Shown here: positions 1-52,884 of the stretch, one piece after another | How the letters are laid out: each line of letters begins with the position of its first letter | Position numbering within the stretch: the first letter of the stretch is position 1 | DNA from: Alphaproteobacteria bacterium | GTDB lineage: Bacteria; Pseudomonadota; Alphaproteobacteria; SMXQ01 | Length of the DNA stretch: 52,884 nt | Direction of reading: 5' to 3' | NCBI GenBank assembly: GCA_009380075.1 | Contig: WHSO01000017.1 | Coordinates: forward strand, 1-52,884 | Position numbers and translations under genes: made by a program | Notes under the pieces: model-generated | What the model was told of the DNA's origin: nothing | Databases searched by the model: none | The model's input: only the letters and a program-made list of their open reading frames with translations

Positions 1-1164
1 ACCCGCCTCGCGGTCATGGGTAACGGCTCGAAGCGCGGGCTCGGCCGTCCCGTAAACGCCGACGCGGTGCTCTCCCTCCGCGGCCTGTCGGGAATTGTCT
101 ATTACGAGGCGGCGGAACTGGTCGTCGAAGCCTTGGCGGGAACGCCCCTCGCCTTGATCGAGGCGGAGCTGGAGCGCCAGGGCCAGCGCCTTGCGTTCGA
201 GCCGGCGGAGCCTGGCGCCCTTTGGGGAACGGGCGGCGGTACCATCGGCGGGGTCGTCGCCTGCAACCTCTCCGGTCCTCGGCGGCCCTTCGCCGGGGCG
301 GCGCGGGACCACGTGCTTGGCATCTCGGCCGTCAGCGGGCGCGGGGAAACGTTCACCGCCGGGGGGCGCGTGGTCAAGAACGTCACGGGGTACGACATGG
401 GCAAGCTCATCGCCGGTTCCTTCGGGACCCTCGCCGTCCTGACGCGGGTGACGCTGAAGGTCCTGCCCCGCCCCGAGGCGGAGCGCACGGTTCTGCTGTT
501 CAACCAGACGCCGCGCGCCGGGCTGGATGCGCTCGGTCGCCTCGCCGGCGGGCACTGGGACATCACCGCCGGAGCCAACCTCGGGCCGGAGGCCACCGCG
601 CGCTCAACGGTCTCCTATGTTTCCGGCGCCGGAGGGAGCGTTATGGCGGTCCGTCTCGAAGGCGCGCGCGGTGCGGTGGCGGAACGGACCGCGGCGCTGC
701 GCGCGGCGCTCGCGGCGGCGGCACCGACCGAGGAGCTTCATAGTCACAATTCGCGCGCTTTCTGGGCGGAGGTGCGCGACGGGCACCTGCTGCCGCCCGC
801 CGGTGGCGCCGCGTCGATGTTGTGGCGCCTGACGCTGCCGCCGGGCGATACGCCACGGATCCTGGACCGGCTGAACGATATCGGCGGCGAGCTGTTGTTC
901 GACTGGCTGGGGGGCCTCGTGTGGCTCGCCATTGCCGATGCTGCGGCGGGCGACGGCGTGGACGTGATAACAAGCAGTCTGCGTACCGTGGTGGCGGAGG
1001 CCGGCGGGCATGCCGTCCTGTGGCGCGCGGCGGACGACATGCGCACGCGCATTCCCGTGTTCGGCGATGAACCGCCGGCTCGTGCGGCGCTGACGCGCGC
1101 CATCAAGCGCAACTTCGATCCCCGCGGTATCCTCAATCCCGGCCGCATGTACGACGGCATGTGA
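1..1164 (+). CDS. glcE: Glycolate oxidase FAD-binding subunit GlcE (5' end outside window)
   Basis: Subunit of the membrane-associated glycolate dehydrogenase that oxidises glycolate to glyoxylate, working with GlcD and GlcF. The reading frame is open to base 1. The first in-window ATG (16) sits inside the conserved NGSKRGLGRP stretch of the PCMH-type FAD-binding fold, so the true start lies upstream. A GTGGGTIGGVVACNLSG segment and RDHVLGI follow, then a C-terminal FAD-oxidase region ending in the typical FDPRGILNPGRMY. The stop is 4 bp before glcF, so the two are one operon; glcD is expected just left of the window. Identification rests on family motifs and on the adjacent glcF. Confidence 0.93.
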   Translation, partial: TRLAVMGNGSKRGLGRPVNADAVLSLRGLSGIVYYEAAELVVEALAGTPLALIEAELERQGQRLAFEPAEPGALWGTGGGTIGGVVACNLSGPRRPFAGAARDHVLGISAVSGRGETFTAGGRVVKNVTGYDMGKLIAGSFGTLAVLTRVTLKVLPRPEAERTVLLFNQTPRAGLDALGRLAGGHWDITAGANLGPEATARSTVSYVSGAGGSVMAVRLEGARGAVAERTAALRAALAAAAPTEELHSHNSRAFWAEVRDGHLLPPAGGAASMLWRLTLPPGDTPRILDRLNDIGGELLFDWLGGLVWLAIADAAAGDGVDVITSSLRTVVAEAGGHAVLWRAADDMRTRIPVFGDEPPARAALTRAIKRNFDPRGILNPGRMYDGM

Positions 1165-1168
1165 AACG

Positions 1169-2509
1169 ATGAAGACGAACTTCTCCAGCGCGCAGTTGAG
1201 CGATCCCCGCAAGAAGGAGGCGGACGGCATCTTGCGTTCCTGCGTCCATTGCGGGTTCTGCTCCTCCGCCTGCCCGACATATGCCGTCACCGGCGACGAA
1301 CGCGATTCCCCGCGCGGACGCATCTGGCTGATCCGCGACCTGCTCGAAAGCGAAGGCCCGCCGAAGGACGAGGCGGTGTTTCACCTCGACCGTTGCCTTG
1401 AATGCCTGGCCTGCATGCCCGCCTGTCCGTCGGGGGTCGACTACGGCCATCTCATCGGCACCGCGCGGGAGGAGATCGAATCGCGGGGGCGGCGTTCCTG
1501 GCGCGACCGCCTTCGGCGTTGGGCGCTGCTCAGCACCCTCACCGACGCGGCGCGCGCGCGGCGGCTCTTCGCATTGGCGCGCAACGTACGTTTCCTCGCC
1601 GCCCTGATGCCCTCGCGCGTGGCGGCGGCACTCCGCCTCGCCTCCGCCCTGCCGCCGGCGTCGGGTGCCGGACCACGGGCCGGAGTCTATCCGGCGAGCG
1701 GTACACGGAAGGGCCGCGTTGGCGTGCTGAGGGGCTGCGTCCAGGCGGCGGTGGCGCCGGGCATCAATGAAGCGCTGATCCGGCTTCTGAACCGCGCCGG
1801 GATCGAGGTCGTGGTTCTTTCCGGAGCCGATTGCTGCGGCGCCCTCGACAAGCACCTCGGCCGGGGCGATGCGGCGCGTGCCAGGGCGCGGGCGGTCATC
1901 GCGGCGGTTCTCGACGAGCGTGACCGTAAGGGGCTCGATGCCGTGATCCAGACCTCGTCGGGCTGCGGCACCATGATCAAGGATTATGCGCACCTGCTTG
2001 CGGGCGACGCGGCTTGGGCGTCCCGCGCGGCGGAGGTTTCGGTCCTGGCCCGCGATTCTTCGCAATACCTCGCGGGTATTGGCCTTGCCTTCCGGCCCGC
2101 CCCGCAGCCCTTGGTCATTGCGTGGCAGGCGCCTTGTTCGCTGACCAACGGCCAGCGCGTCACCGCGGAGCCGCCGGTGCTCCTGCGCGCCGCCGGGTTC
2201 ACGGTGGTCGAACCCGCCGATGGCGGAACCTGCTGCGGCTCGGCCGGGGTGTACAATGTGCTCGAGCCCGACATGGCGGCGACCCTCGGCGACCGCAAGG
2301 CGGCGACCCTCGGCGCGCTCGGCGCCGATGTCGTCGTGTCGGGCAATGTCGGCTGCATGACGCAGCTCGCCGGTCGTGTCGCGCTTCCCGTGGTTCATCT
2401 GGTCGAAATGCTCGACTGGGCAAGCGGCGGCCCGCCGCCGCGAGGGGTGCAAGGGCGGGCTGGGGGGCGTGGGGCACTGGAAGGGCCGTTGACGGACCTG
2501 TTATACTGA
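1169..2509 (+). CDS. glcF: Glycolate oxidase iron-sulfur subunit GlcF
   Basis: Electron-transfer subunit of glycolate dehydrogenase (446 aa). Two ferredoxin-type 4Fe-4S motifs are visible: Cys25/28/31/35 (CVHCGFCSSACP) and Cys76/79/82/86 (CLECLACMPACP). Two CCG-type domains follow, with ADCCGALDKHLG near residue 220 and GTCCGSAGVYN near 355, as in heterodisulfide-reductase-like subunits. Its ATG begins 4 bp after the glcE stop. The C-terminal tail after HLVEMLDW is Gly/Arg-rich and probably not conserved. Length and domain order match the family. Confidence 0.95.
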   Translation: MKTNFSSAQLSDPRKKEADGILRSCVHCGFCSSACPTYAVTGDERDSPRGRIWLIRDLLESEGPPKDEAVFHLDRCLECLACMPACPSGVDYGHLIGTAREEIESRGRRSWRDRLRRWALLSTLTDAARARRLFALARNVRFLAALMPSRVAAALRLASALPPASGAGPRAGVYPASGTRKGRVGVLRGCVQAAVAPGINEALIRLLNRAGIEVVVLSGADCCGALDKHLGRGDAARARARAVIAAVLDERDRKGLDAVIQTSSGCGTMIKDYAHLLAGDAAWASRAAEVSVLARDSSQYLAGIGLAFRPAPQPLVIAWQAPCSLTNGQRVTAEPPVLLRAAGFTVVEPADGGTCCGSAGVYNVLEPDMAATLGDRKAATLGALGADVVVSGNVGCMTQLAGRVALPVVHLVEMLDWASGGPPPRGVQGRAGGRGALEGPLTDLLY

Positions 2510-2542
2510 GCTCTCAGCCCGAGCAATTCAGGGGAGAGCCGA

Positions 2543-2836
2543 ATGGACAAGCAGACCCGAACCGAACTGGAAGCGGCCGCCTTTCGCACCCTGGTCGAGC
2601 ACCTGCGCAAGAATCCCGACGTGCAGAACATCGACATGATGAATCTTGCCGGCTTCTGCCGCAATTGCCTGTCGAAATGGATGGCGGCGGCGGCCAAGGA
2701 GCGCAACGTCGACCTCGACTACGAAGCCGCCCGCGAACTCGTCTACGGCATGCCGTACGAGCAGTGGAAGAAGACGTACCAGAAGGAAGCGACGCCCGAA
2801 CAGCTCGCCGCCATGCAGGCGAAGGCCAGGCATTGA
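2543..2836 (+). CDS. DUF1244 family protein
   Basis: A 97-aa protein with the DUF1244 signature NLAGFCRNCLSKWM followed by YGMPYEQWKKTYQKEAT. The family is widespread in proteobacteria and its biochemical role is unknown to me; the conserved Cys pair (FCRNC) could bind metal or act in redox chemistry, which is inference. The ATG has an AGGGGAG ribosome-binding site about 7 bp upstream. It lies 33 bp after glcF on the same strand and may be cotranscribed, though this linkage need not be functional. It faces nadA convergently with a 39-bp gap and no obvious terminator hairpin. Confidence 0.85.
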   Translation: MDKQTRTELEAAAFRTLVEHLRKNPDVQNIDMMNLAGFCRNCLSKWMAAAAKERNVDLDYEAARELVYGMPYEQWKKTYQKEATPEQLAAMQAKARH

Positions 2837-2875
2837 GTTGTCTGACGAACCCGGTGCGACCGTAATCTGTACAGC

Positions 2876-3880
2876 CTAGCTCGCGTCGAGCATCCGCTGC
2901 ACGGCGCGGCGGGCGCGGACGGCGACGTCCTCGGGAATCTCGACCCGGGGCTCCAGCGTCTCGAGCGCGCGCAGGATCTTGGGCAGCGAGATCATCTTCA
3001 TGTACGGGCACAGGTTGCACGGGCGGACGAATTCGACCTCCGGCTCTTCCGCCGCGACGTTGTCGCTCATCGAGCATTCGGTGACCATGAACACGTGCTT
3101 CGGCTTCTTCGTCCGTACGTAGTTGATCATGGCCGAGGTGGAGCCGACGAAATCGGCCTCGGCCAGCACGTCGCCGGCGCATTCGGGATGGGCGATGATG
3201 GCGATGTCGGAATACATCTTGCGGTATTCACGGAGTTCGGCGGCCGAAAAGGCCTCATGCACCATGCAATGGCCCTTCCAGGGGATGACCTTCACCTTGG
3301 TCTGGGAGGCGACGTAGCCCGCGAGATATTCGTCCGGCGTCATGATCACTTCCGGCACGCCGAGGCTTTCGACGATCTTCACCGCGTTGGACGACGTGCA
3401 GCAGATGTCGGATTCCGCCTTCACCGCGGCCGAGGTGTTGACGTAGGTGACGACCGGGCGGCCGGGATATTTCTGCTTCAACGCGCGTACGTCGACCGCG
3501 GTGATCGACGCATCGAGCGTGCAGCCCGCGCCCGCGTCGGGGATCAGCACGATCTTCTTCGGGTTGAGGAGCTTCGCCGTCTCCGCCATGAAGTGCACGC
3601 CGGCGAGGACGATGATATCGGCATCGGTCTTCTGCGCCATCTGAGCGAGGGCAAGGGAATCGCCGACCAGGTCCCCGACGCAGTGATAGATTTCCGGCGT
3701 CATGTAGTTGTGCGCCAGGATGACCGCGTTGCGTTCCTTCTTGAGCCGGTTGATGGCGGCGACATAGGGCGCGTGCACGGGCCATTCCACCTCGGGGATG
3801 ACGTGGCGCACGCGCGCGTATTCGGCCGCGGTCTCGCGGCCGATGGCCGGGGTGTACTCCAGTGTCTCGCTCAGGCTCAT
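2876..3880 (-). CDS. nadA: Quinolinate synthase NadA
   Basis: Condenses iminoaspartate (from NadB) with dihydroxyacetone phosphate to quinolinate in de novo NAD synthesis; a 4Fe-4S enzyme. Visible motifs are [15 protein letters not shown], the [11 protein letters not shown] cysteine, [20 protein letters not shown], and the C-terminal PCNLCPYMK that supplies a cluster ligand. The frame stays open upstream to a TTG at 3955, but the ATG at 3880 ([11 protein letters not shown]) gives the usual length (334 aa) and is preferred. nadB and nadC are not in the window. It lies downstream of two MFS genes on the same strand with a 99-bp gap, so it may have its own promoter. Confidence 0.94.
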
Positions 3881-3979
3881 GCGCCGTGTCGGTCCAAAAT
3901 CATTCGCCGGTAAGTGATTACCCGTAATGTAGTCATCCGTCCCCGGGTCCTGCAAGTGCGGCCCCGGAAGGGCCGGATC

Positions 3980-5239
3980 TCAGGGTCTGCCGGCGCCGGG
4001 CGGACCCGGTTCGAGGGCCGGTGCCATGCGGGCGAGCAGGGTGCGCGACCACAGCCAGGCCACCATGCAGCCGGCGCCGGCCCCGGCCACGGCCCAGCTC
4101 AGGCCGGTAAATTCCGCCACCCAGCCGACGGTGATGGCGCCGATCGCGGGCGTTCCGCGCCAGACCATCGAATAGATCGACATCACCCGGCCGCGCACGG
4201 CGGGTTCCACCGCCATCTGGAACGACGACTGGGTGCCGGTGCCGGCCACGGTCTGGGCGAAGCCCACGGCGAAGATCATCGCCAGGCCGAGCCAGTAGCT
4301 GCCCGACAGCGCGAACGCCATGGTGGTCGCCCCCATCACCATGGTCTGGGTGACAATGACACGGGTCAGCCCGGGGCCCGTCCCCCGGCGGGTCAGCCAT
4401 ACCGCGCCGGTCAGGCCGCCCGCGCCCATGGCGCCGAGCAGCCAGCCCAGTCCCTCGGCGCCGCGGGAAAACACGTCGTCGGCAAATCCGGGCAGCATTT
4501 CCGCGACCGGGCGCGACAGGATGGACGATACCGTCAGCAGCACCAGCATCGGCCCGATGCCGGGATGGCGCGCGACATAGGCCATGCTGTCACCGATCTC
4601 TCGCCACAGGCCCTTGCGGCGACGCTCGAAATGTTCCCCGTGGCGCCCCTTGATGCGCAACAGGTTGACGCTGTGCACGAGGAAACACGCGAAATTGAGG
4701 AAGAACAGCGTGGCCACGCCGAACGGACCGATCAGGAGCCCGCCCACGGCCGGGCCGACCGCGCGTCCGAGGTTGAAGATCGTCGAGTTGATGGCGATGG
4801 CCCTGCCGAGGTCTTCCTTCGGCACGAGCGTCGGGTAGAACACCATGCGCGCGGCGGTGGAGTAGGGCTGGTTCAGTCCGGTGATCAGGGCGAAGGCGAA
4901 AAGGCTCCAGATGTCGATCGTCCCGGTCGCGGTCATCAGCCACAGCGCGCAGGAATAGGCCATGATGATGGCCTGGGTCAGCCACATCATCCGGACCGGA
5001 TTCGAACGATCGGCGGTGACGCCGGCGAAGGGCGACAAAAATACCGACGGCAGAAGGTCGGCGGCGGCGATGATGCCGAGCCAGCCCGGCGAATGGGTGA
5101 GGTCCCAGGCGAGCCAGCCGATACCCGTGCGTTGCGCCCACAGGCTGATCAGCGACGGCACCAGCGTCAGGTTGAACAGGTAATGGTCGCGGTGGCGCAA
5201 GGCCTTGGCGACATGGGCCCAGTTGCCGACCCCGATCAT
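3980..5239 (-). CDS. MFS transporter (EntS/MFS_3-like), second of a coupled pair
   Basis: Inner-membrane secondary transporter of the MFS_3 type (419 aa, about 12 hydrophobic segments). The start ATG at 5239 overlaps the upstream gene's stop as ATGA, indicating translational coupling. Family features include the loop AGVTADRSNPVRMMW after the second helix, LVPKEDLGRAIAINSTIFNLGRAVGPAVGG and RGRVMSIYSMVWRGTPAIGA. The upstream MFS gene has near-equivalent motifs, so the two are tandem paralogues that may act as a heteromer or have split substrates. The substrate cannot be read from sequence; relatives are annotated as siderophore or drug exporters. Confidence 0.88.
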   Translation of the reverse strand: MIGVGNWAHVAKALRHRDHYLFNLTLVPSLISLWAQRTGIGWLAWDLTHSPGWLGIIAAADLLPSVFLSPFAGVTADRSNPVRMMWLTQAIIMAYSCALWLMTATGTIDIWSLFAFALITGLNQPYSTAARMVFYPTLVPKEDLGRAIAINSTIFNLGRAVGPAVGGLLIGPFGVATLFFLNFACFLVHSVNLLRIKGRHGEHFERRRKGLWREIGDSMAYVARHPGIGPMLVLLTVSSILSRPVAEMLPGFADDVFSRGAEGLGWLLGAMGAGGLTGAVWLTRRGTGPGLTRVIVTQTMVMGATTMAFALSGSYWLGLAMIFAVGFAQTVAGTGTQSSFQMAVEPAVRGRVMSIYSMVWRGTPAIGAITVGWVAEFTGLSWAVAGAGAGCMVAWLWSRTLLARMAPALEPGPPGAGRP

Positions 5240-6504
5240 GGTCGCGACCCGCCGGTCTCGCCTGGCGCCTCCGCCTCGAGCGCCGCGCGAATGGGCGCCA
5301 TGCGCGACAGCATGACGATCCACAACACAACGCCGAATCCCGCCGAGACCGTCACCGGCCAGGGCAGGCCGGTGACCTCCGCCACGGCGCCGATCACGAG
5401 GGTGCCCACGGCCGGAGCGCCCGTCTGTATGACCGAATAGATCGACATGACGCGCCCGCGGATGCTTCCGTGCACGGCGTTCTGCATCAGGTTGAGCGTC
5501 GCGATGGAGGAATTGTTCATGGCGAACCCGGCCACCACCAGAAGCGGCACGCTGGCCCAGAAACTGCCCAGCGCCGCGAAGGTGATGCAGGCGAGGCTCA
5601 TCAGCAGGACGTTGGTCATGATCATTTCGGTCATGCCACGCACGCCGTCGCGCGAAAGCAGGTAGAACCCGGACAGCGTCGCGCCCAGCCCCATGGCGGA
5701 AGTGAGCCAGGCCAACCCTTCGGCGCCGCGCTGGAACACGCCGTCGGCGTAACCGGCCAGAAGGTCGGGAAGGGCGCGGCCGGTGAAGGCGGTCACCGCC
5801 AGGACCACGAGCATCGGCCCGATCCCGGCGTGGTGGACGGAGTAGCGCACCCCTTCGGCGATATTTGCCCACATGCCGCCGGTGGCCTTGTCGGGGTTCT
5901 CGACCCGCACGTTGCGGATGCGCAGCAGCGCCCACAGGAAGACGAAGAAGGTGAGCGTGTTGAACACGAAGGCCGGACCGATGCCGAAGGTGACGATGAT
6001 GATGCCGGCCGCGGCCGGCCCCACGAACCGAGCGAGGTTGAAGATCAATGAATTGATGGCGATGGCGGGGGTGAGGTCCTCGCGCGGGACGAGGTTGGGC
6101 ACCAGTGCGAGCCTTGAGGTGGCATGGGCTGCATGCATGACTCCCAGCGCCAGCGTCAGCACCAGCAGGACCCAGATGCTCGCGAGTCCGGCATAGTAGG
6201 TTGCCACCACGACGACCGCCTGGATCAGCATCGCCACCTGCGCCCAGATGTGGAGCCGCAGCCGATCCATGCGGTCGGCGAGGTCGCCCATGATGGGCGC
6301 CACCAGCATCATCGCGAACATGTCGGAGAAGGCGATGACGCCGAGCCAGGCGTAGGAATGGGTGATGTCCCAGGTCAGCCAGCCCAGCGCCACTCGCTGG
6401 ACCCAGGTGCCCACCAGCGACGTGACGCTGCCCAGCGTATAGGCGCGGTAGTCGGCATGGCGCATGGCGCGAAGTGCGCCGGCAAGAGGGCTGACGACGG
6501 TCAC
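5236..6504 (-). CDS. MFS transporter (EntS/MFS_3-like), first of a coupled pair
   Basis: Twelve-helix MFS_3-type exporter, 422 aa. It starts MTVVSPLAGALRAMRHADYRAYTLGS, with the usual short cytoplasmic N-terminus. GDLADRMDRLRLHIW is the family loop after helix 2, and LVPREDLTPAIAINSLIFNLARFVGPAAAG and IRGRVMSIYSVIQTGAPAVG are conserved with the downstream paralogue. Its TGA overlaps the next gene's ATG. It lies 84 bp downstream of the indolepyruvate oxidoreductase gene on the same strand and could share its transcript. Substrate unknown. Confidence 0.88.
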   Translation of the reverse strand: MTVVSPLAGALRAMRHADYRAYTLGSVTSLVGTWVQRVALGWLTWDITHSYAWLGVIAFSDMFAMMLVAPIMGDLADRMDRLRLHIWAQVAMLIQAVVVVATYYAGLASIWVLLVLTLALGVMHAAHATSRLALVPNLVPREDLTPAIAINSLIFNLARFVGPAAAGIIIVTFGIGPAFVFNTLTFFVFLWALLRIRNVRVENPDKATGGMWANIAEGVRYSVHHAGIGPMLVVLAVTAFTGRALPDLLAGYADGVFQRGAEGLAWLTSAMGLGATLSGFYLLSRDGVRGMTEMIMTNVLLMSLACITFAALGSFWASVPLLVVAGFAMNNSSIATLNLMQNAVHGSIRGRVMSIYSVIQTGAPAVGTLVIGAVAEVTGLPWPVTVSAGFGVVLWIVMLSRMAPIRAALEAEAPGETGGSRP

Positions 6505-6588
6505 GCCTGTGCCCTGCCTGCGGCGGCTGTGTTCCGGCGCCGCCCGATCCCGTGACCGTAGGACAATGTTCCCCCCGGAGGGTTGTTG

Positions 6589-9500
6589 TTATTCGGCGGC
6601 CAGGCTGCCCGATTGCGGTGTGTCCAGCGCCTTGAGGATTTCCCTTCGCCGCTCCGCCGCGCGCTCGTAGGCGTCGCGCCGCACGTGGCCGTAACCCCGC
6701 ACCGTGAGGGGCAGGCCCGCGAGCTCCCGGCAGAGATCGAAGGTGCCGCCGGAAAGGGCGGCGTGGATGCAGTTCAGGTCTGCTTCATACTCTGCCCGGT
6801 GGCGTTGCTCAAGCTTGCGGTCGCGGCCGAAGCGGAAGGGATCGAGGAGTCCCCCGCGCAGGGGTCTCAGGCGCGCCAGCAGTCCCAGCAGCGGGCGGAG
6901 CCAAGGCCCGAACGCACGTTTCTTCGGGCGGCCCGGCGCGTCGCGCGTTGTGCGATCGCCGATCACCCAGGATGGCGCCAGATGGTAGCGCACGCGCACG
7001 TCGCCCTCGAAGGCGCGGGCGATATCGGCGGCGAAGGTGCCATCGGTGAACAGCCGCGCCACGTCGTATTCGTCCTTCGCTGCAAGGACATGGAAGTAGC
7101 CTTCGGCCACGGCGCAGACCAGGGCATCGCCGGTGCCGGGTATGCGTTGGGCCGCGACGTCGGACATGGCCGCGACCGCGTCGTGGTAACGGGCGGCGAG
7201 GCGCGCTCCGCCGTAGTCGGCCAATTCCCGTTCCCGCCGCGCGACGATGCCGTCGAGGGTTTCCGGTACGGTCCTGGCGGCATCGCCGAGCCCGGCCAGG
7301 GCGCGTACCGCGGCCATGTCGTGGGCGGTGCGCCGGCCCCAGGCGAAGGCGGCCCAATTGGTGACGGCGCCCCTGCCGTTCAGATCGATGGCGCCGAGCA
7401 GCGCCTGTTCCGACACCGGCACCAGGCCCATCTGCCACGCGAGGCCAAGCAGCAGCACATTGGCGGCGATCGCTTCGCCCGTCAGCCGTTCAGCCAGCTG
7501 GCGGGCGTCGGCGGCCGTCACGCGCTCGGCCCCGGCCCGCGCCGCGATGGCGCCGAGCAGAGAGTCCGACGGGAAGGCCAGCGTGGCATCGCGCAGAAAG
7601 GCGCCGGTGATGGTTTCCTCGGTATTGACGACAATGCGCGTGCGCCCCGGCGCGACCGTCGCAAGCTGCGGCGCGTCGGCCGCGACGACGAGGTCGCAGC
7701 CGATAACCGCGTCGGCCCGCGCTACCCCGATGCGCGCCGCGTGGATGTCGGCGTCGCGGCGCGCGAGGGTGACGTGGCTCGCCACCGCGCCGCCCTTCTG
7801 GGCAAGGCCGGTCTGGTCGAGCACCACCGCCGCGTTTCCATCGAGGTGCGCCGCCATGGCGATCAGGTGGCCGACGGTGACGACGCCGGTGCCGCCGATC
7901 CCGGCGACGAGAATTCGCCACGGGCGGTCGAGCGCCGCCGGCGCGGGTGGCGGCAGTTCCTGGAGGTGCGGGGGAATTTCCCTGGGTGGCGGCGTCCTGC
8001 TTTTGCGCGGGCGTCCGCCTTCGACGGTGACGATGGCGGGACAGAAGCCGTCGACGCAGGTTTCGTCCTTGTTGCAGGTGGCGTGATCGATCCGGCGCTT
8101 TTCGCCGAACGGTGTCGCGACCGGGACCACCGACAGGCAGCGCGAGGCACGCTGGCAATCGCCGCAGCCCTCGCAGACGCGCTCGTTGATGAAGATGTGG
8201 CGCGCCGGGTCGTCGAGTTGCCCGTGCCGGCGGCGGCGGCGTTTCTCGGCGGCACAGGCCTGGTCGAACACCAGCACCGACACGCCGGCGACCTGCGCGA
8301 GTTCCGCCTGGGCGCAATCGAAGCCGTCGCGGCCCATCACGCTGGCGCCGGGCGGGAACGGATCGCTCCGCGCGTAGTGGCCGGGGTCCTCGGCGACGAC
8401 GACGATGCGCGATACGCCTTCGGCCGCGAGTTCGCGGCAGATCGCGGGCACGGTGAGGCTGCCCTCGACCGCCTGCCCGCCGGTCATGGCGACGGCGTCG
8501 TTGAACAGCAGCTTGTAGGTGATGTTGACCCCGGCGGAGATCGCGGCGCGGATGGCGAGCAGGCCGGAATGGTAGTACGTCCCGTCGCCGATGTTGGCGA
8601 AGACGTGGGTGGTCTCGGTGAAGGGGGCCTGGCCGATCCAGCTTGCGCCTTCGCCGCCCATCTGCGTCAGAGTCCGTGTATTGGGGTCCGACCACAACGC
8701 CAGCGTGTGGCAACCGATGCCGGCGAGCGCGCGGGCGCCGTCGGGCACGCGGGTCGAGGTGTTGTGGGGACAGCCGGAGCAGAAATGCGGCGCGCGCCGC
8801 AGCGCCGGTCGCGGCAACGGCGAGGGCTCCGGCACCGCGTCCATTGTCAGGCCGAGGTGGGGTGCCAGCGCGCGGGCGATAGCGTCGGGCGCGAGCACGC
8901 CGGCGCGCGCCAGCGCCAGACGGTTGTCCCCGCTGCCGGTCCTGCCGACGACCCGCGGGCGCGCATGGTCCGGCGCGTCGAAAAGGATGTCGCGCAATTG
9001 CGGCTCGAGCAGTGGCCGCATTTCCTCGATCACGATGATCCGGTCGAGGTCGGCGGCGAAGTCGCGCACGCCCTCGGCTTCCAGCGGCCACACCATCGCC
9101 GGCTTGTAGAGGGCGATGGCGGCTGCGGCGCGGGCGTTCTCGTCAAGGCCGAGCAGGTCGAGCGCCTCGCACACGTCGGCCCAGGACTTGCCGGCGGAGA
9201 CGATGCCGATGCGGTGCCGCGCGGTCTTGCCGAAGGCGCGGTCGAGCCCCGAGGCGCGAACGAACCGCGCCGCCGCCTCGAGCTTCGGCCCGGCGAGCCG
9301 GGCCTCGGCATCGGTCACGCGGTCCGGCCAGCGAATGTGGAGATGTCCGTCGCCGGCCGGTGTGTCGAATGCGAAGCGGGTGAGGGCGGCGTCCACCGTC
9401 GCCGCCTGCTCGATGACCTCGGACGGGCATTTGAGCGCCACCCACAGGCCCGACGCGCGCGACAGGGCGATCCCGGCGATGGCGAGGTCGAGCACGTCCT

Positions 9501-10071
9501 GGATTGTCGCGGGCGCAAGCACCGGAATCCGCGCGTCGATGAAGGCATATTCCGATTGATGCGCGGTGGTCGAACTGATTCCGGCGTGATCGTCGCCGGC
9601 GACGGCGAGCACGCCGCCGTTCGGCGCGGTCCCGGCCAGGTTGGCATGCTTGAACGCATCACCGGCGCGGTCGACACCTGGCCCCTTGCCGTACCACAGG
9701 CCGAACACGCCGTCGACGCGGGCGCCGGGAAACAGGCCGAGCTGCTGGGAGCCCCAGATCGCGGTGGCGGCGAGTTCCTCGTTGACCCCGGGAGTGAAGC
9801 GGATGTCGGCGGCCTCGAGTTCGGCGCGCGCCTGAACGAGATCGCGATCGAAGCCGCCAAGCGGCGAGCCGCGATATCCGGATACGAACCCGCCGGTCTT
9901 TATGCCCGCCCTGGCATCGAGCCACGCGCGGGTGAGAAGCGCCCGCACCAGCGCCTGCGTGCCGGTGAGGAACACGCGCGCGCGGGCCGGGTCGTAGCGG
10001 TCGCCGAGGCGAATGTCGGCGCGCAGCGCCGTGGCGCCGGGCGTGGGACGCTGGGACCCTTGCTCGGACAT
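6589..10071 (-). CDS. Fused indolepyruvate:ferredoxin oxidoreductase
   Basis: Oxidatively decarboxylates aryl 2-oxo acids to acyl-CoA using TPP and Fe-S clusters, with IorA- and IorB-like parts in one chain (1160 aa). Visible in order: an N-terminal pyrimidine-binding region (GFVSGYRGSPLGGFD), a TPP-binding region near residue 494 (NIGDGTYYHSG...NDAVAMTGGQ), a Cys-rich motif near 629 (CEGCGDCQRASRC, then CNKDETC and FCP), a gamma-type domain near 727 (GIGGTGVVTVGHL), and a C-terminal DUF6537-like region. The ATG at 10071 (MSEQGSQRP) is chosen over the ATG at 10143 because the intervening residues are low-complexity and not family-like. In aerobes such fused enzymes serve aromatic amino-acid catabolism. 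A long open frame on the opposite strand is a GC-driven shadow. Confidence 0.93.
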   Translation of the reverse strand: MSEQGSQRPTPGATALRADIRLGDRYDPARARVFLTGTQALVRALLTRAWLDARAGIKTGGFVSGYRGSPLGGFDRDLVQARAELEAADIRFTPGVNEELAATAIWGSQQLGLFPGARVDGVFGLWYGKGPGVDRAGDAFKHANLAGTAPNGGVLAVAGDDHAGISSTTAHQSEYAFIDARIPVLAPATIQDVLDLAIAGIALSRASGLWVALKCPSEVIEQAATVDAALTRFAFDTPAGDGHLHIRWPDRVTDAEARLAGPKLEAAARFVRASGLDRAFGKTARHRIGIVSAGKSWADVCEALDLLGLDENARAAAAIALYKPAMVWPLEAEGVRDFAADLDRIIVIEEMRPLLEPQLRDILFDAPDHARPRVVGRTGSGDNRLALARAGVLAPDAIARALAPHLGLTMDAVPEPSPLPRPALRRAPHFCSGCPHNTSTRVPDGARALAGIGCHTLALWSDPNTRTLTQMGGEGASWIGQAPFTETTHVFANIGDGTYYHSGLLAIRAAISAGVNITYKLLFNDAVAMTGGQAVEGSLTVPAICRELAAEGVSRIVVVAEDPGHYARSDPFPPGASVMGRDGFDCAQAELAQVAGVSVLVFDQACAAEKRRRRRHGQLDDPARHIFINERVCEGCGDCQRASRCLSVVPVATPFGEKRRIDHATCNKDETCVDGFCPAIVTVEGGRPRKSRTPPPREIPPHLQELPPPAPAALDRPWRILVAGIGGTGVVTVGHLIAMAAHLDGNAAVVLDQTGLAQKGGAVASHVTLARRDADIHAARIGVARADAVIGCDLVVAADAPQLATVAPGRTRIVVNTEETITGAFLRDATLAFPSDSLLGAIAARAGAERVTAADARQLAERLTGEAIAANVLLLGLAWQMGLVPVSEQALLGAIDLNGRGAVTNWAAFAWGRRTAHDMAAVRALAGLGDAARTVPETLDGIVARRERELADYGGARLAARYHDAVAAMSDVAAQRIPGTGDALVCAVAEGYFHVLAAKDEYDVARLFTDGTFAADIARAFEGDVRVRYHLAPSWVIGDRTTRDAPGRPKKRAFGPWLRPLLGLLARLRPLRGGLLDPFRFGRDRKLEQRHRAEYEADLNCIHAALSGGTFDLCRELAGLPLTVRGYGHVRRDAYERAAERRREILKALDTPQSGSLAAE

Positions 10072-10208
10072 CGGATGGAAGCCTCCTCGTCCCCGTTGTG
10101 TAGCGCCCGGGGGCCGGGTACGCAACGGCGCCGCCCGGTCCAAGGTGATTTATCGCGCGAAGCGGGCTATAGGTAAGGGCAACAACGACTTGGGAAGGTT
10201 CGCGTTTC

Positions 10209-11189
10209 ATGGCCGTTCTCCTGACCGGCGCCGCGGGTTTCATCGGATATCACGTCGGCGAGGCGTTGCTTGCCCGGGGCGAGACCGTCATCGGCGTCGA
10301 CAACCTGAACGACTATTACGATCCGGCATTGAAGAAAGCGCGGCTCGCGCGGCTCGAGAAGCACAACGGTTTCCGTTTCAATCATCTCGACATCGCCGAC
10401 GAAGGCAAAATGGTCGAGCTCGCGCGCGGCTGCAAGGATGTGTCCGCGGTAGTGCATCTCGCCGCCCAGGCAGGCGTACGCTATTCGATCATCGATCCGC
10501 GCGCCTACGGGCGTTCCAATATCCTCGGGCATCTCAATGTCCTCGAACTGTCCCGGCACATGGACGGGTTGAAGCATCTCGTCTATGCGTCGTCGTCGTC
10601 GGTCTACGGCGGCAACGTCAAGCTGCCCTTTTCCGAGGACGATCCGGTCGACCGGCCGGTGTCCCTCTATGCCGCGACCAAGAAGGCCGACGAGCTGATG
10701 AGCTATTGCTACAGCCATCTCTACGGCCTGCCTGCGACGGGCCTTCGGTTTTTCACCGTTTACGGGCCTTGGGGCCGGCCGGACATGGCGTATTACGGAT
10801 TCACCGAGGCGATCTTCCGCGGCGACACGATACAGGTCTTCAACCACGGCGACATGAAGCGCGATTTCACCTACATCGACGATGCCGTCTCCGGTGTCGT
10901 TGCGGCCCTCGACCGGCCGCCCGAAGGGCGGGGCGGTGTGGCCCCGCACCGCGTTTACAATATCGGCAACAACCGCGCGGAGGGACTGATGCACTTCATC
11001 GCCGTGATCGAACAGGCGATGGGCCGCAAGGCCAGTATCCGCATGGCGCCGATGCAGCCGGGCGACGTGAAGGAGACCTACGCCGACATCACGGCGATCC
11101 AGCGCGATCTGGGCTTCGCGCCGACGACGCCGATCGAGGTCGGCATCCCGCGGTTCGTGGAGTGGTTCCGTTCCTACCACCAACCCTGA
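10209..11189 (+). CDS. NAD-dependent epimerase, UDP-glucuronate 4-epimerase type
   Basis: Extended short-chain dehydrogenase of 326 aa, likely interconverting UDP-glucuronate and UDP-galacturonate for surface polysaccharide. The Rossmann motif GAAGFIGYHV is at residues 7-16, followed by VDNLNDYYDPALK, typical of UDP-GlcA epimerases. Catalytic residues are seen as ASSSSVYGG and YAATKKADEL (Tyr-x3-Lys), then FFTVYGPWGRPDMA and RDFTYIDD. The ATG is preceded by GGAAGG about 10 bp upstream. It is divergent from the indolepyruvate oxidoreductase gene, with a 137-bp intergene that may hold both promoters. No other polysaccharide genes flank it, so the exact sugar is inferred. Confidence 0.9.
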   Translation: MAVLLTGAAGFIGYHVGEALLARGETVIGVDNLNDYYDPALKKARLARLEKHNGFRFNHLDIADEGKMVELARGCKDVSAVVHLAAQAGVRYSIIDPRAYGRSNILGHLNVLELSRHMDGLKHLVYASSSSVYGGNVKLPFSEDDPVDRPVSLYAATKKADELMSYCYSHLYGLPATGLRFFTVYGPWGRPDMAYYGFTEAIFRGDTIQVFNHGDMKRDFTYIDDAVSGVVAALDRPPEGRGGVAPHRVYNIGNNRAEGLMHFIAVIEQAMGRKASIRMAPMQPGDVKETYADITAIQRDLGFAPTTPIEVGIPRFVEWFRSYHQP

Positions 11190-11300
11190 TCCGCGCCGCG
11201 GCCGAGGCCCGGTTGCGAACCCCCATGATTCGCCATCCTGAGGGGGATTCCTTGGCCCTTGGTCCGTGCCCGCCGGAAATGCAATAATGCGGTCCTACAA

Positions 11301-11320
11301 TCCCGGCTTCGCTGCCGGGA
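11301..11320 (+). other. Perfect 7-bp hairpin in the leader of the solute-binding protein gene
   Basis: TCCCGGC (11301-11307), a 6-base loop, then GCCGGGA (11314-11320). There is no T run, so it is not an intrinsic terminator by itself. It lies 28 bp before the ATG at 11349 and could stabilise the leader or terminate weakly after the epimerase gene. Confidence 0.35.
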
Positions 11321-11348
11321 TCGACCGAAATGAGCAGGGAGATCGTCT

Positions 11349-12392
11349 ATGACCATCCTTAATCCCGGCGCACGTCTTGGCGCCGTTCTCCTGGCGGCGG
11401 CCATGGTCCCCGCGGTGTCCTCGGCCGCGCGGGCGGATGCGGCCGATTTCTACAAGGGCAAGTCGGTGACCATCAACATCGGCTTCGGTGCCGGCGGCGG
11501 TTACGACACCTACGCACGCGTCCTGGCGCGCCATTACGGGCGCCATATCGCCGGTTCGCCGACGGTGGTACCGGTCAACATGCCGGGCTCGGGCGCTCTG
11601 CGCGCGGCGAATTTCGTCTATAGCGCCGCCAAGAAGGACGGCACCGCGATGGCACTGGTCGGTGCCTCGACGCTGATGGAACCCCTGTTCGGCAACAAGA
11701 AGGCGCTGTTCGACGCCACCAAGTTCACCTGGATCGGTTCGATGGCGAAGGACATCGCCTTCTGCGGCATCTGGAAGTCGGCGGGCGTCAAGTCCTTCGA
11801 CCAGTGGATGAAGGAGAAGAAGCAACTCACCTTTGGGGCCACCGGTCCGGCGGCCATCACCGCCCAGCACCCCACCATCCTGAAGAACGTCATCGGTGCC
11901 AACGCCAAGGTGCTACCTGGCTACAAGGGTACCAAGGACATCAACCTCGCGATGCAGCGGGGCGAGGTCGATGGCAGCTGCGGCCTGTTCGTCTCTTCCA
12001 TTAAGGCCCAATACCAGCGCTTCGTCGATGCGGGCGACATGATCCTGGTCATGCAGATGGGGCCGGCGAAGACCGACGCGTTCGGCAAGGTGCCGAGCAT
12101 CTTCGATTATGCCAAGACCGATACGGACAAGAAGGTGCTCGAAATCCATTTCGGCCAGTTGCTGCTTGGACGGCCCTTCGTCGCGGCGCCGGGCGTGCCG
12201 GCGGACCGCGCCAAGGCGCTGCAGGACGGTTTCGTCGCCACCCTCAAGGATCCGAAACTGCTTGCCGACGCCAAGAAGGCCCGCATCGCCATCGAGCCGG
12301 TATCGGCCGAGGAGGCGCTGAACCTCCTGGTCGGCTTCGGCAACTACCCGAAGGAGGCCATCGACGCGGCCAAGAAGGCCATCGGCCGCTAG
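11349..12392 (+). CDS. Tripartite tricarboxylate transporter (Bug family) periplasmic binding protein
   Basis: Periplasmic receptor of a TctABC-type importer, 347 aa. An N-terminal Sec signal peptide is evident (hydrophobic LGAVLLAAAMVPAVSSAARA, cleavage near residue 27). FYKGKSVTINIGFGAGGGYDTYARVLARH is the canonical Bug N-terminus, followed by VPVNMPGSGALRAANFVY. AGGGAG-like sequence (AGGGAG at about 11337) precedes the ATG. No TctA or TctB membrane subunits lie nearby, so this is an orphan receptor as is common in proteobacteria. The ligand, probably a carboxylate, cannot be assigned. Confidence 0.88.
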   Translation: MTILNPGARLGAVLLAAAMVPAVSSAARADAADFYKGKSVTINIGFGAGGGYDTYARVLARHYGRHIAGSPTVVPVNMPGSGALRAANFVYSAAKKDGTAMALVGASTLMEPLFGNKKALFDATKFTWIGSMAKDIAFCGIWKSAGVKSFDQWMKEKKQLTFGATGPAAITAQHPTILKNVIGANAKVLPGYKGTKDINLAMQRGEVDGSCGLFVSSIKAQYQRFVDAGDMILVMQMGPAKTDAFGKVPSIFDYAKTDTDKKVLEIHFGQLLLGRPFVAAPGVPADRAKALQDGFVATLKDPKLLADAKKARIAIEPVSAEEALNLLVGFGNYPKEAIDAAKKAIGR

Positions 12393-12410
12393 CCTTCGGC
12401 ATATCTCGGG

Positions 12411-12440
12411 AAAAGGGCCCCGTCGGGCCTTTTTCTTTTT
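12411..12440. terminator. Rho-independent terminator between convergent genes
   Basis: GGCCC (12416-12420), loop CGTC, GGGCC (12425-12429), flanked by an A-run on the left and a T-rich run on the right. It can therefore work on both strands, serving the solute-binding protein gene (stop 12392) and the convergent acyl-CoA ligase (stop 12444). Confidence 0.75.
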
Positions 12441-12443
12441 CCT

Positions 12444-14249
12444 TCAGCGGTAGAGCGCTTCCAGCCGCTCGCCGTATTTCTCCTCCAATACATGGCGGCG
12501 CAGCTTCATGGTCGGCGTCATCTGGCCGTTGTCGACGGTGAAGGGGTCCGGGGAAAGTATGAACCGCCGGACGCGTTCGATCGGCGACAGCCCTTCGTTG
12601 ACCCGCTTGATCACCTCCGCCATATGGGCATGGAACGCGGTATCGGCGCAGAGGTCCTCGAACGGGACGTCATCCCCGTGCCCGTTGTTCCCCGCCCAGG
12701 CCCGCGCCGGCGCTTCCTCCGGCACGATCACGGCGACGAGGTGCGGGCGGCGGTCGCCGTGCACCATCGCTTGATGGATCTCGGGCTCGAGGGTGAGGAA
12801 ACCCTCGACCCGCTGGGGTGAAACATTGTCGCCGCCGGAATTGACGATGATGTCCTTCTTCCGGTCGGTGATGCGCAAATAGCCGTCGTCGTCGAACTCG
12901 CCGATGTCGCCGGTGTGAAGCCAGCCGTCCCGGATGGCGGCGGTGGTCGCCTCGGGGTTGTTCCAGTAGCCCTGCATCACCAGTTCACCGCGCACGCAGA
13001 TCTCGCCGTCCTCGGCGATACGCACCTCGACGTCCCGGAACGGCGGCCCGACGGTCTTCAGGCGGATCTTCTCAGGCGGGTTGCAGCTGATGACCGGTGC
13101 CGATTCGGTCTGCCCATAGCCCTGGAGGATCCTCAGTCCCATCGCGGCGAAGGCGAGGCCCACCTCGTAATTGAGCGGCGCGCCCCCCGACACCATGAAC
13201 CGCAGCCGCCCGCCGAAGCGGCCCCGCACCTTGCGCCGCACCAGCAGGCCGAGCACGGGGTCGATCAGCCGCTCGAGGAAGGTGAGGGTTTCCGGCGCCT
13301 CGATCCGCTTGCGGCCGATGGCGACGGCACGCGCGAACAGCTTGCGCTGCAGTGGCCTGGCGCGGTCGACCCCGGCGGCGATGCGGGCGTTCAGCACCTC
13401 GAACAGCCGCGGTACCGCGGTCATCACCGTGGGCCGCGCGTCCGCCATGTCCTGGGCAAGGCTATCGAGGCCGGAGGCGTAATAGACCTCGCCGCCGATC
13501 GCGATGGGCAGGAACTGGCCGGCCATGTGCTCGTAGGAATGGGACAGCGGCAGGAACGACAGGAACACCTCGCGCCCGAAGCCGCAGTTCCGGAACAGGT
13601 GCAGGGCGTCGGCGCAATTGGACAGGATGGCGCCATGGGAGAGCATCACGCCCTTGGGCGCGCCGCCGGTGCCCGAGGTGTAGATCAGCACCGCGGTGTC
13701 GCCGCGTGCGCCTTCGTGGGGCTCCACCGGCGTCTGCGCCACGAGCAGGTGGTCCCAGTGGTGCAGCTCTGCCATCTGGGCCTGGCTCAGCGGAATTGCG
13801 TCCATGGCGATGACGTGGCGGCAGGTGGAGGTGCGTGCCACCGCCGGTAGCAACCGCCGCGCGAGCGCCTCGGTGGAGACGATTGCCGCTGCCGCCCCCG
13901 AATCGGCAAGGACATGTCCGTGGTCCGATGACGTGTTGGTGACGTAGGTGGGCACCGCGATGGCGCCGGCGGCAAGGATGCCGAGCTCGGCGATCATCCA
14001 TTCGGGCCGGTTTTCCGAAACCAGCATGACGCGGTCGCCGGGCCGGATGCCGAGCGACGTGAGTGCCGCGGCGAGCCGCCGCGCCTTGTCGGCGACCTCG
14101 GCCCAGGTCACGTCGGTCCAGCCCTTGCCGTCGCGGGCGTGCAGCAGGGCATCGCTCCCGAAGCGGTCGGCCTGGGCAAAGAACATGCCATGCAACGTCT
14201 GTTCGTGGGCGGGGTCGATGCCCCGGGCGAAACCTTCGGCGTGTTGCAC
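12444..14249 (-). CDS. Long-chain fatty-acid-CoA ligase (FadD15-type AMP-dependent synthetase)
   Basis: Activates long-chain fatty acids through an acyl-adenylate to acyl-CoA, 601 aa. The ATP-binding P-loop reads [61 protein letters not shown] and [12 protein letters not shown] are the A5, A7/A8 and hinge motifs. The C-terminus ends [24 protein letters not shown], typical of long-chain rather than short-chain enzymes. It is divergent from the pepF-like gene, with an 84-bp gap. The exact chain length cannot be read from sequence. Confidence 0.9.
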
Positions 14250-14333
14250 GGCTTCCTCTTTCGTTGTCCGACCCGGTCCCTATAATGCGGCCTCGACGGG
14301 ATTCGGCCAAGAGCCGAGCATGGGGAGCAAGGG

Positions 14334-16130
14334 ATGGCAAAGCCAGGTAAGACGCGTATGGGGAAGGCCGGAAGCCGCCGCCCGCCCCGCTGGAACCTGG
14401 ATCACCTGTACCGGGGACCCGCGGACAAGGCCCTGGCCCGGGACATGACCCAGGCGGACAAGCGCGCGGCCGCGTTCGAACGCCGGTACAAGGGCAAGCT
14501 GGCGCGCCTGTCCGGCGACAGTCTTGGAAAGGCGGTTGCGGAATACGAGGCGATCGACGAAATCCTCGGCAAGGCGATGTCCTATGCGCAGCTTCTCCAC
14601 GCCGCGGCGGTGTCCGACCCCAAGGTGGGGCAGTTCTACCAGACCCTGAGTGAGCGCACGAACGCGATCTCCTCCAGGCTGCTGTTCTTCACGCTCGAGC
14701 TCAACCGCCTGCCCGACAAGGCGCTGAAGGGCAAGATACGGGCCCGGCGGTTGTCCCATTATGCGCCGTGGCTGCGTGACGTACGCGTGTGGCGCGCGCA
14801 CGAACTGTCCGACGACATGGAAAAGCTTCTCCATGAAAAAAGCCCGACGGCGCGCGCGTCCTGGGTCCGCCTGTTCGACGAGACCATGGCGGGCCTGCGG
14901 TTTCCCGTCGACGGCAAGTCGTATACCTCGGCCGAAGTATTTTCCAAGCTGTCCGACCGCAAGGCGGCGACGCGCAAGCGCGCAGCGATCGCTATCGGCA
15001 AGGTGCTCGGCGCCAATATCAGGACCTTCGCGCTCATCACCAACACCCTGATCAAGGACAAGGAAGTGGAGGACCGCTGGCGCGGCTTTTCACGCCCCGT
15101 ATCCGCCCGCAACCTGTCCAATTACGTCGAGGACGAGGTGGTGGATGCCCTGGTGTCGTCGGTCCGCAAGGCCTATCCGAAGGTCAGCCACCGCTACTAC
15201 CGCATGAAGGCGAAGTGGCTCGGCAAGAAGCGCCTCGACTATTGGGACCGCAACGCGCCGCTGCCCAAGGCACCGGGCCGCGCCATTCCGTGGGCACAGG
15301 CGAAGGCAACGGTGCTGACGGCGTACGAGGCGTTCTCGCCGACGCTGGCGAAGACCGCGCAACAGTTCTTCGACGACCGCTGGATCGATGCCGAGATGCG
15401 GCCGGGAAAGGATTCGGGCGCCTTCTCCCACCCCGTGGTGCCGAGCGCGCATCCCTATATCCTGATGAATTTCCAGGGCCGCAGCCGCGACGTGATGACG
15501 CTCGCCCACGAGCTCGGCCATGGCGTCCATCAGGTGCTGGCGGCGGGGCAGGGACATTTCATGTCCCAGACCCCGCTGACCCTGGCGGAGACGGCTTCGG
15601 TCTTCGGCGAGATGCTGACCTTCCGCAGGTTGCTCGCTGAGGAGAAGGATTCCGCGCGACGGCGCGCGCTTATCGCCGGCAAGGTCGAGGACATGATCAA
15701 TACGGTCGTGCGCCAGACCGCGTTCTACGAGTTCGAGGCCCGTATCCACGCCGCGCGGCGCAAGGGTGAGCTGACGGCGGACACGATCTCGGAGACCTGG
15801 CTCGCGGTGCAGAGCGAAAGCCTCGGGCCCGCGATCCACCTCGACGGCGATTACCGCTACTACTGGAGCTACATCCCCCACTTCATCCATTCGCCGTTTT
15901 ACGTCTACGCCTATGCCTTTGGCGATTGCCTGGTCAATTCGCTCTATGCGACCTACATGGTGGAGCCCAAGGGGTTCGAGGGCAAATACCTCGACATGCT
16001 GAGCGCCGGCGGTAGCCTCAGGCACGGGGAACTGCTCAAGCCCTTCGGCCTCGACGCCGCCGATCCCGCGTTCTGGAACCGCGGGCTTGCCATGGTGTCG
16101 GGCCTGATCGACGAACTGGAGGCGATGTGA
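14334..16130 (+). CDS. pepF: M3-family oligoendopeptidase F
   Basis: Cytoplasmic zinc metallopeptidase that degrades oligopeptides, 598 aa. The zinc motif HELGH lies in LAHELGHGVHQVL, and the downstream third ligand is in LAETASVFGEML. The family N-terminus is PPRWNLDHLYRGP, and MNFQGRSRDVMTLAHE precedes the active site. The ATG at 14334 follows GGAGCAAGGG. A second in-frame ATG nine codons later is also possible. Its stop is 3 bp from the stop of the convergent hydrolase gene, with no room for a separate terminator. Confidence 0.92.
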   Translation: MAKPGKTRMGKAGSRRPPRWNLDHLYRGPADKALARDMTQADKRAAAFERRYKGKLARLSGDSLGKAVAEYEAIDEILGKAMSYAQLLHAAAVSDPKVGQFYQTLSERTNAISSRLLFFTLELNRLPDKALKGKIRARRLSHYAPWLRDVRVWRAHELSDDMEKLLHEKSPTARASWVRLFDETMAGLRFPVDGKSYTSAEVFSKLSDRKAATRKRAAIAIGKVLGANIRTFALITNTLIKDKEVEDRWRGFSRPVSARNLSNYVEDEVVDALVSSVRKAYPKVSHRYYRMKAKWLGKKRLDYWDRNAPLPKAPGRAIPWAQAKATVLTAYEAFSPTLAKTAQQFFDDRWIDAEMRPGKDSGAFSHPVVPSAHPYILMNFQGRSRDVMTLAHELGHGVHQVLAAGQGHFMSQTPLTLAETASVFGEMLTFRRLLAEEKDSARRRALIAGKVEDMINTVVRQTAFYEFEARIHAARRKGELTADTISETWLAVQSESLGPAIHLDGDYRYYWSYIPHFIHSPFYVYAYAFGDCLVNSLYATYMVEPKGFEGKYLDMLSAGGSLRHGELLKPFGLDAADPAFWNRGLAMVSGLIDELEAM

Positions 16131-16133
16131 GCC

Positions 16134-16961
16134 TCAGGGCTTCCCACCGGCCGCCACCGTCCTGATCCACTGCGCGATGTCGCCGACCACACGCCGCTCG
16201 ATTCCGCGGAAGCCGTGGGCGGCGAACGGGCCGCATTCGTCGCCGCGATAATTGCCGCCGCCGGTATAGCCCACGATTTTCACGGACGGCGCGTTGACGA
16301 ACGCCTTGGCCATCGCGGACAGATCGGAATACACCGTGACGAAGCAGGCGTCGTCCTCGTGGTGGGCGATAAGGACGGGCACGCGGACGGCGTCGAGCTT
16401 CGCGTCCTGCACCCGGTTCTTGTTGCGCGCCCGGTTGTAGCGCGTGACCGACGAGGTGAGCACGATGCCGGTCACGGTGCCCGGCGGCATTTGCGCGGCG
16501 ATGGCGGCGGCGGAGATGGTGCCCCGGCTGGTTCCGACGAGGAACAGTGGCGCCTTGGACGAGCGGCGGATGTGCGCGATGACGGCGGCGATGTCGCCGG
16601 TGTGCTCTTTGCTGGTTCGCCAGAAGTCCAGCCCGTCGGTCCGACGATCCGACGGCGCATCCGGCACCACCACCTGAAATCCGCTGCTCGCCCAGTGGCG
16701 GCGGGTGCGGACGAGGAAGTTGCCGGACGGGCTTCCCTTTCCCTTCCAGCGATGGAGATTGATGATCCCGTTGCCGCCCGCGAAGAGAATGACGATCGGG
16801 GCATCGGCGCCGGCATCGGTGTTCTCGATGAACTTGACCGAGACGCCTTCGCGGACGGTGACCTCGCTGACTTTTTCCGCGGCGAGGACCGGCGCGCCCG
16901 CGGAGAGCAGGGCACCGGCGGCGAGGGCGACGGCGGACGGGAGCCGCACGAATCCCGACAT
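16134..16961 (-). CDS. Secreted alpha/beta hydrolase
   Basis: Predicted exported serine hydrolase of 275 aa. The ATG at 16961 has GGAGG about 7 bp upstream and gives a clean signal peptide (MSGFVRLPSAVALAAGALLSAG, cleavage near VLA-AEK); an in-frame ATG nine codons earlier lacks both. The nucleophile elbow is GTSRG, within LFLVGTSRGTISAAA. An acid-region HHEDDACF and a late His (AAHGFRGIE) are plausible triad members. Substrate unknown. No operon partner: it faces pepF convergently and diverges from the pnt operon. Confidence 0.8.
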   Translation of the reverse strand: MSGFVRLPSAVALAAGALLSAGAPVLAAEKVSEVTVREGVSVKFIENTDAGADAPIVILFAGGNGIINLHRWKGKGSPSGNFLVRTRRHWASSGFQVVVPDAPSDRRTDGLDFWRTSKEHTGDIAAVIAHIRRSSKAPLFLVGTSRGTISAAAIAAQMPPGTVTGIVLTSSVTRYNRARNKNRVQDAKLDAVRVPVLIAHHEDDACFVTVYSDLSAMAKAFVNAPSVKIVGYTGGGNYRGDECGPFAAHGFRGIERRVVGDIAQWIRTVAAGGKP

Positions 16962-17129
16962 GGCTTTTCCTCCCGGAAGCCCGGCCACTGTTCCACCGCG
17001 CTGGGCGGGGTGTCAATCGGCCCCAAACCGACCACGCGGGCGATATAGATTCTTGGCAAACGGCGGACGATTGGGCATTGTGAACTGCGGCCCGCCAGGG
17101 CCGGTGTAGTGGGGCACTCGAGGGGCAAT

Positions 17130-18269
17130 ATGAAACTGGCCATTCCCAGGGAACGCGCCGATGGCGAGGCGCGGGTCGCGGCGTCGCCCGAAACCGTGAA
17201 GAAACTCAAGGCGCTGGGCCTCGATGTGGTGGTCGAGACGGGCGCCGGCGCCGAATCCCGCATCGCTGACGCGGCCTACGCCGAGGCGGGCGCCGAGATT
17301 GCCGCCGACGAAAAAGCGGCCGTCGGCGAGGCCGATATCGTGCTCAAGGTCCTGCGCCCTTCGGCGGAGGAGATTGCGCTGATGAAGCGGGGCGCAATCC
17401 TGGTCGCCATGCTGGCGCCGCTCGCCCGCAAGGAGGACGCCAGGGCCTATGCGGCGGCGGGCATCACCGCCTTCGCCATGGAGCTGGTGCCGCGGATCAC
17501 CCGCGCCCAGTCCATGGACGTGCTGTCGTCCCAAGCCAACCTCGCCGGCTACAAGGCGGTGCTCGAGGCCTGCGCCCACTACCGCCGTGTGCTGCCGATG
17601 ATGATGACGGCGGCGGGCTCGATCGCGCCGGCGCGGGTCTTCGTCATGGGCGTCGGCGTCGCCGGCCTGCAGGCCATCGCCACGGCCCGGCGTCTCGGCG
17701 CCATCGTCTCGGCCACCGACGTGCGCCCGGCGACGAAAGAGCAGGTGGAAAGCCTCGGCGCCAAGTTCGTCATGGTCGAGGACGAGGAGACCAAGGCGGC
17801 CGAAACCGCGGGCGGCTACGCGCGCGAAATGTCGGACGAATACAAGAAGAAGCAGGCCGAACTGATCGCCAATACCATCGCTCGCCAGGACATCGTCATC
17901 ACCACGGCGCTGATTCCGGGCCGCCCGGCGCCGGTGCTGGTCTCCGAGGACATGGTCAAGACCATGCGCGCGGGCTCGGTGATCGTCGACCTCGCGGTCG
18001 AGGCCGGGGGCAACTGCCCCCTCTCGGAAAAGGACAAGGTCGTCGTCAAGCACGGCGTCACCCTGATCGGCTACAGCAACCTGCCGTCGATGGTGGCCGA
18101 GGACGCGAGCCTGCTGTATGCCCGCAATCTCTACAACTTCGTCGCCCCGATGATGGCCAAGGACGGCTCCGGCCTCGCCGTCAACTGGGACGACGAGATC
18201 ATCAAGGGCGCCGCGCTGACCCGCGACGGCGCCGTCGTTCATCCGCTGCTGGTTTCGGGAGGCGCCTGA
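17130..18269 (+). CDS. pntAA: NAD(P) transhydrogenase alpha subunit, part 1 (PntAA)
   Basis: NAD(H)-binding domain I of the proton-translocating transhydrogenase, which drives NADPH formation from NADH using proton motive force. The start at 17130 (MKLAIPRERADGEARVAASP) follows CGAGGGGC; a start at 17109 would add seven unconserved residues. Conserved features are SRIADAAYAEAGAEI, QSMDVLSSQANLAGYKAV and FVMGVGVAGLQAIATARRLGA (dinucleotide fold). The subunit ends after the soluble domain, so this is the split, three-gene arrangement usual in alphaproteobacteria. Its TGA overlaps the pntAB ATG by one base. Confidence 0.95.
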   Translation: MKLAIPRERADGEARVAASPETVKKLKALGLDVVVETGAGAESRIADAAYAEAGAEIAADEKAAVGEADIVLKVLRPSAEEIALMKRGAILVAMLAPLARKEDARAYAAAGITAFAMELVPRITRAQSMDVLSSQANLAGYKAVLEACAHYRRVLPMMMTAAGSIAPARVFVMGVGVAGLQAIATARRLGAIVSATDVRPATKEQVESLGAKFVMVEDEETKAAETAGGYAREMSDEYKKKQAELIANTIARQDIVITTALIPGRPAPVLVSEDMVKTMRAGSVIVDLAVEAGGNCPLSEKDKVVVKHGVTLIGYSNLPSMVAEDASLLYARNLYNFVAPMMAKDGSGLAVNWDDEIIKGAALTRDGAVVHPLLVSGGA

Positions 18270-18574
18270 TGGAAGCCGCAACCGCCGTCGATCCGTTCGT
18301 GTTCCGGCTCGCCATCTTCGTGCTGGCGATCTTCGTCGGCTATTACGTAGTGTGGTCGGTGACACCGGCGCTGCACACGCCGCTGATGAGCGTCACCAAC
18401 GCCATCTCCTCGGTCATCATCGTCGGCGCGCTGATCGCCGCGGGGCCCCAGGGGTTCGAGGTGTCGAAGATCTTCGGCCTGATCGCCATCGCGCTCGCCT
18501 CCGTCAATATCTTCGGCGGTTTCCTGGTCACCAACCGCATGCTCGCCATGTACAAGAAGAAGGACAGGGGCTAG
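18269..18574 (+). CDS. pntAB: NAD(P) transhydrogenase alpha subunit, part 2 (PntAB)
   Basis: Small membrane subunit of 101 aa with about three transmembrane helices (FRLAIFVLAIFVGYYVVW, then VIIVGALIAAG, then IFGLIAIALASVNIFGGF). It forms part of the proton channel with PntB. The conserved sequence SVTPALHTPLMSVTNAISS is present. The start overlaps the pntAA stop (TGATG), and the stop is 3 bp before pntB, so expression is coupled. Confidence 0.95.
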   Translation: MEAATAVDPFVFRLAIFVLAIFVGYYVVWSVTPALHTPLMSVTNAISSVIIVGALIAAGPQGFEVSKIFGLIAIALASVNIFGGFLVTNRMLAMYKKKDRG

Positions 18575-18577
18575 TCT

Positions 18578-19969
18578 ATGTCGGCCAATTTCGCGGCGCT
18601 CGCCTATCTGCTGGCTTCCGTCCTGTTCATCATGGCGCTGCGCGGGCTCTCCAGCCCGGTCACCGCGCGCAAGGGCAATATCTACGGCATCGCCGGCATG
18701 ACCATCGCGGTCGCCACCACGGTGGCCACGCCCGGCGTGTTGTCCTATCCGGAGATCGGTGCCGCCATCCTCATCGGCGGGCTGGTCGGCGGCGTCATCG
18801 CCCGGCGCATCCAGATGGCGGCCATGCCGCAGCTCGTCGCCGCCTTCCATTCGCTGGTCGGCATGGCGGCGGTGCTGGTGGCGGCGGCAGCCTTCTACAA
18901 CCCCGCCGCCTACGGCATCGTCGATGCGGGCGGCGTGCTCAAGCTCGCCAGCCGGATCGAGATGTCGCTGGGCGTCGTCATCGGCGCGATCACGTTCTCG
19001 GGCTCCGTCGTCGCCTTTGCCAAGCTGCAGGGGCTGGTGTCGGGCAACCCCGTCGTCTTCCCCGGGCAGCATCTCCTCAACCTGCTGATCGGCGTCGCCA
19101 TCGTCGCGCTGATCGTGATGTTCGGACTCGACGTCAGCCCGACGTGGTTCTGGCTGATGACGGCGCTCGCCTTCGTCGTCGGTTTCACTCTGATCATCCC
19201 CATCGGCGGCGCCGACATGCCGGTGGTGATCTCGATGCTGAATTCCTATTCCGGCTGGGCCGCGGCGGGCATCGGCTTCACGCTGGAGAACACGGCGCTG
19301 ATCGTCACCGGCGCGCTGGTGGGCTCGTCCGGCGCGATCCTCAGCTACATCATGTGCAAGGGTATGAACCGCTCGCTGTTCAACGTCGTCCTCGGAGGCT
19401 TCGGCGGCGAGGCCGACGCCGGCGCCGCCAAACGTGCGGGCGACCGGCCGGTCAAGGCGGGCTCCGCCGACGATGCCGCCTTCATCATGAAGAACGCCGG
19501 CAAGGTCATCATCGTGCCCGGCTACGGCATGGCGGTGGCCCAGGCCCAGCATGCGCTGCGCGAGATGGCGGACAAGCTCAAGGCCGAGGGGGTGGATGTG
19601 ACCTACGCCATCCATCCGGTGGCGGGGCGCATGCCGGGGCACATGAACGTGCTGCTGGCGGAGGCCAACGTGCCCTACGACGAGGTGTTCGAGCTGGAGG
19701 CGATCAACTCCGCCTTCCAGACCACCGACGTCGCCTTCGTCATCGGCGCCAACGACGTCACCAACCCCGCCGCCCGCGACGACCCGCAGAGCCCGATCTA
19801 CGGTATGCCCATCCTCGACGTCGACAAGGCGAAGACGGTGCTGTTCGTCAAGCGGTCCCTGGCACCGGGCTACGCCGGCGTCGACAACGACCTGTTCTAC
19901 CGCGACAACACCATGATGCTGTTCGCCGACGCCAAGGAAATGTGCGAGGGGATAGTGAAGGCGCTGTAG
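18578..19969 (+). CDS. pntB: NAD(P) transhydrogenase beta subunit PntB
   Basis: Membrane plus NADP(H)-binding subunit, 463 aa. The N-terminal half has about nine hydrophobic helices. The soluble domain III is marked by KVIIVPGYGMAVAQAQH, YAIHPVAGRMPGHMNVLLAEANVPYD, and FVIGANDVTNPAARDDP with the conserved GMPILDVDKAKTV. Last gene of the pntAA-pntAB-pntB operon. Right of its stop, base composition changes abruptly to the lower-GC island. Confidence 0.96.
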   Translation: MSANFAALAYLLASVLFIMALRGLSSPVTARKGNIYGIAGMTIAVATTVATPGVLSYPEIGAAILIGGLVGGVIARRIQMAAMPQLVAAFHSLVGMAAVLVAAAAFYNPAAYGIVDAGGVLKLASRIEMSLGVVIGAITFSGSVVAFAKLQGLVSGNPVVFPGQHLLNLLIGVAIVALIVMFGLDVSPTWFWLMTALAFVVGFTLIIPIGGADMPVVISMLNSYSGWAAAGIGFTLENTALIVTGALVGSSGAILSYIMCKGMNRSLFNVVLGGFGGEADAGAAKRAGDRPVKAGSADDAAFIMKNAGKVIIVPGYGMAVAQAQHALREMADKLKAEGVDVTYAIHPVAGRMPGHMNVLLAEANVPYDEVFELEAINSAFQTTDVAFVIGANDVTNPAARDDPQSPIYGMPILDVDKAKTVLFVKRSLAPGYAGVDNDLFYRDNTMMLFADAKEMCEGIVKAL

Positions 19970-20064
19970 GTCGGCGGTAGAAAGAGCTAGAGTATTTTTC
20001 TGGCCGATTGATGAGGACTGGATTGCTGGAACAGGGTCGCTAACCTAAATGCGCCGGGCTATCT
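19970..20064. other. Left junction of the accessory island
   Basis: Ninety-five bases between pntB and the first island gene. Composition shifts from GC-rich to mixed here. I see no integrase, no tRNA end and no direct repeat matching the right side near 26203. A 7-codon ORF (20049-20072) overlaps the start of the next gene and is probably chance. No convincing -35/-10 pair was recognised. Confidence 0.4.
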
Positions 20065-22182
20065 ATGCTTGAAAATACTTTCATTCATCTGCCGGGAGTA
20101 GGCAGAGTCCGTGAAAGAGAATATTGGGCGCAAGGCATTCGTTCGTGGAATGACCTAGAAGCAAACCTTTCGTCCAGTCCGCCGCTGTTCCCAGATCAGC
20201 AACTCCATCCCCTCCTCGGCGAAATAGCGCGCTCTCGAGAAGCGTTGCTCAGCGGCAATATTGCGTACTTTGCGCAGCGATTGCCGAGATCCGAACACTA
20301 CAGGATTGCCTTGTCTGTTCCGGAGAGCACGCTCTTTCTGGATATAGAGACGACTGGCCTTAGCACGTATTACGACCACATCACGTTGGTCGGTGGGAGT
20401 GTGGGATCAGGGTACATCTGTTATTTAACTGCAACACATAAAGCGAAAATAAAATCACTATTGGAAAGCGCAAAGTGCCTCGTCACCTTTAATGGGTCGC
20501 TTTTCGATCTCAAGTTTTTGCTAAAAGAGTTGCCAGCGGTTCAACTGCCGCAAGCGCACGTCGACCTACGCTTTCTTGCTGCCCGACTGGGTTATCGGGG
20601 AGGACAAAAGGAAATCGAAAGAATTTTCCAGATAAGAAGATCCTCAGATGTCAGTGAAGTCCAAGGTGAACTTGCGCCCGTACTCTGGCATGAGTACCAG
20701 CTTGGGAATCGTGAAAGTGCCAAGAAACTGGTTCTGTATAACCAGTATGATGTTCTTGGAATGAGGCCCATTCTTGATAAATTGATTCAAGAGCTCATTG
20801 CCAAAGAGGGCCTTCCACTGCCCTCCGAACAGATACCGAGATTCACTCAGACACCCAAGAAGCTCTCCTGGACAACGAAACGCCACGAAGACCCAATCCA
20901 CCGAATATATCTCCCCAAAAAGATCGGCGGCGGGAAACCAAAAGTACACTTCAAAGATCTTACACCCCAAGAGATGGGGCGGAAGCTACGGTTCGTAGGC
21001 ATCGACTTGACGGGCTCGGAATCGCGGCCCACGGGCTGGTGCTTTCTGAACGGTAGTCACGCAATGACGAAGCTCTTGTCGTCTGACGAAGATATCCTTG
21101 TTCAGTCTCTTATCGTAAAGCCCGATGTGGTTTCGATCGATTCACCACTCTCGCTTCCTAAGGGCCGACTTTCGGTCAAGGATGAAGATCCCGGCCGCGT
21201 TGAGTTCGGGATAATGCGCCAGTGTGAGAGGGAATTAAAGAGGCGCGGCGTCAACGTCTATCCTGCCCTCATTCCAAGCATGCAGAACCTCACCGCGAGA
21301 GGCATGCATCTCGCCAATCGGTTTCGTGCGATGGGAGTCCCAGTAATTGAGAGCTATCCTGGCGCAGCGCAGGATATCATGGGCTTGCCGCGAAAACGCG
21401 CGAGCCTGGCACAACTGAAAAACGGCTTGGCTGCGTTCGGCCTATCAGGCGACTTTGTGTGTGAAATGGTTTCGCACGATGAGGTCGATGCCGTCACCGC
21501 CGCCGTCGTAGGTCTTTTTTTCTGGGCGGGGAAATTTGAGGCACTGGGAAGCGAGATTGAGGATTACCTCATCATTCCGGATTTGGAAGTTTCCAACGAA
21601 AGGTGGATGAAAAGAATCGTCATTGGAATAAGCGGTCCGATAGCAGCGGGTAAAACTACTGCCGCCCGGCTTTTGGAAACCAAAGGTTTTGCAAACGCAC
21701 GCTTTAGTGCCGTCCTTGAGGAACTACTGAAGGAAAGGCGGGCGATTGTCACACGCAAGTCACTCCAGGCTATTGGTGAGGAGATCAACAAGAACCCGGG
21801 ACAAAGATGGTTGGCAAAAAAACTCGCCCACTACCACGGTGATGCCACGATGATCGTAATCGATGGACTTCGCCATCCCGAAGATCATGCGAGTATGGTG
21901 GAGTGCTTTGGGCCACGATTCTTTCATGTTCATTTGTCGGTTGCGGAAAATACCCGCCGCAGAAGGTACCGGGCCATGCACAGATCGGTTCGGGAGTTCG
22001 ATCGGGCAATTACCCATCCAGTGGAGGCCAAGGTGGAATATCTTGCCGTTCTGGCCCCGGAACTTATTGAAAATGAAGGAACTATCGAGCAGTTCCGCCG
22101 CCGGCTCGATCGGTTCCTTTCCCAAACGAAGAGAGATATAAAGGTTGTAGACAGGAAAAGGGAGATAAGCAGGTGCCGGTAA
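20065..22182 (+). CDS. Three-domain fusion: YprB-like exonuclease, DUF429, P-loop nucleotide kinase
   Basis: A 705-aa protein. Residues 1-250 resemble the YprB/RNase H-like 3'-5' exonuclease family: a helix-hairpin-helix-like start (HLPGVGRVREREYW), motif I FLDIETTGL (Asp93, Glu95), motif II TFNGSLFDLKFL (Asp148) and motif III LYNQYDV (Asp229). Residues 308-505 look like DUF429, an RNase H-like fold: FVGIDLTGS, VVSIDSPLSLP, VIESYPGAAQDIMG and HDEVDAVTAA. Residues 515-690 carry a P-loop kinase with Walker A GPIAAGKTT (524-532) and FHVHLSVAENTRRRRYR, like phage dNMP kinases or dephospho-CoA kinase. No Shine-Dalgarno is obvious at the ATG. The gene overlaps the purZ-like start by 10 bp, implying coupling. 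Domain names come from motif recognition; the combined function is not known to me. Confidence 0.85.
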   Translation: MLENTFIHLPGVGRVREREYWAQGIRSWNDLEANLSSSPPLFPDQQLHPLLGEIARSREALLSGNIAYFAQRLPRSEHYRIALSVPESTLFLDIETTGLSTYYDHITLVGGSVGSGYICYLTATHKAKIKSLLESAKCLVTFNGSLFDLKFLLKELPAVQLPQAHVDLRFLAARLGYRGGQKEIERIFQIRRSSDVSEVQGELAPVLWHEYQLGNRESAKKLVLYNQYDVLGMRPILDKLIQELIAKEGLPLPSEQIPRFTQTPKKLSWTTKRHEDPIHRIYLPKKIGGGKPKVHFKDLTPQEMGRKLRFVGIDLTGSESRPTGWCFLNGSHAMTKLLSSDEDILVQSLIVKPDVVSIDSPLSLPKGRLSVKDEDPGRVEFGIMRQCERELKRRGVNVYPALIPSMQNLTARGMHLANRFRAMGVPVIESYPGAAQDIMGLPRKRASLAQLKNGLAAFGLSGDFVCEMVSHDEVDAVTAAVVGLFFWAGKFEALGSEIEDYLIIPDLEVSNERWMKRIVIGISGPIAAGKTTAARLLETKGFANARFSAVLEELLKERRAIVTRKSLQAIGEEINKNPGQRWLAKKLAHYHGDATMIVIDGLRHPEDHASMVECFGPRFFHVHLSVAENTRRRRYRAMHRSVREFDRAITHPVEAKVEYLAVLAPELIENEGTIEQFRRRLDRFLSQTKRDIKVVDRKREISRCR

Positions 22183-23093
22183 CAATTGTCGTCGGTGGTC
22201 AGTTCGGTTCCGAAGGCAAGGGAAAGGTTGCCTGTGCAATCGCTCGGGAGCATAGCGGTACTATTGCGGTTAGGGTGGGTGGTTCAAATTCCGGCCATAC
22301 AGTTATTGACGAACGTGGCAAGGTACGAGCGTTCCGTCAGCTTCCCACGGCGGCAATTCTGCCAGATACCACATGCGTAATCGCAGCAGGGTCCTATATC
22401 GAAGCGGATGTTCTTTCGGATGAAATTCGTCAAACCGGTCTTACACCGGACCGACTTGTAATTGATGCCGATGCGGTTCTGATTTCGGAACGTCACCGAA
22501 AACAGGAAAGAAACGCGGGTCTCAAAGAAAAAATTGGATCGACAGGTAGCGGTACCGGCGCTGCGGTCATCGATAGGGTCAGTCGAGTTGGTACGGTATC
22601 GTTTGTTCGGGATGATAAGAGGTTTTCACCATATGTTGGTTGCGCACGCAGTTTCCTTCGTCGCCAGCTGAAGAACGAGCGACAACATGTAATTATTGAG
22701 GGAACCCAAGGATTTGGCCTATCTCTCCTTCACTCCGGTCATTATCCGAATGTGACGAGCCGTGATACAACCGCAGCGGGATTCCTGTCTGAAACAGGGC
22801 TCGGGCCGACGGATGTGAATAAAGTTGTACTTGTCATTCGGGCTTTTCCTATTCGCGTAGCTGGAAACTCCGGCCCAATTCCAGATGAAATTGATTGGGA
22901 CACGATTACGCGCGAAAGTGGCTCTCCCCATGATCTTGAAGAAAGGACGACAGTTACCGGACATGTGCGTCGCGTAGCTCGCTTTAACGCTGATATTGTC
23001 AAAGCCGCAATCGAAGCCAACGCGCCAACGAAGATCGTGCTTAACTATCGGTGCGTTTCAAGGAATAGACGCCTTAAATACCCGAACGATTGA
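22173..23093 (+). CDS. purZ: PurZ-like adenylosuccinate synthetase homologue, likely 3' frameshifted
   Basis: GTG start at 22173 with GGGAG about 8 bp upstream, inside the end of the previous gene. The N-terminus IVVGGQFGSEGKGKVA matches the PurA P-loop, but the catalytic Asp of GDEGKGK is Ser13. His42 of GHT is kept, while the preceding GGHNAGH pattern is GGSNSGH. IEGTQGFGLSLLHSGHYPNVTSRDTTAAG and PIRVAGNSGPIPDE follow the PurA core. Recalled knowledge: Asp-to-Ser here characterises phage PurZ, which joins Asp to dGMP on the route to 2-aminoadenine. After KIVLNY (about residue 292) the frame runs 14 unconserved residues to a stop, while coding-like sequence continues in another frame to 23322. 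This is certainly a PurA-superfamily protein; the PurZ function is inference. Confidence 0.8.
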   Translation: MPVTIVVGGQFGSEGKGKVACAIAREHSGTIAVRVGGSNSGHTVIDERGKVRAFRQLPTAAILPDTTCVIAAGSYIEADVLSDEIRQTGLTPDRLVIDADAVLISERHRKQERNAGLKEKIGSTGSGTGAAVIDRVSRVGTVSFVRDDKRFSPYVGCARSFLRRQLKNERQHVIIEGTQGFGLSLLHSGHYPNVTSRDTTAAGFLSETGLGPTDVNKVVLVIRAFPIRVAGNSGPIPDEIDWDTITRESGSPHDLEERTTVTGHVRRVARFNADIVKAAIEANAPTKIVLNYRCVSRNRRLKYPND

Positions 23094-23322
23094 AACTAAT
23101 CGTGCAGATATAGAGGCCGCTAAGGCGATTCAAGAAAGGAACATAGCTCTGGGCGAGATCAAAGCAGCGCTTGCACTGGACCGTCAGCGTTCTGCAGAAT
23201 CAAAGCGCTTATCAGATGCTCTCGACCAACTCTCGCGCGAAGTAAAAGAACTACAGTTAAAGTTAGAGGCGCTGCGCAGTACACCAGCACGGCAAGTTCG
23301 TCCCAAAAAAACTAGTCAGTAG
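22996..23322 (+). CDS. Out-of-frame continuation of the PurZ-like protein (coiled coil) or small overlapping ORF
   Basis: This frame is unlikely to be an independent gene at its first part, which overlaps purZ in another frame. From about 23055 it reads GAFQGIDALNTRTIETN and then a heptad-rich coiled coil (ADIEAAKAIQERNIALGEIKAA...LDQLSREVKELQLKLEALRS) to 23322. Deleting one base near 23054 in the purZ frame would join KIVLNY directly to this segment and give a protein of about 381 aa. I favour a frameshift mutation or a sequence error. No slippery heptamer is visible, so programmed frameshifting is less likely. Confidence 0.4.
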   Translation: MSKPQSKPTRQRRSCLTIGAFQGIDALNTRTIETNRADIEAAKAIQERNIALGEIKAALALDRQRSAESKRLSDALDQLSREVKELQLKLEALRSTPARQVRPKKTSQ

Positions 23323-23771
23323 ATGCAGTGGATAAACCTATGCGCATCGAAATCTGCGGTGGCATTGCTTCGGGCAAAACCACCCTTGCGAGATGCCTCG
23401 ATGATGCTGGTTTTGCAGCCTATTTTGAAAACTTCCAGTCCAATCCATTTTGGAAATTGTTTTATGAGAATCCTGGACGTTACGCATTTGAAACCGAGAT
23501 AACATTTTTTCTCCAACACTATAGCCAGTTCAGGGATGCGCAAGATGCCAACGCTGACCATGTCGTGTGCGATTCTTCCCTATTACAGGATGTCGCATAC
23601 GCAAACGTGAATTTGGCCGGACCTTGTCTTGCCGCTTTTACTGCTGTTGCGAATGCTGCGCAGGGATTGCTCGGGCCACCAGCGCTTGTTGTGCATTTGA
23701 CATGCAGTGCGGAAGAAGAATTGCGACGCATTCGGGCGCGAGCAAGAGATGAGGAACGCGGAATACAAACG

Positions 23772-23779
23772 TCCTATCT
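23772..23779. repeat. Left 8-bp target-site duplication (TCCTATCT)
   Basis: TCCTATCT directly precedes the left inverted repeat and is repeated at 26041-26048 directly after the right one. Eight base pairs is the usual duplication size for IS1595-family elements. Confidence 0.95.
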
Positions 23780-23802
23780 GGGAACTATCCGGTTGACGTA
23801 CC
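23780..23802. repeat. IS left inverted repeat (IRL)
   Basis: Twenty-three bases starting GGGAACTATCCGG and ending TTGACGTACC, the exact reverse complement of 26018-26040. The match ends at 23802. Confidence 0.95.
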
Positions 23803-23847
23803 AAGGATAGGATTGTAGAATGGCTTCATAATCAAAGGATGAAGCCG

Positions 23848-24777
23848 ATGAATACCAAAGTTGACCTGACCAATCCCATCTACCACGACAACGACGCGGC
23901 GCGGGAACACCTCGAAACCATCTTGTGGCCCGATGGCCCTGTCTGCCCGCGCTGTGGCGTCATGGGCGACAGGATCACCAAGCTACAGGGCAAGTCCACC
24001 CGCCCCGGCGTCTACAAGTGCAAGGATTGCCGCAAGCCGTTCTCCGTCACGGTTGGGACGGTCATGGAGCGGTCCAAGGTGCCCTTGTGCAAATGGGTTA
24101 TGGCCGCTCAACTCATGGCGTCCAGCAAGAAGGGCATGAGTGCCCTTCAGCTTAAGCGCATGATCGGCACGAACTACGAAACCGCGTGGTTCCTGTTCCA
24201 CCGTTTGAGGGAATGCGCCATCGATCCGAAGCGCGGCCCCATCGGCGGTCAGAACAAGGTGGTTGAGGTTGACGAAACCTATGTCGGCGGCAAGGCAAAG
24301 AACGCCAAGCGCGGCAAGCCCATCCCCAAGAAACACGCGGTTGTCTCACTGGTGGAACGAGATGGCGAAGTGCGCTCGTTTCACGTTACCAACGTCAACT
24401 CCAAAACCCTTCGGCCCATCATCGTCAAGAATGCCAGCCGCAAGTCCTATCTCATGACCGATGAAAGCGTTGTCTATCCCAAGATCGGGAGTGAGTTTTC
24501 AGGACACGGAACGGTCAATCACAGCGCCGAAGAATATGTCCGTGGCGTCTTTTGGTACACGAACACGGTTGAAAGCTACTTTGCCCTTTTGAAGCGCGGA
24601 ATGATGGGCTCATTCCACAGCGTTTCAGAAGCGCACTTGTACCGCTACCTCGCGGAATTCGATTTCCGGCACAACACCCGCAAGATGTCCGATGCAGAAC
24701 GCGGCGATGAATTGTTGAAGGGCGCCGCGGGCAAGCGGCTCATGTACCATCAACCTCGTGAAGCCGCGAACGTCTAA
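23848..24777 (+). CDS. IS1595-family (ISXO2-like) transposase
   Basis: DDE-type transposase of about 309 aa. An N-terminal zinc ribbon is visible: CPRCGVMGDRI...CKDCRKPFSVTVGTVMERSKVPL. The catalytic domain starts at VEVDETYVGGKAKN and continues to VYPKIGSEF...GTVNHSAEEYVRG and NTVESYFALLKRGMMGSFHSVS, with the terminal YLAEFDFRHNTR. The ATG at 23848 has AGGA about 9 bp upstream; an in-frame ATG at 23839 overlaps that site. The gene appears intact, so the element may still be mobile. Confidence 0.95.
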   Translation: MNTKVDLTNPIYHDNDAAREHLETILWPDGPVCPRCGVMGDRITKLQGKSTRPGVYKCKDCRKPFSVTVGTVMERSKVPLCKWVMAAQLMASSKKGMSALQLKRMIGTNYETAWFLFHRLRECAIDPKRGPIGGQNKVVEVDETYVGGKAKNAKRGKPIPKKHAVVSLVERDGEVRSFHVTNVNSKTLRPIIVKNASRKSYLMTDESVVYPKIGSEFSGHGTVNHSAEEYVRGVFWYTNTVESYFALLKRGMMGSFHSVSEAHLYRYLAEFDFRHNTRKMSDAERGDELLKGAAGKRLMYHQPREAANV

Positions 24778-24891
24778 GCAGAAGGCGAAGGCTTTCCTGC
24801 GCTGGCGTCACCGTTCTTAACAAGCTGCCATTCAGCGCCCAAACGTTCCGCATACCATAACTCCAACGGACGATCAGGGAGAGTATTTGTC

Positions 24892-25194
24892 ATGGCTAGC
24901 AACGCACCCGGTGGGAATACCCCCGTTGCATTTATTGATAACCCGCACGCTCCAGATGTTTTTGCGGACGCCTGCACGGGCGTCTTTTTGTGGAACGGAA
25001 ACATAAGGCTCACCTTCGAATCGGATAGAGTGAATCACGCAACCAGCCCCGGCCCGATAAACAGGGTTGTGATCGGCAGATTAGTCATGCCCGTAGTGGC
25101 GGCTCAGGAGATGATCAAAATGTTGCAAGGATTCATTGAACAGCAGCAGCAAGCCCCCAATGCACCGCCGCAAGCAACCGGGACGGTCCACTAA
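24892..25194 (+). CDS. IS cargo protein, possibly DUF3467-like
   Basis: A 100-aa ORF inside the IS, 114 bp after the transposase. Sequence such as GVFLWNGNIRLTFESDRVN...NRVVIGRLVMPVVAAQEMIKMLQGFIEQQQQ recalls DUF3467-type proteins, with a shared beta-rich core and an amphipathic C-terminal helix; this link is tentative. The ATG has AGGGAGA about 10 bp upstream. A strong hairpin follows directly after its stop. Function unknown; it is inside the inverted repeats and travels with the element. Confidence 0.65.
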   Translation: MASNAPGGNTPVAFIDNPHAPDVFADACTGVFLWNGNIRLTFESDRVNHATSPGPINRVVIGRLVMPVVAAQEMIKMLQGFIEQQQQAPNAPPQATGTVH

Positions 25195-25195
25195 C

Positions 25196-25229
25196 AAAAA
25201 CCCCGGCTTACTTGGCCGGGGTCTTTCTC
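25196..25229 (+). terminator. Terminator after the IS cargo gene
   Basis: CCCCGGC (25201-25207), short loop, then GGCCGGGG and a T-rich tail (TCTTTCTCTTT). It follows the 100-aa cargo ORF. It also overlaps the end of the opposing 51-aa ORF. Confidence 0.65.
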
Positions 25230-25363
25230 TTTGATGTCTTGCGTTTGGACGTTGCGCTTTTCTCCCGCTCCCGCTTGGGGCGCGGTTGAGGGGGCGTTTT
25301 CAGCAAGCGCAACAGCAACTCGTCGCGCTCGCGTTCTGCTTTGTTCGATTTAGGCTCTTTCAT
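25208..25363 (-). CDS. Small basic IS cargo ORF (51 aa)
   Basis: Reading from ATG 25363: MKEPKSNKAERERDELLLRL, then a Lys/Arg/Pro/Thr-rich tail ending KTSKRKTPAK. It is highly basic and could bind nucleic acid, but composition is the only evidence. No Shine-Dalgarno is visible. It is divergent from the 160-aa cargo ORF starting at 25378. Confidence 0.4.
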   Translation of the reverse strand: MKEPKSNKAERERDELLLRLLKTPPQPRPKREREKSATSKRKTSKRKTPAK

Positions 25364-25377
25364 AGGGGGAAATTACC

Positions 25378-25860
25378 ATGAGAGACCAGCGATCTCAAAA
25401 CATCGCTCCCTACATGGAAGCGGTCGGGCTCGTCTCTGCTGTTTGGGCTCATCTAGAACTCAATTTTGACATGATAATTGCAAATCTTACCGGAGGCGAC
25501 GCAGAGGCCGTAGGCTGTATAACGATGCAGTTCGGCTCCTACTATCCAAAGCTGAGCGCAATAATCGCGTTATGCAAATACAGGGGTGTTTCAAAACCGA
25601 TCATTGAAGAATTGAAAACCATGCGCGGCCAACTCGCGGACCCAGCCGAAAGGCGCAACCGCCTCATTCACGATGCCTGGCTCATAAAAGGAGGCCACGT
25701 GACCGGGAAAGCCTCCCACAAAGTTAGACCCGCGAGGGACCAAACGCTCACAGAATGCGAATCATTAAGGCGGGCAATAAACAAATTCGCCCTGAAAACA
25801 ATCCGTTTGAGGCAAGAAATCAAGCGCGAGCTTGCAACATCCTCACAAACGTGTCCCTAA
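25378..25860 (+). CDS. Hypothetical IS cargo protein (160 aa)
   Basis: ORF within the IS, starting MRDQRSQNIAPYMEAVGLVSAVWAHLELNFDMIIANLTGGD. Predicted mostly helical, with a conserved-looking RNRLIHDAW segment near residue 98, resembling the R-x4-6-H motif of HEPN-like proteins (RNRLIH). HEPN membership is a guess from that motif and the helical character. GGGGGAAATT precedes the ATG. It is not required for transposition in known IS1595 elements; role unknown. Confidence 0.6.
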   Translation: MRDQRSQNIAPYMEAVGLVSAVWAHLELNFDMIIANLTGGDAEAVGCITMQFGSYYPKLSAIIALCKYRGVSKPIIEELKTMRGQLADPAERRNRLIHDAWLIKGGHVTGKASHKVRPARDQTLTECESLRRAINKFALKTIRLRQEIKRELATSSQTCP

Positions 25861-26017
25861 CCGCTTCGCGCCACGTCTCCATAGACGGCCCACCATAATC
25901 TGGCGTCATGTAGATATCGTGCTTAAGTAGTTCAGAAACGCCCGCCTCGATCATCTCAGGCGTAACCTCGGAAACCGCGACGTTCGCAACCGTTTCAGGG
26001 TGTACAGTCTGGCTCAT
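25820..26017 (-). CDS. Small IS cargo protein (65 aa) starting at the right inverted repeat
   Basis: MSQTVHPETVANVAVSEVTPEMIEAGVSELLKHD...MARA-type C-terminus (FVRMLQARA). The ATG lies directly against the right inverted repeat (26018), so its promoter or leader would be inside the repeat or supplied by flanking DNA. The ITPEMIEAG-like phrase is familiar from small phage or IS hypothetical proteins; no function known. It overlaps the 3' end of the 160-aa ORF on the opposite strand. Confidence 0.5.
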   Translation of the reverse strand: MSQTVHPETVANVAVSEVTPEMIEAGVSELLKHDIYMTPDYGGPSMETWREAVRDTFVRMLQARA

Positions 26018-26040
26018 GGTACGTCAACCGGATAGTTCCC
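26018..26040. repeat. IS right inverted repeat (IRR)
   Basis: Twenty-three bases, GGTACGTCAACC...ATAGTTCCC, exact reverse complement of the left repeat at 23780-23802. Confidence 0.95.
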
Positions 26041-26048
26041 TCCTATCT
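26041..26048. repeat. Right 8-bp target-site duplication (TCCTATCT)
   Basis: Second copy of TCCTATCT, directly after the right inverted repeat. Sequence from 26049 continues the reading frame of the interrupted kinase. Confidence 0.95.
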
Positions 26049-26219
26049 AGCCAGTATCAACACAGCGATCATTGACAATTTGGGCATGTATGGGGCTGCC
26101 ACAAAATGCATCGATATTGACAGTCAGGAGTTTAATTTCGCCCACAACGAAGCGCATAAGGCCGCCGTCGTCGAAAAAGTAAAATCGACGCTCACGCGTT
26201 AGGGATATAATCCACCATC

Positions 26220-26246
26220 AAAAAAGCCGCCCCAGAGGGACGGCTT
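26220..26246 (-). terminator. rpsU intrinsic terminator
   Basis: On the minus strand, AAGCCGTCCC (26246-26237), a short loop, then GGGGCGGCTT and a T run (complement of the A-run 26220-26225). It is 45 bp downstream of the rpsU stop and marks the right border of the island. Confidence 0.8.
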
Positions 26247-26291
26247 CCTGTGAAGGGCCAGTCCTTTTGGGCCGGCCTTCTTTGGGAGGGG

Positions 26292-26495
26292 CTAGTACCC
26301 CTCGCGCTCCATGCGCTTGCGCAGGAGCTTGCGGTAGCGGCGGACCGCTTCCGCTTTCTCGCGGGCGCGCTTCTCCGAGGGTTTCTCGTAATTGCGGCGC
26401 ATCTTCATTTCGCGGTAGATGCCCTCGCGCTGCATCTTCTTCTTCAGCGCGCGAAGGGCCTGATCGACGTTGTTGTCCTTGACGGTGACCTGCAC
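26292..26495 (-). CDS. rpsU: 30S ribosomal protein S21
   Basis: S21 of the small subunit, 67 aa, beginning with GTG at 26495 ([21 protein letters not shown]). GGAAGG lies about 10 bp upstream. The basic C-terminus [13 protein letters not shown] is typical of the alphaproteobacterial form. The frame is open far upstream but that part is a shadow of def. It is divergent from def and the COQ9-like gene, the arrangement that gave the family its rpsU-divergent name. Confidence 0.95.
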
Positions 26496-26762
26496 GGGTG
26501 TTCGACCTTCCTTCCCAGTGACGGCGATTCTCGGGGGCGGAAACACGCAAGTCTCCGCTGGAACGCGGGCTTTTAGCACCTTCGCGCCCGGTTGGGAAGG
26601 GTAAAGGCGGTGACAGGCCGGTGACAAACGCCCGGAATCCCCTGATTTTCGGCGTCCGCACCGGTTCCGGCGGCGGCGGGACGGCTCCCTGCGGGGCGTG
26701 GCGGTCGACGCAGGACGCCCCCGCCTCTTTACCTCCGCCGCGCCCGCGCCCATATTGCCGCC

Positions 26763-27398
26763 ATGGCCATCCTGAAGATCGCCCGCATGGGCAACCCGGT
26801 GCTGCGCGCGCCTGCCCGCCCCGTCGCCGATCCCACGGCGCCGGCGATCCGCGCGCTGGTGTCCGACATGGTGGAAACCATGCTCGACGCCGGCGGGGTC
26901 GGCCTCGCCGCGCCCCAGGTGCGGGTGCCCCTGCGCCTCGTCATCTTCCAACTGCCGCCGGAACGCCTGGTGGCCCAGGACAGTACCGACGGGGCCGATG
27001 CCGACATCGAGGGCGACCCCGAAGGCGATGCCGACGGTGCGCCGGCGGACGCGGAGCACCTGCCGCTCCACGTCCTCATCAACCCCGTGATCACGCCCGT
27101 CGGCGAGGACACCGCGCTGGGCTGGGAGGGCTGCCTGTCGCTGCCGCGCATGCGCGGGTTGGTGCCGCGCCACACCTATATCCGCTACAGCGGGATCGGC
27201 CTCGACGGCAAGCCGTTCGAGCGCGAAGCCCGCGGCTTCCACGCCCGCGTCGTTCAGCACGAATGCGACCACCTCGACGGTATCCTCTACCCGATGCGGA
27301 TGACCGACCTGAGCCTGCTCGGCTACAACGACGAATGGGCGCGCGCGCCCCTCGAAATCGCCGCCGACGCGCCGGGCGACGCGGAAGCGGCGGAGTAG
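26763..27398 (+). CDS. def: Peptide deformylase with an acidic insertion
   Basis: Removes the N-formyl group from nascent proteins; metal enzyme of 211 aa. All three motifs are intact: GVGLAAPQ (about 45-52), EGCLSLP (about 121-127) and QHECDHLDG (about 164-172). Between the first and second motifs is an unusual acidic insert, [20 protein letters not shown] (about residues 73-92). The protein is longer than typical Def1 (about 170 aa). It lies 3 bp before the COQ9-like gene. A second def next to fmt may exist elsewhere. Confidence 0.92.
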
Positions 27399-27401
27399 GC
27401 G

Positions 27402-28070
27402 ATGGCGTCCGGGCCCGGGGAACTTGCGGCGGCACGCGAAAAGATCCTTCGCGCCACCCTCGTGCATGTGCCGTTTAACGGCTGGAGCAAGGCCGCCCTC
27501 GACCACGGCATCCGCGACAGCGGTGTGAAGGGCCCGCCCGCCCGGCTCGCCTTCCAGGGCGGGATGGACGAGCTGGCGGAGTACTATTGCCGCTTCGCCG
27601 ACGAACGCATGCTCGCCGCCCTCGATGACGCCGCCGTCGCCGCCATGCCGATGCGCACGCGCATTAACCATGTTGTGCGGCTCAGGCTCGAACAGGCGGA
27701 AACCGAGCGCGAGGCCGTGCGCGCGCTGATGTCGTGGCTGGCGCTGCCCGGCAACCAGGCGCTCGGCGCCCGCTGCCTGTACCGGACGGTGGACGCCATG
27801 TGGCACGGGGTGGGCGATACCTCGACCGATTTCAACTTTTACAGCAAGCGGGCGTTGTTGGCGGGGATTCTGGCGGCGACCGTGCTATACTGGCTCGTCG
27901 ACGACAGCGAAGGCCGGGAGGCCACCTGGGTCTTCCTCGGCCGGCGTGTCGACGACGTCTTGGGGATCGAGAAAGCCAAGGCGCGGGTGCGCTCCGCCAT
28001 CTCGAAGCTTCCGGACCCATTCAATATTCTCGGGCGGGGATTCCCGGGCAAGCGTCCGCCCGACGCCTGA
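27402..28070 (+). CDS. COQ9 family (rpsU-divergently transcribed) protein
   Basis: A 222-aa TetR-fold-like protein of the COQ9/TIGR02396 family. The N-terminal half is helical ([27 protein letters not shown]). The conserved core includes [35 protein letters not shown], the lipid-binding region in mitochondrial COQ9. Homologues bind isoprenoid or ubiquinone intermediates and assist COQ7-type hydroxylation; a role in ubiquinone synthesis here is inferred. It is cotranscribed with def (3-bp gap) and divergent from rpsU, as expected. Confidence 0.9.
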
Positions 28071-28099
28071 TCGCGTTCCAGCCGGGCTCTGCACACCTC

Positions 28100-30700
28100 A
28101 TGCGTCTGTCATCCGTCATCATCGTCGTCGTCATCGCGCTGGTTAACGCGGTGTTAATGGCAGCGCTGCATCGGCCCTTCGGTGGCGCCGTCGAGTGGGA
28201 CGGGGTGCTGCGCGGCCTTTCCTTCAGCCCCTATTCGCGCGACAAGAGCCCGGTCGAGAACCGTCACCCCACGGTCGCGGAAATGGAGAACGACGTCGCA
28301 GTCCTGGCCGGTGCCGTGCGCTCGCTGCGCACCTATACCGTCGCCTACGGCTTCGACGCCATCCCCGCCATTGCCAAGCGCTACGACATGAAGGTGACGC
28401 TCGGCGGCTGGATCGGCGACGACCAGAAAGCCAACGAAGCGGAAATGCGGCTTCTGGTCCTGACCGCATGGCGCAACCCCAACGTGGAAAAGCTGATCGT
28501 CGGCAACGAAGCGATCCTGCGCGACGATGTGTCGGTGGAAGAGCTCGTCGCCCATATCCGCGCGGTGAAGCGCCGGGTCCGAATCCCGGTGTCGACGGCG
28601 GAGCCGCCGCACATCTGGCTCAAGTATCCCGAACTGGCCCGGGAATCCGACTTCATCGCCCTCCAGCTGCTGCCCTACTGGGAAGGCGTGCCGATCGAGG
28701 ACGCCGTCGGCCACGTGCTCGACCGCTATTACGAGATCAAGACCACCTATCCCGACAAGCCCATCGTCATCAGCGAAGTGGGCTGGCCCTCCTTCGGCAA
28801 GGCGGTCAAGGCCGCCCAGTCCGGCGTGGTCAACCAGGGCCGCTTCCTGCGCCGCTTCCTCAACACGGCGCAGCGCATCGGCATCGACTACTTCGTCATG
28901 GAAGCCTTCGACCAGCCGTGGAAGGTCATCATCGAGGGGACGGCGGGGGCCTACTGGGGGATTTTCGACGCCGACCGCAAGCCCAAGTTCGCGCTCGAGG
29001 GCGACCTGATCGAACGGCCGCAATGGATCACGCTGGCGGCGCTCAGCGGCGTTTTCGGCGGCCTGCTGTTGCTGCTGGTGGTGCTGCCGGGCGCCCGCCA
29101 CATGCCGCTCGGCGCGCGCATCTTCCTCGCCTTCCTGTTCCAGGGCGTAATCACCGGTTTCGTCCTCGGCGCCGACCGCATCCTCTACCAGTACCTTCAG
29201 CCGTTCGAACTGGCGGGCCTTTGCGCGCTGCTGTTCGCCCAGATCCTGCTATCGATCACGCTGGCGTCCGAGGGATTCCAGTTCGCCGAGCTTAGCTGGC
29301 GCGGCGCCCTCGTGCGCCAGTTCGCGCATCGCGGACGGGCGGCCGAACGGCCCAGAAAGGTGTCCCTCCATCTGCCCATCTGCAACGAGCCGCCGGACCT
29401 CGTGATCGAGACGCTGGAGAGCCTCGCCGCCCTCGACTACCCCGCCTTCGAAGTGCTCGTGGTCGACAACAACACCAGCGATCCCGCCGTGTGGCGGCCG
29501 GTGCAGCTGGCCTGCGCCCGGCTCGGCCCGCGGTTCCGGTTCTTCCATGTCGACGAGATGAAGGGCTTCAAGGCGGGCGCGCTCAACCTGGCCTTGCGCG
29601 AGACTGCACCCGATGCCGAAATCGTCGGCGTGGTGGACGCCGATTACCTCGTGTCGCCGGATTGGCTCGGCTCGCTGGTGGGCTACTTCGAGGAGGAACG
29701 CGTCGGCTTCGTCCAGGCGCCGCAGGATCATCGCGACTGGTCGCGTCATCCCTTCCACGAAATGATCAACTGGGAATACGCCGGGTTCTTCCACATCGGC
29801 ATGATCCACCGCAACGAGCGCAACGCCATCATCCAGCACGGCACCATGACGCTGATCCGCCGCTCGGCGCTGGAACGGCTCGGCGGCTGGGCCGAATGGT
29901 GCATCTGCGAGGACGCGGAGCTGGGCCTGCGCCTGCTCGACGCGGGCTACAGCAGCGTCTACGTCAACCATCCCTTCGGGCGGGGCGTGGTGCCGGACAG
30001 CTTCGCCGGCTACACGCGGCAGCGCTTCCGCTGGGTGTTCGGCGCCGGACAGATCCTGCGCCGCCACAAGAAGAAGCTCCTGTTCGGCATCGACACCCGG
30101 CTCACGGCGGCCCAGCGCTACCACTTCGTCGCCGGCTGGATGCCGTGGCTCACCGACCTGCTGCACGTCGTCTTCACCGCGGCGGGACTGATCTGGTCGC
30201 TGGGCCTGATCGTGTTTCCCAAGCGCTTCGATTATCCGCTGTCGCTGTTCGTCATTCCGGCGCTCACGCTGTTCGGGCTTAAGGTCTTCGCCTCGCTGTG
30301 GCTGTACACACGGCGGGTGCCCTGCACCCTGCGCCAGCGGATCGGCGCCGCCATCGCCGCGCTGGCGCTGTCCTACACGGTGGCCCGCGGCGTGCTCGCG
30401 GGTATGTTCTTCAAGAGCCTGCCGTTCCACCGCACGCCCAAGCGCGCCCGTGCGCCGGCGTTGATCGAGGGCGTCCGCATGGCCTCGTCCGAGACGATGC
30501 TGACCCTGATGATCGCGGCGGCGGCGGCGGGGCTGATATACAGCGGCGCGCTCGCCACCATCGACGGGCTGCTCTGGGTGCTGATGCTGGGCGCCCTGTC
30601 GCTGCCCTATGTGGCGGCGGTGATCCTGGCGGTAACGGCGGCCCTGCCGGCGCGCGCTGTCGCCGTGGATGAGCGGCCGGCCGCGATGGCGGCGGAATAG
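28100..30700 (+). CDS. GH17-GT2 membrane fusion, beta-glucan synthase-like
   Basis: An 866-aa inner-membrane protein starting MRLSSVIIVVVIALVNAVLMA (one anchor helix). Residues about 40-310 resemble family 17 glycoside hydrolase/transglycosylase: SFSPYSRDKSP, LRTYTVAYGF, LIVGNEAILR and PIVISEVGWPSFG (nucleophile Glu region). After several helices, a GT2 domain follows: VDNNTSDP, EIVGVVDADYLVSPDWL, CEDAELGLRL and the QxxRW-like RQRFRWVFGAGQ. More helices close the protein. Related fusions make beta-1,3/1,6 glucans (Ndv-type), so a cell-envelope glucan is inferred. The start was chosen at the conserved anchor; the longer upstream frame is a shadow of the COQ9-like gene. Its stop lies 2 bp from purK (convergent). 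Confidence 0.88.
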   Translation: MRLSSVIIVVVIALVNAVLMAALHRPFGGAVEWDGVLRGLSFSPYSRDKSPVENRHPTVAEMENDVAVLAGAVRSLRTYTVAYGFDAIPAIAKRYDMKVTLGGWIGDDQKANEAEMRLLVLTAWRNPNVEKLIVGNEAILRDDVSVEELVAHIRAVKRRVRIPVSTAEPPHIWLKYPELARESDFIALQLLPYWEGVPIEDAVGHVLDRYYEIKTTYPDKPIVISEVGWPSFGKAVKAAQSGVVNQGRFLRRFLNTAQRIGIDYFVMEAFDQPWKVIIEGTAGAYWGIFDADRKPKFALEGDLIERPQWITLAALSGVFGGLLLLLVVLPGARHMPLGARIFLAFLFQGVITGFVLGADRILYQYLQPFELAGLCALLFAQILLSITLASEGFQFAELSWRGALVRQFAHRGRAAERPRKVSLHLPICNEPPDLVIETLESLAALDYPAFEVLVVDNNTSDPAVWRPVQLACARLGPRFRFFHVDEMKGFKAGALNLALRETAPDAEIVGVVDADYLVSPDWLGSLVGYFEEERVGFVQAPQDHRDWSRHPFHEMINWEYAGFFHIGMIHRNERNAIIQHGTMTLIRRSALERLGGWAEWCICEDAELGLRLLDAGYSSVYVNHPFGRGVVPDSFAGYTRQRFRWVFGAGQILRRHKKKLLFGIDTRLTAAQRYHFVAGWMPWLTDLLHVVFTAAGLIWSLGLIVFPKRFDYPLSLFVIPALTLFGLKVFASLWLYTRRVPCTLRQRIGAAIAALALSYTVARGVLAGMFFKSLPFHRTPKRARAPALIEGVRMASSETMLTLMIAAAAAGLIYSGALATIDGLLWVLMLGALSLPYVAAVILAVTAALPARAVAVDERPAAMAAE

Positions 30701-30702
30701 CC

Positions 30703-31821
30703 TCAGCCAGGAGTCTTCGGCCCCAATCCCCTTGGGAACAGCCAGGTGACATGCCCCATCTTGCGGCCCGGGCGGGGCGCGCCCTTGCCGTAGAGGTGGA
30801 TCTTGGCGCCGGGGTCGCGCACCAGCGCGTCGAAGCGGTTCACCTCGTCGCCGATGAGGTTCTTCATGGCGGCGTCCGAATGGCGCGCCGGGTCGCCGAG
30901 CGGCAGGCCGCACACGGCACGGACGAACTGCTCGAACTGGCTAGTGACGCAGGCGTCGAGGGTCCAGTGGCCGGAATTGTGCGGCCGGGGGGCTATCTCG
31001 TTGACCAGCACGCAGCCGTCGCGGGTCACGAACATCTCCACCGCCAGCAGGCCGACGAGGCCGAGCGCCTCGGCCACCCGCGCGGCGACGCGTTCCGCTT
31101 CATCGGCAACTTCGGGCGCGATGGCGGCGGGCGCGAGCGTGACGTCGAGGATATGGTTGGCGTGCCGGTTTTCGGCCACGTCGAAGGCGGCGACCCGGCC
31201 GGCCGCGTCGCGGGCCAGGACCACCGAGACCTCACAGGCGAAATCGACAAACCCTTCGAGGATCCCGACATCCGCGCCCATCCGCAGGTAAGCCTCGGCA
31301 GGGTCGGTGCGGGCGTCGATCTTGACCTGTCCCTTGCCGTCGTACCCGAGCGTCGCGGTCTTGAGAACGGCGGGACGGCCGATCTCATCCAGCGCGCAGG
31401 CCAGTTCCGCCGGCGACGCGATGCGCGCAAACGGGACGGTCGGCGCACCGTTGGCGTTGAGGAAGGTCTTCTCCCGGATACGGTCCTGGGCGATCTCGAG
31501 GCACCGTGCCGACGGCCGCATCGGTGCGCGGGCGGCAATACGCTCGACCGTCGCCGCCGGCACGTTCTCGAACTCGAAGGTGGCGACATCGACCGAGCCC
31601 GCGAAGGCGTCGAGCGCCGCCATGTCCAGATAATCCGCTACGGTCGCGCGTTCCGAAACCTGCGCGGCCGGACTGTCGGCCTCGGGCGTGAAGACATGGA
31701 CCCGGTAGCCCAGACGCGCCGCGGCCAGCGCCGTCATGCGGCCGAGCTGGCCGCCACCGACGATGCCGATGGTGGCGCCGGGTGGGATGGGAGCGGCAGG
31801 AGGCCTGGAGTCGGTGGTCAC
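30703..31821 (-). CDS. purK: 5-(carboxyamino)imidazole ribonucleotide synthase PurK
   Basis: ATP-grasp enzyme forming N5-CAIR from AIR in purine synthesis (372 aa from GTG 31821). Motifs: IGIVGGGQLGRMTALAA, FEFENVP, DRIREKTFLN, KTATLGYDGKGQ, VNEIAPRPHNSGHWT and the C-terminal HLYGKG. The start is uncertain: GTG 31821 adds ten residues before PPGATIGIVGGG, and an in-frame ATG at 31857 would overlap purE. Neither has a strong Shine-Dalgarno, consistent with coupling to purE just upstream. Confidence 0.95.
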   Translation of the reverse strand: MTTDSRPPAAPIPPGATIGIVGGGQLGRMTALAAARLGYRVHVFTPEADSPAAQVSERATVADYLDMAALDAFAGSVDVATFEFENVPAATVERIAARAPMRPSARCLEIAQDRIREKTFLNANGAPTVPFARIASPAELACALDEIGRPAVLKTATLGYDGKGQVKIDARTDPAEAYLRMGADVGILEGFVDFACEVSVVLARDAAGRVAAFDVAENRHANHILDVTLAPAAIAPEVADEAERVAARVAEALGLVGLLAVEMFVTRDGCVLVNEIAPRPHNSGHWTLDACVTSQFEQFVRAVCGLPLGDPARHSDAAMKNLIGDEVNRFDALVRDPGAKIHLYGKGAPRPGRKMGHVTWLFPRGLGPKTPG

Positions 31822-31837
31822 GGTGACGGAATCGCGC

Positions 31838-32332
31838 TCAGCTGTCCTTCGGCGCATCGGCGACGGCCGCGGTCTGGGCGGCGCGGAACCTGTCGAGCGC
31901 GCCCGCGACCTTCCTGTCGCCGAGTGCAAGGATCGCGGCCGCCAGCAGTGCTGCGTTGATCGCGCCGGACTTGCCGATGGCGAGCGTCCCGACCGGCACG
32001 CCGCCCGGCATCTGGGCGATCGACAGCAGGCTGTCCATGCCCTTGAGGGACTGCGATTCGATCGGCACGCCGAGCACCGGCAGCAGCGTCATCGACGCCG
32101 TCATGCCGGGCAGGTGGGCGGCGCCGCCCGCGGCGGCGATGATGACCTTGAACCCCTTGGATTTGGCGGCGGCGGCGAAGTCGTAGAGGCGTTTCGGCGT
32201 GCGGTGGGCGGAGATGATGCGGCTCACGTGGTCGATGCCGAGTCCCTTCAGTGTCTCCGATGCATGGCGCATGGTGTCCCAGTCGGACTGGCTGCCCATG
32301 ATGATGGCGACGGATGGCTGGGACTTCGGCAT
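31838..32332 (-). CDS. purE: N5-CAIR mutase PurE
   Basis: Converts N5-CAIR to CAIR, 164 aa. Start ATG 32332 has a textbook GGAGG six bases upstream. Motifs: [15 protein letters not shown] (phosphate loop), [27 protein letters not shown] and [21 protein letters not shown]. It precedes purK with a 16-bp gap in the usual purEK operon. Confidence 0.96.
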
Positions 32333-32525
32333 CGTTAACCTCCGGGGCCCATCGCGCGATGCGGTGTCCCCACAGGCCCGAAGCGGCGGCACGCCAGTGT
32401 CCCCGGGCGGCGGAAAGCGGCCATTATATGGACGCGCGCCCCGCTGGCAACTGCCAAGCCGATACACCAAAAGCGTTCGGGCGCCCGGAGAATCCGCGGT
32501 TTCGGCGAGGAGGAGTCGCAGTACG

Positions 32526-32568
32526 TTAACGATTCGTTAAGTATTTATGCTTACGAAGTCTTAACCAT
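32526..32568 (+). promoter_or_regulatory. Putative CtrA-binding sites upstream of the diguanylate cyclase
   Basis: A full box TTAA (32526-32529), 7-base spacer, TTAA (32537-32540), plus a separate TTAACCAT at 32561-32568. Both match the CtrA consensus of alphaproteobacteria. A GANTC site (GATTC, 32531-32535) lies within the first box's spacer, where CcrM methylation could matter. All lie within 70 bp of the GTG start at 32594. Confidence 0.6.
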
Positions 32569-32593
32569 ACCACGGCGCGGTAGGAAACGGATT

Positions 32594-33325
32594 GTGGCGG
32601 AGGGCGCAGGCTTGGCCTCGGATATCGGGATCATCAGGTCCGTTGACGGGATCATCTGGTTGCGGGGGAACGGCACCGCCCGTCCCGCGGTGCCGGAGCA
32701 TGAGGCCATGCCGGCCCTCGGTATCCCCGAGGCGGAACTCACGCCGAAGGTACGCGCGGCGACCCAGGCGCTCCTGCAGGAAATGGACGGGCTGCGCAGC
32801 GAACTCGAGAGGAGCCGGGCGCACGTCGCGCGGCTCGAGAAGCTGGCCGATGAGGACGCCCTTGTCCCTGTCGCCAACCGCCGGGCCTTCGTGCGCGAGC
32901 TTTCGCGGATGGTGTCGTTCGCCCGGCGCTACGGGACACGGCTCAGCGTTCTCTATTTCGACATCGACAACATGAAACACGTGAACGACACCTTCGGACA
33001 TGCCGCGGGCGACGCCGCGATTGCCCATGTCGCGTCGATCCTTATCGACAGCGTCCGCGGGTCCGATATCGTGGGCCGCTTGGGCGGCGACGAATTTGGC
33101 GTCATTCTCGCCAACGCCACCAAGAAGACGGCGCATGCCAAGGCGGAACAGCTCGTCCGCACCGTTGCGGCCAGGCCGGTCGGCGCCGGCGGCCGAAGCT
33201 TCGCCGTCCGGGTCACCTACGGGGCGCATTCCCTTGAAGCCGGGGACGATGCGCCGGCCATGATCGAAAAGGCCGATCGCGCCATGTATACCCGCAAGGG
33301 GCGTGACCAGGCACCGCTGTCCTGA
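32594..33325 (+). CDS. GGDEF diguanylate cyclase
   Basis: Synthesises cyclic di-GMP from two GTP, 243 aa. An N-terminal region with a short coiled coil (LLQEMDGLRSELERSRAHVARLEKLADEDAL) leads into the GGDEF domain VPVANRRAFVRELSRMVSFARRYG. The active site is GRLGGDEFGVIL, intact, and an inhibitory site RGSD lies five residues before GGDEF, so product feedback is expected. There is no membrane or sensor domain. GTG 32594 has AGGAAA upstream; an ATG at 32708 is an alternative. CtrA-like boxes upstream suggest cell-cycle or motility control. Confidence 0.9.
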   Translation: MAEGAGLASDIGIIRSVDGIIWLRGNGTARPAVPEHEAMPALGIPEAELTPKVRAATQALLQEMDGLRSELERSRAHVARLEKLADEDALVPVANRRAFVRELSRMVSFARRYGTRLSVLYFDIDNMKHVNDTFGHAAGDAAIAHVASILIDSVRGSDIVGRLGGDEFGVILANATKKTAHAKAEQLVRTVAARPVGAGGRSFAVRVTYGAHSLEAGDDAPAMIEKADRAMYTRKGRDQAPLS

Positions 33326-33359
33326 TTTCCCTCGCGCCGGAACGGAACCTCGCGCCGGG

Positions 33360-33386
33360 TTTCGGCATGGCGGCCTCCTGCCGAAA
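33360..33386 (+). terminator. Possible weak terminator after the diguanylate cyclase
   Basis: TTTCGGCA (33360-33367) and TGCCGAAA (33379-33386) form a perfect 8-bp stem with an 11-base loop. It is followed by TTCTGCC rather than a T run, so termination would be weak or Rho-assisted. Confidence 0.35.
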
Positions 33387-33481
33387 TTCTGCCTTCCCAA
33401 CGGGGCTCCGGTTGAAGCATCCGCGCATTTGGGCGATGTTAGACAGGCGAACGATCCTGCGGCGCGGCGAGGAGCCCCGAA

Positions 33482-34591
33482 TTGACACTCAGGCGACTGG
33501 GCATCATGACCACTGGGGGCGACTGCGCCGGTCTCAACGCCGTGATTCGCGCCGCGGTCATGCGTGCGGTTCAGGGATATGGGTGCGAGGTGCTGGGGAT
33601 CCGGCGCGGGACCCTCGGCCTGCTGTCCGAGCCGCCCGACGTCGAGGCGCTGACGCCGGACCTGTTCTCGGGCGCTGCGCTCAGGACCGGCGGCACCATG
33701 ATCGGCACCACCACGCGGGGGAATCCCTTCGATTTTTCCATGCCCGACGGGAGCCGCAGGGACCGTTCCGCCGAAGTCATCGCCGCGTGCCAGAGGCTGG
33801 GACTCGACGCGGTGATCGCCATCGGCGGCGATGGGTCGTTCCGGATCCTCGGGCGCCTCGCCCAGGAGCATGGCATGAAGGTCGTCTGTATCCCGAAGAC
33901 CATCGACAACGACGTCGTTGGCACGGAGAACTCCATCGGTTACGTCACCGCCGTCAACGTCGCGACCGAGGCGCTCGACCGCCTTCAGACGACCGCGGCA
34001 TCGCATTCGCGCATCATGGTGCTGGAGGTCATGGGGCGTGATGCCGGTCACATCGCGCTATCCGCCGGGATCGCCGGCGGCGCCGACATCATCCTCATTC
34101 CCGAAATTCCCTACCGCATCGACAACCTGGTCGCGCGGATTCAGTCCTTGCCGGAGCAGCTTGGACGCTGGTTCGCGCTCGTCGTCGTCGCGGAGGGCTG
34201 CAAGACCGAGGCGGGAGCCCCGCTCACCCATCCCGAGCCCGGAGGTGCGGTCCGTTATGGCGGTATCGGCAACTGGCTTGCCGACCGCCTGGCGGAGAGG
34301 ACCGGATGGGAAACGCGGTATACCATACTGGGCCATGTCCAGCGCGGCGGCATGCCCTCGACCACCGACCGCGTGCTTGCCGCCGCCTTCGGCGTCCGCG
34401 CGGTGGATCTCGCGGCGGCCGGCCGGTTCGGACGGGTCGTGGTATGGCAGAACCGGCGCGTGCAGGATATCCCTCTTGCCGAGGCGGGGGAGAGTGTCCA
34501 TCTCGTGGACGTGGACGGAGATCTCGTACGTACGGCGCGTGGTCTCGGTGTATCGTTCGGCGACGAGGGCATCGGTACGGGCGCGACATGA
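33482..34591 (+). CDS. 6-phosphofructokinase family protein (ATP- or PPi-dependent)
   Basis: Phosphorylates fructose 6-phosphate, 369 aa, TTG start at 33482 with GGAG about 8 bp upstream (no ATG lies before the conserved TTGGDCAGLNAVIRA). The two positions that usually separate donors disagree: GGDGS (about residue 117) has the Gly typical of ATP enzymes, while PKTIDND (about 138) has the Lys typical of PPi enzymes. This mixed pattern is seen in group III PFKs, whose donor must be tested. MGRDAGHIALSAG and GHVQRGGMPSTTDR are conserved substrate motifs. The stop overlaps the next ATG as ATGA. Confidence 0.92.
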   Translation: MTLRRLGIMTTGGDCAGLNAVIRAAVMRAVQGYGCEVLGIRRGTLGLLSEPPDVEALTPDLFSGAALRTGGTMIGTTTRGNPFDFSMPDGSRRDRSAEVIAACQRLGLDAVIAIGGDGSFRILGRLAQEHGMKVVCIPKTIDNDVVGTENSIGYVTAVNVATEALDRLQTTAASHSRIMVLEVMGRDAGHIALSAGIAGGADIILIPEIPYRIDNLVARIQSLPEQLGRWFALVVVAEGCKTEAGAPLTHPEPGGAVRYGGIGNWLADRLAERTGWETRYTILGHVQRGGMPSTTDRVLAAAFGVRAVDLAAAGRFGRVVVWQNRRVQDIPLAEAGESVHLVDVDGDLVRTARGLGVSFGDEGIGTGAT

Positions 34592-35148
34592 ACTTTCCCG
34601 AACATCCATTGTGGGATTTTTCAATCTCGGTCTATCGTCTGGAGGGGGTGGCCGCCGCGTGCCTCAACCTGCAGGAGCGACATTCGATCGACGTCAACCT
34701 GATGCTGTTCTGCTTGTGGCTCGGCCATTCCGGGCGCGGCGCACTCAGCGAGGACGAGGTCCTGGCGGTGATGGCGGCGTCGGATCGTTGGCACCGAAAG
34801 ATTGTGAAGGCGTTGCGCTTCGTTCGCCGTACCCTCAAGGACGGGTTCGAACAGGCTCCGCAGGATCTGCGCCAGCGCCTGCGCGCCGAGGTGCAAGCCG
34901 CGGAACTCGACGCCGAACATCTGGAGCAGTTCATCCTTGCCGCCGCGGTCGAGCGCACGGTGACGATCGAGGACGCGCCGATCGAGGCGCGTGCCGCCGA
35001 CGCGGCGGCAAGCGTCGGTCGCTACATTCGCACCCAGGACCTGCACTTCGAGCCCCGGGACGCGGTGGATTTCGCCCATATCCTCGGCAAGGCGTTTCCC
35101 GGCCTCAAGCCGGATACCGCGCTGGACCTCGCGGAAGGCCTGATGTAG
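34588..35148 (+). CDS. TIGR02444 family protein
   Basis: A 186-aa helical protein with the family start FPEHPLWDFSISVYRLEGVAAACLNLQERHSIDVNLMLFCLWLGHSG. No catalytic motif is evident and the family's role is unknown. It starts inside the phosphofructokinase stop (ATGA), so the two are translationally coupled. No terminator is obvious after it. Confidence 0.85.
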   Translation: MNFPEHPLWDFSISVYRLEGVAAACLNLQERHSIDVNLMLFCLWLGHSGRGALSEDEVLAVMAASDRWHRKIVKALRFVRRTLKDGFEQAPQDLRQRLRAEVQAAELDAEHLEQFILAAAVERTVTIEDAPIEARAADAAASVGRYIRTQDLHFEPRDAVDFAHILGKAFPGLKPDTALDLAEGLM

Positions 35149-35317
35149 CGGGCCGGCGCATCGGCGCCAAAGTGAGTCTTGGCGCCGTTTCACCAGCGGG
35201 GTAACATCTTTCCCGAAGACTGGTCCCGTGCTGTCAGGCCGGGCAAGACAAGACAGGCGTTGGTCCGCCCGGCCAGCCTCCGGCACGTTCCGGCTTCCAG
35301 CAGCCAAGGAGGTGCTT

Positions 35318-35485
35318 ATGGCCGAAGACGATACCGTGTCACTGCTCAAATCCGAACATGCGGGCCTCGAACGCGCCATCACAAAAGAATTGGCCCGTCC
35401 CTATCCCAACGAGGAAACCCTGGCCGAACTGAAACGACAGAAGCTGCGCATAAAGGACCAGTTGCTCAAGCTGCACGCCGCCTGA
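35318..35485 (+). CDS. DUF465/YdcH-like small protein
   Basis: A 55-aa helical protein, MAEDDTVSLLKSEHAGLERAITKELARPYPNEETLAELKRQKLRIKDQLLKLHA. It has the two-helix coiled-coil pattern of DUF465 (LKxxHxxLExxI...LKxxKLxIKDQL). A perfect AAGGAGG is about 6 bp before ATG 35318; the longer frame to 35228 has none. Function unknown. It has its own terminator at 35499. Confidence 0.88.
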   Translation: MAEDDTVSLLKSEHAGLERAITKELARPYPNEETLAELKRQKLRIKDQLLKLHAA

Positions 35486-35498
35486 CGGCCTCCAGATG

Positions 35499-35527
35499 AA
35501 AAACGCGCCCCCTGCGGGCGCGTTTGC
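35499..35527 (+). terminator. Intrinsic terminator after the DUF465-like gene
   Basis: AAACGCGCCC (35501-35510), loop CCTGC, GGGCGCGTTT (35516-35525). A perfect 10-bp stem, 14 bp after the stop codon; the T run is short. Confidence 0.7.
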
Positions 35528-35608
35528 ATATTCACAGCTTTCTCATGCCCGGCGCCGCGCGCCGGAGGGCGGTTGCGCCCGGCTACGGCCTCCCGGCGGC
35601 CCGGGCGT

Positions 35609-36316
35609 TCAATACCCGCCCTGGCTGCCGTCAGTGTTGTTGTCGGCGCCTGCGGTGCCGGTCTCCGGCACCTCCAACGCCGGCGGCGGGGAGGGCGGCG
35701 CGTCGGCGGGAACGGCTTCGGATTCGGCCGCCGCCTTTGCTGCGTCCCGCTCACGCCGGGCAGCCTCGCGCTTGGCCCGCTGCTCGGCCCGTGCCAGGCG
35801 CCGGCGCGCGGTCTGTACCGCCAGCAAGAGATCTTCGTAGGAACACATGCCGATGTCGACCGGATCGACCGGCTTGATGTTCGTGCTCTTCCAGTGGGTG
35901 CGGTCGCGCACGGCGCTGATGGTGCTCTTGGTGGTGCCGATCAGGCGCGATATCTGCGCATCCGTCAGCTCGGGATAATGGCGCAGCAGCCAGGCGATGG
36001 CGTCCGGCCGCTCCTGGCGCTTGGCGATGGGCGTGTAGCGCGGCCCATCGGTCTTGGGCGAGGGACGCGGGGTTGTGGCTTCGGCCATCTGCAGCCGGGC
36101 GCTCTCGTCGCCTTCGCAGCGCCTGATCTCCTCGGCCGTCAACTGGCCATTGACGATGGGGTCGAGCCCGTTGATGCCGACGGCGACTTCCTCGTCGGCA
36201 ATGGCCTGGACCTCGAGCGGATGCAGGCCGCAAAAGTCGGCGATCTGCTGAAACGTCAGTGCCGTGTTCTCTACCAGCCAGACCGCAGTGGCCTTGGGCA
36301 TGAGCGGGAGAACCAT
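35609..36316 (-). CDS. trcR: DUF1013 protein, TrcR-like cell-cycle transcriptional regulator
   Basis: A 235-aa protein. The N-terminus VWLVENTALTFQQIADFCGLHPLEVQAIADEE reads as a helix-turn-helix. A second one is DAIAWLLRHYPELTDAQISRLIGTTKSTISAVRDRTHW. The C-terminus is a charged coiled coil (RRRLARAEQRAKREAARRERDAAKAAAESEA) followed by a Pro-rich tail. This layout is the DUF1013/TrcR family of alphaproteobacteria. The ATG has GGAGG about 6 bp upstream. It diverges from the DUF1192 gene; the leader holds a strong hairpin (36368-36384). Confidence 0.88.
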   Translation of the reverse strand: MVLPLMPKATAVWLVENTALTFQQIADFCGLHPLEVQAIADEEVAVGINGLDPIVNGQLTAEEIRRCEGDESARLQMAEATTPRPSPKTDGPRYTPIAKRQERPDAIAWLLRHYPELTDAQISRLIGTTKSTISAVRDRTHWKSTNIKPVDPVDIGMCSYEDLLLAVQTARRRLARAEQRAKREAARRERDAAKAAAESEAVPADAPPSPPPALEVPETGTAGADNNTDGSQGGY

Positions 36317-36367
36317 GAGACCTCCTTCAAAACGTGATGCGCCCGGACCCCGTTTTCGAGGCCCGGG

Positions 36368-36384
36368 CCGGGCGCTCCGCCCGG
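36368..36384 (-). other. GC-rich hairpin in the trcR leader
   Basis: CCGGGCG (36368-36374), three-base loop, CGCCCGG (36378-36384). A perfect stem about 50 bp upstream of the trcR-like start. It could be a regulatory leader structure or an operator. No T run, so not a terminator. Confidence 0.35.
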
Positions 36385-36486
36385 TTGGGCGGTAGCAATC
36401 AGATTAACGCCATCATATAGTTGGTTGACTGGCGGAAAAACCCCTAATGGTAATGGTGGGAATTTCTCCGGTCGCGGGAGGGCGCC

Positions 36487-36678
36487 ATGGCGATCGATGA
36501 AGACGATCCGAAACCCCAGAAACCTGCGGGACTCGAGCCGCGCATATTGGACCGCCTGTCGATCGAGGAATTGCGCGAGTATATCGACGAGCTCAAGGCC
36601 GAGATTGCCCGCACGGAAGCCGATATCGCCCGTAAGCAGGCGGTTCGCGCCGGCGCGGAGGCCTTTTTCAAGAAATAG
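36487..36678 (+). CDS. DUF1192 family protein
   Basis: A 63-aa protein, MAIDEDDPKPQKP...LSIEELREYIDELKAEIARTEADIARKQAVRAGAEAFFKK. It is the standard DUF1192 pattern: a short disordered start, then a single coiled-coil helix. Family function unknown. GGGAGG lies about 6 bp before the ATG. It diverges from the trcR-like gene. Confidence 0.9.
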   Translation: MAIDEDDPKPQKPAGLEPRILDRLSIEELREYIDELKAEIARTEADIARKQAVRAGAEAFFKK

Positions 36679-36736
36679 GGCGGTTCGGAAGGCGGACGGC
36701 AACCCTTAACATTCTTCATAAAAAATCTGTGATTTG

Positions 36737-36755
36737 TTAAGGAAATCTTAACCAT
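36737..36755 (+). promoter_or_regulatory. Putative CtrA-binding box upstream of a candidate sRNA
   Basis: TTAA (36737-36740), 7-base spacer, TTAA (36748-36751), and the second half reads TTAACCAT (36748-36755). It lies in an AT-rich stretch about 50 bp before the hairpin at 36804 and has no protein-coding gene in range on either strand except Hsp20, more than 800 bp away. Confidence 0.55.
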
Positions 36756-36784
36756 TTGCCTTTACATTCATAGTCAGACAATTC

Positions 36785-36877
36785 CTCTGTCATAGGGTTG
36801 TCTATTGGACGCTCCGTCCAATCCTTTTGACGCCTCCCTGTTAAACTTGAGCCGCCCTTCCCGGGCGGCTTTTTTTT
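36785..36877 (+). ncRNA. Candidate small RNA with intrinsic terminator
   Basis: The 405-bp gene-free gap 36679-37083 contains a compact structured unit. It has a perfect hairpin ATTGGACG-CTC-CGTCCAAT (36804-36822) and a 28-base single-stranded linker with CCTCC (36833-36837), which could pair with Shine-Dalgarno sequences. The unit ends in a strong terminator, GCCGCCC (36851-36857), GGGCGGC (36863-36869) and eight Ts (36870-36877). The start is estimated from the AT-rich region upstream. Alternatively this is the long 3' UTR of the DUF1192 gene. The rest of the gap (36878-37083) shows no clear feature. Confidence 0.5.
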
Positions 36878-37083
36878 CGATTCGACCGTCCCTTTTCATA
36901 GGCCTGTAATCTGGCTTTGACTCCTCCCGGTCGCCCGGATATTTTTGTGGGCGACCGCAGGTTTAACAGGTCGAGGCTCAAAAGAAGGAGCCGCCCCAAG
37001 CGGGAGGACGCGGGGGGCGGCTCTCAATTTTTTGGGTGGCCCAAGACCGAATCCAGGCCCCCTATGCCTTCAGGTCCGTGCCA

Positions 37084-37545
37084 TCAGGCGGCCTTACCGG
37101 CGATCGCCTTGCGCGGCGCGCCCGACCGGATATCGATGCGGCGCTGCTTCGCTTCCTCCGGCACCGCACGCTCCAGATCCACGTGCAACAGGCCGTTGTC
37201 GAGGCTCGCGCCGACGACTTCGACGGCGTCGGCCAGCGCGAAGGCCAGCCGGAATGCGCGGCCGGCGATACCGTGGTACAGGAACTTGCGCTCGCCTTCC
37301 GTTTCGTCGCGCTTGATCTTGCCCGAAATGCTGAGGGTGTTTTCGCGCACCGAAACGTCGAGGTCATCCTCGCCGAACCCGGCGACGGCGACGGTAATGC
37401 GATAGGTTGTTTGGCCGGTCTTTTCGATGTCGTAGGGCGGATAGGTCGAATCGCCGTGGGGTGAGAGCGCGCTTTCCATCAGGCGGCCCAGACGGTCGAA
37501 CCCGACCGACGAACGGAACAGGGGCGAAAAGTCGAAGCTGGTCAT
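37084..37545 (-). CDS. Small heat-shock protein, Hsp20/IbpA family
   Basis: ATP-independent holdase chaperone of 153 aa. The N-terminus MTSFDFSPLFRSSVGFDRLGRLMESAL is typical of class A rhizobial IbpA-like proteins. The alpha-crystallin domain runs from YPPYDIEKTGQTTYRITVAVAGF to GLLHVDLERAVPEEAKQRRI. ATG 37545 is chosen because GAGAGG lies about 9 bp upstream; an ATG two codons earlier is too close to it. A heat-shock-like promoter and a 100-base structured leader precede it. Confidence 0.92.
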   Translation of the reverse strand: MTSFDFSPLFRSSVGFDRLGRLMESALSPHGDSTYPPYDIEKTGQTTYRITVAVAGFGEDDLDVSVRENTLSISGKIKRDETEGERKFLYHGIAGRAFRLAFALADAVEVVGASLDNGLLHVDLERAVPEEAKQRRIDIRSGAPRKAIAGKAA

Positions 37546-37650
37546 GTCCATATCCTCTCTTTGAAGCAACATGGGTTTATCGTGTCCCGACCCGCCGTAA
37601 CGGCCGGGTTCGGGCACACTTGCGACCCGCGAACGGCGCCGCACCTCGTA

Positions 37651-37679
37651 GATTTAGAATCTCGTCCCGCGCTTTCAAG
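37651..37679 (-). promoter_or_regulatory. Putative sigma-32 heat-shock promoter of hsp20
   Basis: On the minus strand, CTTGAAA (37679-37673) and CTAAATC (37657-37651) are separated so that CTTG-N18-CTAAAT. This fits the alphaproteobacterial heat-shock consensus approximately (the -10 is imperfect). The leader down to 37546 is about 100 nt, with a hairpin and a TTGCT just before GAGAGG, which recalls ROSE RNA thermometers. Confidence 0.45.
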
Positions 37680-37784
37680 ACCCCCGGCAAGACCCCGGCG
37701 GGTTTCCGTCAAGCGATTGAAACTTGGCAATTTTTATGAATTCCGTCGGCCTCCGTCGGATGGGGCGGCGTGGATCGCAGGCAT

Positions 37785-37812
37785 GAAAAAAGGCCGGTCC
37801 CACGGACCGGCC
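37785..37812 (-). terminator. rpmE intrinsic terminator
   Basis: GGCCGGTCC (37792-37800), loop CAC, GGACCGGCC (37804-37812): a perfect 9-bp stem with an A-run at 37785-37791, read as T's on the minus strand. It is 40 bp downstream of the L31 stop. Confidence 0.88.
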
Positions 37813-37852
37813 CTTCGGCGGGACGCCCTTAGGGGCGTTCAGGATGGGGCGC

Positions 37853-38077
37853 TCAGGACTTGAGGCCGATGCCCTGGAAGCGCTTGTTGAACTTGGCGAG
37901 CTGTCCGGCCGAATCGACCAGCCGGTGGACGCCGGTCCATACCGGGTGCGACCGGGAATCGATGTCGAGCTTAAGCGTATCGCCGGGCTTGCCCCAGGTC
38001 GAACGGGTCTTGTAGGTGGTGCCATCGGTCATCACCACCGTGATCTCGTGATAGTCGGGATGCGTGTCCTTCTTCAT
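37853..38077 (-). CDS. rpmE: 50S ribosomal protein L31
   Basis: L31 of 74 aa, [22 protein letters not shown]...[25 protein letters not shown]. It has no cysteines, so it is the zinc-free (C-minus) form. ATG 38077 starts the conserved sequence; the open frame upstream is unconserved. Divergent from the ABC transporter gene. Confidence 0.95.
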
Positions 38078-38295
38078 GGCCGCCGTCCTGGAATGGGTCG
38101 GGCGCGCCGCTCCCAGGCCGGGGCGGGCGCGCGGAAGGCGTTCTATATCCAATGCCGGGACCGATTGCAAGGCCCACGGGCCCCCGGCCGAAGGGACCCA
38201 CCGCGCCTCCGGTTCGCGGGGGTGTTGCCGGCCGGTGCCATCGGATACATTAGCCCCCGCCGACCCGACCCGTCCGTTTCAGCCCAAGGTTCCCC

Positions 38296-40129
<1,834 letters not shown>

Positions 40130-40149
<20 letters not shown>

Positions 40150-41242
40150 ACTCGATGCGACGGTTGCGCATGAAGGCCGCCTCGGTGTTGCCGGTATCGA
40201 TCGGCTGGAAGGAGCCGAAGCCGGTGGCGGCGAGGCGGTTCGGCGGCACGCCTTCGGCCACAAGCTGGCGCACCACCGACAGCGCCCGGGCCGTCGACAG
40301 TTCCCAGTTGGACGGAAACTCGCGGGTCGCGATCGGGCGCACGTCGGTATGCCCGTCGACCCGCAGCACCCAGTCGATGCCGGGGGGGATCTTCTTCGTC
40401 AGTTCGAGGAGCGTCGCGCCGAGGCGGCGGATCTGCGCCCGGCCGGCCTCGTTGAGGCGCGCGTCGCCGGTCCCGAACAGCACTTCCGATTGGAACACGA
40501 AGCGGTCGCCGACGATGCGGATGTCCTTGCGATTGCCCAGCACCTTGCGCAGGCGGCCGAAGAACTCCGAACGGTAGCGCGCCAGCTCCTCGACCTTGCT
40601 CGCCAGCGCGGCGTTGAGGCGCTGGCCCAGGTTGACGATCTGGGCGCTCTGCTGTTTGGCCTTCTGTTCGGACGCCTCGAGCGCCGCGTTGAGGCGCTGC
40701 AACTCGAGGCGGAGCGAGGCGATGGACTGGCTCAGGCGGTCGACCTCGGACTTGCGGGCCGCCGACAGGCGCTGTTCCTCGGTCAGCGCGCTCCGGCTCT
40801 CGCCGAGGCGCTCCCGGGCCTCCGCCAGCCGACCGCGCTCGGCGGTGAGCTCCGCCTCGAGGTCGCCGGCGCGCTCGCGCAGGCGTTCGAGCTCGGCGAC
40901 CGACGTCTCGAGGTTCCCCCGGAGCGTCGTCGCCTCGGCGCTCAGCCGGTCGCGCGCCGCCGTGGACGCCTGCAACTGCGCCGAAAGGTCGGCGATCGAC
41001 GCCCGCAGCTCGGCTCCCGCCCGGCGCTCCAGCGCCAGCACGTCGGCGAGTTCCGCGACCTGGGTCTCGAGGCGCCGCAGCGCCTGGTCGCGGCCGGCCA
41101 GCTGGTCGGTCAGGAAGAACTGCGCCAGCACGAAGACGGTGAGCAGGAAGATGATCACCATCAGCAGCGCCGCCAGCGCATCGACGAACCCGGGCCAGAT
41201 GTCGGCGACGGCGGAGGGACGGCGCTGGGCGAGCGTGGCCAC
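40130..41242 (-). CDS. MotB/OmpA-like peptidoglycan-binding protein
   Basis: A 370-aa inner-membrane protein. A single N-terminal helix (WPGFVDALAALLMVIIFLLTVFVLAQFF) carries the Asp typical of MotB-type proton channels (FVDAL). A long coiled coil (about residues 45-230) follows, then a C-terminal OmpA domain: GTGDARLNEAGRAQIR, VDGHTDVRPI, NWELSTARALSVV and ATGFGSFQP. GTG start 41242, 10 bp after the MotA-like stop. Together they resemble a stator-like or TolQR-like unit rather than a flagellar stator; no flagellar genes are present. The 3' end overlaps the ABC gene by 20 bp. Confidence 0.88.
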
Positions 41243-41252
41243 GGTCCCGTCC

Positions 41253-42422
41253 CTAGGCGGACCGGCCGCCGGCGCGTTCGGCGGCGATGGTGCGGGCGAG
41301 GAGCTTGATCTCGGCGCGGATGTCCTCGACCGACTGGGCGCGGCCGCTCGACGCTTCCTCGAGCAGGCGGGCGAGATACACCTCGATGTTGCGGATGTGC
41401 GTGCGCGTCGCCTCATCGAGGGCGCCACCGCCGCGGCCCTGGCCGTCGGCGAGGCGCGTCAGCACCGCCTTGAGCTCGATCTGCCCTTCGGTCAGGCGCG
41501 CCAGCAGCGTTTGCTCGACGCCCATCTGGTCGGTCAGCGTGGCGAGGCGTTCGTAGAGCTGCATCTGCGCCGCGTTGGCGGCGACGCGGTTCTCCTCGCC
41601 GCGTGCGATCGTGCGCTGCAGGCCTTCAAGCCCTTCGGCCGTCTGTTCCAGCAGCGCCTCGAGGTAGTCGGGCACGCTGCCGTCGCCGCCGGACAGCGGC
41701 GATGGCCCCGACAGCCGGGTCAGGCCCGACAGCCATTCCTCGAGGTCGTTGTAGAAGCGGTTCTGCGCCTGCCCCGATTGCAGGTCGAGGAAGCCGAGCA
41801 CCAGCGAGCCGGCAAGCCCGAACAGCGACGACGAGAATGCCGTCCCCATGCCCGACAGCGGCGAGGCCAGCCCCGCCTTGAGATTGGCGAAGACCTCGTT
41901 GACGTTGCCCGCGCCCATGTTGAGCCCCGAGATGACGTCGGACACCGAATTGATGGTGATCAGCAGTCCCCAGAAGGTGCCGAGCAGGCCGAGGAAGATC
42001 AGCAGGCCGATCAGGTAGCGCGACAGCGCGCGCGATTCGTCGAGCCGCGACGCGATGGAATCGAGTAGCGAGCGCATGGAGACCGCCGACAGCCGCATCG
42101 AACCTTCCTGCGCCGCCAGCAGCGTCGCCATCGGTGCCAGCAGCCGGGGTTGCGGTAGTTCGTCGCCACCGCCGGGACGTTCGCGCCATTGACCCTCGCG
42201 CCGGCGGCGGAAGGAGGCGATCCACGCCGCTTCATGGCGCAGCATGAACACCTGGCGCAGCGTGTAGAGGACGCCGAGCACCAGCACGCCGATGATCAGC
42301 CCGTTGAGCGCCGGGTTGGACATGAACGCCCGCACGATGGGTTGCCCCAGGACGCCGCAGGCGACGGCGACAACGGCGAGAAACACCGTCATGCGGAACA
42401 GGTATGGGCCGAAGCTGAACAT
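41253..42422 (-). CDS. MotA/TolQ/ExbB-like proton channel protein
   Basis: A 389-aa protein with two N-terminal helices (MTVFLAVVAVACGVLGQPIV and LNGLIIGVLVLGVLYTL). A central channel pair follows: YLIGLLIFLGLLGTFWGLLITI and SPLSGMGTAFSSSLFGLAGSLVLGFLDLQ. The C-terminus is a helical cytoplasmic region. Partner of the adjacent MotB-like protein in converting proton flow to envelope work. The start follows a 190-bp spacer holding 26-bp tandem repeats. Confidence 0.88.
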   Translation of the reverse strand: MFSFGPYLFRMTVFLAVVAVACGVLGQPIVRAFMSNPALNGLIIGVLVLGVLYTLRQVFMLRHEAAWIASFRRRREGQWRERPGGGDELPQPRLLAPMATLLAAQEGSMRLSAVSMRSLLDSIASRLDESRALSRYLIGLLIFLGLLGTFWGLLITINSVSDVISGLNMGAGNVNEVFANLKAGLASPLSGMGTAFSSSLFGLAGSLVLGFLDLQSGQAQNRFYNDLEEWLSGLTRLSGPSPLSGGDGSVPDYLEALLEQTAEGLEGLQRTIARGEENRVAANAAQMQLYERLATLTDQMGVEQTLLARLTEGQIELKAVLTRLADGQGRGGGALDEATRTHIRNIEVYLARLLEEASSGRAQSVEDIRAEIKLLARTIAAERAGGRSA

Positions 42423-42502
42423 CTACCGTCTGGCCTTTCTCAGCCGTTGGAGGACCGTGGCGCGGGCCCGATGCGGCTTCATGTCACCGTGCCCCGGTCC
42501 GC

Positions 42503-42619
42503 GCGCGTCACCGCGTCATATCCTCCGCGCACGTCACCGCGTCATATCCTCTGCGCGCGTCACCGCGTCATATCCTCCGCGCGCGTCACCGCGTCATATC
42601 CTCCGCGCGCGTCACCGCG
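42503..42619. repeat. 26-bp tandem repeat, four copies plus a partial
   Basis: Units at 42503-42528, 42529-42554, 42555-42580 and 42581-42606 differ at only one or two positions; a partial fifth (42607-42619) enters the 3' end of the OmpA-like gene. Each unit, read on the minus strand, contains GGAGG-AT-ATGACGCGGTGA, i.e. a Shine-Dalgarno-like element followed by a three-codon ORF. The spacer lies between two genes of one probable operon. Confidence 0.95.
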
Positions 42620-43571
42620 CGACAAGCGAGACATCGACACGGTCGGGCGACCCGTCCGGGACATTGCTGCCGAGCGCGCGTACGTCGATGCGCGTGGGTT
42701 CCACGCCCTGCTTGATCAGGAACGACCGGACGCCGAGCGCGCGCGACAACGACAGGCGCCGCGCCCGCGACTCGCCCTCCTTGCTGCCGGCGGCGTAGGC
42801 GTTCAGCTGGATACGCAGCGCCGGATCGGTCTTGAGGGCGGCGACCGCGGCCCGCAGCACCGCCTGGGCGTCGTCGGGAAGCTTCGTATCGCCCGCGGCA
42901 TACGCGATGGCGCGGGTGGCGCCGGCGCCGAAGCGCGGCGCCGCTTTGGGGGCTTTGGGCAGGGCCGCCGACTGGGCTGGCGGCGGTGCGGTCTCCGGCG
43001 CTTCCTTGCGCGCGGTTGCGGCAGGGGGTTCCTGCGGGGGCGGCTGCGGGGCGGCGACAGTCGGTGGCGGCGGGGCCTCGGGGGCTTTCTTGCCCGCGGT
43101 CGCGGCGGGGGGCTCGGATGGCGGCGCTGGGGGTTCAGCGGCGGAGGGCGGTGGCACGGCCTTGGGCTCTTCCCTGCGCACGGTTTCGGCTGGGGATTCG
43201 GCCGGGGATTCGGCCGGGGATTCGGTCGGTGCCGGCGTTGCGCCCGTGACCGGCGGCGGTGGGGCCGTGCCACCGGTAAGCTCGGCGGGCGGGGGTGGTG
43301 GCGCAGCGGTCAGAGGCGGTGGGGCGGGCCGGGACGGTGTGCCGGCGGGCGGGATCAGCCGTACCGTTCCGCCGGCGCGAGAGGCGTCAGCGGGTGCCGA
43401 GCCGAGGGATTCGAGCACCGACAGGTCGACGGTGACGCTGTCGCCCGCGGAGCCCGTGGCGGTTCCGCCCTCCTGGGCGTTGGCCGCGGCCGCGGCCAGC
43501 AGCAGGGCGACGACGGCGACCCCCGCGGGCCTTGTCATGTCGAACGCCCTGATGATCGCATCCCTTGCCAT
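42612..43571 (-). CDS. Exported Pro-rich protein with OmpA-like C-terminal domain
   Basis: A 319-aa protein with a signal peptide (GVAVVALLLAAAAANAQ). A long Pro/Ala-rich linker (about residues 75-215) includes repeated AESP units (SPAESPAESPAE). The C-terminal OmpA-type domain has YAAGDTKLPDDAQAVLRAAVAAL, IQLNAYAAGSKEGESRARRLSLSRALGVRSFLIKQG and DVRALGSNVPDG. The linker could span the periplasm. AGGAG precedes ATG 43571 by about 12 bp; ATG 43538 is an alternative. First gene of a probable operon with the MotA- and MotB-like genes. Confidence 0.82.
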   Translation of the reverse strand: MARDAIIRAFDMTRPAGVAVVALLLAAAAANAQEGGTATGSAGDSVTVDLSVLESLGSAPADASRAGGTVRLIPPAGTPSRPAPPPLTAAPPPPPAELTGGTAPPPPVTGATPAPTESPAESPAESPAETVRREEPKAVPPPSAAEPPAPPSEPPAATAGKKAPEAPPPPTVAAPQPPPQEPPAATARKEAPETAPPPAQSAALPKAPKAAPRFGAGATRAIAYAAGDTKLPDDAQAVLRAAVAALKTDPALRIQLNAYAAGSKEGESRARRLSLSRALGVRSFLIKQGVEPTRIDVRALGSNVPDGSPDRVDVSLVAR

Positions 43572-43699
43572 GTTAGCCGGTATCTCCTGAGGGACGTGCC
43601 GAATCGCGGAAGGTCTGGGGCACCGGGAATTGTCAGGTGCCGGGAAATCAACAATAAACCAACGCCGGGGCCGCGAACAACCGCCTTGGGGCGACGATC

Positions 43700-44518
43700 C
43701 TAGGCAGGATTGGCGAGAATATGGCGGACTTCGGCATGGATCTGGCCGTTGCTGGCGAGCAACGAACCGGACGCCATCATGTTGTTGCCGCCGTCAATTT
43801 CGGTGACGAATCCGCCGGCCTCGCGCACCAGCAGGATTCCCGCGGCGATGTCCCAGGGCGACAGCGCCACTTCCCAGAAGGCGTCGAAGCGGCCGGCGGC
43901 GACCCAGGCGAGGTCCAGGGCGGAGGCGCCGAAGCGGCGGATTCCCGCGACATTTTCCATCAAGGCTCGCGTCTGCGCCTGGTGCACGTCGGGATCGGCC
44001 CGTCCCAGCGTCGGCAGGCCGGACGCGAGCAGCGACGTTGCCAGGTCGCGCCGTCCCGACACCCGCATCCGGCGGTCGTTGAGATAGGCGCCCGCGCCCT
44101 TTTCCGCCCAGTAGGAATGATCGTGCACCGGGTCGTAGACGATGCCGGCGACGATCTCGGTCATCGCCTTGCCGCCGATGACCGAGCGGCCCTCGACGCC
44201 GATGGAGATGCAGAAATGCGGTATGCCGTGGAGGAAGTTCGTCGTCCCGTCGAGCGGGTCCACCACCCAGCGGTAGAGACCGCCGCTGCCAGGAATCTCG
44301 CCCGATTCCTCCATCAGGAAGCCGAAGTCGGGCCGTACCCGCTTGAGCTCGTCGTGGATCGTCTTTTCCGCCTTGTGGTCGGCGTTGGAGACGAAATCGG
44401 CCGGGCCCTTGGTCGTGACCTGAAGCTGCTCGACCTCGCCGAAGTCCCGGAGCAGTCCGCGCCCGGCCTTGCGCGCGGCGCGCTCCATGACGTTGATGAG
44501 GGGAGATTTGATCGCCAT
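43700..44518 (-). CDS. suhB: Inositol monophosphatase family protein
   Basis: Mg-dependent sugar phosphatase of 272 aa, SuhB-like. Metal-binding motifs: EESGE, VVDPLDGTTNFLHGIPHF and WDIAAGILLVREAGG. The N-terminus INVMERAARKAGRGLLRDFGEVEQLQ is typical of alphaproteobacterial SuhB. It is 13 bp after efp on the same strand, a common pairing in this class. Role may be phosphatase activity or, as in E. coli, rRNA antitermination; not decided by sequence. Confidence 0.92.
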   Translation of the reverse strand: MAIKSPLINVMERAARKAGRGLLRDFGEVEQLQVTTKGPADFVSNADHKAEKTIHDELKRVRPDFGFLMEESGEIPGSGGLYRWVVDPLDGTTNFLHGIPHFCISIGVEGRSVIGGKAMTEIVAGIVYDPVHDHSYWAEKGAGAYLNDRRMRVSGRRDLATSLLASGLPTLGRADPDVHQAQTRALMENVAGIRRFGASALDLAWVAAGRFDAFWEVALSPWDIAAGILLVREAGGFVTEIDGGNNMMASGSLLASNGQIHAEVRHILANPA

Positions 44519-44531
44519 CGCGCGTGGGACG

Positions 44532-45098
44532 CTAGTCCTTGGCGCGTTCGACGTAGGTCGCGTCGGCGGTGTTGACGACGATGCGCGTGCCCGCCGCGAC
44601 GTGCGGCGGCACCATGACGCGGGCGCCGTTCTCCAGCACCGCCGGTTTGTAGCTGGACGACGCGGTCTGGCCCTTCACCACCGGATCGGCCTCGACGATG
44701 GTCATGACCACCGTCTGCGGCAGCGCGACGCTGACCGGCGCGCCGTCGATCGTCTCCACCGTCACCGCCATGCCGTCCTGCAGGAACTGCGCCTGGTCGC
44801 CGACCATGTCGCGCGGCATGGTAAATTGCTCGTAGTTTTCGCTGTTCATGAAGGTCAGCGCGTCGCCGTCGGCGAACAGGAAGGTGCACTCGATCTCCTC
44901 GACCTGTGCCTTCTCGACCGTGTCCTGGGTGCGCCAGCGTTCGTTGGTCTTGGTGCCGGTGAAGACATCGCGCATCTCGACCTGGATGAAGGCGCCACCC
45001 TTGCCGGGCTGGATGATCTGGATCTTGAGCACGCCCCAAAGCTTGCCGTTGTGCTCGATGACGTTGCCGGGGCGGATCTGGTTGGCACTGATCTTCAT
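44532..45098 (-). CDS. efp: Elongation factor P
   Basis: Relieves ribosome stalling at polyproline, 188 aa. Starts MKISANQIRPGNVIEHNGKLW; domain I loop is PGKGGAF with Lys33 at the modified position, so EpmA-type lysylation is expected. The polyproline-rich OmpA-like gene 1.5 kb downstream on the same strand is a plausible client. ATG 45098. The 217-bp gap upstream (45099-45315) shows no clear feature. Confidence 0.95.
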   Translation of the reverse strand: MKISANQIRPGNVIEHNGKLWGVLKIQIIQPGKGGAFIQVEMRDVFTGTKTNERWRTQDTVEKAQVEEIECTFLFADGDALTFMNSENYEQFTMPRDMVGDQAQFLQDGMAVTVETIDGAPVSVALPQTVVMTIVEADPVVKGQTASSSYKPAVLENGARVMVPPHVAAGTRIVVNTADATYVERAKD

Positions 45099-45315
45099 GG
45101 CGGAAGGCCTGATGTTCTGGACTGCGGGATGTCGGACGTCGGCGGATCGAACGGGCGGAAAGAGCCCGGTGCCGAAAGCGGCGCGAACCTAGCAGCTTGG
45201 CCCCGGGCAGGCAAGCCGGGGCAGGGACGATACGGCCCCGACGCGCGCGTCCCGCCGTTCAGGGTGCCGAGGCGGATTCAGGACCGGGAGGGAACGCGGA
45301 CCCCGCCGCCGACGA

Positions 45316-45978
45316 TCAAAGGGCGTCGCCGGCGGCGTTCGGGCGCGCCTTCTGCTGGCGCATGAACGGCGAGAAATGGGGCCCTTCATAGGCCATGAGG
45401 ATGTACCCGTTCCCGGTGGTGAACCCCTTGATCTCCAGCAGGATGCTGCCGATGTAGTTAGTGGTCCAGTACGACGCCCAGTTGCCGCAGCCCGTGACGC
45501 GGAGGCAGAGGTAGAACTCGTCCGCCTTCTTACGGACTTTCCGGCCGCTGTATTCGTAGAATTTCGGCGTCCCGTATCGCCGCGCCAGGGAAGACTTCAT
45601 CTCGTTGTATCGGGCTTTCCCGCGGGAACCGAATTTGTCGTTCTTGAAGGTGGCCGACGACCAGATGACCTTCTGCAGCCCGTATCGGGTGGTCACGACG
45701 AGCGATATCAGGCTCGTATCCTTGATGGTGCCCGGCGTGTTTGTCACCCTCAGCAATTGCCCGCCGCCGACCTTGAGCGGCCGCCGTGACGTGATGGTGA
45801 CGCCGTTCCGGATCAGGTCCTTTTCATGCCAGCCCCAGATGAGGCCCAGCGGCGCCTGAATCTGTGTCCCGCCTTGCGCATGGGCGGCGCCGGCGAAAAC
45901 GACAAGCGCGAGTAGTACAAAGGCCGTGACAACGACCGACGCCCCGCACGCTGAATGCCCGATGGGTCGCGTGACCAT
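45316..45978 (-). CDS. Unrecognised secreted protein
   Basis: A 220-aa predicted exported protein. ATG 45978 has GGAGGG about 7 bp upstream and starts a signal peptide (VVVTAFVLLALVVFAGAAHAQ). The mature part begins GGTQIQAPLGLIWGWHEKDLIRNGVTI and contains KSSLARRYGTPKFYEYSGRKVRKKADEFYLCLRVTGCGNW, with two cysteines that may pair. I recognise no domain. It lies 136 bp downstream of the A-T-TE gene on the same strand; linkage is uncertain. Confidence 0.7.
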   Translation of the reverse strand: MVTRPIGHSACGASVVVTAFVLLALVVFAGAAHAQGGTQIQAPLGLIWGWHEKDLIRNGVTITSRRPLKVGGGQLLRVTNTPGTIKDTSLISLVVTTRYGLQKVIWSSATFKNDKFGSRGKARYNEMKSSLARRYGTPKFYEYSGRKVRKKADEFYLCLRVTGCGNWASYWTTNYIGSILLEIKGFTTGNGYILMAYEGPHFSPFMRQQKARPNAAGDAL

Positions 45979-46113
45979 GGTGCTGCCCTCCCCCGCTGCT
46001 CGGCGGTATTGCACCACGATTATCGAAAAATGGAACGGAAAAGTACGGCCCGCTCGGTCAGAACATGTTCATGGCCATGAACGGGTCCTATGCCGGTCAT
46101 TCCACCGGCACCG

Positions 46114-48783
46114 TCACGCGACGCCGGCGCCCACCCGCCGGTCGGCGTTCGGCCAGGTGTATGTCGCGCGCGCCTTTTCCAGGGCATCCGCCAGTTCTGC
46201 CGCGACGGTGCGGACGTGGGGCTGGCGCATGATTTCGTTGTGGCCTCCCGGAAGCGGGCGGATGTCGAGGTGACCCCTGATCAGCTGCTTCCACCCGTCG
46301 TGCGCGTCGGTATGGGTCCAGGTGAAGAGCTCGCATTTGAACAGCGTCGCGTCGCCATCGAACGGCTGGGGCTGGTAATTGCTGCGCCGGACCATGTCGG
46401 TGGCGGGCTCAACCCGGTACATAAACCGCGGCAGCGGCTTCCCCCGCGACTTGTAGAAATTCCAGGCGGCGGAGTAGCACTCGAAACGCACGCGCAGAAA
46501 GATCAGCTCCGCGAGGTTCTGGACACGCAGCCAAAGATAGCCAGGCAATTGGCCAGGAGGTATCGACTTGATCCGCTCCAGGTGACGGGCGAGCCAATCA
46601 CGTTTCCCGATCTTGCGTTGGCCATAGCCGCTGTAGGTGTCGAACAGGCCCAGAAAGGCCACCTCCTGCTCGGCCGCCTGAAGCTGTTGGGCCATGAGGT
46701 AGGCGACGCGCCCGCCCATGGAGTGGCCGCCGATGTAGTACGGCCCCTCCGGCTGCACCTTGCGGATTTCCTTGACGTAATGTGCGGCCATGTCGTCGAT
46801 GCGGACGAAGGGTTCCTCCTCGCCGTCGATGCCGCGGGCCTGGATGCCGTAGAACGGCTGGTTTTCGCCGAGGAAGCGTGACAGTTCCCGATAGCTCAAC
46901 ACCTGGCCGTAGCCGTCGTGGACACAGAAGAAGGGCGGAAGGTCCCCCCTCGTCTGGATCGGGACGATGCAGGACGAGGGTACGACCGCTTCGAGGAGTT
47001 CTGCCATCTTGGCCACGGTGTTGGCCTCGAACAGGACCGAACGGGGCAGGCGCCGCCCGAATTCCTTCTCCACGCGCAGGAACAGTTCCACGGCCTGCAG
47101 GGAATCGCCGCCGAGCACGAAGAAATCCTCGTTGAGGCCGACCCTTTCGAGCCTCAGGGTCTCCTGCCAGAGGCGCTGCAGTTTCGCTTCCAGCGCCGCC
47201 GCCGGCCGGTCGTCCTCGATGGGCTCCAGCCGGGCGACGGCGGAGTCGATGACCAGGTCGAAGGCTTCGGCCAGCTTGCGCCGCTCGAACTTTCCGGTCG
47301 GGCCTTTGGGAATTTCGTCAACGATCACGAACCGGCGCGGGAGCTTGAAGGCGGCGAGCCGCCGGCGGAGGAAATTCGTCAGAATTTCATCGGTGAGTTT
47401 GGCGCCTTTCACCGGCACTACGGCGGCCGCCACATCCTGGCCGAGCGTCGCATGGGGCACCGGGAAGGTGACGGCAGCGGCAACGTCCGGGTGCTGCAGC
47501 AACGCATCATCGACCTCCGACGGCGTGATCTTCTCGCCGCCGCGATTGATGATGTCCTTGATGCGTCCCGTCAGCGTCAGGTAGCCGTCCTCGTCGAACA
47601 CGCCTTCGTCGCCGGTACGGTACCAGCCGTCGACGAAGCACCGCGCGTTGGCCGCCGGGTCGTTCTCGTAGCCGGAAAAGACTTCCACTTTCCGTACCAC
47701 CACCTCGCCGCGTTCCCCCGGCGGCAGGACTCGGTCGTCGGGCCCGAGGATCGCCACCTCGTTGCGGTCGGGAATCCCCACGGTCCCCGGCCGATGAACG
47801 GTGGGCGGCAGGGGGGTGGCCGAGATGCGCCCCGTTTCCGTGCTCGAATAGGTCTCGATCACGGGAGCGCGGAAAAGCGCTTCGAGTTCTTCGGTGATCC
47901 GCGCGGCGAGGGCGCCGGACCCGGTCCGGATGAAACGCAACCGCGCGCTCTTGGTGGCGTCGGCGTGGCTCGGCGCCGCCGCGCAGATCGTGTGATGAAA
48001 CGTATAGATGGCGGCGTACCAGGTGGGCGCGAGGGTGACGAGCGCGCCGAAGAACGCCGGGACCGAGAACTCCGGCAGAAAGGCAATGCTGCCCCGGGAA
48101 TAAAGCGTCGCGCCGAGCACCGAATAGAGCCCGTTGGCGTGGAACAGCGGCATCAGGCTCAGGCAGCGATCCGCCGCGGTCAGCTCCACCCCGCGGGCCG
48201 CTCGGACGAACTTGGTCGAGTACTGCCGGTGGGTCACGGAGACCACCTTGCTGTGGGACGTGGTGCCCGACGTGGCCAAGACCAGGGCGAGGTCGTCGGC
48301 CTGCGCCGCGCCCGGCCGCGAGGCCGTTACCGGTTCGGCGGTCGCCCGGATGTCGATCGTTCCGGCGACGCCATCTTCCACATGATCGACTTCAAGAATC
48401 GGCAACCCGATCATCCGGGCCGCCGCGCGAACGGGGCTGTCCATCGCCGCGTCGACGGCGACCGCCTGCACCTTCAGGTCGCGCAGGTAGATGGCGAACT
48501 CGCCAACCGAGAGCGCCGGGTTCATCGGCACCGCCGCCGCGCAACCCATTATTCCCGTCACGAGGGTCGCCGTGGCCGGGCCATTGGGACCGACGATCGC
48601 AATACGGTCGCCGCGGCCGAAGCCGGCGGCGTTGAGCCGTTCCTGGATCCGGTCGATCTGACCCGCCAGGGCGCGGTAGGTGAGGGGGGCCTGGCCGTCC
48701 ACGACCAGGGCCGGGGAATCCGGCGTTGCGGCGGCATGCCGGCGCACGACGTCGCCGATCGTTTCGGTAACCGATGTGTCCAA
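46114..48783 (-). CDS. A-T-TE synthetase, paralogue 1
   Basis: An 889-aa, three-domain enzyme. The adenylation domain (about 10-525) has LATSGTTSHSK, ETYSSTETGRIS, GWYRTGDEGVFDEDGYLTLTGRIKDIINRGGEKI and GPTGKFERRK. It resembles oxalate/acyl-CoA-ligase-type domains more than amino-acid ones. The carrier domain holds LGGDSLQAVEL with phosphopantetheine Ser561. The thioesterase has GHSMGG (Ser688), LFDTY (Asp715) and GGHNEIM (His848). The A-T-TE layout is that of atromentin/ralfuranone-type synthetases that dimerise aryl-pyruvates; the substrate here is unknown. No separate phosphopantetheinyl transferase is in the window. Confidence 0.88.
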   Translation of the reverse strand: MDTSVTETIGDVVRRHAAATPDSPALVVDGQAPLTYRALAGQIDRIQERLNAAGFGRGDRIAIVGPNGPATATLVTGIMGCAAAVPMNPALSVGEFAIYLRDLKVQAVAVDAAMDSPVRAAARMIGLPILEVDHVEDGVAGTIDIRATAEPVTASRPGAAQADDLALVLATSGTTSHSKVVSVTHRQYSTKFVRAARGVELTAADRCLSLMPLFHANGLYSVLGATLYSRGSIAFLPEFSVPAFFGALVTLAPTWYAAIYTFHHTICAAAPSHADATKSARLRFIRTGSGALAARITEELEALFRAPVIETYSSTETGRISATPLPPTVHRPGTVGIPDRNEVAILGPDDRVLPPGERGEVVVRKVEVFSGYENDPAANARCFVDGWYRTGDEGVFDEDGYLTLTGRIKDIINRGGEKITPSEVDDALLQHPDVAAAVTFPVPHATLGQDVAAAVVPVKGAKLTDEILTNFLRRRLAAFKLPRRFVIVDEIPKGPTGKFERRKLAEAFDLVIDSAVARLEPIEDDRPAAALEAKLQRLWQETLRLERVGLNEDFFVLGGDSLQAVELFLRVEKEFGRRLPRSVLFEANTVAKMAELLEAVVPSSCIVPIQTRGDLPPFFCVHDGYGQVLSYRELSRFLGENQPFYGIQARGIDGEEEPFVRIDDMAAHYVKEIRKVQPEGPYYIGGHSMGGRVAYLMAQQLQAAEQEVAFLGLFDTYSGYGQRKIGKRDWLARHLERIKSIPPGQLPGYLWLRVQNLAELIFLRVRFECYSAAWNFYKSRGKPLPRFMYRVEPATDMVRRSNYQPQPFDGDATLFKCELFTWTHTDAHDGWKQLIRGHLDIRPLPGGHNEIMRQPHVRTVAAELADALEKARATYTWPNADRRVGAGVA

Positions 48784-48881
48784 GGTGACTGAGCCCCTCG
48801 TGGAAAAAACGCTGCCATCAAAGACGCGAACCGGTTACCAATTCGTGAGCCAGTTACGCCTTCATACGGTTCATGGTTATT

Positions 48882-48911
48882 ACTATGTTAATGTCGTAAG
48901 AACATCATCAA
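48882..48911 (-). promoter_or_regulatory. Possible promoter of paralogue 1
   Basis: On the minus strand, TTGATG (48911-48906), 18-base spacer, CATAGT (48887-48882), inside an AT-rich stretch about 100 bp before the start codon. Both hexamers match sigma-70 consensus only partly. Confidence 0.3.
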
Positions 48912-49049
48912 CGTTCCATCCAACACACACAGGGATGTGGGGGGCTGTTCCGTCGTTCGGACGTTGAAAGGGGAACGGCTACCGGATGCGGCATCAATTC
49001 GTCATTCTGCACTGGCTGCCTCTCCCCAAGCGATCAGGCGAGCGGCGTG

Positions 49050-49203
49050 TATTAACCTTCCCGGACCAAAGAAAACGCCGTCGCGTGTGAACGTGACGAT
49101 CCCATGCCGAACGCGGGTCGAAGGGCCGGCTCCCGCCCGCGGGAACTCCCGCCCCGCCGGGTCAGGGCATGCCGGCAGTCGGGACCGGGGCGTAGGCTGG
49201 TGT
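49050..49203. repeat. Duplicated intergenic segment, copy A
   Basis: The spacer between paralogues 2 and 1 holds a segment (TTAACC...CGGACCAAAGAAAACGCC...GGGAACTCCCG...GGGTCAG-GCATGCCG) that recurs with substitutions and small gaps at about 52188-52325, between paralogues 3 and 2. The GGGAACTCCC is itself near-palindromic. Together with 48784-49049 it fills the 433-bp gap. Confidence 0.8.
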
Positions 49204-49216
49204 TCCACTGGTGCCG

Positions 49217-51991
49217 CTATGAGGCGTACCTTCCGGCATTTATTCGCATCGCGTAGGCGGCGCGCGCCTTGTCGATCTCATCGGCCAGTTCCACCGCGAC
49301 GGTGCGGACGTGGGGCTGGTTCATGATTTCGTGGTGAGTTCCCGGAATCGGCCGGATCTCGAGCCTGCCCCGGACCAGCTTGTACCACCCATCGTGCGCG
49401 TCGCTATGGGTCCGGGCGGAGAGTTCGGCCTTGAACAGCGTCGCGTCGCCGTCGTAGGGCTGCACCCGGTAGGCGCGTCGGATCATGTCGTTGGCCGGCT
49501 CCACCCGGCGCAGGAGGCGCGGCAGCGGCTTTCCCCGCGACTTGCAGAATTTCCAGGCGGCGGAGTAGCACTCGAGACGCAGGCGCAGATAGATCGCCCC
49601 CGCGATGTTCTGGACGCGCAGCCACAGGTAACCAGGCACCCGGCTCGCCGGCAGCGCTTTGAGCCGTTCCGAGTGATGGCGGAGCCAGTCGCGGAACGAG
49701 ACTTTTTGTTGGCCGGCGCGGCTGTAGGTGTCGAACAGGGCCAGAAAGGCGATTTCTTCACCGGCCGTAACCAGTTGCTGGGCCATGACGTAGGCGACGC
49801 GCCCGCCGAAGGAGTGGCCGCCGATGTAATACGGCCCCTCCGGCTGCACCTTGCGAACCTCGTGGACGTAATGCGCGGCCATGTCCTCGATGCGGACGAA
49901 GGGCTCCTCCTCGCCATCGATGCCGCGGGCCTGGATGCCGTAGAACGGCTGGTTTTCGCCGAGAAGGAGCGACAGGTCCCGGTAGTTCAACACCTGGCCG
50001 AAGCCGTCGTGGACACAGAAGAAGGGCGGAAGGTCTCCCGTCGTCTGGATCGGGACGATGCAGGATGAAGGCACGGCCGCTTCGATGCGCTCCGCCATCT
50101 TGGCCACGGTGCCGGCCTCGAACAGGACCGATCGCGGCAGGCGCCGCCCGAATTCCTTCTCGACGCGCAGGAACAGTTCCACCGCCTGCAGGGAATCGCC
50201 GCCCAGGGTAAAGAAATCCTCGTGCAGGCCGACCCGGTCGAGCCTCAGGGTCTCCTGCCAGAGGCGCTGCAGTTTCGCTTCCAGCGCCGTTGCCGGCCGG
50301 TCATCCTCGGTGGGCTCCGGCCGGGCGGCGGCGGAGTCGGTGACCAGGCCGAACTGCTCCGCCAGGCCCTGGCGGGATACCTTGCCCGTCGGCCCCCTGG
50401 GAATTTCGTCGACGATTACGAACCGGCGCGGGACCTTGAACGGCGCAAGCCGCCCGCGCAGGAAACGGGTCAGGGTTTCGTCGGTCATCTCCGCGCCCTT
50501 CTCGGGCACCACCGCCGCCGCCACCTCCTGCCCGAGTGTCAGGTGCGGCACCGGGAAGGTCACGGCCGTGGCCACATCGGGATGCGCCATCAGGGCGGCG
50601 TCGACCTCCGACGGCGTGATCTTCTCGCCGCCCCGGTTGATGATGTCCTTGATGCGCCCCGAGAGTGTCAGGTAGCCCTCATCGTCGAAGAAACCTTCGT
50701 CGCCGGTGCGGAACCAGCCGTCGTGGAAGGCCAGGGAGTTCGCGACGGGATCGTTCTCATAGCCGGTGAAATTGTCCGATGTGTCGACCACCACTTCGCC
50801 GCGTTTCCCCGTCGGCAGGAATTGCCAGTCGGGGCCGACGATCGCGACCTTGGCCGCGACCGGAAGGCCCACCGTTCCGCGCTTGCGCTTGCGCGGGGGC
50901 ATCGGATTGGTGCAGATGCGCCCCACTTCCGTGCAGGAATAGCCTTCGATCACCGGCTTCTTGAAGATGGACTCGAGCTGATCGGCGATCTTGGACTCGA
51001 GGTGACCGGACCCGGTGCGGATGAAACGCAGGTTCGATTTCCCGATCTCGGGCAGATGATCCCGCGCCACTGCGCAGATGGTGTGATGGAAGGTATAGCT
51101 GCCCGTGTACCAGGTCGGTTCCATGGTCGCGAGCAGCCGGAAGAACGCCTCCGCCGAAAACTCGGCCAGTGTGACCATGCTGCCGCCCGAATACAGCGTG
51201 GCGCCGAGCGCGGTATGGAGCCCGTGCCCGTGAAACAGGGGCATCAGGTTCAGGCAGCGGTCGGTCGTTGTCAGGTCGAAAGTGCCTGCATTGCGCCTGA
51301 ACTTGATCGAAAGCTGGCGCTGGGTCGCGGGGACGGTCTTGCTGTGCGACGTGGTGCCCGAGGTCAGCAGTACCATCGCGACGTCATCAAGTTGCGTTGG
51401 ACCCGGTCGGGCTGCGGTGCGGGTACCGGACGCCGGAAGAATATCGATCAAGCCGGCAACGTCGCTGTCGAGGTATTCGACCTCGATCAGTGAAAGGCCG
51501 ACTTGCCTGGCCGCTTCGCGGGCCGGCGTCTTCCAGCCGGAACGGACGGCGACCGCCTGCACCTTCAGGTCGCGCAGGTAGATGGCGAATTCACCGACCG
51601 ACAGCGTCGGATTCATCGGTACCGCCGCCGCGCAACCCCAGATGCCGGCGACAAGCGTTCCGAGCGGGGGCCCGTTGGGCGCAACGATGGCGATGCGGTC
51701 GCCGCGGCCGAACCCCATGGCGTTCAGCTTTTGCTGGACGTTGTCCATCTGCCATACGAGGGCGGCGTATGTCAGGGGTTGCAAGCCTTCAGCGACAAAA
51801 GCCGGAGCCTCCGGTGCCCTGCGGGCGTGCCCGCGTATGACATCGGCAATGGTTTCCCTGGCCTCGATGTGCTCGGCGGACACGGTTCCGTCTTTCGGAC
51901 GTTGAAACACGGGAACGGCTGTCGGCTGCGGGTCAAGCCGTCGTGTGACCGCTTTTCCGGCATCGTGGTCATCTTGTTGGTTAATGCTCAT
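49217..51991 (-). CDS. A-T-TE synthetase, paralogue 2
   Basis: A 924-aa paralogue of the neighbouring enzyme, with the same order: adenylation (LLTSGTTSHSK, EGYSCTEVGRIC, GWFRTGDEGFFDDEGYLTLSGRIKDIINRGGEKI), carrier (LGGDSLQAVEL) and thioesterase (GHSFGG, LFDTYSRAG, GTHHEIM). It has an extra N-terminal stretch of about 45 residues (MSINQQDDHDAGKAVTRRL...VPVFQRPKDGTVSAEH). ATG 51991 has GAAAGG about 9 bp upstream; the frame is open to 52123 but without family similarity. The A-domain core differs from paralogue 1, e.g. NLMPLFHGHGLHTALG versus SLMPLFHANGLYSVLG, so substrates may differ. Confidence 0.88.
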   Translation of the reverse strand: MSINQQDDHDAGKAVTRRLDPQPTAVPVFQRPKDGTVSAEHIEARETIADVIRGHARRAPEAPAFVAEGLQPLTYAALVWQMDNVQQKLNAMGFGRGDRIAIVAPNGPPLGTLVAGIWGCAAAVPMNPTLSVGEFAIYLRDLKVQAVAVRSGWKTPAREAARQVGLSLIEVEYLDSDVAGLIDILPASGTRTAARPGPTQLDDVAMVLLTSGTTSHSKTVPATQRQLSIKFRRNAGTFDLTTTDRCLNLMPLFHGHGLHTALGATLYSGGSMVTLAEFSAEAFFRLLATMEPTWYTGSYTFHHTICAVARDHLPEIGKSNLRFIRTGSGHLESKIADQLESIFKKPVIEGYSCTEVGRICTNPMPPRKRKRGTVGLPVAAKVAIVGPDWQFLPTGKRGEVVVDTSDNFTGYENDPVANSLAFHDGWFRTGDEGFFDDEGYLTLSGRIKDIINRGGEKITPSEVDAALMAHPDVATAVTFPVPHLTLGQEVAAAVVPEKGAEMTDETLTRFLRGRLAPFKVPRRFVIVDEIPRGPTGKVSRQGLAEQFGLVTDSAAARPEPTEDDRPATALEAKLQRLWQETLRLDRVGLHEDFFTLGGDSLQAVELFLRVEKEFGRRLPRSVLFEAGTVAKMAERIEAAVPSSCIVPIQTTGDLPPFFCVHDGFGQVLNYRDLSLLLGENQPFYGIQARGIDGEEEPFVRIEDMAAHYVHEVRKVQPEGPYYIGGHSFGGRVAYVMAQQLVTAGEEIAFLALFDTYSRAGQQKVSFRDWLRHHSERLKALPASRVPGYLWLRVQNIAGAIYLRLRLECYSAAWKFCKSRGKPLPRLLRRVEPANDMIRRAYRVQPYDGDATLFKAELSARTHSDAHDGWYKLVRGRLEIRPIPGTHHEIMNQPHVRTVAVELADEIDKARAAYAMRINAGRYAS

Positions 51992-52187
51992 GTGACTAGC
52001 CTTTCCGCACGAATCACACACAATGGCGAAAGGCGACGGCTGCGGCGTCAGCTCGTCATTCTGCACTGGACATCTTCCCCAGGCGCCTGACCGAGTGTGC
52101 CAGAGCGATATTGACAACTTCAAGAACAGATATGCGTCCCGCGCGGGACGCTCAAGAAAAAGTGATTTAAATAGGTCGAGGAGGGCA

Positions 52188-52325
52188 TATTAACCATACC
52201 GGACGAAAGAAGACGCCGTCGCGTCCGAAAGTGAACGCACGTCGAAGGCCCGGCCTCCCGCCAGTGGGAACTCCCGCCGGGTCAGAGCATGCCGCCGGTC
52301 AGGATCGTGGCTTAAGCTAGCGTTT
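52188..52325. repeat. Duplicated intergenic segment, copy B
   Basis: Counterpart of 49050-49203: TTAACCATACCGGACGAAAGAAGACGCCGTCGC..., GGGAACTCCCGCCGGGTCAG and GCATGCCG recur in the same order. It includes TTAACCAT at 52190-52197. Its right end enters the 3' end of paralogue 3. It and the AT-rich 51992-52187 fill the 320-bp gap; the latter holds likely promoter DNA for paralogue 2 but no hexamer pair is convincing. Confidence 0.8.
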
Positions 52326-52884
52326 TCAACCGAGCCGTCATGCTGTTGAGTTTTCCGCGGCTGTTCCGCTCGCGAACGGCGGCGCGCGCCTTGTCGAGGG
52401 CGTCCGCCAGTTCCACCGCGACGGTGCGGACATGAGGCTGGTTCATGATCTCGTGGTGAGTTCCCGGAACCGGCCGGATCTCGATCCGGCCCCGGACCAG
52501 CTTGTACCACCCGTCGTGCGCGTCGCTATGGGTCCGGGCGGAGCGCTCCGCCTTGAACAGCGTCGCGTCGCCGTCGTAGGGCTGCGCCCGGTAGGCGCGC
52601 CGGATCATGTCGTTGGCCGGCTCCACCCGGCGCAGGAATCGCGGCAGCGGCTTCCCCCCTGACGTGTAGAAATGCCAGGCGGCGGAGTAGCCCTTGAGAC
52701 GCAGGCGCTCATAGACCGCCTCGGCGATGTTGTGGACGCGCAGCCCTATATAGGCGGGCCACCGACCCGGAGGTAACGACTTCATCTGCTGCAGGTGACG
52801 GGCGAACCAGTCGCGTGTCTCGACCCTCATCCGCCCATGGGAGCAGTAGGTGTCGAACAGGGCCAGAAAGGCGATTTCTTCACC
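52312..52884 (-). CDS. A-T-TE synthetase, paralogue 3 (only the C-terminal thioesterase part in window)
   Basis: The frame is open to the right edge (GEEIAFLALFDTYCSHGRMRVETRDWF), continuous with the thioesterase region of paralogues 1 and 2: DWFARHLQQMKSLPPGRWPAYIGLRV, RRVEPANDMIRRAYRAQPYDGDATLFKAE and PGTHHEIMNQPHVRT with the catalytic His. 190 residues are visible, and the rest lies outside. It is closest to paralogue 2 by eye. The C-terminus is longer and different (RNSRGKLNSMTARLKTLA). Confidence 0.9.
   Translation of the reverse strand, partial: GEEIAFLALFDTYCSHGRMRVETRDWFARHLQQMKSLPPGRWPAYIGLRVHNIAEAVYERLRLKGYSAAWHFYTSGGKPLPRFLRRVEPANDMIRRAYRAQPYDGDATLFKAERSARTHSDAHDGWYKLVRGRIEIRPVPGTHHEIMNQPHVRTVAVELADALDKARAAVRERNSRGKLNSMTARLKTLA

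Follow-up and report, generated by a model that had tools for sequence, protein, structure and literature searches.

The window analysed here comprises positions 1 to 52,884 (forward strand, 52,884 nucleotides) of contig WHSO01000017.1, from assembly GCA_009380075.1 of an Alphaproteobacteria bacterium (SMXQ01). Within it, a cassette lies as a low-GC insertion between a pntB-like core gene (18578–19969, + strand) and rpsU (26292–26500, ends approximate, − strand), the latter recognised by its ribosomal protein S21 peptide and by comparison with relatives. GC content is 50–56% over 20–26 kb and about 64–70% outside, in agreement with the lower-GC island described in an earlier note on this DNA. 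In same-family relatives, pntB is located directly beside rpsU, with ~200 bp between them, representing the empty site.

The first cassette gene, P0001 (20065–22182, + strand), is intact and encodes a 705-aa fusion of a DEDD-type exonuclease (RNase_H_2), an RNase H-like DUF429 domain and an NMP/dNMP-kinase-like domain, as assigned by Pfam and PHROG matches. The RNase_H_2 match (PF13482) has an E-value of 7e-24, DUF429 is matched slightly below the Pfam cut-off (E 8.5e-5), and the kinase domain is of the P-loop type. Its acidic and P-loop residues (D93, E95, N143, D148, D229, D314, D359, D472, E473, D475, G529 and K530) are invariant in 50 relatives. Structure prediction, which the earlier note had proposed, gave an AF2 model with pLDDT 89.5, in which the kinase domain is closest to 3lw7, an AMP-bound adenylate-kinase-related protein (TM 0.87 by target), and the exonuclease domain to RNase D/NrnC.

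The second gene, P0002 (22173–23093, + strand, start GTG), shares 10 bp with the fusion gene and encodes a 3'-truncated PurZ-type homologue of adenylosuccinate synthetase, scoring about 253 bits against PurA/PurZ models. By tblastn and comparison with the related locus L016, its homology stops near 23050 and the last ~50 C-terminal residues are missing. The adjacent frame raised the suspicion of a frameshift, but the L016 comparison fits a deletion better, one that would have taken the end of the PurZ gene and most of the gene for a dCTP-deaminase-fold (DCD-fold) protein; an error in the MAG assembly is another possible origin of the truncation. In L016–L018 the DCD-fold gene lies between PurZ and a deoxynucleoside kinase (dNK). 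A tblastn search of the window found no match to the DCD-fold N-terminal domain, and the segment at 23064–23322 (+ strand) is probably a remnant of the coiled-coil tail of the lost membrane protein, judging from its position before dNK and its composition; its alignment is not significant.

The dNK-like gene P0003 is split. Its 5' part (23328–23779, + strand, start GTG at 23328 or ATG at 23340) matches PF01712 (E 2e-19) and is 52% identical to the L016 dNK, while its 3' part (26041–26202, + strand) aligns to residues 147–197 of that protein (tblastn, E 3e-4). Between them lies a 2,261-bp IS1595-type transposon (23780–26040, + strand), delimited by perfect 24-bp terminal inverted repeats (23780–23803 and 26017–26040) and an 8-bp target duplication, TCCTATCT, at 23772–23779 and 26041–26048, the second copy of which forms the first 8 bp of the dNK 3' part. 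The transposon encodes an IS1595/ISXO2-like transposase (23839–24777, + strand; PF12762, E 1e-31, and PF12760). The window thus holds a decayed cassette, with the fusion intact, the PurZ-like gene truncated and dNK interrupted. The earlier note placed three nucleotide-chemistry families here, and the matches to PF13482, DUF429, PurA/PurZ models and PF01712 confirm them, although two of the three genes are broken. It also saw an island free of phage and integrase genes; no phage genes lie beside the cassette, but mobile DNA is present as the transposon.

Conservation and mobility of the cassette

When about 85,000 species genomes were scanned, 399 relatives of the PurA homologue emerged, and partners were counted in the best 80 of these 399 loci. 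DUF429 is found in 71 of them, the fusion-type kinase in 67, the exonuclease in 63, the DCD-fold protein in 77 and dNK in 27; none of 13 control purA loci has cassette partners. The families co-occur far above chance. Searching from the other side, full-length fusion proteins found independently adjoin PurZ and DCD-fold genes in 6/6 cases, of which five come from genomes that the set already contained. These results establish a conserved chromosomal module, so the refuting possibility raised in the earlier note, that the families rarely co-occur elsewhere, does not hold. The composition given there has to be amended: the synthetase does travel with the fusion domains, but dNK is an optional partner (27/80 loci) and a core component, the DCD-fold protein (77/80), had been missed.

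Carriers span Proteobacteria, Cyanobacteria, Bacillota and Lokiarchaeota; intact synthetases occur, for example, in Nitrosomonas halophila (L027) and a member of the Xenococcaceae (L018), and Nostoc linckia z4 and Thalassolituus maritimus are carriers available in culture. In the window's class, the cassette is carried by 2 of 385 genomes, and the Lokiarchaeal and Peptococcaceae sequences form a sister pair in the tree. Together with the empty site, this distribution shows that the cassette is mobile and moves horizontally. The kind of insertion seen in the window, beside ordinary core genes, is common among the loci. The Lokiarchaeon cassette (L069) has a dedicated second PurB behind dNK, making it the one locus of 80 with a cassette-encoded PurB; a PurB at L040 is probably the housekeeping copy and was left out of the count. 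An HD hydrolase occurs in 8 loci.

At many loci, no defence gene is evident in the vicinity. A type I methylase gene (HsdM) is present in 6/50 loci against 0.30 expected, in a test picked after the neighbours had been inspected and with two of the loci (L078 and L079) syntenic; coordinate coincidences were checked against the locus sequences, and just these 6 cases were retained. PADLOC families matched number 145 for 145 flanking genes and 23 for 132 control genes, figures that are not a statistic because near-identical type I specificity models inflate them. We hypothesise that cassettes sometimes sit in defence islands and that an anti-phage role is most likely. No system described in PADLOC matches the cassette, which gave just weak single-domain matches (the dCTPase kinase part, PDC-S44 and VakA), in keeping with the view of the earlier note that it resembles no known system. 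We also found no description of it in the non-subscription literature on DUF429, PurZ and defence.

The synthetase and the membrane protein

The cassette synthetase is of the PurZ type, resembling the enzyme by which phages substitute 2-aminoadenine (Z) for adenine in their DNA. The window protein has GSEGKG where PurA has GDEGKG, bearing out the PurZ-type Ser reported earlier. At the corresponding PurA Asp13 position, cassette proteins have 73 Ser and 6 Gly of 79, phage PurZ has Ser in 9/9 and PurA has Asp in 16/16. At the position of S-2L T273, there are 74 Thr and 5 Ser of 80 cassette proteins, Thr in 9/9 phage PurZ and Gly in 16/16 PurA. In the tree, the cassette synthetases form a single clade (support 99/81) that groups with phage PurZ and PurZ0 (98/89), apart from PurA. 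The NCBIfam PurZ model NF038379 (cut-off 300 bits) is not reached by either the window (252.9) or L016 (260.4) protein. A housekeeping PurA identity is ruled out: full-length PurA is additionally present in 14/15 carrier genomes, and the window's own genome has a separate PurA. The intact relatives, whose enzyme the earlier note allowed might be an ordinary IMP user, have PurZ-type residues as well. The closest described proteins are the homologous PurZ and PurZ0 (succino-2-amino-dAMP synthetase) of phages phiVC8 and S-2L and of Arthrobacter and Gordonia phages, which share this clade; the loop insertion RVAG-NSGP of PurZ0 also occurs in the cassette synthetase. In contrast to the phage enzymes, the cassette synthetase is cellular, separate as a clade and accompanied by other partner genes, and where S-2L PurZ has Q308 it has Asp, like PurA. 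In a 2026 survey, the PurZ group contained four cellular sequences only, all archaeal (PMC12884076).

The DCD-fold protein, lost from the window, is homologous in fold and sequence to the dCTP deaminase/dUTPase family, including anti-phage dCTP deaminases (PF22769; TIGR02274, 63 bits; 8y1w, TM 0.80 by target). Whereas dCTP deaminases keep the catalytic Ser111, Arg115 and Glu138, the cassette proteins have lost the deaminase and RSS residues: Ser111 is kept in 1/73, Arg115 is His or Tyr in 72/73 and Phe in one, and Glu138 is Pro in 73/73. A new invariant set has appeared instead (R115, N117, P146 and N149, with D136 in 71/73; L016 numbering), and in 73/80 loci the domain is fused to a transmembrane helix, mostly single, and a coiled coil. 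With Ser111 gone along with the other deaminase-site residues, the protein may not be a dNTPase.

A possible route to a defence nucleotide

We consider it about evenly balanced whether the window holds a decayed copy of a mobile cellular cassette for the synthesis of a PurZ-type purine deoxynucleotide, with dZMP and then dZTP as the likeliest products, as part of a defence against phages or mobile elements. Homology suggests the substrate, the product and the kinase role. dGMP, derived from dGTP or supplied by dNK through re-phosphorylation of deoxynucleosides, would be joined with aspartate by the PurZ-type enzyme to give N6-succino-2-amino-dAMP. PurB, of the host or, in the Lokiarchaeon, of the cassette, would convert this to dZMP (2-amino-dAMP), which the fusion kinase domain may phosphorylate onward. 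The membrane-anchored DCD-fold protein may, by binding a nucleotide, serve as the controller or the effector of the system, and DNA might be processed by the fused exonuclease/DUF429 or by a PolX-like PHP domain where one replaces them. The defence role, its trigger and the nuclease target are put forward purely as hypothesis.

Known systems offer partial parallels. As in the cassette, phage Z-clusters (purZ-datZ-mazZ; purZ0-dutZ-dmtZ) place a PurZ-type enzyme next to a Dut-fold protein, and Dut-fold enzymes, which hydrolyse dATP/dGTP, are present with all 98 PurZ0 phages (PMC12884076). Some rhizobial variants have an HD-domain protein at a position like that of the HD-domain protein DatZ. The standard cassette, however, lacks DatZ, MazZ and the DpoZ polymerase, with no recurrent polymerase among the neighbour clusters, and adds the nuclease/DUF429/kinase fusion, dNK and the membrane-anchored deaminase-dead DCD protein. 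Expression of a phage Z-cluster is toxic in E. coli (PMC8342488), a property compatible with conditional defence. Prokaryotic viperins that have companion nucleotide kinases offer the same idea, a dedicated kinase serving the production of an antiviral nucleotide, and the PADLOC model VakA weakly matches the cassette dNK; but viperins use a radical-SAM enzyme, which the cassette does not have, and their chemistry is unrelated. An antiviral-nucleotide reading of the cassette, as the earlier note had offered, would fit.

Four other explanations were weighed. In nucleotide-gated effectors, a membrane segment is usually joined to a ligand-binding domain. The layout of the DCD-fold protein resembles them, and its replaced deaminase residues, new invariant set, transmembrane helix and coiled coil are consistent with second-messenger immunity, in which a signal nucleotide would be produced by the PurZ-type enzyme together with the kinases, and its binding would cause the DCD-fold protein, as both receptor and effector, to permeabilise the membrane. 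We hold this to be unlikely, though worth keeping in mind: the cassette lacks a nucleotidyl cyclase or polymerising enzyme, a monomeric signal needs no kinase, dNK or nucleases, the protein has mostly a single transmembrane helix, and it may have a catalytic role. A nucleotide-pool or DNA-repair module with no part in phage defence, its PurA-like enzyme acting on a damaged deoxypurine (dIMP, dXMP) and its nucleases clearing away DNA that carries damage, would account for the exonuclease, PolX-like PHP, kinases and dUTPase-fold proteins, all of repair or salvage types, and for the frequent insertions by ordinary core genes. It is improbable, since the synthetase has Ser/Thr of the PurZ type and not the Asp/Gly of IMP-using PurA, the patchy, transferred distribution and the empty site are unlike housekeeping repair, and the membrane anchor is left unexplained.

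Nucleases beside a PurZ-type enzyme also resemble restriction plus modification, as if 2-aminoadenine were put into host or plasmid DNA and DNA without it attacked, and ordinary polymerases do accept dZTP (PMC8342488). Yet the standard cassette has neither a polymerase nor a dATP-removing HD enzyme (the HD hydrolase being confined to 8 loci), so that little Z would be expected, and making Z-DNA is toxic in E. coli; we give such base-replacement restriction a slim chance. That the synthetase is sister to phage PurZ might indicate a nucleotide module left over from a Z-phage or prophage. We reject this origin as extremely improbable. The fusion protein is absent from phage records, a viral scan with P0001 alone gave no matches, and IMG/VR yielded just two weak exonuclease-domain relatives, with no viral contig that convincingly carries the fusion protein; moreover, the cassette sequences stand apart as a clade that has partners of its own, and phage genes are absent alongside.

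The cassette bears on the origin of Z-DNA chemistry, for which it is a cellular candidate. PurZ has so far been described from phages, and hundreds of cellular PurZ-type genes, concealed under the annotation 'adenylosuccinate synthetase', now appear in a fixed operon, which also gives a context to the DUF429 nuclease fusion and to the membrane protein with its dead deaminase site. Whether cells make dZ nucleotides, and use them against phages, becomes a testable question. Less likely than not, though conceivable, is that phage PurZ comes from the lineage of an undescribed bacterial and archaeal immune system making Z deoxynucleotides against phages. If so, the Z modification of phages would be host-defence chemistry that was captured or shared.

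Decay of an inserted cassette in the window

The fusion protein gene (20065-22182) retains an uninterrupted frame that joins RNase_H_2 exonuclease, DUF429 and P-loop kinase domains. The gene for the PurA homologue (22173-23093) starts within the 3' end of this frame and has GSEGKG in place of GDEGKG; its homology ends near 23050, leaving ~50 C-terminal residues missing. A transposon interrupts the deoxynucleoside kinase (dNK) gene, which continues from 26041; the element has perfect 24-bp inverted repeats (23780-23803 and 26017-26040) and 8-bp target duplications. It is of IS1595 type and carries two passenger ORFs (24892-25194 and 25378-25860) without a Pfam match. A coiled-coil ORF ending at 23322 occupies the expected end of a fourth gene, encoding a membrane protein of dCTP-deaminase (DCD) fold; from its position, it is presumably the leftover and sole trace of that gene in the window. 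The earlier note had read a nucleotide-chemistry gene set within a low-GC island. Its three families are all found, and the block has 50-56% GC against ~67% for the surrounding genome region, but only the fusion gene is whole, the PurZ-type gene being truncated and the dNK gene split. The window cassette is a decayed copy.

It is also an insertion. Four same-family genomes have rpsU and def behind pntB, with a pntB-rpsU spacing of ~120-200 bp, and the gap in the window is ~6.3 kb. The fusion protein is absent from ten other genomes of the order (0/10) and present in 2 of 385 genomes of the class, the window's own counted.

Intact cassettes in bacteria and archaea

An alignment of PurZ-like proteins, used to scan a collection of species genomes, returned 399 relatives, and 80 of these were fetched. 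Their neighbourhoods contain a single recurrent operon of co-oriented, frequently overlapping genes, which runs from the fusion protein through the PurZ-type synthetase to a third gene and, in some loci, dNK. In six-frame translations of the 80 loci, profile searches found the DCD-fold gene in 77, DUF429 in 71, the kinase in 67, the exonuclease in 63 and dNK in 27, and found these partners in none of 13 ordinary purA loci; the earlier note's grouping of families thus holds across genomes as a conserved operon. With the fusion protein as query in samples of the phylum and another class, PurZ and the DCD-fold gene adjoined all full-length matches outside the window (6/6), five of them in genomes already within the 80-locus set. 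That a conserved cassette exists is close to certain.

Carriers include Pseudomonadota, Cyanobacteriota, Thermodesulfobacteriota, Bacillota, Bacteroidota, Actinomycetota, Spirochaetota and Acidobacteriota, and the archaeal Lokiarchaeota and Halobacteria. These phyla are intermixed in the synthetase tree, the Lokiarchaeon being sister to a Peptococcaceae bacterium, a pattern that horizontal transfer gives. Two loci in MAGs labelled Dehalococcoidia and Binatia (L030, L032) have the same PurZ sequence and neighbours, by either mis-binning or very recent transfer, and are not to be counted twice. The nearest intact relative of the window copy, L016 from Rhodospirillales, encodes the fusion protein (694 aa), PurZ (346), the DCD-fold protein (394) and dNK (197) in that order.

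The synthetase and its partners

Maximum-likelihood phylogeny puts the 80 cassette synthetases in one clade (support 99/81), which joins phage PurZ0 and PurZ (98/89); PurA, the short archaeal PurA and a distinct rhizobial lineage of kinase-PurA fusions fall outside. Where PurA has Asp13, the cassette sequences carry Ser (73) or Gly (6), and at the position of S-2L T273, a PurZ-specific, substrate-contacting residue (PMC8342488), Thr (74) or Ser (5); the PurA comparison set has Asp and Gly, respectively, in 16/16. They also share a loop insertion with phage PurZ0, and 14 of 15 carriers have an additional full-length PurA. By ancestry and residues the cassette synthetase is PurZ-type; these sequence features suggest PurZ-type substrate use, and PurZ-type chemistry is likely. 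The synthetases of the window and L016 score under the cut-off of the NCBI PurZ model, which is probably why such genes are annotated as adenylosuccinate synthetase.

A second Ser13 lineage, on rhizobial and Methylobacterium plasmids (L006:7449-9741, L007:6802-11112, L009:6633-11265, L013, L014), looks like a sister system. Its enzyme is a kinase fused to a PurA-like domain, with Ser at Asp13 yet Gly at T273, and its partners are an HD hydrolase, DUF7002 and a ~460-aa protein without a Pfam match; in L007 it adjoins AbiE, SIR2 and SbcCD genes, and a DUF87 protein is a further neighbour of the lineage. Separately, Rhizobium leguminosarum plasmid pRL23b2 (L008:4395-15716) carries PurA-like, PurB, FolE, QueC, QueE, QueD-like, IMP-dehydrogenase-like and phosphoribosyltransferase genes, a set that probably serves 7-deazapurine nucleoside biosynthesis.

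The fusion protein retains its exonuclease acidic residues and kinase P-loop across 50 relatives. Structure models place the exonuclease domain nearest to RNase D and NrnC, and the kinase domain nearest to an AMP-bound adenylate-kinase relative. DUF429 has an RNase H-like fold and is a predicted nuclease (PMC3985635). A PolX-like HhH and PHP segment replaces the exonuclease before DUF429-kinase in seven loci, which come from gut and related bacteria (L041, L042, L047, L049, L056, L068, L073; fusion proteins, 908-928 aa); the predicted nuclease slot is preserved and the fold of its occupant exchanged. A free-standing DUF429 protein with 51% identity to the cassette DUF429 lies on a Dyadobacter chenhuakuii plasmid (L010:4432-6594), immediately behind a gene annotated as diadenylate cyclase.

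The DCD-fold protein (PF22769; AF2 model pLDDT 85, TM 0.80 by target to 8y1w) has a coiled coil and, in 73/80, a transmembrane helix. Deaminase Glu138 is Pro in 73/73, His or Tyr (in one case Phe) replaces Arg115, and almost every copy has Ile or Val at Ser111; since these deaminase residues are lost, the protein is not a dCTP deaminase. A new invariant set appears (R115, N117, P146, N149, L016 numbering), with D136 present in 71/73, and the protein may sense nucleotides or have an enzymatic activity of different specificity. All 98 PurZ0 phages encode a Dut-fold dATP/dGTP hydrolase (PMC12884076), a suggestive parallel for which the residues are no proof. A ~250-aa protein (YxGDVxDFxKYxxLR ... 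FxDPDNGxE) adjoins or separates the PurZ and DCD-fold genes in 18 loci (e.g. L015:11146-11916, L051:8235-9041, L091:10042-10785), sometimes substituting for the fusion protein; two members scanned had no match in Pfam, NCBIfam or PADLOC.

Proposed pathway and context

dNK and host enzymes would supply dGMP, which the PurZ-type enzyme would convert to succino-dZMP; PurB would release dZMP (2-amino-dAMP), and the kinase domain of the fusion protein would phosphorylate it. The Lokiarchaeal cassette has a second, dedicated PurB downstream (29% identity to the other PurB), the next enzyme that a PurZ-type reaction requires. Expression of the phage Z-cluster is toxic to E. coli (PMC8342488), so a cellular Z pathway would be expected to act conditionally; for its sensor, regulator or effector, the membrane-anchored DCD-fold protein is the natural candidate. 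We regard this mechanistic account, taken whole, as evenly balanced between right and wrong.

Type I methylase genes lie within 6 of 50 loci against 0.30 expected from the density of such genes in the same genomes; this is support rather than proof, as the test was picked after the neighbours were seen and two loci are syntenic. Other recurrent neighbours are integrases (8 loci) and HipA (3 loci), and in a defence-model scan no described defence-system model covers the cassette. A role in conflict with phages or mobile elements is somewhat favoured. We found no description of the cassette in the open literature. The module is real, occurs widely and moves horizontally. Its core enzyme comes from a family already known, and the system as a whole is without known counterpart.
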